From Beroe forskalii (taxonomy: Eukaryota > Ctenophora > Nuda > Beroida > Beroidae): 64,000 nucleotides of DNA. Both the position numbers and the translations under genes were made by a program. Positions 1 through 64,000 of the stretch are shown one piece after another (position 1 is the first letter of the stretch; every line of letters starts with the position of its first letter). Where the stretch lies: positions 1 to 64,000 of the forward strand of contig WFMF01000495.1 in assembly GCA_011033025.1 (NCBI GenBank), given 5' to 3'. Below the pieces are notes generated by a model that saw only the letters and a program-made list of their open reading frames with translations, ran no database searches and was not told the origin of the DNA.

Positions 1-446
1 CTTAGTTTCAGTCGCTAAGTAATTTTTCGTGGACATTCTTCAATTCTTCAATATTTTGAAAAACTATCTTGATGTCTTGGTTGGTAAGGATTGGTTTCAA
101 CTTGTCTAGAAAATGAGTGATAACAATCTCTAAATGCACATAAGTTTTTCAGTTTCAAATAGTTCATCAATCATAAGCCACGTTTATCATTGGGTAATCC
201 ATACGATACTGCTTTATTTTAACAATATCTTCAATGCTTTCCTGCTGGTATGAATCTTATAGGAAAATCATGAGTACGTTCGAATTGAACGAAATCATCA
301 ATCCTACTATAAAATATCTTCACTTCTAGATTCAGCATCACGTTGCAAGGTATTATATACTTCTTGGTCATCATAAGAAATAAAGAAATGGATGAAACTA
401 ACCTAGCTTGATTAGTCTGTGATAACTTGGACAGAACTTCAACTAC
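1..446 (-). pseudogene. VAV: VAV-like gene: exon 3 and broken DH-domain exons
   Basis: Vav is a Rho-family guanine nucleotide exchange factor (CH, acidic, DH, PH, C1, SH2/SH3). Exon 3 (403-446) reads VVEVLSKLSQTNQA between a good acceptor (ttaatttcag) and donor (GTTAGT). It continues in phase from exon 2 and matches the CH-domain end (VIETLSRLS in Vav). About 245-380 reads as an acidic stretch (DDQEVYNTLQ, SEDI) like the Vav linker, but with one apparent extra T. From about 208 to 1 a DH-like exon reads MIDELFETEK, TYVHLEIVITHFLDKLKPIL, then NQDIKIVFQNIEELKNVHEKL, matching the start of the Vav DH domain. This exon needs at least two single-base shifts at homopolymers and meets a TGA near the window edge. 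Either the gene is decayed here or the consensus has indel errors. The rest of the gene lies off the left edge. Confidence 0.6.
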
Positions 447-1125
447 CTGAAATTAACTTATATTAAAACATGGTTGCTATTTCATTTTGTTACAACTTAA
501 CTTAGGGCTCTAACAAATTACCATTATCATGCCTGAATTTTGATGTGAAATAGATGATACCAAGCAATATCTATCTTTAAATTAAATAATAAGGTTTCAT
601 GGGTTTCAGATTTAAGAATACAATAGTGTTCTACCACTGTTTGACAATTTTGGGATTTTTAGATAAACTTGAATGAATCTAATTATAGTGTCGAAACCAT
701 CCCAATTTTCAGAACTACATTTAAGGACTGTCTATTAAAAATCCACATTAAGTCAGCCAATGGACACAGAGGAGGAATGTTTTTGCCAAATGGAACTTGC
801 ATGAAATTTGGTGGTGTCCATTAATAGGACAGCTTGAAAGATGCTAATCCCAATTTTCAGAACTAGAGTAGGAGCTGTCTATTATTTAAGGAAATCCACA
901 TTGAAGGAGAGAAGGTTGAACACTTTGTGGACAGAGGGGAGGCCTTTGTTTTTGCATTTCATACTATGCAGGTACATCCTTAAAGTATAATCTCGAAAAG
1001 CATGACTGTCCAATGGACAGTCATGCTTTCTTGAGTGTATACTCAATATAGTGTAACTATCGAGACATTGCCTCTTCCATTGGTTCTTAAGTCTTGTGAA
1101 ACATAAGAAATAAAATGATAATTAT
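447..1125. other. VAV intron 2, distal part
   Basis: Noncoding. Two diverged copies of a roughly 150-bp segment begin near 690 and 840; both contain cccaattttcagaact and a gacagag motif. A near-perfect hairpin with 15-bp arms and a 3-nt loop lies at 997-1029 (GCATGACTGTCC / GGACAGTCATGC core). Confidence 0.5.
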
Positions 1126-2417
1126 GGGGGGGGGGGGGTTTCACTGTCCCAATTGTCCCTGTCCCAATTTACTTTTTTTTGAGTTTGGGACTGGTTTTTG
1201 GGACAAATGGGACAATTGAGACAAACACAAAGTTGAAAAAACAGTCATTTATCATTTTTGACATTGATCCAAGATTTTCTATCATATTCGAGTAGCCAGG
1301 TAGGGTTGAGTATGCATTTTGGACGGCGTTTGTTTTGAGGTTGGAATATGGTGGATACAAAAAAAGTTGGTGGGAACTCTTAACTTTGTAAAGTGTGGCG
1401 TTGGCCCCAAAATTGGCCCAAATCAAAATTGGGCCATACGCGAACTTTAAATGGAACTATCTCAGCTTCCTTTTGGAGTTGGAGCAAAAGTTGGTGTTTA
1501 AAAATGACCATAATGGTCGAAATATGCCAACGGATGATGGTTCCAAGACGGTTAGAGCTTTTATTTTCCGAGATATTAACGATTTTGTTCATGCGCCTTG
1601 GACATTAATAACCACGATTTCTTCTATCTTTTTTACAGACTGAGTACTTTGCAATCGAAAATCATCTTGAATTGACTTTTCACATGTCAGATTGATGGCC
1701 CTGGACTCTTGTGATCAAGATTAGGTCTATTTATAGCCTGAAAAGCCTCATATTACTTGACTTTCATCCCAGTTCTATGCTATCACATGGGTAAAATCAA
1801 GTTTTTGATGGTATATTTGACGCATTCCCGCCCTGGCCAGGGCGGTAACCCCCCGCGGTAAAAAGAAAACTGGCCAGGGGTTATAAGTTAGAGATTTGAG
1901 TGTCACAGGGTGATTCCCTCCCTGGCCAGGGAGGTAACCCCCCGCGGTAATAAAAAAAACTGGCCAGGGGTATAAGTTAGAGATTTGAGTGTCACAGGGG
2001 TGATATAATATATAATAAATATAATATATAATATATATCATGATAATTGGGAGCAAATTTGAAACGCTGAGATCTCAAGAACGGGAAATGGTAGTGAGGC
2101 GATCGAGGTCAGATTTTGTTGATCTAAGATGGAAAAATGTTATAGGCTATAAGAGAAGTTCTGGTGACGTCATTTTCACGTCACTATGACGTCATCAACT
2201 TAGCGAAATTTTATTGCTTTTTTAGCGAAAATAGGCCATTTTTGAGCGCATTTTTCTCAAGAAGGAAAGGCGATAGCTCAAAATGTTGAAAATCGTTAGT
2301 TGGAAATTTAATGTTTTCAGAAAATCATATGGGATCATTGGGCTATCTCGTTTTCATCAGAGATATACACGGTTTTCTAGGTACGGTGAAAAATCAATTT
2401 CCAAATTATAGGATTTG

Positions 2418-2661
2418 GGGGTCCAGACCGCTTGGGGTCCGAATAAAGGGGTCCAATAACGGGGTTCTGAATAACGGGGTCCAAACGGGGGGTCGAATAA
2501 CGGGGGTCCAATAACTTGGGGTCGGAATAACGGAGGTCGAACGGGGGTCCGAATAACGGGAGTCCGAATAACGGAAGTCTGAATAACGGGGGTCTGAATA
2601 ACGGGGTCCGAATAATGGCGGTCCGAATAACGGGGTCCAAATAACGGGGTCCGAATAACGG
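2418..2661. repeat. 15-bp minisatellite (GGGTCCGAATAACGG)
   Basis: About 16 tandem units of 12-16 bp, consensus near GGGGTCCGAATAACG, with substitutions between units. The unit is close to a multiple of three and lacks stops in several frames, so it produces spurious ORFs on both strands. Confidence 0.85.
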
Positions 2662-2683
2662 GAAATATACGATGGACTAGTGA

Positions 2684-2870
2684 AGCACGTGAGTTCATGC
2701 GGACGTTTTGTAGAAATTAGGGGATTTGAAGAAATTGATATTTACACGGGATTTTCGAGTTGATTATGTTGAAATGAGTTTAAATACGACTATTGCACGT
2801 GAAATTAGATCTGGTTGCTATATTTTAGCACGTGAGTTCACGTGGACGGACTGTAGAAATTAAGAAATAT
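2684..2870. repeat. CACGTGAG ~140-bp repeat, first array
   Basis: One full and one partial unit beginning gcacgtgagttca, containing tgtagaaatta and gaaattagatctg. The same unit recurs three times at 4053-4390. Confidence 0.7.
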
Positions 2871-3056
2871 ATCAATTCTAGTAATTCCAAGTTAGAAAAA
2901 CGTAGTTTTGAGCTTTCTAAGGGTGAGTTACGTGGAGGTTTAGACTTCGTGTGGGCAAGTAACGTGCAGGTTTTGGACTACATGAGGGCAAGTTACATGG
3001 GTTCAAACTGCGTTTGGGCAAATTACATGGGTTCAAACATGAATCTGTCAAGATAT

Positions 3057-3185
3057 CACCACCAAAACCGTTGGACGAGTTGGTCTAGTAACCGCGGGTT
3101 GGAACCTGAAAAGGTCCAAAATGGACTGACCACATCCAAACCAGCGGGGGGTTACTAGACCAACCGTCCAACGGTTTTGGTGGTG
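3057..3185. mobile_element. Foldback element, CACCACCAAAACCGTTGG ends, copy 1
   Basis: Starts CACCACCAAAACCGTTGGAC and ends with the reverse complement. Arms of about 50 bp run through GGTCTAGTAACC. No coding capacity. It lies at the end of the first large tandem unit. Confidence 0.7.
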
Positions 3186-4052
3186 TATAATAATAATACT
3201 ATATAATATGTATCATGATAATTGGGAGCAAATTTGAAACGATGAGATCTCAAGAACGGGAAATGGTAGAGCCATGATCGAGGTCAGGTTTTGTTGATCT
3301 AAGATGGGAAAATGTTATAGGCTATAAGAAGTTCTGGTGAGCGTCATTTTCACGTCACTATGACGTCATCAACTTAGCGAAATTTTATTTCTTTTTTAGG
3401 TCATCTTTGTGCGCCATTTTCACCAAGAAGGAATGGAGATAGCTCAAAAGTGTTGAAAAATCGTTAGTTGGAAATTTAAAGAGCTTTCAGAAAATCATAC
3501 GGATCATCGGGCTATCTCGATTTTTCATCGAGATATCACGCGATTCCCAAGAATGCGGTGAAAAATCGATTTCAAATTATAGGTCAAAACTGAAAGCGAG
3601 TGAGAGATGTACCAAAGCGAGATGAGACCGGTCAAAGTATGTTCTACTAAGGCGGAATTGCCAATAGACTATATGGGAAATTGGTTTGAGCCTATTTGGT
3701 GCTGTGATGGCGTCATCAAAATCGCGTAAAACCACTAAAATAACGTATTTTGCGATAAAAAACGCTATTTTGCACTACTTTGAACATCTCTAACTCAGAG
3801 AGTTTTCATCGGATAATGTTTTACGTCGATATTTTGCTTTTAGACCTCGAGATTTAGCTATAAAAATAGTTTCAAGGTGATCGGTCGAAAAAAGTCGTCA
3901 TGTGAAGCCTCTACAAATTGAGATGCAAAATGGTTGAAATTGCGTTTATGACGAAAAATTGTACTGTAGTCTATTCACCAACGATACGATAGTGAACTGA
4001 TAATGGTTTCTCCATGTCTTGCAGTGACTAGGGATGAAATATACGATGGAAT

Positions 4053-4390
4053 AGTGAAGCACGTGAGTTCACGCGGACGTTTTGTAGAAATTAGGGATTT
4101 TGAAGAAATTGATATTTACATGGGATTTTCGACTTGATTACGTTGAAATGAGTTTAAATACGACTACTGCGTGAAATTAGATCTGGTTGTTATATTTCAG
4201 CACGTGAGTACACACGGCCGTTTTGTAGAAATTAGGGGACTTGAAGAAATTGATATTTACACGGGATTTTCGACTTGGTGACGTTGAAATGAGTTCAAAT
4301 ACGACTGATGCATGTGAAATTAGATCTGTTTGCTATATTTCAGCACGTGAGTTCACATGGATGATTTGTAGAAATTAAGAAATATCAATT
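4053..4390. repeat. CACGTGAG ~140-bp repeat, second array
   Basis: Three tandem units beginning near 4053, 4200 and 4345. Each starts agcacgtgagt and carries tgtagaaatta and acgttgaaatgagtt. The last unit is truncated. Confidence 0.75.
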
Positions 4391-4571
4391 CTAGTAAATC
4401 CAAGTTAGAATAAATGGTTTTGGACTTAGATCGGGGTGAGTAACGTGTTGGGTTAGACTTGTGTGGGCTTATAACGTGGGTTCGGGACTACGTGAGAGCA
4501 GGGCAAGTTACGCGGTCCAAACTGCCTTTGGGCAAGTAAAATGGGGTTCAAACATACATCTGTCAAGATAT

Positions 4572-4716
4572 CACCACCAAAACCGTTGGACGGTTGGTCT
4601 AGTAACCCCCCGCGGGTTTGGATGTGACAACGGAACCTGAAAAGAGACAAAATGGGCTGATCACATCCAAACCAGCGGGGGGTTACTAGACCAACCGTCC
4701 AACGGTTTTGGTGGTT
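4572..4716. mobile_element. Foldback element, CACCACCAAAACCGTTGG ends, copy 2
   Basis: Same family as 3057-3185, with arms running through CCCCCCGC and TTTGGATGTG. It has the same left flank (ctgtcaagatat), so it was copied with the enclosing unit rather than inserted independently. Confidence 0.7.
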
Positions 4717-4720
4717 TTAT

Positions 4721-5260
4721 ATCCTTGAATCCAATGATTTGTTGTCTGACGTCTACTGCTGCTCAGTATTTAGGTAATCTTTTGCCGAAATAATAGATAC
4801 TCAGATATGTGATATTTGCATCAAGTGGATTCTTTCCAAGTATCCACGACAAGATCGTTCAGCTCACCTCTACAGTAGATCCAGCCCACCCCTTCATTCT
4901 CTGACCGGATGTTATAGATAGAAAGTATGCTGTGGATGACGGATGTGCTTCTCAGATGGTCCTCATCTGTTGGTGCTGCCAACATCTGCAAGAAATTCAT
5001 CAACATCAGAGCAAAGTTTCCTGGCTGGGAAGAGGCTTTCCTTCAAGATATTTTTTCACCCTGATATACCACACCTTGAGCTCCATTCCTCATCATTGTG
5101 AAAGTTGCAGCTATCGCTATGATAAGCCAGAAGGGAGTTGGGGAGAGGAGAACCATCCTGTCCAATGTTGAAGTCCCATATTACTTCAATTTCATTCCAG
5201 TTCTTTGCTATCACATGGGTTAAAACCAAGTTTTGACTGTATAATTGACGCATATACCAG
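4721..5260 (-). pseudogene. Degraded ORF fragment in left arm of the long-TIR element
   Basis: On the minus strand a short reading frame (about 5006-4821) encodes MLMNFLQMLAAPTDEDHLRS and IYNIRSENEGVGWIYC. A second frame upstream (5253-5056) contains HVIAKNWNEIEVIWDF. The region is the inverted partner of 6540-6955, where the same protein is recognisable with changes. The family is not recognised; it may be a captured host gene or part of the element's own protein. The end of this stretch (5190-5260) repeats a segment also found at 1760-1826. Confidence 0.35.
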
Positions 5261-6539
5261 GAGAAACCTAAAATTTCAGGTTAAGGTAGGCTTCAACTAG
5301 ACATGGCTGGTGGCTTTGCTGCTTCCCTTTATGTACCTCCAATATCATTGAAGCATTGAATACGTTACGTCAAAGTTGTTTTTGATATGTTTCTCACTTC
5401 TTCACTGAACTGTTACTCAGCACTTAGGTAATTGATTGCTGAAACAATTAATGGTGAGTACACAGATAACTTTAATGAGATATTTGGATCCAGTGGAGCA
5501 GTGGATTTTCCCGAGACACAAAGCCTGAATTTGGATTCTAGCAACAACTAAGCATGGCCAACTTGATTCCATTTGAGGAAAACAAGAAAATTGAGGAAAA
5601 CAAGAAAATTTATTTTACACAAACAAAATAAATATAAATATTAATTGTCAGAGATAAAGATGATTCCAAAAAACTCAGGTGGTAAAGGATTTGAGTGGTA
5701 ATGCTGAAAATTGTTCTCTGTGAAGCTGTTCTAAAAATTATATTCCTTGTCATTTTTGAAACTTGAAATTTAGTTTAGCATATGCTTAACTGAGCTCAAT
5801 TGTTTGCATGGAACTGATTGAGAATGGGAATTCACTTTAAATACTTAGATAGACAATTAGGCAACGAGGCACTTTTTGGGGTCGTTGTTTTAATACATTG
5901 AGCTTATATCAAATCTCATATCAAATCCTTTATTCTGAGTAATAACTTACAATTCTTAATCAAGCTAATACTGTTTTTAGCAATGATATTGTCGATATTG
6001 CTTGGTTATAACAACAGTGAATTGTTCAATAGACTAGATATAATAAATACATTTTTATATAAATAAAAACATGCATTCCATTCAACTTCAAATTAAATAA
6101 CAATATTTTCAATTAGTGTGATGAGTTTTTCTGCTTATTTAAAATTTTCAAAGTGAAATATTTGGGTTAAAGTGGTAACGTCTAAGACACAGGAATAACG
6201 TTAAAATTACAATCTTTGCTAGCCATGATGTTGTATGGAGGACGGCAATTTCTTGCCTTCTGCACCCACCATTCATCTGGTTAGGTTGTAGGGGCCTTTT
6301 GTACTTCGTTACTTATGTATTGCAAGGAAAAATTTAGCAATGCTTGGATTCTTCAATAGGATCCATTTTTTCGATTTTCAAAAATTATATTACAATTTTT
6401 CAAAAACATCAACTTTTGCAGATTTTTTGCTCACACACACAAGCTTAACAAAAAAGAAACATTACACACATCTTTCAAAGTGCAATTGTATCGCTATTCA
6501 ATCAAATTCAACTCATTTATGGTACTTTTACGACTTAGG
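5261..6539. other. Centre of the long-TIR element
   Basis: AT-rich with many stop codons in all frames. No coding region, RNA or organised repeat seen, apart from a short direct repeat (attgaggaaaacaagaaa) near 5574-5610. Confidence 0.4.
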
Positions 6540-6955
6540 TTGAATTGGAAGCGACAAAAATCGGTTTTGGAGGAATGGAGCTCAAGGCAGTATATCAGGG
6601 TGAAAATATCTTGAAGGAAAGCCTCTCCCCAGCCAGGACAATCTGCTCTGATGTTGATGAATTTCTTGCTGATGTTGGAAGCAGCACAACAGATGATGAC
6701 CATCTGAGAAGCACATCCACAGCATACTTTCTATCTATAACATTCGGTCAGAGAATGAAGGGGTGGGCTGCATCTACTGTAGAGGTGAGCTGAACGATCT
6801 TGTCGTGGATACTTGGAAAGAATCCACTTGATGCAAATATCACATATCTGAGTATCTATTATTTCGGCAAAAGATTACCTAAATACTGAGCAGCAGTAGA
6901 CGTCAGACAACAAATCATTGCACTATCCATCCTATCTAAGATGGATTCAAGGATA
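6540..6955 (+). pseudogene. Degraded ORF fragment in right arm of the long-TIR element
   Basis: Inverted partner of 4721-5110. The longest frame (6545-6793) reads MELKAVYQGENILKESLSPA and then STTDDDHLRS. It is broken relative to the left-arm version (DEDHLRSTSVIHSILSIYNI). Function unknown. Confidence 0.35.
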
Positions 6956-7719
6956 TATGCGTCAAATATACCATCAAAAACTTTATTTCACCCATGCGAT
7001 AGCATAGAACTGGGATGAAAGTCAAGTAATATGAGGCTTTTCAGGCTATAAATAGACCTAATCTTGATCTCAAGAGTCCAGGGCCATCAATCTGACATGT
7101 GAAAAGTCAATTCAAGATGATTTTTCGATTGCAAAGTACTCAGTCTGTAAAAAGATAGAAATTTCGTGGTTTAATTGGGTCAAGGCGCCCACAGCGCATG
7201 AACAAAATCGTTAATATCTCGGAAAATAAAGCTCTCACCGTCTTGGAACCATCATCCGCCGGCATATTTCGACCATTGCGGTCATTTTAAACACCAACGT
7301 TGCTCCCAACTCCAAAAGGAAGCTGAGATAGCCCTAGTTAAAGTTTGCGTATGGCCCAATTTTGGATTTGGGCCAATTTTGGGCCAAACGCCACACTTAC
7401 AGTTGACGAGTCCCCACCAACTTTTTTTGTATCCACCATACAAGGCCATTCCCACCCTCAAAACAAACGCCGTCCAAAATGCATACTCAACCCGACCTGG
7501 CTACTAGAGTATCATTGAAATGAATGTTATATTCATACTAGTATACTAAGTACATATTTTGGCCGTGTTTGTTTGCAGTGGTTAAGTGTTCCCACTTCCC
7601 TATCCCAAAACCTATGATAGGAAATAGAAGGTGGCAGTTGCAATGCAGCAGGTGTCACTATGTAACAGGCTGTGAGACTAAAACACCAAACTGCTGCTCA
7701 AAAACACAATCATTTGAGC

Positions 7720-7965
7720 CCCGGTTGTCTCTGTCATTTCTGCCCTAATTGTCCCAAATGTCCCATTTGTCCCAGTCTGCATTCACTTTTTTGAGTCCCA
7801 TCTGTTCCATTTTCTGTCCCAATTGTCCTAGTCCACATTCACTTTTTAGTCCCATTTGTTCTGTTTTCTCTGTTCCATTTGTCCTAATTATCCCAATATC
7901 CTCATTTGTCCCATTTGTCCCATTTGTCCCAATTTTCCCTGTCCCAATCCACTTTTTCTTGATTT
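7720..7965. repeat. GTCCCATTTGTCC pyrimidine-rich subterminal repeat
   Basis: Irregular tandem copies of TGTCCCATTTGTCCCAATT separated by cattcacttttt, just inside the right end of the long-TIR element. The left end (1140-1225) holds a shorter version. Confidence 0.65.
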
Positions 7966-8015
7966 TAGGACAATTGGGGCAGTGACCCCCACCCCATTAT
8001 GCAAACAGTACCTAC

Positions 8016-8528
8016 CTTTCCAAAGTTTTCAACTTCAAGAAGCTCTGTGGCAGTAAATAATTCATGAGTTTGGAATCCAAAGAACTTGATGCAAGCATTA
8101 AGGAAGTTATCAATATTCTTTAGGCACATAAACTGGATAGAGGGTCTGTGGTAAAATGTCTTGATAGCACCAGGGTGAAGGAAGTTAGCAACTTCACACA
8201 AGACAACACCATCAACAAGATTCATGGCAAAGTTGAGGATTTCATTGCAGGACTGAGCAAGCTTCCCTGAAATGATAAAAGATCACAAAGAAAACATTGA
8301 AATTTGCATTACTTTGAAATCAATTTTATGTAAGCTTGCAGCAAGATAATTAGATATAGTGAATAGAAACTAGAATCAGTATCCAAATCAGTATCCTAGA
8401 GTTAATGAGCCCTCTATTTTGAGAGATCTGCACACATATGCAATTCAATGACAAGTTAACAAACCTGTTGAGTAGAGCCAATCCTGTGCATTTTGCCATT
8501 GGATTCCTCCATCCATATTTCGGGCCAT
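8016..8528 (-). CDS. VAV: VAV-like Rho GEF, exons 1-2 (calponin-homology domain)
   Basis: Exon 1 (8465-8528) starts MARNMDGGIQWQNAQDWLYS and ends one base into a codon at donor GTTTGT. Exon 2 (8016-8266) starts after a tatcatttcag acceptor with the complementary two bases and ends in ENFGK at donor GTAGGT. Together they encode most of a CH domain: LVDGVVLCEVANFLHPGAI, then QFMCLKNIDNFLNACIKFFG and LLEVENFGK. The CLKNI..FL..C..FG and FGK signatures are those of Vav rather than of spectrin-type CH domains. Vav activates Rac/Rho downstream of tyrosine kinases at the plasma membrane. Exon 3 lies at 403-446, so intron 2 is about 7.6 kb and consists almost entirely of the 1126-7995 element. The start ATG follows ...cacatttgag, so a 5'UTR splice junction just upstream is possible. 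No frame damage is seen in these exons. Confidence 0.75.
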
Positions 8529-9260
8529 CTCAAATGTGTATTCAATTCAATTCAAATATTTCATAGCATTAAGGGAGCCATCACATATTACCTCATCACC
8601 AGACAGGGGGAAGGGGTTTCTAAATGCTGACAGGGGGAGGGAGGTGGTTTGAACTATGCTGACTTCAGCAATAATTTTGAAATTTTGGCATCCATATGAT
8701 TCATTTCCTGACGTTTTTGTTCATGATATTTTGTTTTGAACTACTTATTGTATTTCTGTAATATGATATCTCTATTTGAAATCTTACTAAGCATGTGACA
8801 GGCCATGTGACAAGGTCATACTTGTAGAGGCCCACTACAGCTTTAGCAGATCAAGCAACTGCATTTTAATATAATGATAAAACAATTTTACTATAAGTCC
8901 AGTTCTTATATTTACTATAAGTCCAGTTCTTATATTCTAACTTTGCTTTCACCCTTTAGTTTCAGGAGTTTCGATAATTTTTTATTCAGGAGTTTCGATA
9001 ATTTTTTTATTCATCAGTAATTTATCAAATTTGTTTTACACTCAGTTTATTCTATAATCAGATTTGTAATCATGTTTCTCGGTGCTCTGGGATTCCCCAA
9101 CATCAAATTACATTATATGACATTCATATACGTTGATTTTACTATAAAGTAACACAATTCAATCTATAAAAATTAGCTTAAAAACTTTGTCCTTCGTTTC
9201 CACACCTTATATCCGAGGTGTCCAAAATAGAATAAAATTCCACAATTTAAAACTTCACTA
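8529..9260. other. Upstream of VAV exon 1
   Basis: Contains gaattcaattcaatt runs next to exon 1 and two short tandem duplications: actataagtccagttcttat near 8892-8935 and caggagtttcgataat near 8962-9005. No promoter motif can be assigned. Confidence 0.4.
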
Positions 9261-9283
9261 CAAGTAACCACGACATGTTAGTT

Positions 9284-9323
9284 GCAGCGAATTTTCATCA
9301 TAACATATGACATCATCAGGCTG
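9284..9323 (-). ncRNA. Hammerhead-ribozyme-like motif in PLE1 3' pseudo-LTR
   Basis: On the minus strand: CAGC, CTGATGA, one T, stem GTCAT/ATGAT with loop ATGTT, GAAA, AT, TC, GCTG. CAGC and GCTG can close stem I around the core, and stem III is minimal. Hammerheads are known from PLE pseudo-LTRs. The unpaired T after CTGATGA is non-standard, so activity is uncertain. Confidence 0.45.
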
Positions 9324-9604
9324 AAATTGTATTGTCAATTTATATCATTGCACACACGCAAACGTATAAATATTAATAACCAACAGGTATGAACCACTCA
9401 ATATTAAAACTTGGCAAGACATGTCGATTTAAAGATCTCAATCAATCAAATTTACAAACTGAAATAAAATGAAATAATGCAATCATCAATTAATATTACC
9501 TACTGTACAAACTGAAAAGATAAAGCAAATAAAATAAAACTGATAAAATTATGATAAAGCAAACGCCCTAAAAGATGCGCAGTGGGATGGAATATTCCTG
9601 TGTA

Positions 9605-10822
9605 TTAAGCGTTTGTTTCTTGCCTAGTTTGAGCATAACACTTTCCATATAAGCGAGGCCGAAGATCGTTTGAGCAGTTTCCAAGGATTTGAATGTCCTT
9701 GAAAACAAACTCGCACTCGGGGTCACCCGTTTCGGATATGTGCCCATGGAGAGCGCTATTCTCTGTCCTAGGATTGAGATGCCCATTTGAACTGTAAAAT
9801 CTTTCATAAACCGTGTTTTTGGTTTTACCCAAATAAACACTTTTCGGCCCACACTTTTTACATTTAATGTAATAAATTACCCCCGATTTACATTCCAATG
9901 GCAAACTATTATATCCTTGAATCGAAACATATCCTTGATAGAAAATCCTCTCTTAAAAACAACCTTAAGATCAACACACGGATAGAATTTTCCAATCAAC
10001 TGTCTTAATCTCTTAGCTAAAAGGTAAGAGGGCTGGCCTAGAAACGGCAAAACAAACGTTATAGATTTCTTGCTAACAGTGTCAACTTGGTCATCAGGTA
10101 CCTCATATAACTTAGCCAGAAATTCGTTAGTACATTTGTCAATTAGTTTAGTAGGAAAACCATTACCAATAAATTTCTTTCTTAGAAATGTTAAATCTTG
10201 ATGAAACCACGAATACGTTGTTGCTATGGAGTAAATTCGAAAAATAAGACACCTTATGAGACTAAACTTATGAGAATTAGGGACAAAACTATGGAAAGCG
10301 TAGAACAAACCTCTGTCTGTGGCTTTCACTTTGGTTGAGACCTCCGTGAAAGGTTCGGACGAAGTCCGATGTACATAGGTGTCTAAGAATCCAAGTTTGT
10401 CATCGATTTCGAGTTCTATATCAAATTTAGTGGAGGAATCTATACTGTTAAGGAATTCTAAAAATCTGTGGGCAGTTTCTTCGTCGTCAAATAGACAAAA
10501 TGTATCATCAACGTATCTTCTATAAAATTCAGGATACATATCAGAGTGGACAAAATGTTCCTCTTCTAGGTAGCACATCCAGATGTCTGCTAGAATAGGA
10601 CCTAAACTGCTGCCCATAGCAACCCCATCATGCTGTTCGTAGACAGTACCATCGAAAACAAACGTACTGTTTATCACACAAAAACCAATTAATTTGCGAA
10701 GTACTTGTTCTGGGAGTGGTGGAGGAGTGAGGTGGGAGCGGTACAGTCTGTCCATGCAAATATCCACAGTCCGAGTCAGGGGAACATTGGTGAACAGGGA
10801 CTGTACGTCATATCCGAAACGG
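9605..10822 (-). pseudogene. PLE1 reverse transcriptase plus GIY-YIG endonuclease (frameshifted, 5' truncated)
   Basis: Frame 1 (about 10822-9877) has PLE RT signatures in order: YDVQSLFTNVPL (motif A), HDGVAMGSSLGPILAD (motif B), YRRYVDDTFCLF (catalytic YVDD) and LGFLDTYV. Frame 2 (9904-9605) holds the endonuclease: GVIYYIKCKKC, then VYLGKT (GIY-YIG core) and VYERF. The frame change near 9910 looks like a 2-nt gain or 1-nt loss between FKD and PLECKSG. The first codons before YDVQSLF (10860-10823) are antisense reading of the inverted pseudo-LTR, not part of the protein. The thumb and N-terminal RT regions before motif A are missing, so this copy cannot be autonomous. Confidence 0.8.
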
Positions 10823-11217
10823 GTGACCCCGAGTGCGAGTTTGTTTTCAAGGACATTCAAATCCTTGGAAACTGCTCAAACGATCTTCGGCTCCGCTATA
10901 TGGAAAGTGTTATGCTCAAACTAGGCAAGAAACAAACGCTTAATACACAGGAATATTCCATCCCACTGCGCATCTTTTAGGGCGTTGCTTTATCATAATT
11001 TTATCAGTTTTATTTGCTTTATCTTTTCAGTTTGTACAGTAGGTAATATTAATTGATGATTGCATTATTTCATTTTATTTCAGTTTGTAAATTTGATTGA
11101 TTGAGAACTTTTAATCGACATGTCTTGCCACGTTTTAATATTGAGTAGTTCTTACCTGTTGGTTATCAATATTTATACGTTTGCGTGTGTGCAATGATAT
11201 AAATTGACAATAAAATT

Positions 11218-11257
11218 TCAGCCTGATGATGTCATATGTTATGATGAAAATTCGCTG
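11218..11257 (+). ncRNA. Hammerhead-ribozyme-like motif in inverted PLE1 pseudo-LTR
   Basis: Inverted duplicate of 9284-9323 with the same core elements (CTGATGA, GTCAT/ATGAT stem, GAAA, TTCGCTG). Confidence 0.45.
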
Positions 11258-11470
11258 CAACTAACATGTCGTGGTTACTTGTTTTGAAATTTCTATGCTT
11301 ACTCCGTTTCCCTCCAAACACTTCACTATTATTATATACCTTCACAAGGTATTCCCAATCTAAAGTCAGAATTATAAAAATATAATTTGTTTGAAGTGAT
11401 TGATCATTTCAGTGAAACACAAAAATTCTCAAATATGAAATCAAACCCATACACTTTGCACCGCTATTCA

Positions 11471-11510
11471 ACTGTCAGTTTCGAGATAAAATATCTCTTC
11501 TTCAGGAACT
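11471..11510 (-). ncRNA. Second hammerhead-like hairpin (CTGAAGA type) in PLE2 3' region
   Basis: Minus strand: CTGAAGA, A, stem GAGAT/ATCTC with loop ATTTT, GAAAC, then TGACAG. The core boxes fit, but the expected NUH cleavage site is degenerate (GAC). The same layout occurs in PLE3 with GTC. Confidence 0.4.
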
Positions 11511-11593
11511 CCACAAAGTGTGACACAATAGAAAACTTTTTAAAACCCAGAGGAGACTGGCGATGTTCCACACAGTAAGAGGCCACTTAGAAA

Positions 11594-11630
11594 GAATTGA
11601 CATGTTTCATACTATATATCATCAGAATTC
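11594..11630 (-). ncRNA. Hammerhead-like motif with palindromic stem III in PLE2 3' region
   Basis: Minus strand: GAATT, CTGATGA, TATATAGTAT, GAAA, CATG, TC, AATTC. GAATT/AATTC makes a perfect 5-bp stem I. CATG is self-complementary, as expected of hammerheads with minimal stem III that act as dimers. Stem II is only about 3 bp, with one extra T after the CTGATGA box. Confidence 0.5.
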
Positions 11631-11851
11631 TAAAATGGAATATATTCTGGTTAGTAACCATACAAAACTTGATATCTCCCAGAAGAATATTCATCAAAAC
11701 TTTATTAAATGAGCGGTTTCAAAATAACAAAATTTAATTGAATAAATAAAAGTGATCTGAGAGCAAATGATGGGTACCGTGCTGGTACAGATCCAAAATA
11801 TAAAAACTCAGAAACGGGACAACATTAAAAAAATACAGAATGTACTGGACG

Positions 11852-13555
11852 TCACTGAATAAGAGGGATACTGAATGGATTGGAGGCATTTATCCCTCCA
11901 GGTTCCAATGTCTTCAACCCATGGATCCACCTATTTTCAGCAACGTCCAGGACATCGGGATTAGAATGCTGTAGAATTGAGAATCTATAAACTCTATTGA
12001 AATCATTATGGTTGGTGCAATTATGTTCTTTATATAAATGGTATGCTAATGACAAATCATTATTGTAAGTATTATCTGACAATACTTTATTTGGGTCCTT
12101 CTTTATTTTGTAATATAATGCTCTATGACCATTAATTCTGGTTCTGAGTTGGGAAACAGTTTTACCAACATAACCCTTATGACACAGCAAACAAGTAGCA
12201 AAATAAATAATGTTCCTTGATAAACATGATCCAGCCTTTGGTTGGATTGACTTCCCTTTGTATGACAAGTCATCTGAATTTGTCATCAAGGGGCATGACT
12301 GACACCTACTTGAACCACATGGGGTGGTTGCACCTGGGCCATTACCAATTACTAATTGTTTTGTCGATGATAAAAGACCACCCAAGTTTGGAGCTGTCCT
12401 GTAAACATGATTAAACATGATTTTCGTGTTGGAATTCAAAGTACTGAAACTGAATGTTTCCTTCAGGAGTTTCTCATATTTGTCCAAAGTTTCCTCAAGG
12501 AAGTCATTTGCCCCATAAGTGGATACTATTCGGATGGGTATAGTATTGGGGGTGACTTCTGATCTATCATTAGGACTTATGTTTCTTGAGAATCCTCCCA
12601 CTTTAGTGATAATGTTTTTCACCATGCCAACAGGATAACCACACTCATTGAATGTTTCTGATAGCTCAGATAGACGTGTGGCGAGTTTAACATCACAATT
12701 TATGATCCTCCTATATCTGATGGCTTGTGAGTAAACGATGCTGGAGAATACGTGATTTGGGTGGTGACTAGAAAAGTTCAAGAATGATGGAGAATCTGTA
12801 GGTTTTCGGTAAAGATCAGTCATGAGTTTACCATTATCATCAAAACAAAATTGGATATCTAAATATGGTAAAGGTTCACCATTCTTAGTCACAACAAAAT
12901 CGTCTGTTTTCAGACCAAATTCCAACAACTTATCTCTTACATCTTTCTCCCATTTCCTGAATAAACGTTCGGAACCATTAAAAGTTCCAACACAATCATC
13001 AACAAACCTTTTGAATGCCATAACATTACTCATTTTCTCTGGATCTGAATAGAGTATTTTCTCCATCACATAACAAACAGTTATGTTGGCTAACTCCACA
13101 CAAATGCTTCCACCAGTGGCGATTCCCTTCTTTTGCTGATACCAATTCCCCCTGTAACACCCAACTGATGATCGCATGCTCAGATCAACTAAGCTAATAA
13201 TCCAATCTATCTTCTCTTGAGGCCAACCCTCATACACCTTTTCAAGGGCATGTCGGACTGCTTCAAGGACAAGAGAAGGATTTAGTGAGTCATACAAACT
13301 AGCAAAGTCGAACGTGAAACATTTGAGAGTCTTTTTCTGGGTAGTTGTGTATTTATCGTCTAGAAGTTCGAGCCATTGCAGAGCACTTGTAGTGTCTTTC
13401 ACAAGGTCTTGACAAAAGAGTTTTTCTACATTTTTCAGGAAATTATGAGCAAGGAACACATCACTGCGTTTACATACACCAACGTTGAGTGCTGTGACGA
13501 GTCTGGCTGGAGGTTTACAACCAGGTTTTAACTGGTCACGTGTGACACAACATTC
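11852..13555 (-). CDS. PLE2 reverse transcriptase / GIY-YIG endonuclease, 5' truncated
   Basis: Open from a TGA at 13556-13558 to the stop at 11852, with no internal break. It begins inside the conserved PLE N-terminal RT region (CKPPARLVTALNVG, then VFLAHNFLKNVEKL). It continues through FTFDFASLYDSLNP (motif A), KKGIATGGSICVELAN (B), FKRFVDDCVGTF (C) and GEPLPYLDIQF. A Cys-rich linker (CGSSRCQSCPL) follows, then the GIY-YIG domain (RNIIYFATCLLC, GYVGKT, INGHR, YHLYKEHNC, ENRWIHGLKTLEPGG). The catalytic residues visible are intact. The likely initiator and N-terminus are missing, so it is probably an inactive but young copy. The protein is only distantly similar to PLE1 and PLE3. Confidence 0.85.
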   Translation of the reverse strand, partial: ECCVTRDQLKPGCKPPARLVTALNVGVCKRSDVFLAHNFLKNVEKLFCQDLVKDTTSALQWLELLDDKYTTTQKKTLKCFTFDFASLYDSLNPSLVLEAVRHALEKVYEGWPQEKIDWIISLVDLSMRSSVGCYRGNWYQQKKGIATGGSICVELANITVCYVMEKILYSDPEKMSNVMAFKRFVDDCVGTFNGSERLFRKWEKDVRDKLLEFGLKTDDFVVTKNGEPLPYLDIQFCFDDNGKLMTDLYRKPTDSPSFLNFSSHHPNHVFSSIVYSQAIRYRRIINCDVKLATRLSELSETFNECGYPVGMVKNIITKVGGFSRNISPNDRSEVTPNTIPIRIVSTYGANDFLEETLDKYEKLLKETFSFSTLNSNTKIMFNHVYRTAPNLGGLLSSTKQLVIGNGPGATTPCGSSRCQSCPLMTNSDDLSYKGKSIQPKAGSCLSRNIIYFATCLLCHKGYVGKTVSQLRTRINGHRALYYKIKKDPNKVLSDNTYNNDLSLAYHLYKEHNCTNHNDFNRVYRFSILQHSNPDVLDVAENRWIHGLKTLEPGGINASNPFSIPLIQ

Positions 13556-13620
13556 TCAAATTTGATTGTAATTAGTAGTGTTGTTAAGTTTAAGAAATAT
13601 GATTTAAGATTAAAAAATGA

Positions 13621-13715
13621 TTCCTAAGCCCGCATAGGTGTGTGTACGCGCCGCGCGCTTCCCTGTTGGCGAAGCGCGCCGCGCGAGCCCACACAGGGAT
13701 ATACGTGTTTAGCAA
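13621..13715. mobile_element. Family B miniature element (9-bp TSD)
   Basis: Ends TTCCTAAGCCCGCATAGG ... ATACGTGTTTAGCAA, with a CpG-rich hairpin core (cgccgcgcg / cgcgccgcgcg). It is flanked by perfect 9-bp repeats AAAAAATGA at 13612-13620 and 13716-13724. No coding capacity. TTNCTAA is shared by both termini. Confidence 0.85.
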
Positions 13716-13724
13716 AAAAAATGA

Positions 13725-14034
13725 TTTCAGCTGAGCCTGCTTGAATAAGCTGATGCAATGATAATGGAAAAAAACCTAACAGTTTGAAAGATAGATTAGC
13801 GAACTCTTGAAACCTGGAAGTTATGTCCAAGAGCATAAAGCAAAACTTTAAAAAAGAGGCCAAGTTTTTGAGATTTTCGACCATTTGTGGCACAAGTTCA
13901 TATTTCCACTTGAGACCTAAAAATTACCTTATATGAAGAAATTCTGTGTGACGTCCAAATGTGGAGCGTAGCGCCGCGCGCGCGAGGGTAGCTGTAGGGT
14001 ACCGGTAACAATTAACAATTAACATCGTAAGGTA
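13725..14034. other. Noncoding between family B element and nested cluster
   Basis: No coding region supported. The stretch 13950-14010 (gacgtccaaatgtgga ... gcgcgagggtag) is related to 37330-37385, so this is part of a dispersed CpG-rich repeat. Confidence 0.4.
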
Positions 14035-14113
14035 CGAACCTTTGCGGACTTAGGAATTGCTAAACACGTACGCTTCCCCTAACCAGGGGTGTCGATACGA
14101 CACCCCTGGTTTA

Positions 14114-14361
14114 GGGTATCTCTCCCATATAAACGGCTCTGAGTGACGTCACAGATCTAAACGTCAATTTTTCTGTATCCTAAACCTAACCATAACCCAA
14201 ACCAAAACCCTAACCTTAATCCTAACCCTAACCCTATCAAATCTTGACCCTAATCCTGACCCTAACCCTACTCCTTAAAGCGCTAGGTGCGCTTAATTAT
14301 ATTTTTCTGAGTGACGTCATTGTCATAGATAATGAAGGCTCCCGTTTATATGGGAGACCTA
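14114..14361. mobile_element. Family C element with telomere-like interior, nested in family A
   Basis: Flanked by CCTGGTTTA at 14105-14113 and 14362-14370. Both ends carry CTCCCATATAAACGG (inverted), followed by a TGACGTCA-type box (gagtgacgtca on both sides). The centre is a run of CCCTAA variants. Confidence 0.75.
14171..14276. repeat. Degenerate telomere-type (CCCTAA)n array
   Basis: About 15 units of aaccctaacc-like sequence with variants (ccataaccc, aaaccctaa, tgaccctaat). Perfect CCCTAACCCTAACCC-type stretches are short. It lies wholly inside the family C element. Confidence 0.8.
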
Positions 14362-14484
14362 CCTGGTTTAGCGCTTGCCGCGCACTCCGTGCGCGTAACC
14401 AGGGCCCTGGTTAGGGCAACACGTACGCGTACACTCATGTTTGCGTCGACGGACGCTGCCCATTTATTTAGCTTCTGCACCTGA

Positions 14485-14775
14485 CTACGGTGGCCGAGCA
14501 GGCTCACTTTTTTTTACATAAAAAATTTTTCATAAAAAATTTTTTTATAAAAAATTTTACTCGAAAAATTTTTTATATGAAATTTTTTGATCCTTTTTGT
14601 CCAACCCCGTGGCCGAGGAGGATCACTTTTTTTACTATAAAAAATTTTTCAAGAATAAAAAACATGAAAAAAATTTTTAGGCTCACTTTTTTTCATGTAA
14701 AAAAAAGTGAGCCTCTTCGTCCATGCCCGTGGCCGAGGAGGCTCACTCCAGGGCATCACTTTTTTCAATAAAAAC
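14485..14775. repeat. Subterminal ~120-bp repeats with A/T tracts, left arm
   Basis: Three copies of GTGGCCGAGSAGG(C/A)TCACT at about 14488, 14611 and 14731, separated by alternating A6/T6 tracts expected to bend. The mirror set is at about 36700-36925. Confidence 0.7.
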
Positions 14776-16005
14776 TCGCGTGCGCGCTCAAATCCCGCGC
14801 TGAAGTGCTCGTAAGAGAATGGTAGCGTGTTCCATAATATACGAAATTCATGCACATTTGATAAATAAGCGGTCGAGATGTCGTCATTATCTAACTTTTA
14901 TATAGTAAGTTAATGACGACTCACAGCTTATTTTAATATGGTGCATAGCAGAATCGACAAGCTGCCACACTTACGTACGAATTCGACTACGGACAAAGGT
15001 CACCATATTCGTATAATTCAAAGTTTTCACATTTATTCGTCTTTATCAGAAACTCAACCAGGAGAGCTGACCGGTACTGATAGCCCCATTTCATACCTAA
15101 CTATCCAGGTGTCCCGAAAGGCATAACAAAATTAAATCAATATTCGAGGTATATGGTGACCGATACGTCAGTACTTCAGCTAAATATACGGCGACCGTTG
15201 GAGTTCTTCATTTAATCTTTAAGATGCGTGAGTCGTGACTCGCAAGTGCAAGTATTAATGGTCTCACTGAGGCATTTTGAAAGAACGTATTACAATAACA
15301 ATCTGTAATTTTTCCTTGACAAAACGAAGCTTTGTCAAGGAGTTTTAATCTTGTCGTGCCTTTAGGGTCCCTGATACAATTTTGGTTCAGTTCTGGTATA
15401 GCTAATTTGAAATGAAAGAAGTTCAGTAACAAATTTGAAGAGACAAAATAATACACTTTATATATTTAGTTCATTAATTGTCCAATTATATTTCACAATC
15501 ATTATAGATAAAATGAGTATATCTTTCAAAATTCTTATCACCACTCAAGTTCAAATAACTCCTATTATGCAGTTAAAAGGAGAATATAACTGGCTTTTTC
15601 ACGGGCGTGCAAATTTAGGAATCATGTAATATACGGTAAATGCACACTTGCGAGTGGGATCCATGCAATAAATGCACGACCTTGCTAGTGGGATTCATGC
15701 AATAAATGCACCAGCTTGCGAGTGCATTAATTGAAGTCATTGCACGAGCTTTCGAGTGCAATTACGATGGTTATTCAAATACCCATGTGAGCATTTACTG
15801 TATCAATACCCTGCCATATACGAAACAATGAAAGCAAACGCTTTGAAAACAATTCATACGAATCAGTGTTTCATATGAATCATCGTTTCAAGAATTATAT
15901 GCACATCATACATTATTTCTTTATATCATGATCGAAGAGGTTGAAAAGTTGACACTCCTTCGCCATTCGTTAATTCATAAAAGTCAATGTAGCATAAATG
16001 CCTAA

Positions 16006-16353
16006 TCATAGCGCCATGGTATTATGTAACAAATAAATACAGAGGCCAATGATCACAACATGCTTAAGCGGGAGTATAGTGTAAAGTACATCGAGCAATG
16101 GGAATGGCGCCAATATGCATGTATATTTAATATCTATACATTCTTCTTTGGCACATTTCAAGTAAAAAGATGTAAGACACTTAACAAAACTGGGACTGTC
16201 TGCTAGAGATTTAAGCAGCTTAGGATGAACATTGTCAGGACCAAAGCTCTTATAAATATCAATTGACATAAGTTCATCATAAACATCAGACTCATCAATT
16301 ACCAATTTGCTTATTGATTGATCACAATCATCAAAACAACCCTGAGGCAACAA
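16006..16353 (-). pseudogene. LINE reverse-transcriptase fragment, left arm
   Basis: Encodes DVYDELMSIDIYKSFGPDNV then HPKLLKSLADSPSFVKCLTS. This is the RT palm-entry region of CR1/L2/RTE-type LINEs, where KS.GPD..HP.LLK..A is conserved. Homology stops after KCAKEECI and the catalytic core is absent. Confidence 0.65.
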
Positions 16354-16734
16354 ATAATACCAATCTTAAAACCCTAACTTAAAACTCAAGAAATAAACTC
16401 TGACACATCAAACACGACAGCAAAAGATATGAAATATAACAAAACAAAATCATAAAATGGACACAAGTCTGTGTTATCTTTATTTTGATCCCCAGACTGG
16501 GATACAGATTACATTGTGCTCCATCCTATTTCCACCAGATATAGAGGTGATATTATATATATTTTTAAATTTTGTCTTGCGTTAATAATAAAATAAACTG
16601 TTAGTGCAGAAATGAGGATTCCCTTAAAATTGGGAAAAGGTCGAAAAAGTTGTGATATTGCTTAAAAATTTAGAAATGCTCAAAACGTTAAAAAGAGTCG
16701 CTTGAAGGTCTGCAGTGGGTTTCTCTGATTTCTG

Positions 16735-17000
16735 AGGTACAGGAGGTTTGTTCAGGTGTGTGTATGAGTGGAGAGGGTGTGCTTTGAGTTGACAGGGGTC
16801 TGTTATGAGTTGAGAGAGGTGTGTTATGAATGGAGAGGTATAATATAATTGGCGGAGGTGTGTTACAGAGTGGAGAGGGGTGTGTTATGAGTTGAGAGGG
16901 TGCGTTATGAGTTGAAAGTGTTATATAGTGGATAGAGGAATAATATGAGTGGAAAGGGGTGGGTTATGATGAGATAGGGGTATGTTATGGTTGAGAGGAA
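16735..17000. repeat. GTGTTATGAGTTGAGAGGGG minisatellite, left arm
   Basis: About a dozen imperfect ~20-bp units (gtgttatgagttgagaggg, gagtggagagggg). The inverted equivalent lies at 33425-33700. Confidence 0.75.
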
Positions 17001-17243
17001 TTTAATACCCATGAAGTAAGCCTATCAAACTCTAAGAATCAATGCCAGTCGCACTCTAAGAAAGCCGTACACTCCTCAGTTACCCTCAGTTAGCATATTT
17101 AATTACTATTTTGTCGCAAAGTAGAGGAAAATCAAAATTCTATCAAGATTATCAACCCTACCAATCATAAATATCACCCCTCTGATGTATGATTAACCGG
17201 CTCAAATTAAATTCTAACTTAGTTCTTTCAGTAAATAGTTCAC

Positions 17244-17937
17244 TTTACGTACGATCTGACATGAAATGATTGATATTTTATGCTACGGTAAATGCTAAAT
17301 AAAGCAAAGCACTGTTATTGCTTCATACACGAAATTTCTAACTTTTGCCATTTTGCGCGCTTTGTTATTGGTACTGGGCATTCTGAAAATCGGGGATTTC
17401 ATTGAACAAGAAATGGAACATCTATCAACATCTTAATCTACTGAGATAAGATATCTTATTTGACACTGACCTGCTTGTCACAGTGATAGGGTTCACTTTA
17501 CGCAGTAACGTATCCAGGATTGTAGATCAGGATAAGCAAAATATTCCCTGGGTAAGTATGTAGATTTTCACAATTGACTGGCAAATTAGGCCAAATCAGC
17601 TATGATCAAAAACTTCATCAAAATTTGACACTGACTGTGTCACTGTGATAGGGGTTATTTTACTGTGAGGTTTGGGTCGGTGGGTCACTTCCAGAGACTT
17701 TTCCTGATTCAGCAGTACAGATATGATTGCATGTATTAGAAATGCAGTGCGCGCACTGATGAAGAAATTATCGAGTTGTAAACAAAAAATATTCTGAAGG
17801 AGCAGTTTGAAATTAGAAAAATCCCCATGGCAACGTGGAGCCCCTTTATCCCTGCCACATGCTCATTTCCAGTTGCCCGCTTTGCATTTTGCTCACCACT
17901 GATAACTTTTGCTGATCGTTCGAGTGTTTGATTCAAA
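17244..17937. other. Noncoding spacer before orphan ORF
   Basis: Two related stretches at 17460-17500 and 17620-17660 share tttgacactgac..gtgtcac.gtgatagggtt, suggesting a roughly 165-bp duplication. No gene seen. Confidence 0.4.
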
Positions 17938-18294
17938 ATGAAGATGTCAAAGACTTTGAAGAAATTGAAGAAATGTTTCAGGAGCAACAAGAGTGACAGG
18001 GTTTATATCTACGACGAGGAGGTGGAGGCGTACAGGAGGTCGAGGATGGCGAGGTTTTATGGGGCTATTGGGTTCATGCATGTGCCGCGGAGAGAGAAGT
18101 ATCAGCCTGAGGTTAGGGTAAGGGAGGAGTGGGAGGTGGAGGGGGTGGAGGTCCTCACTCTCGAGGGGGACTTGCCACCCCGAACAGAGGAGGGGGAGCA
18201 GTTGGAGCCCCTCCCGGTCATCATAGCCTGGGAATACCCAGAAGAACAAATGCCTGTTTTTCTGGATTTCCACTATTTTGACAGGGGTTACTAG
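17938..18294 (+). CDS. Orphan 118-aa basic/acidic protein
   Basis: ATG at 17938 (context tcaaaATGA) with an in-frame TGA 9 nt upstream; stop TAG at 18292-18294. The frame is GC-richer than its surroundings and is unbroken. The protein has a lysine-rich N-terminus (MKMSKTLKKLKKCFRSNKSD), a short Tyr/Arg middle (RVYIYDEEVEAYRRSRMARF), an acidic proline-containing stretch (GDLPPRTEEGEQLEPLPV) and an aromatic C-terminus (VFLDFHYFDRGY). No signal peptide or membrane segment. No family recognised. It could be a lineage-specific gene or cargo of the surrounding structure. The opposite strand also has a 108-codon frame, so this could be chance in GC-rich DNA; the Met context and composition favour the plus strand. 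Confidence 0.4.
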   Translation: MKMSKTLKKLKKCFRSNKSDRVYIYDEEVEAYRRSRMARFYGAIGFMHVPRREKYQPEVRVREEWEVEGVEVLTLEGDLPPRTEEGEQLEPLPVIIAWEYPEEQMPVFLDFHYFDRGY

Positions 18295-18339
18295 TTAGGT
18301 TTAGGGTCCATTTTCATTTGTTTTCAGGTTCATGTCAAA

Positions 18340-18660
18340 TCACACATATTCAGATATTTATGACGACTATACGGTCTGATGTCGTTTGAATTTGTTGAGG
18401 CGATTTGAACCTGATAACATGTCGTGTGATTATCCATATTTCCAACTGTGCCACTAAGTTCAACGTGACTCGATCGAAGTCCAAACATTTATGACGACCA
18501 AATGGTCTGATGTCGTTTGATTTCGTTCGGGAAACTTTGGACTTGTGTACATCATATTTTAGGGTATAGTTTACTTATCGTGTTTTGGTCAACTTAACTT
18601 GAACAAAATTCAAACATTTATGACGACCAATTGGTCTGATGTCGTTTGATTTTGTTTGAG
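18340..18660. repeat. Three ~130-bp repeats centred on a palindrome
   Basis: ATTTATGACGAC-N12-TGATGTCGTTTGA recurs with ATGACGAC at 18360, 18491 and 18621, a spacing of 131 and 130. The centre is a dyad: GACTATACGGTC, GACCAAATGGTC, then the perfect palindrome GACCAATTGGTC. The flanks have diverged much more than the core. Confidence 0.75.
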
Positions 18661-18699
18661 AAAAGTTAGATCAGATATTTAATGATGGGAAATAGGGAT

Positions 18700-19227
18700 T
18701 GATGAAATGACAATAAAGCATAGGAAATATGTTAAACGTAAGTAGGTCTGGATTGAAACTTGTTTCTGATAGTAGAATTAGTAAAGGAAATGTTAAAGTG
18801 CAGAATTTATCTAAGAAATTTTTCACAAATAGGGTTGTTGGTTATTGGAATAAGCTTCCCAATGAGGTTAAGCTATCGAAATCAGTTAACGATTTTAAAG
18901 TCGGCTTAGAGGAATTTAAGCAGAAGAATAAGAATAGCATGGGAAGTGGAAATTTTTGGGAAGTATCCGATGAAGTATTGTCAAAAATAGAGGGTCCAAG
19001 CTATTTAGAAAATAAAGCCCGACAGAATAAGTATCTAATGGATAATCCTTTCGCTGCAAAGAAAAAGTTCATAAATTTATATTCAACAGGGCTTTATACT
19101 GGATAGTAAGAAAGGAAATAATTTGGACATTATTAATTGAGATAAGTTGATTTTTCGTAAGACTAAAGGAGAAGAGTATTTTAGATGATTATTGTCATAA
19201 TATATTTGATTTGATTTGATTTGAATT
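18700..19227 (+). pseudogene. LINE 3' end: RT C-terminal domain, 3'UTR and (TTTGA)n tail
   Basis: Encodes FFTNRVVGYWNKLPNEVKLS, then a GNFWEVSDEVLSKIEGPSYL / NKYLMDNPFAAKKKFINLYS C-terminus. The stop is followed by ~130 bp of 3'UTR and a tttgatttgatttgatttg tail (19208-19226). The C-terminal layout (YWN.LP.......F...L) is that of CR1/L2-type LINEs. It is 5' truncated. The same family occurs at 23872-24204 (minus) and 38251-38990. Confidence 0.7.
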
Positions 19228-20088
19228 ATTATCGCTAACCATACTTTGCAGCAAACAGGTAGGTATTAACCATTCCAGGTTTCAGACAAGTGCTCCTCTA
19301 CTAGTGTCATCAGGTAAAACAACATTTTATTTGTTTTGCATTTCACTTTCAGTACATTTTTCCTTACTTTTCTAGTCATGCTTTGGTTGCAATTAAAGTC
19401 ATTGATTCTGCCTTTGTTTCATTTTTACAGTTTTATGTACGGCGATATTATTTTGATTTTTAACATCAATTTCATTACAGGGGAGAGGGGCCTATAATCT
19501 TTAGGCTATCAAAACAACCAGCCACATTCGATGTAATTGCTACAGCCAAACTCAGATTTTACAGACAGATGACGACATAATCAGAGTTTGCAGACAGAAT
19601 CATGATGACGCTTGCGTGGATCCTACCAACACCGGGGACTAAAAAGATCACAAAGAAGACAGATGACGACAGGGATTCCATCATCAGATCTACGAAGAAG
19701 ACATCGAATTCATTGTTGATTAAAATATCCAAATACAGCTGTCATGTCTTTAAGTTTTCTTATTACAATACTTTTTAGATTTTAAAACACAATCCAATGA
19801 ATGACTTTTACTGTCTTCCACATTAATTTATCTGGGGTTATCTGATGAAATGTTAGGGTTTAGGAAAAGGGTCAGTGGGTTACCAAAGAGGGTCAATTCT
19901 GCGCTGATTGGTGTCACTTAAGAGATGGTTTAGTGGGTCACTTGAGAGGGTCAATTCTTTTTTTGGGAAAACTGTTCAAATGATATATCATTACATATTC
20001 ACATCAACAAATACTGAAAAAACAACTCATTTATAAGTATTTTAATGAAGAAAATTCTTAAGCATTATGCACGAAATCCTGATCCATT
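19228..20088. other. Noncoding
   Basis: No gene supported. Contains two related stretches near 19540-19600 and 19650-19690 (cagacagatgacgac), and gggtcagtgggttac / gggtcacttgagagggtc repeats near 19860-19950. Confidence 0.4.
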
Positions 20089-20117
20089 CAAATCAAATCA
20101 AATCAAATGTATAATAC
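20089..20117 (-). repeat. (TCAAA)n tail of the minus-strand LINE, displaced
   Basis: caaatcaaatcaaatcaaat is the complement of the tail seen at 19208-19226. It belongs to the minus-strand LINE whose 3'UTR resumes at 23869, separated by the MULE. Confidence 0.65.
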
Positions 20118-21156
20118 TCCAGTAGCTGAGGGCAGTGCCGTGTACTTTTCATTGTGGACGCAGTTTCTCGACGGTTTTCGTTAGTTTAAAGCATGATAAA
20201 GACATCTTGCCTGCTAACGTTATTTGAATCGACGTCCTGGGGGGTCGTGCATGCCACGCCCATTTTTTGCCCTCATGTGGTGTTACGAGGCCAGATTATT
20301 TCGACTTCTGATGGTCATAGAGACTTCAGATTTAAACCAGGTTGTCTACCTCTTCGAGGGGAACAACTTTTTCCCGGACAAGTTTCCTGTCAGATAATCT
20401 GTTAATTGACCAATTACCATTAGCTAATTGGGTGATTTTCATATATTCGAAAAAACTTTTCGCTTAAAATGATTGCAATAGCATAAAACGTGGAAAAAAC
20501 GTGTTTTTACGAATATTTTGAAAAATTTTTGACTTAGAAAATTTTCGGGACTTAGAAGAAGTTTGAGCGGAAAAATTCAAATTTTCTTTTTTTGCGTCCT
20601 TTAACTTTGTCCAACAATTTTTGGCTGCTAAAAGTCACTGCTGTTGCTTTTTGCTGTTCTGAAAGCACACTTTGACAGCTCCTACTCACTACTGAGCTAC
20701 TGGTAGTGTGCTCTCTCTGGCCCATAGACAGGGGGAGGACCCAGGGGCTGCAGCCCCCTCGGAAAATTGGAAACATTCCAAAATCGTACTCTAATTTTAA
20801 GAGTACAACAACCACAACAACCATGGTGCTCAGAGGGCTGTCTACCGTCTACATGCAGAAGCAGGAGCTGAAGAGGAAAGCTGTGGCAACTGAATTCTCC
20901 AAATAAGCGTGTTGCTGCTGATGCCTCCACTTCAAGCCAAGGTCAGGTTGTGCTGCCTCCTTCATGCTAGGTCCTTTAGGATATCCAGATGTAGACCAAC
21001 CCACCACTCCGCCAGAACCTCTGTTCTCCCTGAGTCCTGGAACACCCATCGCCCTTTTTACTATATTCTCTCTACTGCTGGGGGATTCCTGCTACACTGA
21101 ACACTGAAGAGAACAGACACCAATGCTGCTGTCATGATTGACTTTATCACCGGATC

Positions 21157-21800
21157 ATGGATGCAACCTGCAAGTCTTCACCCAACCGCTGCAAGCAGCT
21201 CTTCACCATCCATGACTTCTTCCCAGAGGAACTGCCCCTCCTTCTTCTAAGGACTCTATCCTGGCAAGACCACAACTCTCTACAAGCAACTCCCGGAGGA
21301 CGTTGACACCTGGGGTCCCTACCAACCCTCCTCCATCCTCCTGGACTACAAGCTGGCAATCCACAATGCTGTGGCCTTCGACCACCAGGGGTGGCAACTT
21401 ACACTTTAAGGAGTAGATATTATCGACGGAGCAGAAGTTCTGTATTCAGAGTAGGAACCAGATTGAGAACTCACCAATCAGAGTTTAAAACTTCACCAAG
21501 ATTGGAGCCATTTCTTTCGTTCCAATGGGTGATATTGAGCGTGGAGGATCCTCAAGCCGCTTCTCTTTGTAGACATGGCTGTCTTCACCTCCTACTTCCA
21601 CACCACTTATCTTCAGCCACATATTGCAATTACCAGACAGCACTGCGCTTCCTCAAGTGCTCCTCTTATAGTCGCTGGCACCACGACTTCCACTCTATGG
21701 CCCACGACTTTTCAACTACACCCTCTGGAACTTCCTGGATGCCCGAATCTGGCCTCAGCTTCAAATTAATTCCAGTCGAAGCATCAGCATTAGTGTGATT
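21157..21800 (+). pseudogene. MULE transposase remnants
   Basis: The frame from 21157 reads MDATCKSSPNRCKQLFTIHD, corresponding to the conserved MULE DGTF..... P..Q..TIH region. After a frame change it reads LPGKTTTLYKQLPEDVDTWG and SILLDYKLAIHNAVA, like the IL.D(F/Y)E.A..NA motif. Downstream (about 21540-21800) further pieces read FVDMAVFTSYFHTTYLQ and YGPRLFNYTLWNFLDARIWP, plausible for the domain after the catalytic core. Many frame breaks make it inactive. Confidence 0.6.
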
Positions 21801-21867
21801 ATTTTGGGAGGGGAAGGCAGTCATGTCTACAGGGAAAAAGAGGTTGACTCTTAATGGTCCTCAACAC

Positions 21868-22145
21868 TCAGTCAACATTACCCACTAGAACAAAGGAAAT
21901 GGCTCCAATCTTGGCGAAGTCCTGAGCTCTGATTGGTGAGTTCTCAATCTGTTGCATACTCATACAGAAGTTCTGCTCGGCATATATGCTTGAGGGGGAC
22001 TGCTTAAAGTAGACGTTGCAACCCCCGGTGGTATGAGGCCACAGCATTGTGAATTGCTGGCTCGTAGTCCAGGAGGATAGAGCAGGGTTGGTACTTTTGT
22101 TGGGACCCCAAGTGTCAACTTCCACCTAGAGTTGCTTGTAGAGGG
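21868..22145 (-). pseudogene. Inverted duplicate of MULE transposase fragment
   Basis: Minus-strand reading gives EVDTWGPN, SWTTSQQFTMLWPHTTGGCN in one frame and LLDYEPAIHNAVA-like codons in another, then GCNVYFKQSPSSIYAEQNFC and AQDFAKIGAISFVLVGN. It corresponds to 21280-21560 on the plus strand. Confidence 0.5.
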
Positions 22146-22810
22146 TTGTGAGAGATAATGAAGTAAAAAAGGTTATGGGTGTTCCAGGTCTCAAGGAAAA
22201 CAGAGGTTTAAAATCACGAAAAAAGGGAGGGGTTAAATGAGAGGTGGAGTGTAAATTTGAATGGAATGGTTTGAAAAAAATGAGTGTCCCTAATCAATGG
22301 TTTACTGATAAAAGTCATCACCAACATACCTAACTCCTGACAAAAAAGAGCATGATTTTGAGAAAACAGTTGGTGGGGTTTTCAGATGGCTGCTAGATCA
22401 CTATAAAATTCTAACAAAAGCAAAGAATGGATTTACATTTGTTTTATTTGTGTATAAAATAAAACAAATGGGGAGGGAGTTAAATGGGGAGGGAGTTAAA
22501 TGACTGTCCCAGATTGTAGTAAAAATCGAAGAAACTGCAATCGTCACCCCCTTGATATCTGATACTGAAGAGTAGCAAGGGAGGAGAGGAGTCAACCCAT
22601 CTTGGCCTTGGCTTCAAGTGGAAGCATCAGCAGCAACACGCTTATTTGGGGAAGTCAGTTACCACAGCTCCCCTTTTGAGCTCCTGCTTTCGCATGTAGA
22701 CGGTAGAGACAGCTCTCTGAGCACCATGGTTGTTGTGGTCAGGAACAGGGGTTGTCAGCTGCTTGTCAACAGTGGTGATCCTGGCTCTGCAACCAGTTCT
22801 GAAGAGAGCA

Positions 22811-23275
22811 CAGGCCCGTAGCAAGGTTTTTACCGGGTAGGGCCCTGCACAATGAGCAAGCTGCAGCAGGTGTTTGGGGCATAGCCCCCAGAAAAATTTT
22901 GAAAAATAGAGTGTTCTAGACTGTTTATTGGGGGTCCAAATTTATCAAGTTTATCATTCTTGCATTCGTTTTCACACACAAAAAATAGCATAGTTTCATC
23001 CTGGCACGAATATTACGATTAGCCACCCCCACACACCACCATCATCTTTCTCATCCACCTTCAGCTTCAGCCCTCACCCCCTCCGCCCCAGTGGCGGTCA
23101 GAGGCAGGCACAGCCCCACTCCAGGGCTATCCTCCTGTGGACCTTCGGGTCCGGCCTCTCTTTTGATGAATATTACGATATTCGACATTTCTTAAAATTA
23201 GAGTACGATTTTGGAATGTTTCCAATTTTCTGAGGGGGCTGCAGCCCCTGGGTCCTCCCCCTGTCTATGGGCCAG
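22811..23275. mobile_element. hAT-type nonautonomous element inside the MULE
   Basis: Ends CAGGCCCGTAG ... CTATGGGCCAG (TIR CWGGCCCRTAG), with an 8-bp TSD AGAGAGCA (22803-22810 and 23276-23283). A ~150-bp C-rich segment at about 23015-23170 is inserted in it and is also found near 46110-46200. The right half of this element is also present, inverted, in the left MULE arm at about 20715-20800. Confidence 0.75.
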
Positions 23276-23871
23276 AGAGAGCACACTACCAGTAGCTCAG
23301 TAGTGAGTAGGAGCTGTCAGTGTGCTTTCAGAACAGCAAAAAGCAACAACAGTGACTTTTAGCAGCCAAAAATTGTTGGACAAAGTTAAAGGACGCAAAA
23401 AAAAGAAAATTTGAATTTTTCCGCTCAAAATTTTTCTAAGTCCCGAAAATTTTCTAAGTCAAAAATTTTTCAAAATATTCTTAAAAACCCGTTTTTTCCA
23501 CGTTATATGTTATTGCGATCATTTTAAGCCAAAAAAAGTTTTTTCGAATTTTTGAAAATGACCCAATTAGCTAATTGGTCAATTAACTAATTATCTGACA
23601 AAAAAGTTGTCAGAGAAAAAGTTGTTTCCCTTGATGAGATAGACACCCTGGTTAAATTCTGAAGTCTCTATGACCATCAGAAGTCGAAATAATCTAGCCT
23701 CGTAACACCACATGAGGGCAAAAAGGGGCGTGGCCGTACGACCCCCCAGGACGTCGATTCAAATAACGTTAGCAGGCAGGATGTCTTAATCATGCTTTAA
23801 ACTAACGAAAACCGTCGAGAAACTGCGTCCACAATGAAAAGTACACGGCACTGCCCTCAGCTACTGGAGTA

Positions 23872-24204
23872 TAATGACAATAATCATCTAAAATATCCTT
23901 TCCCTGTTAATTCTACGAAAGATCAACTATTCACGATTCTAAAAGTCTAAATTATCCCGTATAAATCCCAGTAGAACACAAATTTATGAACTTTTTTTCT
24001 AGCAACAAATGGATTTTCCATTAAAAATTTATTATGTCGGACTTTATTATCCAAATAGCTAGGTCCCTCTATCTTTGACAAAACTTCACTCGACACTTCC
24101 CAACAAGAAATGCGCCTGCAGGCTTGTTGCTTGTGTCCGTTTGTTCCCGTATGCAGGCGCTTAATTTCCTGTTCCCTGGGGCTGGTATTAAAAGACGCCG
24201 TCAT
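23872..24204 (-). pseudogene. LINE C-terminus and 3'UTR split from its tail by the MULE
   Basis: The minus-strand frame ends ISCWEVSSEVLSKIEGPSYL then NKVRHNKFLMENPFVARKKV, the same family as 18700-19227. Its 3'UTR runs to GATTATTGTCAT at 23872, where the MULE begins; the (TTTGA)n tail is at 20089. Confidence 0.65.
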
Positions 24205-24910
24205 TTGATCGACAATCGTTGTCCGACTTATTTCCTGACATGATGAGTTGACGATAAAGCATAAAAGTGACCTTCCAATACATGATACAATCGCGCTTCT
24301 TCTATCAAATTAGTGTCACATCGCAATACTAACATCATTGAATCAATTTTATAAATCTTCGTTGTTATGCGGGCGCTATATATTTCCCTCTCCTAAAAGT
24401 TTAAATTGACGCGCGCAGATAAAAATATCACGTGGGCGATTTCGTTCCACGTGCCAAATGTTCACGCGCGCGTTCCCGCCATTTCGTAGAACTCTTTGAA
24501 GATTCATTTAGTTGCGCGCCGTTCAGAGTTTCATAACCGTTTTCCTTACGCGTTACGTTTTCTTATGTGTTGCGTTGCAGATATCAAACTGATGCAATGT
24601 TCTTTATCGTTTTACCCCGCCTTAATTGTTTTTCAAGATTGAGACATACACAATATAATATTTACTGAACAAGATTAAGATAAAAGATTCAGATATATCA
24701 TTATTATCAATATTGGACCTCGACCGAGACAAACTCTCATGTCTTTCTTTCCTCTCGTCAATTCTTTAGATCATTTCATAACTGATTGCACTAATACTGC
24801 CCATTGTTATATTAAGGAATCTTTTCACAGAATAGAGATATCTGTATTTTTCGAATGAACAAAAGTAAAAGGGTTCAAGACTTTGGCGCACCATGTAGTG
24901 GCCAAATTTA
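24205..24910. other. Noncoding
   Basis: No gene seen. A CpG-bearing stretch (24380-24560: gcgcgcagat, cacgtgggcg, cacgcgcgcg) stands out from the AT-rich surroundings. Confidence 0.35.
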
Positions 24911-25200
24911 GGCCTCCTGACTTCCTGACAGGCGGTACCCCGTCTACTTTTGTTGACAAGCTCTAAACTTCTAAACAGGTTTTAGACGGGTTTAGAGAAG
25001 ATTTGAAAAGGATTTGCATCTTTTTTATCAACTCTGTGACAGGTTTTGACGGGTTTGCCACATTTCAAAAACTAACTTGCAACCGGTTGGGGACACGTTC
25101 GATAAGTTTGTGATTCTGTAAAGCTGTAACAGGTTTTACACAGATTCTATTTCTATGCTCCTTTGACAAGATTTGACCGGGTACCGCCTGTCAGGAGACC
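24911..25200. mobile_element. 290-bp TIR miniature element
   Basis: Left end GGCCTCCTGACTTCCTGACA then GGCGGTACCCCGTC; right end inverted as GGTCTCCTGACAGGCGGTAC then CCGGTC. The interior has repeated caggttttaga.gggttt. No clear TSD. Confidence 0.6.
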
Positions 25201-26275
25201 TTGATTTTGAGAGGTTTTCGCCGATAAATGTTGGGTTATGACGATATGTTGGGTAATATTGACGATAGGTTTAAATTGTGTCAGTGTGTCACTGCCAGCA
25301 AACTTCATTTCTCTATCGAAGCGATTCCTCTTTACAGTTTGGATAAGCTCGGATTGCCAATTGTCACAAATTTATCCCAAATTATACTAGTCTGGAAGGC
25401 ACCATGAAAATAACCTTGAATAAAGCACATTATTTTAGCAGTTAAGAAGAAGACCTAATCTATTTTAAGCAACAGCCTCTGCCTAGCAGGTGCAGTATTT
25501 GCTACCGACCGATGAGCTTCTTATTGTAGTGTTTTAAATTCAGTTGAAACTATTTTTCTCTACGAGTATAAATTAAAATCGAATTGATTGTACATTTGAT
25601 CATTCAAGCAAATTGTTGAATTCCACTGATTTGGTTGTATACATTCTAGTACTTCATATTACTTACCATGAGTAGGCTATATAAATGCGATGACGTAATG
25701 CAATCACGTAGCAGGAAACCGCGCCACCTAAAAACTGTGTCGTTCGCGCGGAAATGGTCGCGAGCGCACGTACAGTAAAAAGCTTCGCCAGAAATAGGGG
25801 TGTCGTTTCGCGACACCCCTGGTTAGGGGAAGCTTGTACATTTTGATGTTTTAAAGAAAGTCTTTATTTTATGGATTTTTCTCTACTAAATTGGTAACTG
25901 CTGCTTCTCCAACATAGCCCTTTAGCCGCAAAAGTCATGCCACAATAATGCAATAATGCAATAATGTTTTTAGTTTTTATCTTTTATATACTGTATTTCG
26001 TTAGGTTGTTTTCATCCTCTATTGCTCATTTTGAGCATGTGTTTTTAACCTTAATTTTATTTTTTCTTTCTTTCAGTCACTGCTGAATTTGTTTTGGGTG
26101 TTTTCATCCATTTCTATGCATGCTTTTTAACCTTAATTTATTACTTAATTTTCTTTTTAATATTGTCGGTCCATGAATTTCTGGTAACCTGTTTAGCACA
26201 GTTTTGATATAGTACATTGTGCTCGCAAGAAGGAGCATGTTTCCTGTAGAATTATTAATTAATTAATTAATTATC
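25201..26275. other. Noncoding with a family A hairpin relic
   Basis: 25797-25831 is a near-perfect hairpin (GGGGTGTCG / CGACACCCC) followed by TGGTTAGGGGAAG, a relic of family A. A (TTAA)n run lies at about 26250-26270. No gene. Confidence 0.45.
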
Positions 26276-26390
26276 AATTAAAGGATCCGCCATCTTTATC
26301 ACAGGCAATACAATGAAACAGTAAAACTCTGTAATGAAATGAATGGATGAATATGAATCGAACCCTTTCACACGACCATGCTAATCTACT

Positions 26391-26424
26391 GACTGTTTTG
26401 GAAAATTATTCCGTCTTCAGGATC
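26391..26424 (-). ncRNA. Hammerhead-like hairpin (CTGAAGA type) in PLE3
   Basis: Minus strand: CTGAAGA, C, stem GGAA/TTCC, then CAAAACAGTC. The GAAA box is mutated to AAAA here; the sister copy at 55661-55695 keeps GAAAC and CTGTC. Confidence 0.35.
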
Positions 26425-26666
26425 TCCGTTTGGATGTTAGCCATCCTGATCAATTGGATCATATATTTAAGAGTTTAAATGTGAAACACACAATGAATGA
26501 AGGTGAAAACCATGTGAACTGAATGCTTTAATACAATTGAATGGAATATGCTAAAAAACTAACATCAAAAATGTGATACCTACTGAACTTTGAAAATGTA
26601 TATGAAAACATTACGAAATGAACAGGTATTATGGTACATGTGGATGTGACAAACCAAAAAAATTTT

Positions 26667-28378
26667 TCAGTGTCGCTGGGTTTTTATACCCAGCGATCGA
26701 CGACACATAGAACTGATGGAATCAATAACTCCACCAGGGATTTCTTTGTTCAGCCCAAAAGGCCTCATAGTCATGAGTCTGTTTGCCCACTTATTTTCAG
26801 CTGAATCCAAGTTTCGTGGGCCAAGTTCAAGAATAGTGAATGTGTAATTGCTATTGAAAGCCTCAGGTGAGTTCTGCCTATGAGATTCATGGAGATGTTC
26901 AGCCAATGTGGCCTCATCTGAGTCTGGGTCAAATGAACTTTCACCAACATGAGATCGATGTCCATTGATTCTACACTGAAGTTTATTGCTCGATTTTCCA
27001 ACATATTGCCTTCCACATAAAAAACACTCTGCACAGTATATCACACTTCGGGACTTGCAGTTACCACAAGGAGTGACATATGTCTTACCTGAAGTCCTTG
27101 ATTTTATTGTAGGACTATTTGACATTAAAGGACAAGATTCACAGGGTCTCCCTCTCCTATTCCTGGGACGTCTCAATGGAGTACAGCGAGATGTACCTGA
27201 GCTGTCATCTGAATCTGACAATGCAAACTTTTCCTTTTCAGGATGAATTCACCAAGATTTCGGGATCTTCTATTAACCACACCTATTGGTTTTTCATCAT
27301 TGGACCAGGCAATGCAATTCTTTAGAACTTTATTCGCATCTTTTACTAAGCTTTTGATTTGCTTTGTGGCAGGCCCAAAGGTCTGGATCCAAAGGACTTT
27401 ATTAGGAGGGTTTTTATCTTTCTTTTTATAAGATAAATTCCTTGGTCGTTTGACGACATCATCCAATATAGTATCTATCATTTTCTTAGGGTATCCAGAA
27501 TTAAGGAAACAGGTTCTGAGCTCTCCAAACCTTCTGTACAGCCTAATGTCATCATTTATAATTCTTCTGTATCTAAGGGCCTGTGAGTAAACTATTGAGG
27601 GAAATGTGTTCTGAGGATGATGACTTGAGTAATGAAGATAATTGTGGGAATCTGTGGATTTAATGTTAATGTCTGTTGACAGAGACCCAGTGCTGTTGAA
27701 CATAAATTTTATATCAAGGAAAGTTGTGAATGATTCACCTTGATTTAACTGCCAAGGTTCCTTAGGATCATCTTTTATGGAAAGTCCTAGTTTTTTCAAA
27801 TTCTCATTTATTAAATTGGCCCACTCAACAAATTCTTCTTTAGACCCAACCCATAAGCCAGCCAAGTCGTCAACAAAACGTTTAAGGCCAAGTAGGTGAG
27901 GTGATGCATTATCTGAGTCAAAGATGGCACATCTTAATGCATAATTCACAGCTATATTTGCCAAGGAAACCGACAGAGAGCCACCTGTTGCTATGCCAGA
28001 CTTGTTCTGAAACCAATATCTCCCATGTCTGCCAAAGCAAGATGATAGGCTGAGGTCAACAAGATCCAAAACCCATGACACAAATTCCTCACCCCAATCT
28101 GATCTTTGTTCTGAAATAGCAAATAGAAGGGCTTCCTTGACCAATTCAGGAGTCAGGTTATCATAGAGAGAGGAAAAATCCCAACTGAATCCACTGATAT
28201 CAGGCAACCTCAATCCAGATACCTCCTCCAGCCAATTTAGTGCTTCAGTAGAATCTCTAACAAGATCCCCACAAAAGTCCTTTTGCAAAGGCTGGAGGTA
28301 TTTCCAATTGATGAACTTGTCTGATCTTGCAGTTGGAGACTGACTGAGGTCATTAACCAATCTCAAAGGTATGTCTGA
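26667..28378 (-). pseudogene. PLE3 reverse transcriptase / GIY-YIG endonuclease (one frameshift)
   Basis: The RT frame (28378-27173) begins at SDIPLRLVNDL in the conserved N-terminal region. It shows FSWDFSSLYDNLTP (A), KSGIATGGSLSVSLAN (B), LKRFVDDLAGLW (C) and FTTFLDIKFMF. The second frame (27221-26667) carries the Cys linker (RPCESCPLMSN), then SVIYCAECFLC, QYVGKSS, INGHRSH, EHLHESH and ENKWANRLMTMRPFGLN. The frames overlap at 27173-27221, so a single indel separates them. The GIY-YIG core residues visible are present. Confidence 0.8.
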
Positions 28379-28689
28379 TTAATAATGCAATGTCCCAGAA
28401 AATATATAGACCATTCAAGACTCTTTCATTTTAGAGATTGAGGCAATTATTGCATCCACTTCATCCACATGACATAGTGAAACCAGGTTTGTGGCATAAA
28501 AAATTAACCCTTTCATAAATGCAAGCTAGCTTCCTTATTTGGACATGAACAAATTTAAATTAACAACAATTCATGTACTCAAATTACCAAAGGCAGCATT
28601 GCTCAAAAATTCCCTGAGAAGCTCTTATAGTTACAATTGAAAGTTGTTATTTCATTTTAAAAGTTTAATGGTTGTTCAATGTCTGGTTG
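28379..28689. other. Noncoding upstream of truncated PLE3
   Basis: No gene or organised repeat seen. Confidence 0.35.
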
Positions 28690-30005
28690 TTATAACTCTC
28701 GTGTAGGTAATACGATTTGCCTCCTGTCCAGGTTTGCCTACTCCTGTCTACTTGTGCCTCCTTGAACTGCAGAAGAAGGTTCCCTGATATGATGTGAGCT
28801 ACAAATTACCTTCCGCTTGCAGCTGCAGACTTCTTGCAGTTGAATACAATATAATGCAACAGGTTAACTATAATAATCATGAAGCAACATTTCGAGATAA
28901 GAAACTGGAAAGATTTAAGATTTCAATATTGCCAGATATTGAATATGCTCAGCTAATTCATTGTAACTATAAGGTTATTTATTAATTTAAAACTCATGTA
29001 ATTGTAATCCCTTTGCCCGGGGTTTTCCCCCTGTCTCCTGCCTTCAGTGAATTTGGGGAATATGTTTCCTGATCTGAAGCAAGTTACTAAGAACCTCCCT
29101 TTAGCCCTTTTTCCCAAAAATTTTAAAAATCAAAAGGGTTTCCCAGTCCCGTTTCAAAATATTTTTTGTTTGAAAAAAAGGGATTTGATGGGTTGGCAAA
29201 AAAAACCCCCAAAATAAAGGGAAATTTTTTAACCTCGAATTTTAAGGACCCTTTAATATTTGGGTTATTAAAAGGGTGTAATTCCATCATATATATGGAT
29301 CCATTTCCCTTTTAATTTGGGGGGTTGGTTTGGGAGTTAAACCCATGTCAAGGAGGCAAAAAGCCCATGTATCTCAAAATTGAAAATTTTTCCCCTATTT
29401 CCCAAAGCAACATAGTTCAGATATTAAAAATAAATAAATTCCCATTCATTTATGAGAAAGGTTGAGGGGTTGTAATAACTTGAAATCAAACTCATGGACT
29501 GAAATACGTGTCCAGGTTTCGGTTTACCTCTGTCTTCATAGACTTGAAATGCTGAAGAAGGTTCCCTGATCCGATACATGCTACTAAGCACTGCCCCACA
29601 CCTGCTGACCTGCAGACCTTTTCGATGCAACACATAATCCAACAGGTAAACTATGATAATCATTAGCAGGTGGGATCAGAAACTGGAAAATTTAATTGAA
29701 TTCTGAATGGTCTGATATTGATTAATAATCATTGATGGTTAATTAGTTGTGAAACTCATGTATCATACGTTTTCAGGATTGACTGCTCCTACTGATGCTT
29801 CTTTGGTCGGTGCTTATCCTGGTACTTCCTTGAACATTTTGATGAAGATTCTCTGATCCGATAGGAGCTTCTACCTCGCACCTGCTGACTTCCTCTTCCG
29901 ATACTGAAAGCAGTACAAAATAGCACCTTGGAATCGAAAATTGGGAGAATTCCATTGATGGACCCTTAGAATGGACAGATATCACTAATTAATCATGATA
30001 ATATT
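28690..30005. repeat. Four diverged ~300-bp tandem units
   Basis: Units near 28690-28990, 29005-29410, 29455-29740 and 29755-30005 share the order: gtccaggttt..., ...gaagaaggttccctgat..., cacctgctgac.t.c..., aac(a)ggtaaactat.ataatcat, gaaactggaaa. The second unit is distorted by inflated homopolymers (29080-29420). Confidence 0.6.
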
Positions 30006-30987
30006 CTATCCCATCGTATAAGCATATGATTAGGGTAGATGGTGCATGTTTTGATACATGTGTCTTCGTGCATTTGATTTTTGGGCACTTGCATCACCGA
30101 CTTTCGCCTTTCGAATGACCGTAAATAATTGAGGAAGCAATTAATTTAATGAAAACAGGCTATAGGTACCGTTCACATATTACGTAATCATTTTTGGGCA
30201 TTTCCTCTCCATAATCAAACGTTGTCTCGACCAACGCCCTCTTTTTGGCAAATATTACGTAATCACGGCACGACCTCTCTCCAGAGCTTTTCGAAACAAA
30301 ATTTTTGGCTTTAGCATGTTATTATTGCATTGAAAACATACTTCTTCAGATGTGCTTTTTCAGACAATATTGATGACGTGCAAAACTTGATTGACTTAAA
30401 ATTTTAATTTTTATGGAGGGCAAAAGGCAAGATTTTTTGTTGATATAACTACTAGATTTAATGTTTTATATTACCATAATGCTTATTTGTGATTAAATGT
30501 TCTTGAAAAGGGATCCAAAAGGATGAAACGTCACTTCCAACACTTACCGCTTAGATGCCTAGAGAATTGAGTTTCTTAATTATGGTTGCTGGGTTAAAAA
30601 TGTGCTTTATTATTATAATTGATAATCATTTTAATGATTAATGTTCAGCGAAACTGAATGCCTAATGAACACAGTTTGGCTAGTATTGAAATATAATTAG
30701 AACTATAGAAATATTGGAAATTGCCTTTTTACACTTTTAGCCCAGAAAATCGTATATTCGTCCACGCAAAAAATCTTGAAAATATGTTTTATCCTACAGT
30801 CTACAGAAACTACTTTTTTGGCCCAAATTTATGAAAATAGGAGGGTGAAAATTTCGTATTCAGTCTATCAGTTTTTTTTAGATTTGAGATCTCCATTGAA
30901 ATGCAATTTTTATCGAATGATGGTCAAATCTTTTGGATAAGGAGCAGTTTTTGTCATGAAACTTAGAGGTCATGAAACTTAGAGGTA
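30006..30987. other. Noncoding
   Basis: No gene seen. tattacgtaatca occurs twice (30178-30192 and 30251-30263) with related flanks. Confidence 0.35.
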
Positions 30988-31125
30988 TACCTTATCGGAC
31001 ATAATTAACACGGACATTAAAATCACGCAGCTAAGCATCAGCGTGAATATTAGTGTCCGTGAAAATTTTGTCCGTGATACTATTGTCCGTGATTTTCAGG
31101 TCCGTGAAAATTAAGTCCGGTATTT
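30988..31125. repeat. Foldback with GTCCGTGA repeats
   Basis: Left half CGGACATAATTAACACGGAC...AATCACG; right half has TGTCCGTGA spaced four times and ends AAGTCCGGTA, giving a long imperfect hairpin. Noncoding. Confidence 0.6.
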
Positions 31126-31711
31126 CTTCTTAAAATTTCTAGGGTAGAGAAGCAAAATTTCTAACTTTATCTCTTTAAACGCAATAACAAAATTTTAAGG
31201 AAATTATGCTTCTTTTTTATGCTTAGAACCTGCTATATGGAAATTTATCATATTAATTAACGAAATATATTGAAAAATCTTGAAATCAAGTATTCAAATC
31301 GTTGTAAAATGGAAAAAATCGAACCGAAAATTTCGATTTTCTTGAAATTTGAAGTGGCAGGATCGAGCGTGAATATTAATTTCCGTAAAATTTTGATAAT
31401 TATGATTTTTGGTTAATTTTGCCGTTTTATATCGGGCGATTAACAAACGAATGGGATATCGAAAATTATCACACGAGGCGTCAGCCAAGGTTGACAATTT
31501 TCGATATCACACGATCCATGAGTTTGTTAATTGTATTATTACTCGACAAAACAGTTCTCCCTCCCACTCGGGTCTGACGACCCTCTTCTGAATTCAACGT
31601 TTTTATAGATTTTCGAGTGCTCCTTCATAAAATCAACAATTTATTTAACGATATTCTGCTCTATTATTATTCCGCCACTTCGCAGTAGTTCTACAAAGGA
31701 GTGATATACTA
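31126..31711. other. Noncoding
   Basis: An imperfect hairpin pairs gggatatcgaaaatt (31450) with aattttcgatatcac (31493). No gene. Confidence 0.35.
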
Positions 31712-33026
31712 TGTCCCGTTTAAGTTCGTAAATTTTAGGGTTACATTTTCATTCTTAAAAATTAACTTATGGACAAATTTCACACATCATTTCAGAGCAA
31801 AATGATGAACATTTATGGTAGATTAACTTCTATAACTGTTGTTATCGACACAACTTGTCCATCGCCTCTCAACTTAAGGCCTCAAATGAGCAAAATTACC
31901 CCTTTGTAGTTTCTTGAATCCCTACATTACAGCTCGTTCCAGGAGAGTCATAGTGGTAAACGGCTATTGTTTTCCATTGAAGATGTTTCTTTGTGAGTGT
32001 CAGCCATAGCCAGAAATCAACGGGAGTCAAATCTTGGGAGTAGGAGTCCATGACACGAAGATGTGTTTCCCTTACTGCTCTCCTTCGAAAAATGCATGTC
32101 AATGGCTCGATTTTTGAGAGCCATTTGAGGTGTTCTACTAACTTGCATGAACCATGACGACTTCAGCATGTGTTTCTACATCAGCTGACGCAAAAACCAC
32201 GGCAGATAGTCATAGTGAATATGCCCGTTAACCTTGTTGTGGGAGCCATTTCCGTGGAATAATTAAGGAAAATGAAAATTTTGGAGCTAAAAGCGCCTCA
32301 AACCATGACTTCAATAGGTGTTAACCGACTTCCAAGAGGCTGAACAGTATCCCTGTTAAACGTCCAAAAATATTGATGCCAATTCTGGGATATCCCATGA
32401 CTGTAGAACCATGATTTGCCGGGAAACAAACTTAAGGTAATATGCGCTATTCTCTAAGCACGCCCCTACAGGCCGTGAACTAGGCCTTCCTCTGCTTGTC
32501 TTTCAATCAGATTTGAAATTTTGCCTCATGGGCCTCCATCAGTATTCTCAGACGAACAATCTTAGAAATTTTCAGCTCCAATAGATGATGTTTGGTTGAT
32601 GTTTTTTGAAGTTAAGGGAGCTGGGTTATTTGAAACGAGGTTTGCACACTTTTCACCTCAGCTTCTTTGATCGATGATTCCCGTCGTTTCCGACATCATG
32701 AACAGTTCCATGGTCACAGAATATTTCGTTGATAAACTGGAGAGTACCAAGGGTAGGTAAAATTTTGGTGTGGTATCCATGTTGCTTCCTGGACGGCCAT
32801 TGAATCTTTCAAAGTGATGACCTCAAATGCACGTTTCAATAACATGTATTTTTCACACTTCCAGTCAACGTGAAGAAATATGGACTCAAACTTCTGAAAA
32901 CCAAATCAGGCCAAGATATGCCTAAATGTTCATCTATTTACTCCAATCTACAGAACAATTTAGGGTTTTATCTCTATTGCAGTAGATGCAGAGTGTATTT
33001 AAAATTTACGAACTTAAACGGGACAC
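31712..33026 (-). mobile_element. Decayed Tc1/mariner-type transposon
   Basis: 1.3 kb with matching ends TGTCCCGTTTAAGTTCGTAA at 31712 and its complement at about 33003-33026, next to TA dinucleotides. The minus strand (32102-31896) holds a transposase C-terminal signature, YSQDLTPVDFWLWLTLTKKH, close to the (S)PDLTP.DF.LW..LK motif. The rest is riddled with stops. Confidence 0.65.
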
Positions 33027-33424
33027 ATATATATCGATAATTATTACACTGGAGTTTGAGCCACGGGAGGGAATAATCGATTTTAAAACTTTCTGTTCTT
33101 TTTCAAAGGTTAAAGTGTAATTTTTTGAATCTGAAATGATTTAACCTTGGAAACTGACCAAATTCACTGAAAGAAAGAAAGAACTAAGTTAGGAATTTTA
33201 ATTTGGAGCCCGGTTAATCATACATCAGAGGGGTGATATTTATGATTGGCATGGTTTTCGATAATCTTTTGATAGAATTTTGATTTTCCTCTCCTTTGCG
33301 ACAAAATAGTAATTTAAATATAATTTAAATATGCTAACTGAGGGTAACTGAGGAGTGTGACGGGCTTTCTTAGGAGTGCGACTGGCATTGACTTTCTTAG
33401 GAGTTTGATAGGCTTACTTACGGG

Positions 33425-33700
33425 TAACACACCCCTCTCAACTCATAACATACCCCTATCTCATCGTAACCCACCCCTCTCCACTCATATATTATACCTC
33501 TATCCACTCATATAACACCCTTCTCAACTCATAACGCACCCCTCTCAACTCATAACACACCCCTCTCCACTCGTAACACACCTCCGCCACTCATATTATA
33601 CCTCTCTCCATTCATAACACACCTCTCTCAACTCATAACAGACCCCTGTAAAATCAAAGCACACCCCTCTCCACTCATAACACACACACCTGAACAAACC
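33425..33700. repeat. CACCCCTCTCAACTCATAACA minisatellite, right arm
   Basis: Inverted equivalent of 16735-17000, imperfect ~20-bp units, slightly longer than the left array. Confidence 0.75.
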
Positions 33701-34104
33701 TCCCGTACCTCAGAAATCAGAGAAACCCACTGCAGACTCTTCAAGCGACCTTTTCTTTAACGTTTCGAGCATTTCCCTTTAAATTTTTAAGCAATATCAC
33801 AACTTTTTCGACCTTTTCCCAATTTTAAGGGAATCCCTCATTTCTGCACTAACAGTTTATTTGTTATTATTAACGCAAGACAAAAATTTCTAAAATATAT
33901 ATAATATCACCTCTATATCTGGTGGAAGCAGGGATGGAGCACAATGTAATCTGTATCCCCAGTCTGGGGATCAAAATAAAGATAACACAGACTTGTGGTC
34001 CATTTTATGATTTTGTTTTGTTATATTTCATATCTTTTGCTGTCGTGTTTGATGTCAGAGTTTATTTCTTGAGTTTTAAGTTAGGGTTTTAAGATTGGTA
34101 TTAT

Positions 34105-34452
34105 TTGTTGCCTCAGGGTTGTTTTGATGATTGTGATCAATCAATAAGCAAATTGGTAATTGATGAGTCTGATGTTTATGATGAACTTATGTCAATTGAT
34201 ATTTATAAGAGCTTTGGTCCTGACAATGTTCATCCTAAGCTGCTTAAATCTCTAGCAGACAGTCCCAGTTTTGTTAAGTGTCTTACATCTTTTTACTTGA
34301 AATGTGCCAAAGAAGAATGTATAGATATTAAATATACATGCATATTGGCGCCATTCCCATTGCTCGATGTACTTTACACTATACTCCCGCTTAAGCATGT
34401 TGTGATCATTGGCCTCTGTATTTATTTGTTACATAATACCATGGCGCTATGA
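34105..34452 (+). pseudogene. LINE reverse-transcriptase fragment, right arm
   Basis: Identical in protein to 16353-16006 (IYKSFGPDNVHPKLLKSLAD). Same truncated RT entry region. Confidence 0.65.
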
Positions 34453-34907
34453 TTAGGCATTTATGCTACATTGACTTTTTATGAATTAACGAATGGCGAA
34501 GGGAGTGTCAACTTTTTCAACCTCTTCGATCATGATATAAAGAAATAATGTATGATGTGCATATAATTCTTGAAACGATGATTCATATGAAACACTGATT
34601 CGTATGAATTGTTTTCAAAGCGTTTGCTTTCATTGTTTCGTATATGGCAGGGTATTGATACAGTAAATGCTCACATGGGTATTTGAATCACCATCGTAAT
34701 TGCACTCGAAAGCTCGTGCAATGACTTCAACTAATGCACTCGCAAGCTGGTGCATTTATTGCATGAATCCCACTAGCAAGGTCGTGCATTTATTGCATGG
34801 ATCCCACTCGCAAGTGTGCATTTACCGTATATTACATGATTCCTAAATTTGCACGCCCGTGAAAAAGCCAGTTATATTCTCCTTTTAACTGCATAATATA
34901 GAACTAT

Positions 34908-35896
34908 TAACCGAAGTAGAGATTAGTAACATGATATATGTTGCGAGCGCAGCGAGCAACATATATATGCATTATTGTACGAGGCGAAGCCGAGTTCAAT
35001 AATGATGTGTTTTGTACGAGGCGAAGCCGAGTTCAAAACTGTATGTTACTAATCTCTACTGAGGTTAATAGTGATATTATATGGCGAAACCACTTATGAA
35101 ACGTAGTTAAAATATAGAAAATAATGGTCTTTCGATGGGAGCTGCAGACTTCCGGAAGCAATTAGAGCCATTGATAATCTTATTCACAGGGCTGATTACA
35201 TTTAGTTTTTAAAGTATCAAATACTCAAATATGCAGTACAGAATTACGTAGTTACACATTTACAGGCCGAATGAAAATGAATTACAACGGATTATAGTTA
35301 GTTAATTCGTTCATCTTCATGTGTTGAACCGGTAACTTAATGAAGCGATACCGTTTTCCCCTTCACCTGACCATCATGGTAATTCTTGAAATTCCATCAG
35401 AATTAGCTTGGTCGGTACTTTTAATTCGCTACTTCTACGCATGATAATGACGCTATAAGAGTCTACCGCTAATTTGTTTGGCAGTTAGTTTTAACATTCT
35501 AATTGTGGTTCATGATTCATCTCGATTCTCGATTCTCGAGTACAGAGTCATGTCAAACCGTGATACCGGAAATAAATTGTAAGCCCGGATGAACAGTATG
35601 TGTTTCAATCGCCGTTTGCTATCATGAATTTAGTTAAGACTGATGTAGAGCAGCTAATTTTTGACTCCTCTGACTTTGAGAAGCTCTAATTGCTATTGCG
35701 ACGAATGTGATTATACAGCCAAGATTTAGATTGTTTAATTGAAAAAATTACTCTTAATGTCGTTGGGGTTATTCGGTCGATCTGGACTAATAACCCGTCT
35801 CAGGGACTCAATATAAAGGGTTATTAACCTGGTTCAGGTTAGTAACCCTTCAATACTACTATGTACATGATAGCAAATAAGGGCTTGGGAGCCATA
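34908..35896. mobile_element. ~990-bp insertion present only in the right arm
   Basis: The left arm reads uninterrupted through ctgcataataggagtt. Here ATAATA occurs on both sides of the insert, a 6-bp candidate TSD. The first ~165 bp form a hairpin: ACTATTAACC...GTAGAGATTAGTAACAT and complement, around repeated gtacgaggcgaagccgagtt and gcgagcgcagcgagc. The right end has a ggttattaacc / ggttagtaaccc dyad. No coding region. Confidence 0.6.
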
Positions 35897-36943
35897 TAAT
35901 AGGAGTTATTTGAACTTGAGTGGTGATAAGAATTTTGAAAGATATACTCATTTTATCTATAATGATTGTGAAATACAATTGGACAATTAATGAACTAAAT
36001 ATATAAAGTGTATTATTTTGTCTCTTCAAATTTAAATTTGTTACTGAACTTCTTTCATTTCAAATTAGCTATACCAGAACTGAACCAAAATTGTATCAGG
36101 GACATCAAGATTAAAACTCCTTGACAAAGCTTCGTTTTGTCAAGGAAAAATTACAGATTGTTATTGTAATACGTTCTTTCAAAATGCCTCAGTGAGACCA
36201 TTAATACTTGCGAGTCACGACTCACGCATCTTAAAGATTAAATGAAGAACTCCAACGGTCGCCGTATATTTAGCTGAAGTACTGACGTATCGGTCACCAT
36301 ATACCTCGAATATTGATTTAATTTTGTTATGCCTTTCGGGACACCTGGATAGTTAGGTATGAAATGGGGCTATCAGTACCGGTCAGCTCTCCTGGTTGAG
36401 TTTCTGATAAAGACGAATAAATGTGAAAACTTTGAATTATACGAATATGGTGACCTTTGTCCGTAGTCGAATTCGTACGTAAGTGTGGCAGCTTGTCGAT
36501 TCTGCTATGCACCATATTAAAATAAGCTGTGAGTCGTCATTAACTTACTATATAAAAGTCTGATAATGACGACACCTTGACCGCTTATTAATCAAATGTG
36601 CATGAATTTCGTATATTATGGAACACGCTACCATTCTCTTACGAGCACTTCAGCGCGGGATTTGAGCGCGCACGCGAGTTTTTATTGAAAAAAGTGATGC
36701 CCTGGAGTGAGCCTCCACGGGCATGGACGAAGAGGCTCACTTTTTTTACATGAAAAAAAGTGAGCCTAAAAATTTTTTTTCGTGTTTTTTTTTCTTGAAA
36801 AATTTTTTATAGTAAAAAAAGTGATCCTCCTCGGCCACGGGGTTGGACAAAAAGGATCGAAAAATTTCATATAAAAAATTTTTCGAGTAAAATTTTTTAT
36901 AAAAAAAAAGTGAGCCTGCTCGGCCACCGTACTCAGCTTTGAA

Positions 36944-37110
36944 TTCCCCTAACCAGGGGTGTCGATTAGCGCTTGCCGCGCCGCGCACTCCGTGCGCGTA
37001 ACCATTGCTAAACACGTATATCCCTGTGTGGGCTCCCGTAGGGAAGCGCGCGGCGCGTACACACACCTATGCGGGCTTAGGAAGCGTAACCAGGGCCCTG
37101 GTTAGGGCAA
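36944..37110. mobile_element. Family A element interrupted by family B
   Basis: TTCCCCTAACCAGGGGTGTC ... CCTGGTTAGGGCAA, flanked by GCTTTGAA (36936-36943 and 37111-37118). The family B element at 37005-37083 splits it. Confidence 0.8.
37005..37083. mobile_element. Family B element nested in family A
   Basis: TTGCTAAACACGTATATCCC ... CTATGCGGGCTTAGGAA, flanked by GCGTAACCA at 36996-37004 and 37084-37092. That 9-mer occurs once in uninterrupted family A copies. Confidence 0.85.
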
Positions 37111-37118
37111 GCTTTGAA

Positions 37119-37457
37119 GAAACAAGTACAATAACATTGAATCTATTACATAAATTGTAAATATCATCGAAAATTGTTGCTGATGAATTTTCTTCAAATT
37201 GCGTGGCCATGGGAAACATAAACCATAACAAGAATAACACAATGAATCTGAATCATTTCAATTACAAAAATTTTCCAACACATTCCTGCGATTTTTATCG
37301 ACGGGGGATTTCCATCTCTTTCTTCTGAAGGCACAGATGACGTTCAAATGTGGAACCTTGCGCGTGCGAGGGTAGGGTAACATCCTACGACGATTCTTAT
37401 TGCAACACATTCAGATTGCAAAATTATTTAAATGGATTTCACCCATCCCTAGCGCGC
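37119..37457. other. Noncoding, dispersed CpG repeat
   Basis: The end (37330-37385) carries gatgacgttcaaatgtgga and gcgagggtagggtaacatcc, related to 13945-14000 and 53490-53540. Confidence 0.45.
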
Positions 37458-37556
37458 TTGCTAAACACGTATATCCCTGTCTATGTCTGCGTTGTGCGGC
37501 GCGCTTCCTCAGGGTAGCGCGGCGCGCGTATACGCACACCTATGCGGGCTTAGGAA
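37458..37556. mobile_element. Family B element (9-bp TSD)
   Basis: TTGCTAAACACGTATATCCC ... ATGCGGGCTTAGGAA, flanked by CTAGCGCGC (37449-37457 and 37557-37565). A related near-empty site is at about 53448-53470 (catccctgcgcgcaacactcgg). Confidence 0.85.
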
Positions 37557-37625
37557 CTAGCGCGCAACACTCGGAAATTTGGAGGGTTGTGTTGCAGACA
37601 GAAAAAAATGGCGCGCGGCGGAGGG

Positions 37626-37704
37626 TTCCCCTAACCAGGGGCGTCGCGAAACGCTTGGCGCGCCGCGCACTCCGTGCGCGTAACCAGGGTCCTGGTTAGG
37701 GCAA
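37626..37704. mobile_element. Family A element (9-bp TSD)
   Basis: 79 bp, TTCCCCTAACCAGGGGCGTC ... TCCTGGTTAGGGCAA, with a GCGCACTCCGTGCGC hairpin. Flanked by GGCGGAGGG (37617-37625 and 37705-37713). The related locus at 53511-53519 has a single GGCGGAGGG and no insert. Confidence 0.9.
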
Positions 37705-37764
37705 GGCGGAGGGTAGGGTAAAATCCTACTAAAAATTATTCAGATTTAAACCAACCGCACACCT

Positions 37765-37851
37765 TTTCCTAAACAGGGGCGTCGCGAGACGGCCTGGTTT
37801 AGCGGCTTGCCGCGCACTCCGTGCGCGAAACCAGGGCGCTGGTTTGGGCAA
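37765..37851. mobile_element. Family A element, diverged
   Basis: TTTTCCTAAACAGGGGCGTC ... GCGCTGGTTTGGGCAA with the same GCGCACTCCGTGCGC core. No TSD detectable; probably an older copy. Confidence 0.65.
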
Positions 37852-38250
37852 CATCCAGTCAGAAAAATTTAAAAATAGACGGGCAACGTCCGTCGAGCGT
37901 ATGATAATGAAAAACTCAAATCAGCTTAAGAGATGACCTAGTAACTGTGAAAGAGGATTTTGTTTCTGTTACTAAATCTGTGCAAAGTTTGGGTTATTTA
38001 TTTAAAGGGTCAAGGTGACGAATTTTTTGTGTAGCTTATTTTTATTGTATTCCAAATTGATGATTAAAAATAAATTTCTTTTCCTAAAAATTTCTTTTCC
38101 TTAACTTATAATGTTTAATTTATTTTTCAATGTTAATGTCTATAAAATAATATGGGCTGGAAGATCCAGCAGATTGGCCAATGAATCATTGACATGTCTA
38201 TGAAATTAGTGTTGATGTAATATCAAAATATTTTATTTTTATTTTATTTT
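37852..38250. other. Noncoding
   Basis: A (TTTTATTT)n stretch at about 38228-38260 precedes the LINE fragment. No gene. Confidence 0.35.
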
Positions 38251-38990
38251 ATTTTTATTACAAATCACTTATAAGGCCCAAGCTAGAGTATTGTGTCCAA
38301 CTTTGGAGTCCAACTGCTCACCATGGGAATTGGGGTACCATCTTGGAGCTGGAAGGAGTCCAGCGTCGTTTCACTAGACTTATAAATGGCATAGGTACAC
38401 TTCCTTACAGTGAGCGGTTGGACAGGCTTAAATTAACAACATTAGCTGAAAGGAGAATAAGAGGAGATCTTATAGAAACATTTAAGATATTGAACAATAA
38501 AGTTGACTATGGTCAGAAGTTGTTTAAATTGGGTAGAAGTAGAAGAAACCTGTTAACTCATAGGGAAATCTTGTACCAATGTTCAGAAAGAAGTAGTTAG
38601 AATTAATGATAACTTTATTTCAGAAAAGAGTTAGACCTTACTGGAACGATTTACCAAAATATGTGAGGGATGCATCAAGTATTGAAATGTTTAAAATTTC
38701 TTTAGAACAATATAAGAATAGTGCTGTAAGATTCTGCCCTAGTAATTTCTGGCATATTTCATCAGTGGTGCTTGACAAAATTGAAGGGGGTAACTATTTG
38801 ACTAATAAAATTAAGTTCAATGACCTAAAGGAATCATGTTGGTGTTCAAGTATGGAGTTGGAGAAAAGTCTTGCAGATTGATGTCTTGAAGAAAGATTTC
38901 TTTTTAATTCAAAAAAGTTCAATGACTATTTGAGAAATAATCAATTTGTAGCCAAGAAGAAAGGAATAAACATTCATTGCTAATACTCTA
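38251..38990 (+). pseudogene. LINE RT C-terminal half with 3' end
   Basis: Reads KPKLEYCVQLWSP, then LELEGVQRRFTRLINGIGTL and SERLDRLKLTTLAERRIRGD, followed by LIETFKILN. After a stop and frame change it reads VRPYWNDLPKYVRDASSIEM and SNFWHISSVVLDKIEGGNYL. These match the CR1/L2-type C-terminal region. A 90-bp insertion (38825-38914) splits the end; the frame resumes as DYLRNNQFVAKKKGINIHC and stop. Confidence 0.7.
38825..38914. mobile_element. 90-bp retroposed insert with 12-bp TSD
   Basis: Flanked by AAGTTCAATGAC at 38813-38824 and 38915-38926. Removing it restores the LINE reading frame. The insert (ctaaaggaatcatgttggtg ... tttttaattcaaa) recurs in reverse at about 59338-59426. Confidence 0.7.
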
Positions 38991-39423
38991 TATACCTAAT
39001 TGTAATTGTATTTAATGTATTTTCATTGACTTTTTACGTTTGCTGTTGACAGTATGTTGCCAGCATTTTTAAATCAAGTTATTTATACTGAATTTTATGA
39101 TATTTTTTAACTTTTCAGTTTCATGCTCTTAACTTATTTCACAGTGATTTCATACTCTTAAGTTATTATCACAGTATTTTTATCACTGAGTTTTTTATGC
39201 AAATTCAGTTTATTTATGAATGGTAACAATGAGTAATGGGCACCTGAGTTCAATGGTGCGTATTAGTGTTATCTATTGTTCTTGATAATCGTCTATGTGA
39301 AGAGTGATGGTTAAATACCATTATCCTTATGTTATGTTATGTTATTTTAAGGATGTTATGAGCTATGTTTATGTTATAACTCGAGTGAAAATAATTTGGA
39401 TATTTTATTTTTATTTTATTTTA
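38991..39423. other. Noncoding
   Basis: 39348-39398 (ggatgttatgagctatgttt...) is repeated at 39430-39480, separated by a (ATTTT)n run. Confidence 0.45.
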
Positions 39424-39600
39424 TTTTAAGGATGTTATGAGCTATGTTTATGTTATAACTCGAGTGAAAATAATTTGGATAATGATGATGCAATTATGAT
39501 TGATGAAAAGGAAGTTTATACTGAACTGAAAGGTCTTGATACCTATAAGAGTTTTGGTCCAGATAACATTCACCCAAAGAGTTTTAAACTTACAACACAA
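39424..39600 (+). pseudogene. LINE RT entry fragment
   Basis: Encodes DDAIMIDEKEVYTELKGLDT then YKSFGPDNIHPKSFK, related to the fragments at 16006-16353 and 34105-34452. Confidence 0.55.
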
Positions 39601-40020
39601 CACATATTAAATTAACTAACTGAGGAACCCAAGTTGCAAAGTTTGTTGTGGTGAACGGTCTGGACTATACAACTAAATATAAACAGTTGTATGGCTGTAT
39701 AGTCTTTGCTGTCATAACCTACTGAACAATCTGGTGGGAGTGCACTGGGTGCCAGTAAGCACAGTTTTACTGTCCTCCCTTCCTCGGATGGTAATACTGT
39801 TACAGGTTATTGCTAAAGGCATGGCACTATGACAGCTAAAAGACCAATGGCAATGTAAAAGGACAATGTTATCAAAGACCCTCTCATCACAAATGGATTT
39901 GATGCAGTAGATGTCCTTTCAGTGAGAACATTGTTAATGAATCTATTGCATGTTCAATATGTCAAGTATATAAGTCATTTCATGCTTTGTGTAGAGACAA
40001 GAAAGGGGGGTTTACTAGGT
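39601..40020. other. Unrecognised sequence
   Basis: No frame longer than about 40 codons and no repeat structure recognised. Confidence 0.3.
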
Positions 40021-41943
40021 GATGCTATTTGTTCAAAACTTTTTTCAATTTTTTCCACTCCTCAACACTTTTCCCGAGGGGAAAACTTTTTTTTGTTAAA
40101 AAATGTCAATGCAACCCGGTTTTCCCCAACCGACCAAAGAAAGATTTTACGGATGCATTTGCCAAAAAACCTTAAAAAGGATTTTAAATTTTTATTAAAC
40201 TTTTGGGAGGCTTGGAAAGGCGAAGCCTGATCCTTCAAATCATGGAAAACCAAATTTACAAATTTTAAATTTTAAAAAATCAAAGCCTTAAAAAAATTTA
40301 AAAGTCAGACTGATGCCTTCAAAACTGATTAATAAAGTTTTTAATGGTCTAAAATCAAAAACCCCTGGTTTTCAGACAGCTCCCCAGGAAAAAAAAGGGC
40401 AAACAAACCAACTACTAAGTTTGACCAAATATTTTAAAACCTATCTTGGGAAGACTTCCCCTGATGAAGAACTCCATTCAAATTCAAATTTTTTTAAAAA
40501 GGGGAAATGACTTTCAAAAACAAAAAAATTTCAAAAAACAAAAAAAAATTAAAATTTTTGCCAATTTTCAAAAAATTAAAATTTAAACCAAAAAGGCAAA
40601 CCCCACCACAAAAGAGCGTAAAGCGGGCAAAAGGGGCCCTTTGTTGCAAAAGTGCCCACCTGCTGTTCCACTTTTTATTTGAAAAAAATTTTTTGCGGGT
40701 TTGAGCTGTTGCGGGCAGACTTTCTTTGATGAGATCGAACTACCCACTGATTTTATGGTTCTATTTTAAACCCTTTGGGATTTTTTTTTTAAAGGACTTT
40801 TTACTTTTTTTATTCTATCAAATAAAAATAGCAAATCAATTTAAATAAATCAAACAAAAAAAAAAAGGGGCAAATTAAAATAAAAAAATGAGATGAGGGC
40901 CAATAACTTACGATACTACCTAATACTATTGAGTTTTATTGGGAATTATCATTCATAAAGGCCAGTCCAACAAAAAAAAAAAAGAGAAAAAAATTTAAAA
41001 GGGCAAACGCACATTATAATCTCCCCAAAAAAAGGGGAAGGCCCTTTTCTGAAGCCCAAAAAAGCTGCGGTTTCACCGGGCAGGCAACATTATCGAGAAC
41101 CAAAATTTTAGCTTTTACTTTCCTTCCCCAAAGGGAACAACGATGATAAATGTTTGGGTTTTCAAGGAATTTTGGTTTTTGCCTCCCCTTTAAAAATAAA
41201 ACGGGGGGGGAAGGGAAAAAAAATTTGGGATTTAAATATTTCCATACAGGAAGGGAAAAAACAGGATAGATATTTTTGTCTGGAAAAAATATGGGTTTTT
41301 TACAAAAAAAGAGTCTAATTTTTGTCTTCAAATATTCTGGTTCTAGACAGTTTTTTTAAATTTTTTCAAAAATTTCCTATCCCAAAGAACTCTTATCTGT
41401 TTTTAATCCAGAGGGCTGCAACCCACATAAACATCTTACTGACTGGGGAGATGAGACCCAAAAAAGGGTTTGAGAGCTTGGAATAAGGAAAACATTTTCA
41501 TTCTGTTTAAAATTTCAATAAAATTCTCTTTGATTTTCAGTTGGGGGCCCCAAAAAGCTTTTCATCTATTAACACCCAAAAAACCCTTTTTGACAGTTTT
41601 CTTTACTGGGGGATTTTAAAACAAATTTTTTCGAACCAGTTCCCAAAGCTTTTTGGGAAAGGAATTGGGAGCATTTTTTTCAAATTTTTTGAAATTTTTG
41701 AAACCAATACCTTTAAAAGGCAAAAAATTTCTTACCATTCTTAAAGTCTTTTTCAGTTTTTCCTTCAACAAACAAATTTTGGGCATTCAAAAAAAATTTT
41801 TCCCCGAAGAAACAAATTAGAGAAATTGATATAAAAAAAGGAAAAAAAGTGGGCCAAAAAGTCCCTGGGGACCCCAACAATATCAATTTTTCGATTTTCA
41901 CCAAAATTTGTATATTTTTTTTTTTTTATAAAAAAACAAAAAA
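40021..41943. other. Homopolymer-distorted sequence next to assembly gap
   Basis: Nearly every base run is lengthened (aaaaa, ttttt, cccc, gggg). No splice-bounded or conserved frame can be read. The pattern differs from both flanks and stops at the gap, consistent with a low-quality contig end. Similar sequence appears at 29080-29420. The frames of 60-105 codons here are not supported as genes. Confidence 0.55.
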
Positions 41944-42043
41944 NNNNNNNNNNNNNNNNNNNNNNNNNNNNNNNNNNNNNNNNNNNNNNNNNNNNNNNNN
42001 NNNNNNNNNNNNNNNNNNNNNNNNNNNNNNNNNNNNNNNNNNN
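41944..42043. other. Assembly gap (100 N)
   Basis: Exactly 100 N, the usual placeholder for a gap of unknown length. It falls inside or just after a CFAP65 exon. Confidence 1.
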
Positions 42044-45005
42044 AACGAGGCGAGCAGGACGTACATCATTCGTGAAACCAGATCCAAGTAGGTCCAGGAA
42101 GACCGGTTCTTGGCGGTGGAGTAAGATGGTAACACGCTTGTAATAAGGTATGGGTTGGAGGGGCAGGAAACGGACTTGCAGAGTCCTTTCCTCCTTTCCG
42201 CCGAGCGTACCGCAGCTTTTTGTCAACTTTGCGCGCTCATTCGAGTCCTAAGACGATCTGGTAAAATTTTTGACTTTGGGGGTTGTTCGTTATGTTGATG
42301 TATTGGACCACTTCCTTGCCAACTTCGGCGTACTTGAAAGCAAAGGATGTTCTTGCTGAGTCCCTATCTCTGGGGCCATGCTCCTTCCAACACACTTTAC
42401 AACACACTGAGATGGGAATCCGGCGGGGGTGATGTAGAAGTAGTCAGTGTACGACATCTTCTCTATTGTCGGCAGGAAGTTTATCTGAAACGAAGGGCGG
42501 TGTTACACATGAGTTGTCACGACATCTGAGAATAATTATGAAATTCTAACTCGTGTCATTTGTAAGTGCGTGATTATGATTCAAAAGAAAATATAATTTA
42601 ATTAAGTGACTAATTTTACTGTGCAGGGGTGCTGAATATTGGTGTTCTGACGCTACCATTAATTCACGAATAAGTGATAGTCCCTAAGAAAAGTAAAGTT
42701 ACTTAAGCACAGACTAGTGGATGTAACATAGGTAACATCAAAGCATTGTCTCGAGGGAGAGTTGCTTCTTACAAACCTCGTTTCTAAAAAATTCGTGGTT
42801 TCAAATAGTTCAGTTTTACCTTTTAAGTAAACAATATACTTTTCAAATACTGTAACATTTAAAAGCATTTTGGCATCATAAAATGGGAAATCAGATCAGT
42901 TATTGAACGGCCAATGAGAAAATTTCATTCTGTTTGAATTTTTCATGCTATTTACATCAATTTTTCGCGTATTCATTTCTGATTGTTGGTGAAAATAAAA
43001 TTTGAGAGTGAATCATTACTTCAAATAACATCTGGAAATGAATGTTTTAACCAAGTTTTCCTCGAATTACTACGGAGGTCAGAGGCTGAAGCTCCGTTTA
43101 AAATTTAATATCAATCTCATTATTTCACATGGTTGATATAGCAACAGCGCATTTCGTGTACTTCGCGCGCAAAAATAATCAGTAATTCGTCATCGCGCCC
43201 CACAAAAACAAACGGAATCCAGAAGATAATTGCCAAAAACACATGAAAATTGTCACAAAATGTCTTGAATGGCTAAATGCTTGTTGAATCGAATTTTGAC
43301 TCCATGCACGTATCTTCACGTTTATGGAAGAATGAGGCTTGATGAAATGCTCTTTCTTTTTGCAAACAAACACCTTGTCCATCGCCACAGTTCCCTTGAC
43401 GTTGTGCGATATAAGGAACTTAGCTTCAACCGACGACATATTCCTGACTTGGAAGGATTTAGAGACAGCAGTACCAATAGGAACATCCCCGAAATCTAGG
43501 AGCTGGTGCACGAAATCTTCTACAATCGAGTCATCTCCCACCATAATATACGGGTGCTTGCCTGGGAAGATAGATTAGTTGATGTTTTGGCGTTTTGCTC
43601 GCCAGCCGTCTGGGTGTGAAATTTGAAAAAGCACGTCTCAATTCTGAGTAACTACACGCATGATTCATCGCCAGTGGAAATTCATTACTTCATTACCAGC
43701 AGCGAAGAGAAATAAATCAACTCCTATTACCAAGCTCTTACTGTATATATAAACACTTACCAACACCACTAATGTAAAGCTCTCGATGCTGCTCATTCCC
43801 AAAAGAGATAACCGCCTTAGAATCGTAGACGTGAGCTTCACCCGGCGTGAACTTCACCGTGACATCGCAGTGTCCTTTCTCCGGCAGGAGCCCCAGACTC
43901 GGCTCAATGGAGAAGGGCTCGGCCACATCCCACTTGAAGTAGGTTTCAATGCTCTTGTTAACAAGTGTAAAGGTCCGGGAGGCAGTAGTCTGTACCCCGC
44001 AGGTGTCGAAGTTGAGGGAGTGAGGGAGGTCGATGGAGTACTTGGGGAGAACCGCCCGTACATTAACAGTGAACTTGTCGGTTTTTGTGGAGAACTCGAC
44101 CTGGTCGCTGTACAGTTCCTGGGTGATATAAGTGCACGTTACAGAAACACGTTACAGTTACACGTTACAGTTACACGTTACAGTAACACGTTACAGCAGC
44201 ACGAAACGGTAGCAGGGTAAGAGGTTACAATAGCACATAACAGTATATTGACGATGAAAAGCAAGATAGCAAGAGGATTGAACTAAAATTACGACACAAT
44301 ATACCAATATATAGTGAGAGGACACTGGATTATAAAATTGAATATGGCACAATCTTCTGGAAGAAGTTCGCATATTTCTCAATTATGAAGCAACAAACCT
44401 TTTCTAGAGGCTTGAAGGTAATAGGTATTTTGGCAGTGTTCCCAGAGACGAGGGTAATAATCTCGGGATATTTGGTTGAAAAACATTTGTTGGTGGGTGT
44501 CCTGAAAATATGCCTGATAACTAACGTGCTAAACTAGTAAATTGGCTGCAAATCTTAGCAAATATTCGCAGACTAATGGTACCGCTTCAGATTGAAAGCA
44601 GCAAACATGTCAAAAGGATATTTCCAAAGAATATTTCCATGTTTTATAATTAGGGGAACGTATTCCGAGCCTATCCTTATCCTCTTATCATAAATCATTA
44701 AAACAGCTTGTGCATTCCGCTTTCACACACATGGACTCCAGCTTATCATGGAATATGGTCTCCCTCTTGGCTCTTCCGTCCATCAGTAAGAACTTTAAAT
44801 GATTTAATGAAGTCAAACACGAACCTACATTGTTTAGCAGGATTACTAGCTTTATTGTTTTAAAACTGATGAATATACAAATAGCTAAATATCTAAATAT
44901 GAAAAATACTTACTTGTACTTGATTTTATGAGTTTTGGTGTCCACATTTTTGATTTTGATAACTTTGGTGTATTCACCGCCAGGCTCCCATGCATTCCAT
45001 GTTAT
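42044..45005 (-). CDS. CFAP65: CFAP65 (CCDC108), five exons, partial
   Basis: CFAP65 is a ciliary/flagellar axonemal protein with repeated ASH/MSP-like beta domains, needed for sperm tail structure. Exons in transcript order, all with AG/GT borders and compatible phases: 44914-45005 (NAWEPGGEYTKVIKIKNVDT), 44399-44501 (GNTAKIPITFKPLEK), 43761-44118 (ELYSDQVEFSTKTDKFTVNV; FKWDVAEPFSIEPSLGLLPE), 43320-43561 (LLDFGDVPIGTAVSKSFQVR; FIKPHSSIN) and 42484 to the gap (INFLPTIEKMSYTDYFYITP; TLQVRFLPLQPIPYY; EPVFLDLLGSGFTNDVRPAR). The order and spacing match the N-terminal third of CFAP65. The last exon needs two frame corrections: about 2 nt between VGRS and GPRD, and 1 nt near YQIVL. The first exons lie above 45005 and were not identified. 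The rest of the gene is in or beyond the gap. Confidence 0.85.
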
Positions 45006-45520
45006 CTGTGAAGTTAAGAGGATCCCATTTCGGTTGGATGTTGCACTTGTCATTTCATCCTCAAATTTGAAGATGTGTCGATATAGGATAATAGGGAAGA
45101 ATAGTAATCAATATTTTACTATTTTATAATGAATGATGGTGGTTTGAACTCTATCTATGTTGCATTTTCAGACTGCCAGAAATAGTCAGCTGCTATTTTC
45201 AGGTGCCTAATTAGCGTTTTGCCTCACGTCACTGATGGGTTGTTTTCCTGGTTCACAAAATGGAGGACAAGAAGTGCAATCACCTCTCGTTTTGTGAATC
45301 AGGTGACAGCACCCCAGGAACCTAAGCTCGGGTATCTCCTCGAACTTTTTGTCTCATTACGGGAATCAATAAGATAAGCCAAAAGTTTCCCCCAGATCAA
45401 AGGGATTTGATATTTCATTGAAACTCATAAAACTCTGTTTTTTCAATTCTACCTTGTAGCAAATATTGCGATTGCCTCGTATTGTACCCATAATGTTTTG
45501 ATTAGTAGCTCTTTTTCATT
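45006..45520. other. CFAP65 intron / upstream sequence
   Basis: No further CFAP65 exon could be read. Contains a gattcacaaaa...gaggtgattgc-type imperfect dyad (45245-45305). Confidence 0.35.
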
Positions 45521-45828
45521 CAGGCCCATACTCCCGTAGCCAGGATTTTTTTCGGTTAGGTCCTTTCACAATGACTAATGAGCAAGCTACAAAAGGGGTT
45601 TGGGCCAAGCCTCCGGAAAAATTATGAGAAATCGGGAGTTCGGGACTGTTTTTGGGGGCGAAATAAATCAAGTTTATCATTCACGCATTCTTTTACACAC
45701 AAATACAATATTTTTCTTACACGAATATTACGATATTCGTTAAATTAGGGCAAAATTTTGGTATTTTGGGAGGTTCCCATTTTTCCGAGGGGGCCGTAGC
45801 CCCCACGGCCTCCCCAGGCTACGGGCTG
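45521..45828. mobile_element. hAT-type miniature element
   Basis: Starts CAGGCCCATACTCCCGTAGC, ends GGCTACGGGCTG. The flanks TTTTCATT and CTTTCATA are a decayed 8-bp TSD (6 of 8). The interior matches 22811-23275 (caagtttatcattc.cgcatt.., cgaatattacgat). Confidence 0.65.
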
Positions 45829-45984
45829 CTTTCATAAAGCATCAAGTGGGCAAAAATTTAAATTTCACGTTTGATTGCGGTCCAGGACTCAGAGCTCCAA
45901 ATTTCCATAGTAAGTATTCCCCAGTATTTAGTACGTGAGGTTTTCATTTCACGGTTCACCCTGCTGATGCTACAAACAGGAACT

Positions 45985-46447
45985 TGTCGAATCAAGCCGA
46001 ATCAAACCTAAACAAGCGGAACAAACCGAAAACACCCCGAACCAGCCAAAAAACCTACCGAATAAAGCCGAAACGATTCGAAACAAGCCAAAAGGTATCC
46101 TCCTTTCATAAGTCACCCCCACACCTCCCACATCACCTTCACCCCTCAATCCTCATTCCTCACCGCCTCTGCGGTCAGAGGCAGGCACAGTCCCACCCCG
46201 GGAAACGAAACAACCCGGAACAAGTTAATCAACCCGAATCAACCCGAGTCGGGGTTAGGTTAAGGGACTTAAGGGTTGTCAACCCCTACCCTGACCCTAA
46301 CTCGGGTTTATTCGGGTTGATTCGCTTGTTTCGGGTTGATTCACTTGTTTAAGCTTTTTTCAGATCGTTTTGGATTGATTCGGGGAGGTTTTTGGGTTAT
46401 TTCGGGGTGGTTTCGGTTTGTTTAGCTTGTTTCGGCAAGATTCAACC
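45985..46447. repeat. Foldback of GAATCAACCCGAA-type repeats
   Basis: The left half is rich in gaatcaa/ccgaaacaa units and the right half in the complement (ttcgggttgattc, tttcggttgtt), forming a long imperfect hairpin. A C-rich segment (46110-46200) shared with 23020-23165 lies in the left half. Confidence 0.55.
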
Positions 46448-47481
46448 AGTCCCTGAACTTGTATTACTATTATCAACGCGGTTCATCCACCATCTTTGAG
46501 TTTGGTTTGTCTGTTATGATTTTTATTTGTATTTTCACTATTTGGAGCCTCATAATTAATAAGAAATAGGTACTTTTCAAGACAAAAATTACCTAACATG
46601 GGACAATAATTCCGGGGATCGAAAATTTGGGTGTTCGAAAATACAGGGATTTTTTTCAAAATCCCCAAATTAAATTAGGGGATTTTCGCCTTTTTTCAAA
46701 TCCGAAAAAAATAAGGTAACTTTTGGGAATGAGTCAGAACCTCAGAAAGGCCAATATCACTGAAGTGATCGATGTAGTAGAATTTCCAGTACAAGATCCT
46801 TTTATCGAGTCAGGTGTAGAAGGTTTTATTTGGAATTACTGCATTCTAGATATTTTGAACTCTATTGCACTGATATCCTGAAATTTGTCTAAAATTTGTC
46901 TGAAATTTGTCTGGGAGTTCCATATTTCATGCACTGACGCACTGTTAGTCAAAGCACAAACCCGCAATTAACTAATTTTGGGGAAATAAATTTGAGGATC
47001 AAAATTCTAGGGTACGAAAAAATCCCCAAATTTCGTACCTTTTGAATATGTCTTGTAAGGTAATTTTGAAGAGTTGGCTCAACATTGGACATCATGAGTC
47101 ATTGTCAATCATTTAATTGTGAGCAGGCACGTGCACTGAAAATTGGCTGTTTTCAAGGAAACACTCACTTATCCATTACTAATGCCTTTCGGTGAAACAA
47201 AATTGCGTGGGGAGAGAAAAAAACCTCAATATTTTCATCCTGAATTTGCATAAAACATTAAATCTGAAAACCAGACTGACCCTCCTCAATGCCTTTCTGT
47301 GGAATGGAAAAGGCGATTGTGGAGGGACGAATATCTCAATAATCTATATAATTGATCCCAATTTTGCATAAAACATTAAAATCCTAATAGTTAGGTAAAA
47401 ATTGATCCTCAAAGAATAAGAAAAATTGAAGTGTGTATCTGTGAAGGTCGGTAAAAGATAAATAAAAAAGGAATATTATGT
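46448..47481. other. Noncoding downstream of the phosphatase gene
   Basis: 47190-47240 and 47290-47390 share cctttc.gtg...gtggggag/gaggga and tttgcataaaacattaaa, a diverged duplication. No exon read. Confidence 0.4.
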
Positions 47482-48357
47482 TTATGTACTAAATTCACTG
47501 CCAATTAAATCGGCAATACTTTTGAACACATATGTAGGACCTGAATCCATTTCATGCTTTGATAAAGTTTCTTCCTTGGTGACTCCAGTTAGAACTAAAG
47601 CAGTATCAATTCCAGAGTTGATTCCAAACTGAATGTCTGTTAGCAAGCTATCACCTACCATTAGCACCTTTGATTTATCAGATATTTCATGATCATCACA
47701 AATCACATCAAATAAAAGTGAGGAAGGTTTCCCCATGATTTTAGGATTTGATTTAGTAGCCGAATTAAGACCTGATAATAATCGTCCAGTTCCAGGCAGG
47801 GTCCTCGACTCGTTTAAGGGATACTCAAAGTCAAGGTTAGTTGCAATATATTCTGCCCCACACTCCATGATATAAATATAAGCCTTCACCAACTTTGTGT
47901 AATTATAAAAAGGGTCAAAAGAACCGACAACAAACTTCACACAAGGATCTGGTGTGAATTTTGCAAAATCAGAGAAGTTATGAGGATCCATATCTTCACC
48001 AACTCCAATACAGTCTATTTCGAATTCTGTCATGATTTCAGAAAGTCCCTTTGAACCTATCAGATACACCTTCTCATCTGGCTTGATCCTTTGTTTTATG
48101 TAACATGCCAGAGAAACTCCTGGGTTGTATAAAACATCTAATGAGACTGAAATTCCTAAAACTTCATTAATACAGCTTTGCATAATAGGTCTTGTCTTAG
48201 CACTATTATTGGTAACAAAACACACCAGCTTTTCAGAGGATATTAATTTACTGATAACATTTGATGCTCCTGGTATTGCAGATTTTCCATGCCAAAGGAC
48301 TCCACTGCAATCAAATAGAAACACATCATATTTCTCAAGGAGAGGTGGCTTTGACAT
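47482..48357 (-). CDS. PGP: Phosphoglycolate/p-nitrophenyl-phosphatase-like HAD protein with altered motif I
   Basis: Intronless 291 codons. ATG at 48357 with an in-frame TAG 15 nt upstream supports this start, and the length is close to PGP/PDXP proteins (about 290-320). HAD C2-cap family members dephosphorylate phosphoglycolate, pyridoxal phosphate or related small phosphates in the cytosol. Motif I reads FLFDCSGVLWHG (residues 13-24). The nucleophile D16 is present but the +2 acid/base Asp is Ser18 (codon AGT, two changes from GAT). Motif II (FVTNNSAKTR, 47-56), the cap signature (ATNLDFEYPL), PGTGRLL, motif III GKPSS (Lys about 210) and motif IV (MVGDSLLTDI, 233-242, with LVLTGVT) are intact. 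It is probably expressed and conserved, but catalysis may be lost or altered. The gene lies upstream of CFAP65 in the same orientation. Confidence 0.85.
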   Translation of the reverse strand: MSKPPLLEKYDVFLFDCSGVLWHGKSAIPGASNVISKLISSEKLVCFVTNNSAKTRPIMQSCINEVLGISVSLDVLYNPGVSLACYIKQRIKPDEKVYLIGSKGLSEIMTEFEIDCIGVGEDMDPHNFSDFAKFTPDPCVKFVVGSFDPFYNYTKLVKAYIYIMECGAEYIATNLDFEYPLNESRTLPGTGRLLSGLNSATKSNPKIMGKPSSLLFDVICDDHEISDKSKVLMVGDSLLTDIQFGINSGIDTALVLTGVTKEETLSKHEMDSGPTYVFKSIADLIGSEFST

Positions 48358-50182
48358 ATTTTTACAAATCTAATGGACAAACAAAACATCCATTAGCAAT
48401 CTGTTCGATCAACATATTTGTAAAAAAACAATTAGAATATGGGATTAAATTCAATGTTTTATGATTCATGAATCATTTAAAGGAGACTGTTCTTTTCTAT
48501 ATCTATCATCAATGTAAATTCTGATATTATGTAGGTAGAATGGAGTGGATGTCAACAGTGCATAATTATTGACTGATTAATGTACAATAACCAAAAGTTA
48601 TAAAGTAGTTATCTACAGTGCACAGTTTGTCAGAAAATAAAAGATTAGGAGGGCTTTGGCACTAACTAATATTCTCTCCAAAATTTTAAAACCAAAGTTT
48701 AGGTACATAGGCAAAATGAAATAAGCAAGATTGCTGAAATAATAAAGATCAAAAAATGTTCCATATCGAAATCCCATGGAATGCTAACTTATTAATTTGA
48801 AGTTGGGCTGTTGGGGTGGTTTTGGGTACTTTGGTACATCAAACTTGTAGTTGATTGTTTGACTGAATAATATTGTTTGTCTGAGTGACCTGAGAAACAC
48901 AATTCTACCAACTATTTTTTGCCCTGAAAGCCCAAGGCTCCTGTCAGGAGATAAGGTGACCAACCCACTCTTAAGGCTTGTAGGAAGGGTTATTTTGACA
49001 TTATAGTTATACTTGATTTATAATAAGTTCACAGTCTGAATTCAGGGTGAATTTGCACCAAATTCAGTTGAACTTGAAAAAAATCAAGGATTATGCCTTA
49101 TGTTTGAGAAATATCACTTTTATGAAACAAGCACCATGTGATACACTGATAATCAAAATTGTGGTTTATTGACCTGAAAAACATGATGCAACCTACAATT
49201 TTCTTTTCAAGGTTCCTGTCAGGAGATAAATTTACCTCACACACTTTTTGGGCTTTCAGGAAGGCTGATTTTCTGGCTTTAACTAAAGACCAATTCTTGA
49301 GAATTTTAAATTATGTTATGTGATTCAGATAGGTACTGTGTGATATATCAATTTTGTGGTCAATCAGTAGGTACTAACAATGTTTTCAGAGTGACCAATC
49401 CTTTTATCTTTTGGTGAAATAAATCATCCCAAGGAAACAAGGTAGAACTGTGAAAATTCTGAAACTCTCTTTACCTCCTATGAGGAGATTCTATAGTAAA
49501 TCAAGCCATCAAAGTCGAATTTGTTTAGATTTTCAGCTATAAATAGTTCTTCAGGTCTAATTTGCAATGGTCATGCAAAGAGCTGTTTGAAGAGGTTAGG
49601 ATGACAATAAGATCTTCTGGTCTTTACCAAAATCATTTTGGGAGGGGAGAGTAACCTCTATTCTTAAAAAGTGGCTGCCTCTGACTTGATTGTTATGCAA
49701 TGTTCCATGAAATTTTTGTATCTTCTATAACTGAGTAACATGATATGGTCTCCTGTTTTGACCATGTCATTTAAGCTGGTAAGAGAATTGATCATCAATT
49801 GATGACTCATCAGTGATATGTTGTTACAGTGTGTACATTGAGCCCAAGGCTCAATATCACATGCAAAAATAAGGCACTAGTCTTGTATGTCTGATTGAAT
49901 CATCAATTTCACTACCTTTCCACATTTTCACAATCTCAATTTCTCGACCTGTACAGTGTACACCCACCCACTGAGTGTATTTACAAACTAGTCAAACAAA
50001 TGATTAGTCAAACAAATGATGTCATTAACTAACAGATAGAAATAAGATAGGGAATGGTAGATCATCTAAAATACAATTGAATCACCATAAACATTGTGAA
50101 TGTCCAGTACCACTCAGCCTCTTAACCACCACTCAAGCATATTCTTACATACTGCCTTACCAATGAAACACCTTCATTACAC
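48358..50182. other. Noncoding upstream of the phosphatase gene
   Basis: Two diverged ~260-bp units near 48880-49030 and 49170-49290 share cctga.aaacac, ggttcctgtcaggagataa and ttcaggaagg. No promoter or gene could be assigned. Confidence 0.4.
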
Positions 50183-51799
50183 ACCTAGGTGGCAAAATGG
50201 TACCACAGGAACACGACAAAAATTAGCCTCCATTAGCCTCCATGGAGGCTGAGTGGAGCCTGAGTGGAGGCTAAGTGGAGGCTAATTTCAAAAATTAGCC
50301 TCCACGAAGGCTAATGGAGGCATGAGGCTAATTTTCGAAAAATAGCATCCACTATGGAGGCTAATTAGCCTCCACCCAGCCTCCACTAGCCTCCACTCAG
50401 CCTCCATGGAGGCTAATTTTTGGTTTAGCCTCCACTAGCCTCCACTCAAGAATAAGCCTCCATTAGCCTCCACGGAAATTAAAAAAGTCATTTTTTGGAT
50501 TCTATGGAAGCTATTTTGACAGTGCTAGTGGAGGCTATAGCCTCCAAATGGAGGCTAAAATCATGAAAAAACACAGATAATATGCTAGCCTCCACAAAAT
50601 TAAATTTACCTTTGTCATGTTTTTACAAAAAGAGTACATTTTGTAACATAGACCAAAGTTTCTAATCCAGCTAGTATTAGGCACCACTCGGCCTCCAATA
50701 GAATCCACTCAGCCTCCACTAGGCTCCACTAGGCTTCACTCAGCCTCCACTAGGCTCCACTAGCCTCCACTAGGCTAGTGGAGCTAAGTGGAGCCTAGTG
50801 GAGGCTGAGTGGAGCCTAGTGGAGGCTGATTGGAGCCTAGTGGAGGCTGAATGGAGCCTAGTGGAGGCTGAGTAGAGCCTAGTGGAGGCTAGTGGAGGTT
50901 GAGTGGAGCCTAGTGGAGGCTGAATGGAGCCTAGTGGAGGCTGAGTGGAGGCTAGTGGAGCCTAGTGGAGGCTAGTGGAGCCTAGTGGAGCCTAGTGGAG
51001 CCTATTGGATCCTAGTGGAGGCTAGTGGAGGCTAGTGGAGCCTAGTGGTGGCCAGCGGAGCCTAGTGCTCTAGTGGAGGCTGAGTGGAGGCTAGTGGGGC
51101 CTGAGTGGAGCCTAGTGGAGGCTGAGTGGAGGCTAAGTGGAGGCTAGTGGAGGCTAAGTGGAGGCTAGTGGAGGCTAAGTGGAGGCTGAGTGGAGCCTAG
51201 TGGAGGCTGAGTGGAGCCTAGTAGAGGCTGAGTGGAGCCTAGTGGAGGCTGAGTGGAGCCTAGTGGAGGCTGAGTAGGGCCTAGTGGAGGCTGAGTGTAG
51301 GATAGTTGGAGCTGTCTGAAAGTTTGAAGCTATATATTGTTTTTCACATTAGTACACATAAATCACCATTTTCAGCAATAAATTTTGTGTTTTGTAGGCT
51401 CATTGATTTAGGCTCCACTCAGCCTCCACTCAGCTTTAGCCTCCACAAAAATGACTTTTTAAATTTCCGTGGAGGCTAATGGAGGCTAATTCTTGAGTGG
51501 AGGCTAGTGGAGGCTAGTGGAGGCTAAACCAAAAATTTAGCCTCCATGGAGGCTGAGTGGAGGCTGAGTGGAGCCTAGTGGAGGCTGGGTGAAGGCTAAT
51601 TAGCCTCCATAGTGGAGGCTATTTTTCGAAAATTAGCCTCATGCCTCCATTAGCCTCCGTGGAGGCTAATTTTTGAAATTAGCCTCCACTCAGGCTCCAC
51701 TCAGCCTCCATGGAGGCTAATGGAGGCTAATGAAGGCTAATTTTTGTCGTGTTCCTGTGGTACCATTTTGCCACCTAGGTACCATTTTGCCACCTAGGT
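50183..51799. mobile_element. 1.6 kb foldback element built of a GCCTCCACTAG minisatellite
   Basis: Ends CCTAGGTGGCAAAATGGTAC and complement, with ~380-bp inverted arms (to about 50560 and from about 51400). The arms contain accacaggaacacgacaaaa, then arrays of attagcctcca. The right end has an extra 19-bp tandem copy (51762-51780, 51781-51799). No ORF of its own. Confidence 0.75.
50690..51310. repeat. 21-bp minisatellite (TGGAGGCTGAGTGGAGCCTAG)
   Basis: About 28 imperfect units alternating GGAGGCTGAG and GGAGCCTAG. At about 50755-50790 the orientation flips (ctaggctccac to gtggagcctag), making the centre palindromic. Confidence 0.85.
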
Positions 51800-52550
51800 A
51801 CCTCTCTTCTTTGTACCTTGGGCTCACAATTAGGAGCGTATAAGATATATTAATTAATTAATTACCTCTCTTCAAACCTCTGTAGTACTCTCACTAATTC
51901 CACCTACTAAGACTAAGACACACCTACCTCTATTCAAACCTTTCTAGTACTCTCACTAAGTCTAGCACAACTCAACCTGTTGGCTCAGATCACAGAGTTA
52001 GAGGGACAGGCTTATCAGCCACACTTACCACGGGACCCAGGTAGTCAATATTTGGAGGGCACCCCCACTCATTTGCAGCTCGAAAAGGTTAGTACCACCT
52101 GGTACCTAGTAAGGGGTTCTACTATCAAGAAGTGCAGGCAGGTTCCAGTAGAATGCTGAACTTGGAGCGTTTCTATCAAATCCCGAAAGGGAATAGCAAT
52201 GGTGTGTGGATTTTGCACTAAAAGAAAGGTGTGAAAAGGATACGAATGGAATATTGGCATCTTGATTATAGTAGGATGCTACCCTATCCTCCACTGTGCA
52301 CCATTTTTCCTAGTTTGCAAAACAACCCTCCTAATTTCCAATGTTGTGTGCTAGGGATGGGTGAAATCCATCTATCTTGTTCATCTATATCACCCATGGA
52401 ACAATTGCATTGTGAAGAGTTGAAACCACAGCTATATACAGAATTAACGTTCAGAGAGCAAATATAATGCATAATGCAGGCATGTAATGTCAAACAGTTT
52501 GAAAAGGCCAAGGCAAAAAAACAGTGTTTAAGTGTTTTTGGCAAGATCAG
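51800..52550. other. Noncoding
   Basis: Short duplicated words (ctctcttcaaacct..tagtactctcactaa) at 51868-51900 and 51928-51960. Overlapping frames of 60-118 codons show no family features. Confidence 0.35.
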
Positions 52551-52559
52551 CAAGGAGGT

Positions 52560-53170
52560 ATGTGGCAATCCACATGTGGCGCGCGCGAGGGGGTCAGGCA
52601 ACGCCTGGCAAACCCACTTAATCAATACCAGAGCCATCATTTCCAGGGGCTATGGAGCTGAAGCGCGATTTCCTAAACCCTGGCCGTATATGTCAGGCGA
52701 CGTCAGACAAGGCCTTATAGGCGTACTTCTGAGGAAGTGCGACGCGCAACGCGAACAATTATTTATGTGTTTAGCAACCTTGGTTAGCAGACGCCCCTGG
52801 TTACTGGTTAGGAGAATAGGAGACTAGACGCCGCGCCGCGCTTTTCTTTAACCAGAGCAGAAGTTTCGATACGACACCCCCATGGCCGCGCGCCCGCGCC
52901 TTGCTAAACACGTATATCACTGAAACTGTGGTTCGCGCTTGCACTAACCAGCGCCCTGGTTGATCGCACACGGAGTGGGCGGCGCGACGCCCCTGGTTAG
53001 GGGAAGGTTCGCGCGCGCCGCGGTGCGCGTACACACCATCTAGGGTCCTGGTTAGGGCAACGCGCGGGGAATAGTTCCTAATGTCGGCTGCATAGTTTCC
53101 TTTCGCCTAATTACCAGGGGTGTCGATACGGCACGCGCTTGCCGTATACGTGTTTAGCAAGTGTTAACGT
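52560..53170. mobile_element. Cluster of broken family A and B elements
   Basis: Recognisable pieces: tgtgtttagcaa (52767), acgcccctggttactggtta (52790), TTGCTAAACACGTATATCAC (52900), gcgccctggttgatcg (52951), gcccctggttaggggaa (52989), gtcctggttagggcaa (53045), ttaccaggggtgtcgatacg (53111) and two acgtgtttagcaa ends (53148, 53166). Repeated nesting has scrambled the borders. Confidence 0.6.
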
Positions 53171-53820
53171 GTTTAGCAAATTCCACATTCCATGCCCATA
53201 TTAATAATATATTATTTTACGAGAAAACCCGTTGGGTTTTATCTTTCATTGGACGTATAGTCAGTTGGACGTACAATAAATTGAACTGGGGGTAGGGGTG
53301 CAACGTAACGAAATTACGAAATATTTACATAGGATTTGATTATGAATCAAAAATATTGCAGTTTAGCGTTTGTAAATTAATCTTTAGGACAGTAAGTAAG
53401 AAGAACTCAAGAACATTGGTTTTCTCATCCAAACTTGATGGATTTCTCCCATCCCTGCGCGCAACACTCGGAGGTTTGGAGGGTCGTGTTGCGGAAAACC
53501 TTGCGTGCGCGGCGGAGGGTAGGGTAACATCCTACAAATCCAAACTTCAGATTCGCAGAAAAGATGGGCAACAAATTTGAATCCAAGCTCATTGAATCAA
53601 AATTGACCGCATTTTTATCTGTAACTATTTACTATTTAGAACCCACTTCTAACTTGAGCAATTATAAATATCTCCTTCTGTCGCATCCCCGCAAAAACCA
53701 TCGAAACTACGAATATCTTCACATGGAAGAATTATCGCTGATTTTCACAATGAAACAAAATGCTCAAGTCTTACCTTTTCTCCTACAATAGTGATTAGAG
53801 TTGATAGTCTTCTGTCGTAA
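53171..53820. other. CpG repeat with empty insertion sites, then noncoding
   Basis: 53440-53540 is related to 37430-37740 but lacks the B and A insertions found there. The frame from 53564 to 53791 has no recognisable product. Confidence 0.5.
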
Positions 53821-53829
53821 TCTGTTTAC

Positions 53830-53905
53830 TTCCCCTAACCAGGGGTGTCGCTGGTTTGGAGCAAGGCGCGGCGCGCGCGTAAAACTAGGGATCTGGTTAG
53901 AGCAA
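53830..53905. mobile_element. Family A element (9-bp TSD)
   Basis: TTCCCCTAACCAGGGGTGTC ... GATCTGGTTAGAGCAA, flanked by TCTGTTTAC (53821-53829 and 53906-53914). Confidence 0.85.
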
Positions 53906-54082
53906 TCTGTTTACCAAACTCGAAAATTCCATTGAGAACGTAATTTATGACTTAAAACAGTTGAAACGTTTCCAAAGTACACAGTAACGAAATGGCTGAT
54001 TCTTCGTTAAAATGCACGTGCAGTTTTTGCGTGCAATCACCAATAACCATAGCAATGATCACAACTGGTGAATTAAATCTTG

Positions 54083-55216
54083 CAGGGGCGGCTCGTATGG
54101 GTGTATGGGTGTTGAGTTCCCCTAACCAAGGGTGTCGATACGTTTAGCGCTTGCCGCGCCGCGCACTCCGTGCGCGTAACCAGGGCCCTGGTTAGGGCAA
54201 GGTGTTGAGATACACCCAAAGCAGATAAGAAGAAAATAAGAAGAAAAGATCAAAAATAAAAATCTATTTTTTTTTCTTTCTTCCATAGTCACGCGCGCGG
54301 CGCACACTCGCGGAGAATACCAAATCATTAAAAAAAAAAAGCCGCGCATTAAATTCGATTTATTCTTGCTCGAAAATCGAGCGCTATTATATGGGTGTAA
54401 CGCGCACACCCAAAATCAGGGATTTTACGTGTAAGTTGCAATGATCTCTTAGCGGCTCGTCAAATCTGGGTGCGTAGTGTAATTTTACAATAGATGGGTG
54501 CGAGCGTACACCCATGGTTTGGCGGGAAACTTTCGAGGAAAATTCTGGTAGAACTCTGCAATTAGCGCCATTTCTCTTGCGTCTGCTTGAATTACGTCAC
54601 TCTTTTCTTTGTAGGCATTTAACTATCGGCATATGAACGTTATTTTCTAAAACTTTAAGATTGAATCCACGAACTATATTTCCGTACTTACTTTATTTGA
54701 ACACGAAATTGAAGTAAGTTTTCTGAGGATAAACGATGAAACTTTTCGCAAAATTAGTTGATTTGAAGGTGATCGGCATTTAAATCTTCAGATCATGCAT
54801 TTCAATATCATTTTCGATTTTGTTTGTCAATCTTCATCATACCTCCATCTTCATCATCTTCTCCACCTTCATAAAGACCATACAAGAGCACAAAACCACT
54901 TAGCAGCACGTGAGTACATAATATTGGTGATATTTATTCAGGTCCGTCAATTTCGAAATATGATTTACAGTACAGTGTGATAAAATGTCGATGTGATATC
55001 CTTAAAATTGAGATTTTAGCGTCGAAAAATTCGCTTATTTTTGGATAAATTTGACAATTTTAGACCATTTTCATTGCACAATTGAAGAAGAAAATCGTCG
55101 GGTCCGCCTACGGCGTAGGCCTCCGGCAGTTGGGGGGCCCGCCCCCCAAACCCCCTGAGTCCCTCGAACCCCGGTACCCAAACCCCCATTCCTCCCACCC
55201 CCACGAGCCGCCCCTG
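54083..55216. mobile_element. hAT-type nonautonomous element, 1.13 kb
   Basis: TIR CAGGGGCGGCTCGT at both ends with a perfect 8-bp TSD AAATCTTG (54075-54082 and 55217-55224). The interior is noncoding and contains repeated tgggtgt/acaccca words. A C-rich subterminal stretch lies at about 55100-55200. A family A copy is inserted near its left end. Confidence 0.85.
54117..54200. mobile_element. Family A element inside the hAT element (9-bp TSD)
   Basis: 84 bp, TTCCCCTAACCAAGGGTGTC ... GCCCTGGTTAGGGCAA with a GCGCACTCCGTGCGC hairpin. Flanked by GGTGTTGAG (54108-54116 and 54201-54209). This is the fullest uninterrupted family A copy. Confidence 0.9.
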
Positions 55217-55224
55217 AAATCTTG

Positions 55225-55551
55225 AACTCGATATTGTTTTTCGCGATTTCTTTTCCAACCTTGAGCATTAATTATGGAAAATCTAAGGACTAAATTCAAA
55301 TAAAAATCATGCTTCTCTAGAGGGAATTTATTTTTCTACTACCCTGCAAAAAATCGCGGGATTTCAACTCCGTTTTTAGCCGGCGTTTGGGTTGCGCTAA
55401 GCACGGTGCTTCAACTGCCTTAATCCTTTATAATAATGATGTTATTACTAGAAAGGCCCGTTGAGCCTGCTAGATAATACAGGACCACATAATAAGCTCT
55501 CAAAAAGTTTATGAAGGAGCAGAATTTACCATTATTTGTTGGTTACCAATT
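55225..55551. other. Noncoding
   Basis: No gene or repeat recognised between the hAT element and the truncated PLE. Confidence 0.35.
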
Positions 55552-56168
55552 AAAGGATCCCCCATCTTTATCACAGGCAATACAATGAAACAGTAAAACT
55601 CTGTAATGAAATGAATGGATGAATATGAATCGAACCCTTTCACATAACCACGCTAATCTACTGACAGTTTCGGAAAACTATTCCGTCTTCAGGATCTCCG
55701 TTTGGATGTTAGTCATCCTGATCAATTGGATCATAAATTTAAGAGTTGAAATGTGAAACACACAATGAATGAAGGTGAAAACCATGTGAACTGAATGCTT
55801 TAATACAATTGAATGGAATATGCTAAAAAACTAACATCAAAAAATGTGATACCTACTGAACTTTGAAAATGTATATGAAAACATTACGAAATGAACCTAT
55901 TATGGTACATGTGGATGTGACAAACCAAAAAAATTTTTCAGTGTCGCTGGGTTTTTATACCCAGCGATCGACGACACATAGAACTGATGGAATCAATAAC
56001 TCCACCAGGGATTTCTTTGTTCAGCCCAAAAGGCCTCATAGTCATGAGTCTGTTTGCCCACTTATTTTCAGCTGAATCCAAGTTTCGTGGGCCAAGTTCA
56101 AGAATAGTGAATGTGTAATTGCTATTGAAAGCCTCGGGTGAGTTCTGCCTATGAGATTCATGGAGATG
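55552..56168 (-). mobile_element. 5'-truncated copy of Penelope-like element 3
   Basis: Nearly identical to 26278-26890, including 3'UTR and the last ~75 codons of the endonuclease ORF (about 56163-55938: HLHESHRQNSPEAFNSNYTF, then TILELGPRNLDSAENKWANR). Homology stops after catggagatg. Confidence 0.85.
55661..55695 (-). ncRNA. Hammerhead-like hairpin in PLE3 copy
   Basis: Minus strand: CTGAAGA, C, GGAA/TTCC stem with loop TAGTT, GAAAC, TGTCAG. All core boxes are present, unlike the copy at 26391. Confidence 0.4.
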
Positions 56169-58940
56169 CTGGACCGTGCAAGTTTTGATCATTATAATTT
56201 GCTTGTATGATGAATTTAAATCTGAAAATTAAAACCAATGATCGTACTCATACTAAACGTTGAATCAAAGCATTGATTTACGCCAAGAGCAGTATTCCAA
56301 TATCGCAATGTGCTATGCCCAAATTCGATTCAGTTTGATTTTGATTTTGTTCAATCTTAAACTGCTGTAAATTCACATTTTTCCGTTACCATCAACTCAG
56401 CACTTATTTAAATCGACCGATGTCTGTCACAGATTTATGAAGAGATGCTAACAGAAATAGCCTCCACGATGCCAGCCATACCCGTTCTCTATTTCCAGAT
56501 CTTGAATTTCAAATGAAAAACAGTAAACATGTCTTTCTTTCAAACGCTAAAATGCAGCAATCAACAACGTATCAGAAAGCACTCGCATAGAACTGATAAT
56601 AATCTGCACGTTCAGAATATCTGTATCCATGATACGGCGCGACTTAGCCCAGCTTTGCCTTCGTTTCTCAAAGGAAATTAAGAAGAAAGGCTGAGAAAAA
56701 TAAAGACAAAAGTCTACATCACAAAATAATGTTTGAGGAAATCCGGGCAGAGACTACCATCATGGCCAATCTTAAAAAGAAGCAATACTATAGTTCACTG
56801 CTAGAAAAGAACAAAGGTAACATCAAGGCAATTTACAATGTTGTTAACCGTGAGTTGGACAGGAAACAGGATCACATTCTTCCTGAGGCTCAGGATATAG
56901 CAGTGCTCAGCAAAAAGTTCAATGAATATTTCAATGAAAAGATCGAGAACATTCGTGCTACCCTACCTTCTATAAGTAGTTCCTGTTATTCCGAGCCTCA
57001 ACCTGTTTTCTCTGATGGCTACTTGAATGAGTTTTCCCCATGCACTGAAGGTGAGCTCAGAGACATCATCCAATGTAGTGGAATCAAATGTGCACCATCT
57101 GACTTCTTGCCAGAACACTTAGTCAAAGAAAACATAGACACCCTCATTCCACTGCTGTGTAAATTGGTCAACCAATCACTATCCACTGGTTCAATGGATG
57201 GGTTAAAAATTGCTGACATCATCCCCACTTTGAAAGACACTAAACTAGACCCAAATGATTTCAAAAACTTCAGACCTATATCTAATCTTTCCTTCTTAGG
57301 TAAGCTTATTGAGCGTGTTGTCCTTGAAAGACTCAATGTCCATCTTGATAAAAATAACATGAATATTCCTCAGCAGTCAGCATACAAGAAAAACTTTTCC
57401 ACTGAAACAATCCTACTCAAAGTAACAAATGACCTATTGATTGCTTGTGATAAAAGATCAGCTACAGTGTTGATTATGTTGGACCTCTCAGCAGCATTTG
57501 ACACTGTTGATCACAAGAAGTTACTTGAAATCTTGAGTAAAGAGATTAAAATCAGGGGAACTGCTTTGAAGTGGTTCAAGAGCTTTTTAATGGGTCGATC
57601 TCAAAGGACTAGGCTGGGGACCATCGTCAGTGACTCCATAGTGCTTCAATTTGGTGTACCTCAAGGCTCTGTGCTCGGACCAATTTTGTTTAACATTTAC
57701 ACCAGATCATTATACAAAACAATTGAAAAGACTGGGTTCATGATTCATGGGTATGCTGATGATCAGCAGGTATATAAGACATTCAGTCCTAGTGAACAGG
57801 CTGATGTACTTAACACCCAAGTCAGGAACTGCTTCAACACTGTTCAAAATTGGATGATCGACTTTTGCCTGCAACTGAATCCTGGCAAAACTCAAATCAT
57901 GATCATTGGACCTCCACATATCTTGAATCAGATAAACATTGGTGGTATAATTCTTCCTGGTAATATCTGTATAAGATTCACATCAAATGTGCGAAACCTG
58001 GGGATCACAGTTGATAACAAACTTTCTTTTAGCACTCATGTTACTGCTCTCAAAAAGGACTGTTTTCGCCTCATCAGAAATGTGGTCAAAAAACGATTCA
58101 TCTTTTCAAATGATCAGATGAAGCTTATTGTAAATAGCATTGTAGCCTGCAGATTGGACTACTGTAACTCTCTTTATTTTGGACTCAATGATAGCCTGCT
58201 AAACCAACTTCAGCTTATTCAGAATGCTGCTGCTAAAGCTGTAGTGGGACTCTACAAGCATGACCACCTTGGTGAAACTTTAAAAGAGCTGCATTGGTTA
58301 CCAATAAAATACCGTGTTCAGTTTAAATTACTTTTATTGGTTTATAAGTGTCTGAATGGTCTGGGACCTGATTATTTAATGAGTATGTTTAGGTATGCTG
58401 ACTTTAATCATTCTATATATTTACATGAACCTAGAGTACTATCACACTATGGTGAACGTTCTTTTCAGAAAACTGGGCCTAAACTCTGGAATTGCCTTCC
58501 TCTAGAACTAAAAAGTTGTTCTAATATTGATATTTTTAAATCAGCACTGAAAACACATTTGTTTAAGATGGCTTTCAACAACTAGGGTACTAGCATATCC
58601 TAGTAATTTTTAATGTTATTTCCTTGGCTGGTTTTAATGCTATTTCCTTGACTGGTTTTTATGTATATTATAGGTAGGTATCCTTTTAATTTATTCAATT
58701 CTCGAGTTTGCAATTTCCTGTATATAGTACGTTTGTTTTGGAATGACAGTGCTTATTTCTAATTTAAATTCTGTTAACTTATTATCTTAACTTATGTATT
58801 TAACTTTATTATGGATTTAATACTGTTGCACTGTCATATGTACTTTGCAAGTAATGTTTTTCGTGGCACAGCTGTGCATTGAAATAAGTTGATGTGCCAC
58901 TATAATATAAAAGTCTAAATTATTATTATTATTCTCTTGA
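56169..58940 (+). mobile_element. CR1/L2-like LINE, 5' truncated
   Basis: Contains the RT ORF, a ~340-bp 3'UTR (two ttccttg.ctggtttt copies at 58619-58660) and an (ATT)n tail at about 58918-58934. The apurinic endonuclease region is absent. 56169-56650 has no readable frame and its relation to the element is uncertain. Confidence 0.7.
56656..58585 (+). CDS. LINE reverse transcriptase (EN-less remnant)
   Basis: Frame open from a TAG at about 56648; first Met at 56729 gives 618 codons. N-terminal linker (KKKQYYSSLLEKNKGNIKAI) precedes the RT: DFKNFRPISNLSFLGKLIER, QQSAYKKNFSTETILLKV, MLDLSAAFDTVDH (motif A Asp), QFGVPQGSVLGPILFNIY and GYADDQQVY (catalytic YADD, about residue 342), then LNPGKTQIM. 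The C-terminal part has LDYCNSLYFGL, LLLLVYKCLNGLGPDYL and GPKLWNCLPLELKS. Catalytic residues are intact and the frame is unbroken, so insertion was recent. Without the endonuclease it is not autonomous. Confidence 0.85.
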
Positions 58941-59689
58941 TATCTTCTTGAGTTCTTGGCAAGCTCAAATTTAATTGTATACGGAAGCACAGACAAACAT
59001 TATTCACGTGTGACTTTGCTTTATATATAAGATTTATTCTAATTGCATGTTGAAATACACCATTCACTATGAATGTCTTGTGCTTTCTCAGTCAACGTAT
59101 TTTTATTATTATATTTGACACTCTTTGGAGATTTTTGAAAAATTCAAGTTTTTTAATTTTTATAATATGTTGAAAGACTGTCATGTGGAGCTCTCCTCAA
59201 TTCGCACCCTTGAGGTAAAGTTGCTAGTTAACTGTTGCTAGTTAACTGTTGATTTTAATGTTGCTTTGGTAATTAAGTAGTTACTATTATCAACATTTTC
59301 ATTTTTGTATAACGTTTTATTAATATCTCTAATTGTTTGAATTAAAAAGAAATCTTTCTTCAAGACATCAATCTGCAAGACTTTTCTCCAACTCCGTACT
59401 TGAACACCAACATGATTCCTTTAGGTAATGCAATGTGGAGAGCAGTAGGATCTTAATGAGTCACACCAAGATAAGTGGTGTGCAGGCATCTTCAGCTCTT
59501 CAGTCCAATACCTACCTCAGCTTTTGGGGTGTTTAAATTGCGAGAGCTTTTTATGAGGTAGGCCCCCCAGCAGTCACTCCCTGGTACCAGGGTATAGCAC
59601 TGCCAAGTGTAGTGACCACCTGCCTGAATGAATCTGAAACTTGCTCTTTGGTCTTTGTCTTTACTCCAAGCACCAAGAAGAGATATTAA
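58941..59689. other. Noncoding
   Basis: 59338-59426 is the inverted copy of the 90-bp insert at 38825-38914. A gttgctagttaact duplication lies at 59219-59246. No gene. Confidence 0.45.
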
Positions 59690-61655
59690 TTAGACGTGAG
59701 GGGAAGTAGTGAGGAGTGAAGGGAAGTAGTGAGGAGTGAAGCGAAGTAGTGAGGAGTGAAGGGAAGTAGTGAGGATTGAGGGAAGTAGTGAGGAGTGAGG
59801 GAAGCATGCAAATAGTGAGGAGTTGAGACGTAAGGACATAGGGGGTACTGAGAGAGGCGGAGAAGAGTGGTGTCAGTCAGATAATAGAAGAGTGTTGACA
59901 GTAGAGGATAAGTGGTGTCAGTCGAGGATAAGCGGTGTCAGCCAAGGATGAGTGATGCCTGTCAGAGAAGAGTGGTGTCAGTTGGAGAAGAGTGAGGGGA
60001 AGTGGTGAATAAATAATAAATATAAATAAATCAAAAGTACTTATTACACGCTTAGACACTTACTAATAAAACCTTCGGAAATAGTGAGGAGGGGACCTAG
60101 TGAAGAGGGGAAGTAGTGAAGAGTGGATCAGTGGAAGTAGTGAGTAGTGAGAATGGCGTTAGCCAGAGAGAAATTCAAGTAGTGTCAGCCGGAAAATAAG
60201 GGTGTCAGTCGAGGAAGAGTGGTGTCAGTCGAGGAAGAGTGGTGTCAGGAAGAGCGGAGTCAGCTGAGGATGAGTGAAGACTGAAGAGGGAAAGAAGTGA
60301 ATAGGGGAAGTAGTGAGGGTAAGTAGTTAGGAGTGAGGAGAAGTAGTGAGGAGTAAGGGGAAGTAGTGAGGAGGGGACACAGTGAAGAGGGAAGTAGTGT
60401 TAGCTGGAGAGAAATTCAAGTAGTGTCAGCCGGAAAATAAGTGTGTTAGTCGGAGAAGAGTGGTGTCAGTCAGGTAGCCACAGGCCCACCCTAAGATGCT
60501 AGGTTATTTCGTCATTCAGGCTCACTTTTTCGACCACAGGCCACATACTTAGTCCTCGATGGGAGGCCCTTTTAACAGATTTTAAATTTGACTTGGTGCC
60601 TACCCTCAAAACATCCCAAATGCTACATTATATAACCCAGAGAAAAATATATTTCATGTTTTGTGTTGTAAAAATTTATAATTGAATTGACTTTTTAGCA
60701 GAAACTTGATCACAGAAACAGGCCCATTTGAGATGTCACAAGCTCATTTGAGATTATACAAGCCCATTTGAGACAACACTGGCCAATGTTTGACAATGTT
60801 TGCCCATTAATTGATATATCACAGGGCCCATTTGAGACATAAAAAGGCCCAAATAGACCACACAGACCGGTTTGAGACAAAACAGGTCCATTTGAGACAT
60901 CACAGGCCAATCTTTGACATTACAGGCCCAAAATTTCACCAACCCTAACCCCTTTTTCCAAAAACTCCTCGGATTTCGAAATTTAAAACAAGATTTTGAA
61001 ATCCAGTAAAAATCGTTCTAAGATGCAAGCCACCAGTTCATCCAGGAAAGAAGAGTGAAGGGAAGTAGTGATGAGGGGAAGTAGTGAAGAGGGAAAATAG
61101 TGAGGAGGGGAAGTAATAAAGAGAGAAAGTAGTGAGGAGTGAGAATGGTGTTAGTCAGAGAGAAATTCAAGTAGTGTCAGCCGGGTGTCAGTCTGAGAAG
61201 AGTTGTGTCAGTCAGAGAATAGGAGAGTGGTGTCAGTCGGAGAATATAAAAAGGTGTTGTCAGTCAAGAATAAATTGTGTCAGCCCAGGAAGAGTGATGC
61301 CTGTCAGAGAATAGTGGTGTCAGTTGGAGAAGAGTGGTGTCAGTCAGAGAGTAGAAGAGTGGTGTCAACCGGAGAATAGAAGAGTGGTGTCAGCCGAGGA
61401 TAAGTATTAAGTAGTGTCAGCCAAGGAAGAGTGGTGTCGGCCGATGAAGAGTGATGTCTGTCAGAGAAGGGTGATGTCAGTCAGATTATAGAAGAGTAGT
61501 GTCAGTCAGAAAATAGAAGTGAGGAGTGAGGGGAAGTAGTGAGGACTGAGGAGTGAGGAGAAGTAGTAAGGAGTGAAGGAAATTAGTGAGGAGTGAGGGA
61601 AGTTGTGAGGAGTGCAGGGAAATAGTGAGGAGTTGAGAAGTGAGAAGGTAGGGTC
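59690..61655. repeat. GAAGTAGTGAGGAGTGAGG / GAAGAGTGGTGTCAGTC minisatellite
   Basis: Two interleaved unit types: a 17-19-bp purine-rich unit (gaagtagtgaggagtgagg) and a ~20-bp unit (agaagagtggtgtcagtcag). Interrupted at 60475-61040 by other sequence. Confidence 0.8.
60705..60935. repeat. CAGGCCCATTTGAGACATCA ~20-bp minisatellite
   Basis: About ten imperfect units (acaggcccatttgagacatc) inside the interruption of the larger array. Confidence 0.75.
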
Positions 61656-62200
61656 TTTTTTGACAGCCAAAAATAACCAAGACACTCAAAATCCACCTTA
61701 GTCGACTTTATAATTACCATAGGACTTAAAATACCTCAATTTATGACAAATTTGCCCAAAATAATTTTTGTTGAAATTTTCATTTTTCATGGATTTTCTG
61801 AATCATGAACGTTTTGTCAATATACTGTTACAAATTGCAAAAGATCTTTTTCCAATCTTGCTGGGATCTTTTAAGCGATCTTTCACAAATTTTTCACCCA
61901 ATCTTTTCAGATCTTTTCACGCACAATTTCTGTACTCTTTCAGACCTTTTCCGATCTTTTGCCTATCAAAACATAAAGAACTAAAACCTGTGCTCGGGCC
62001 CAAATAAGACAGGGTGCCCTTAATTTGACCGAGTTTTCTCGGTTCTGATCATACTTAAATAAAAGAATAAAATTAATTGTTTTTGCATCTATACTGTGAA
62101 AGTTATATGTGTACTGTTGTCAATTTTAGGGGAAATTTTTTGCATTTGTGGGTAATTTTATAACTAAAAGCCCCAAGTATATTTACAAATTTCACTCTTA
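61656..62200. other. Noncoding
   Basis: No gene. Pyrimidine-rich gatcttttc words recur at 61840-61960. Confidence 0.35.
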
Positions 62201-62204
62201 TGCC

Positions 62205-62395
62205 TGCAAGGATCGACCGAGGCCTCGGCTCGGCCTCGGTTTTCACCGAGGATTGGGGTTTCACCGAGGCCTCGGCCTCGGCCTCGGTCAGAATTGCAAA
62301 TCCTCGGAATGCCTCGGCCTCGGTCATTTTAAATCCCAATTCTCCTCGGCCTCGGCCGAGTTTTTATAGATTTGCCGAGGATTTAACCGAGGAAT
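62205..62395. repeat. CCGAGG / CCTCGG palindrome-rich minisatellite
   Basis: Dense runs of cctcgg with cc(t/g)cgg in both orientations (accgaggcctcgg), able to fold extensively. GC-rich island in AT-rich DNA. Confidence 0.75.
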
Positions 62396-62621
62396 TTTAA
62401 AGGAAAATATCCATATTTGATAGCAGGAAAACCTGAATTTTATTTGAAAAAGGCCCAAAATAACTAGTATGATTTATTTGAAAGATCTTGAAACATTTGA
62501 TGAACTGTGGCCATCATAGAAGTCAAAAAACTGACGTCCTTTATTTGACTAGTCTCGTCAAAATATGAAAAAATGGGTAGGAAGAAATTTAGTCTATAAT
62601 CTGATAATTGAATTTAGTCTT

Positions 62622-63550
62622 AGCCAAACGTCTGCCTAGGGGGGCTGCCCAATACCCATGCTTAAGCAGTTATTCAGACTTTTAAAAACTGCCTTGATTT
62701 TAGTGCGGCCATTGTCATCTGGATAGTACCTAGATATGCAAAAAATTAATGAAAACCTATTGGTTAAATTCAATTTCACTTACTCTGAACGTTTGGCTGC
62801 CGCACCATACCCCCATAAGCATTTAACATTATGTATAGTAGTTAGTTAGTTATTGCCATGATTTTAATTCGGCAGGTATTGTAAAATATTGATAAAATTC
62901 TATTCAAAGGAGCTTCAATTTAATTCACGTCTTAAGTGGCTGCCGTGATTTTTTTCGACCAAATCTCGTCGATAATGGGCAAGATTGAAGTGAAATCCTG
63001 TTAAGCACCAATCTAATCTAATCTATTATCTAATCTATAATCTAAACGTCTGGTTCTAGGGGCTGCCGCCTCCAGACCCCCGCCTAATACCGTACTTTAG
63101 TCGCTGCAGTGATTTTTCTCCGACCAGTCTCGTCGAAAATAGTCAAGAATTGAAGTGAAATCCCTATTGAGGAACCAATTTAATCTAATCTAAACGCCTG
63201 GCTTCTGGGGGCTGCCGCCCCCAGACCCCTGCCTAACACTGTAGGGACTGTGGTACTTACGTTGCTGCCGTGATTTTTTCCTTGAAGAGTCTTGTAGAAA
63301 GTAGTCAAGAATTGATGTGAAATCATACTGAGGTACCACTTTAATCTAATCTAAACGTCTCTGAGGGTTGGGGCAGACCCCTGCCCAGCATTGTACTTAC
63401 GTTGCTACCATGATTTTGCTTTGAAGAGTCTTGTAAAAAATAGGCAAGAATTGAAGTGAAATCCTTTTGCTCTTTTGAGGCACCAATTTTCAATCTTATC
63501 TGAACGTTCATTTGTGTGGGGGCTACCGCCCCTAGAACCTTGCTAACTGT
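62622..63550. repeat. ~150-bp satellite-like tandem repeat
   Basis: Units begin near 62625, 62785, 63043, 63191, 63350 and 63501 with aaacgtctgg and a ggggctgccgcccc dyad, then gctgccgtgattttt, gtcaagaattgaagtgaaatc and aatctaatctaa. The third interval is longer. Confidence 0.7.
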
Positions 63551-63721
63551 TGTCAAATAGGAAGCAACGCCAAACCTTAAGCACTAAATTTAGGCTACAG
63601 AAGTGAAAGAAGTCGAAATAGACAGATGCCTGCAAGACCAAATTTTATAAGCCTTTGTCTTGTATTATAGGTATTCTATCTTTCTATGAACATACAAAAC
63701 AATACCTATTACCTACTAAAA

Positions 63722-64000
63722 AGGGTCAGTGGTGTAGTGGTATCGATTTGATCACAGGATCCAAACATCCTGAGTTCGAATCCCGGTAAGCACGACTAAG
63801 CTAAGGGTGAGAGATTTATCTCGAGCCTATGCAGCCTGACAGTTCACTCAGCCGAGTGTACAGGAAACTGTGCGGGAGGGTTAAATGAGGAGCTGCCCAT
63901 TGCAGCGAAGTCTCGGGCGAATAAAGTACGGATTACACTTCCTTAATAACCGTCACTTGATTACTGGCTTGACATTGAATCCTTCGATTCCTGTCATTAC
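63722..64000 (+). mobile_element. tRNA-derived SINE, 3' end off window
   Basis: Head has a pol III A box (TGGTGTAGTGG, about 63728) and B box (GAGTTCGAATCCC, about 63772) with tRNA-like spacing. A tRNA-unrelated body follows (cacgactaagctaagggtga; ctgcccattgcagcgaagtc). The anticodon region does not form a convincing tRNA, so it is a SINE rather than a functional tRNA gene. Confidence 0.7.

Follow-up and report, generated by a model that had tools for sequence, protein, structure and literature searches.

Elements at the locus

The window, by which we mean the whole 64,000-nucleotide stretch of Beroe forskalii DNA that was analysed, contains genes with HAD phosphatase and CFAP65-type domains and several reverse transcriptase-like open reading frames (ORFs). 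One of these ORFs (56648-58585) scored well above the Pfam RVT_1 cut-off, two (9877-10875 and 27173-28378) fell below it, and a fourth (11852-13555), whose C-terminal stretch we take to be GIY-YIG-like, had no Pfam match at E 0.001. Large palindromes with inverted arms kilobases apart occupy 9418-11124, 20215-23771 and 50183-51799. The same stretch carries very short elements of two families, A and B, and part of a long relative, X2:

37626..37704, plus strand: family A element, subfamily A1, 79 bp; exact target-site duplication GGCGGAGGG at 37617-37625 and 37705-37713
53830..53905, plus strand: family A element, subfamily A2, 76 bp, right end ...AACTAGGGATCTGGTTAGAGCAA; exact duplication TCTGTTTAC
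54117..54200, plus strand: family A element, subfamily A1, 84 bp; exact duplication GGTGTTGAG
52939..53005, minus strand: family A element, 67 bp, absent from the preliminary description; exact duplication GGTTCGCGC
14074..14419, plus strand: family A composite, 346 bp; exact duplication CACGTACGC on both sides
36944..37110, plus strand: family A composite, 167 bp, made of a 79-bp A element and a nested B element; 8-bp repeat GCTTTGAA with a one-base shift
37764..37851, plus strand: diverged relative with ends TTTTCCTAAACAGGGG / GCTGGTTTGGGCAA; 9-bp duplication not seen
37005..37083, no strand assigned: family B element, 79 bp, nested in the composite at 36944-37110; its own exact duplication GCGTAACCA
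13621..13715, no strand assigned: family B element, 95 bp; exact duplication AAAAAATGA
37458..37556, no strand assigned: family B element, 99 bp; exact duplication CTAGCGCGC
24806..25831, minus strand: left part of long element X2, opening with the family A left end; genome copies span query positions 1-1026, and the right end was not located in the window

The preliminary description of this DNA had reported three short copies with common ends, each between perfect 9-bp repeats, and two composites. All three copies are real, and the exact 9-bp duplication is present twice at each. Their ends agree overall, except that the copy at 53830 has the variant right end ATCTGGTTAGAGCAA and the copy at 54117 has a single base changed in its left end (CCAAGG). 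The GCGCACTCCGTGCGC hairpin, said to make up most of each copy, is found in two of the three; because the copy at 53830 lacks it and has a variant right end, we assign that copy to a sister subfamily, A2. The composite at 14074-14419 has exact flanking repeats as claimed, whereas the flanks of 36944-37110 (AGCTTTGAA and GCTTTGAAG) share only 8 bp, shifted by one base. Within the former lies an inner insertion of about 249 bp (14107-14371), which has inverted ends of its own, GGTATCTCTCCC / GGTAGGTCTCCC, together with the 8-bp repeat TGGTTTAG. With these small corrections, the original observation of elements bounded by 9-bp duplications holds.

The other tiny family, B, has ends TTCCTAAGCCCGCATAGG...TATACGTGTTTAGCAA and differs from A in its interior, but it shows the same 9-bp duplication and the same pairing of one end beginning TTC with one beginning TTG. 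Its three elements in the window had all escaped the preliminary description. A motif-free scan of the window for exact flanking repeats next to inverted ends at most 6 kb apart returned six matches at repeat length 9, five of which were family A. Other lengths gave 2, 24, 19 and 1 matches (7, 8, 10 and 11 bp); those at 8 and 10 were mostly self-complementary words within the three large palindromes, one at 7 came from the 67-bp A element, its frame shifted, and another at 8 from the composite at 36944-37110.

Genome-wide copies and subfamily structure

We searched the genome assembly (216 Mb, 1,134 contigs) for family A ends. The 15-base end TTSCCCTAACCAGGG has 1,935 exact copies (979 + 956) and its reversed control none; a string comprising the core and right end occurs 396 times and the A2 right end 321 times. 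Because TTC ends outnumber TTG ends 77 to 23 among 100 listed places of the 15-base end, a fair guess is that exact left ends number about 1,500 and family A copies over 1,000, tandem arrays contributing some of the ends. A search with the 84-bp copy at 54117, as the preliminary description had proposed, gave 49 match rows from the 40 scored of 1,311 candidates, with five further full-length genome copies at 99%.

Family A elements open with the left end TTCCCCTAACCAGGGG. Read inward, the right end is TTGCCCTAACCAGGG or GGA in A1, TTGCTCTAACCAGATC in A2 and TTGCCCTAACCAGCG in A3. A second AACCAGGG usually lies on the right side, opposing the terminal one, and A1 and A3 have in addition a CGCGCACTCCGTGCGCG hairpin. 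Elements with these ends range overall from 30 bp, where the two ends abut, to 4,109 bp; those of family A with exact duplications measure 30 to 346 bp, and 51 of 66 non-overlapping cases fall between 58 and 100 bp, which is short for miniature inverted-repeat transposable elements (MITEs). In 60 elements under 120 bp, G+C content was 0.63 and the observed/expected CpG ratio 1.03, against 0.67 in the window. Pieces of A or B lie within 40 bp of 22/66 A elements compared with 132/5,000 random window positions, an excess inflated by the choice of loci.

Family A elements are short, non-coding and bounded by terminal inverted repeats. Classical MITEs such as Tourist and Stowaway are likewise short, non-coding and present in high copy number, with inverted ends, fixed-length duplications and a tendency to nest in one another; they differ in being AT-rich with duplications of 2-3 bp, whereas family A is CpG-rich with duplications of 9 bp. 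Rfam gave no match on the window at gathering scores, one exact A1 and one exact A2 pattern had no match in the genome contigs of other collections, and the A1, A2 and B patterns had none in a viral contig collection. Among the titles listed on sponge or very short GC-rich MITEs, none described these elements.

Nine-base-pair duplications and handed ends

To determine how consistently the ends are flanked by duplications, we counted direct repeats around pairs of ends in fetched DNA. Of 157 family A end pairs 26-420 bp apart, 68 had an exact flanking 9-bp repeat, a proportion that is not a genome-wide rate because the loci were fetched for containing such ends. At 5, 6, 7 and 8 bp the same pairs gave 2, 0, 2 and 4 repeats, and at 10-13 bp none. 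This count omits two tandem arrays (L136 and L137), the second of which mimics duplications; with them it becomes 74/165. Once pairs sharing a boundary with a shorter pair were removed, 66 exact A pairs remained. Family B behaved similarly, with exact 9-bp repeats at 12/41 end pairs and none at 5-8 or 10-13 bp. Duplication length is therefore fixed at 9 bp, as expected of MITEs, other lengths being seen at eight A pairs and no B pair.

Two less selected samples gave a comparable picture. The first comprised 98 distinct exact ends on contigs C1-C99. For 48/98, an opposite end was found together with a 9-bp repeat that was exact (40) or had one mismatch, counted by ends, so that an element with both ends exact enters twice. 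The other 50 had no recognised partner plus duplication, the elements being decayed, nested or long. In the second sample, of A2 right ends, 11/21 had a partner and an exact 9-bp repeat; ten had no recognised partner, one of them belonging to a 4.1-kb element whose left end lay beyond the fetched window. A lack of consistent 9-bp repeats at genome copies would have refuted the preliminary description, but the sampled copies carry them. Oriented by their TTC end, the 64 distinct duplicated 9-mers are mildly enriched for G at position 1 (30/64) and for C at positions 8 and 9 (27 and 26), which is compatible with a weak, symmetric target preference.

The two ends of an element are not equivalent. 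A TTC end was joined to a TTG end in 65 of the 66 non-overlapping exact A pairs and in 11 of the 12 exact B pairs. Since A and B share little else, the mobilising enzyme may recognise the third base of the end. That the pairing is fixed in both families, whose interiors are unrelated, suggests that this enzyme distinguishes left from right.

Long elements with the same ends

Ten of the 98 sampled ends open into non-typical sequence beginning ...ACAYCCCTATTTCT rather than into a tiny element. Longer elements with the same ends, whose existence the preliminary description had asked about, were indeed found; the transposase that they were expected to encode was not recognised in the parts of them that were scanned. 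One copy of X2 is complete (C248:446083-450191): it is 4,109 bp long, has a TTG and a TTC end and is flanked on both sides by the exact duplication CCTAAGCTC. A further copy, on C88, runs into an assembly gap. The ends are therefore outermost both in the short elements and in this complete 4.1-kb element, and not internal to a larger repeat, the other outcome that would have counted against the preliminary description. A foldback unit bounded by CTACATGGTGCGCCAAAAGTCTTG / ...CTTTTGGCGCACCCTGTAG is nested inside X2 at L156 (C248) and looks mariner-like.

Two more long relatives, X1 and X5, were each traced from one end. For X1, 26 of 66 match rows (self included), on many contigs, start exactly at query position 1; the element exceeds 7 kb, and the 7-10 kb followed from L138 and L139 did not extend to its right end. 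A candidate end at position 6864 or 6925 of L138 was dropped because other copies continue past it. X1 elements are clustered on contig C25 (L089, L090, L091, L094, L098, L138 and L139) as well as dispersed elsewhere, and local transposition is a possible reason for the clustering. The X5 right end is present at three loci (L161, L177 and L178), of which L161 and L177 continue into ...AAACCAGGGCTCTATTTCTGGC; its left end was not reached. A 115-bp query from the X5 interior had 38 match rows covering the whole of it or the greater part, 13 of them full length at 100%. X2 left ends and X5 right ends lie in the same orientation about 10-16 kb apart on C218, C248 and C1020. That they bound one long element was not upheld: nesting is equally likely, because L178 has an X2 left end situated about 205 bp within an X5 right end.

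The domain scan covered eight ORFs of the X1 region, none of which reached a Pfam cut-off. Below the cut-off, there was a weak reverse transcriptase piece in an insertion specific to L139, and two weak matches in another ORF. With no transposase domain in the 7-10 kb followed from L138 and L139, X1 was set aside as a candidate autonomous element. A 67-residue peptide, assembled from two stretches of the 4.1-kb element that resemble exons, likewise gave no match.

A proposed model for movement in trans

Several features are directly observed: the elements have defined boundaries, their exact 9-bp duplications fall at unrelated sites, their ends are handed, they nest in one another, and short elements have their ends in common with one complete long element. 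Together they make it highly probable that family A and its sister family B are non-autonomous DNA transposons (MITEs) moved in trans with 9-bp staggered insertion. What we infer beyond this concerns the type of transposase, cut-and-paste movement and the routes of deletion. A transposase encoded elsewhere would bind the handed TTC-type and TTG-type ends; the element would be cut out and inserted at a 9-bp staggered cut, and gap repair would produce the duplication. Longer elements with the same ends (X2, and X1 and X5 from one end each) are the probable stock, from which tiny ones would arise by internal deletion; A2 elements, for instance, can be read as X-type ends joined after such a deletion. 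The tiny elements retain little beyond their ends, and deletion between the two TAACCAGGG repeats has probably reduced some of them to 30 bp in situ. Elements pared down almost to a pair of transposase ends offer a natural experiment on the minimal length of a mobile DNA transposon.

Candidate transposases

The preliminary description had proposed Mutator-like mobilisation. A DDE transposase of Mutator (MULE/IS256) type remains our leading guess, held with slightly less than even confidence. In the portion of the superfamily literature available to us, MULE/MuDR duplications span 8-11 bp, a range that includes the 9 bp of family A (PMC6446971). The genome contains 46 MULE-domain matches, one of which (L055) lies in a unit of 2,303 bp whose ends are GGTTGGGGGACGG / GGGTCAGGGACGG and which is flanked by an exact 9-bp duplication, ACTAGATTT. 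Against the proposal, no transposase was found in an element with these ends, and none of the 30 MULE loci fetched (of 46) showed a family A end (at most two mismatches) within 1.5 kb on either side. In 11 MULE pairs compared, the left boundary started with G in seven, was unreadable in four and started with TT in none; except at L055, these are homology boundaries rather than proven ends. L055 and the G-starting boundaries indicate that a MULE unit with a flanking 9-bp repeat occurs here, but with other ends. Family A ends are thus unlike the MULE ends of the same genome, a local comparison that does not define a superfamily.

Parallels with two described systems keep a divergent MULE in the lead. 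The first is Tm1, a Mutator/Foldback group of root-knot nematodes, as characterised in the available part of its description (PMC3169594). Its duplications are mostly 9 bp (8-10) with no clear target consensus, and it has MITE-like members and one transposase-encoding element in the M. incognita set (PMC3169594). It resembles family A in the predominance of 9-bp duplications, in the unlike outermost motifs of its two ends and in its MITE-like members (PMC3169594); to us, the unlike outer motifs likewise suggest left/right discrimination. It differs in having composite inverted repeats of 13-15-bp tandem units with outer motifs CGGTTAA / CCTACCC (PMC3169594), whereas family A has short TTSCCCTAACC ends without tandem units and is not linked to a Phantom-type transposase. 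The second comprises Muta1 and related MULEs of Aedes aegypti, which, in the part of the account available, resemble family A in their 8-9-bp duplications, in their many derivatives with varied interiors and in an imperfect palindromic terminal motif (PMC5225508). They also have 145-bp inverted repeats, 12-bp subterminal repeats and an encoded transposase (PMC5225508), none of which was seen in family A.

The main rival is a DDE transposase outside the MULEs, from a lineage with handed ends starting TTS and strict 9-bp duplications that none of the superfamilies weighed here would match, which we regard as a serious contender of roughly one chance in three. It would account for the G-starting MULE boundaries (7/11, none starting TT) and for the TTC/TTG handedness that A and B have in common despite different interiors. 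In its favour, too, the two DDE_Tnp_1 loci fetched (of four matches in the genome) have no pair of such ends; both have a second ORF and by eye we take them to be Harbinger-like. PIF/Harbinger duplications are 3 bp long and those of family A 9 bp. Weighing against this rival is the coverage of the MULE survey (30 of 46 loci, 1.5 kb each side); moreover, because no transposase of any kind has been tied to these ends, little can be read into the missing MULE link. A MULE source would reveal the extent to which the ends of MULEs may diverge in a single genome; a new transposase lineage would add a superfamily. A stronger version, in which A and B mark an undescribed lineage with synapsis of unlike TTC/TTG ends, strictly 9-bp duplications and cargo from about 4 kb down to 58 or even 30 bp, seems unlikely to us; were it true, the smallest cargo would be far below the usual spacing of paired ends. 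For AcademH (citing papers) and IS4EU, the portions of the literature available offered no usable statement on 9-bp duplications.

Superfamilies such as hAT, Merlin, P and KDZ usually make 8-bp duplications. That one of them gives 9 bp here is improbable, although hATm is described, in the extract available, with duplications of 8 or 9 bp (PMC6004678). Repeats of exactly 8 bp flank 4/157 A end pairs against 68 at 9 bp; hATm ends read TAGGGTG rather than starting TTS (PMC6004678), and the Merlin duplication is given, in a source likewise available in part, as 8 bp (PMC10045372). Family A therefore shows neither the 8-bp duplication nor the terminal motif of Merlin or hAT.

Thirty-base-pair forms, tandem arrays and the hairpin

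A search for exact forms found the two ends back to back, as a 30-bp sequence, at 14 places (16 pattern matches, two places being counted on both strands). At five of these the duplication is exact and at one it has a single mismatch, all at unrelated sites; at the other eight it has two mismatches, is shifted or is absent. The six duplications could mean that even the 30-bp form transposes, as an element consisting of its two 15-bp ends and nothing else. We consider this a long shot: in an ordinary A1 element, a deletion running from one TAACCAGGG direct repeat to the other would leave precisely this sequence and retain the duplication, which makes mobility at 30 bp unnecessary; bringing two ends into synapsis without any spacer would be physically hard; and eight of the 14 places have no such duplication.

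Two contigs carry tandem arrays. At C377:5500-5850 (L137), the 30-bp form and a 9-bp spacer are repeated with period 39 in about five units, a satellite apparently born of an element and its target duplication; slippage or unequal exchange could have amplified the two together. On C225, the 15-base left end is repeated head to tail with period 15 at 511846-511996 (L136) and 513105-513195, in 10 and 6 consecutive pattern matches, and these arrays are a small satellite built from a transposon end.

Single-strand folding of the four copies examined was better than that of shuffled sequences (z of -3.4, -2.1, -3.3 and -6.7). Across 40 A1/A3 hairpins, drawn from an earlier set of 81 pairs (72 distinct sequences, the L017 locus entered twice), there was no independent compensatory change: double changes were found in 2/280 cells, both at one locus, and 10 cells were broken. 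The folding and the arrays on C225 and C377 would also fit a repeat that serves the host in regulation or structure and was propagated by recombination or slippage, not a transposon. Exact 9-bp duplications at unrelated sites already contradict this reading; the same duplications around A2 elements, which lack this hairpin, and the lack of convincing covariation also speak against it, and we give it almost no credence. Because compensatory change is absent and A2 elements do without it, the hairpin of these transposons is best regarded as filler that the elements inherited or as a side effect of having binding sites in inverted orientation.
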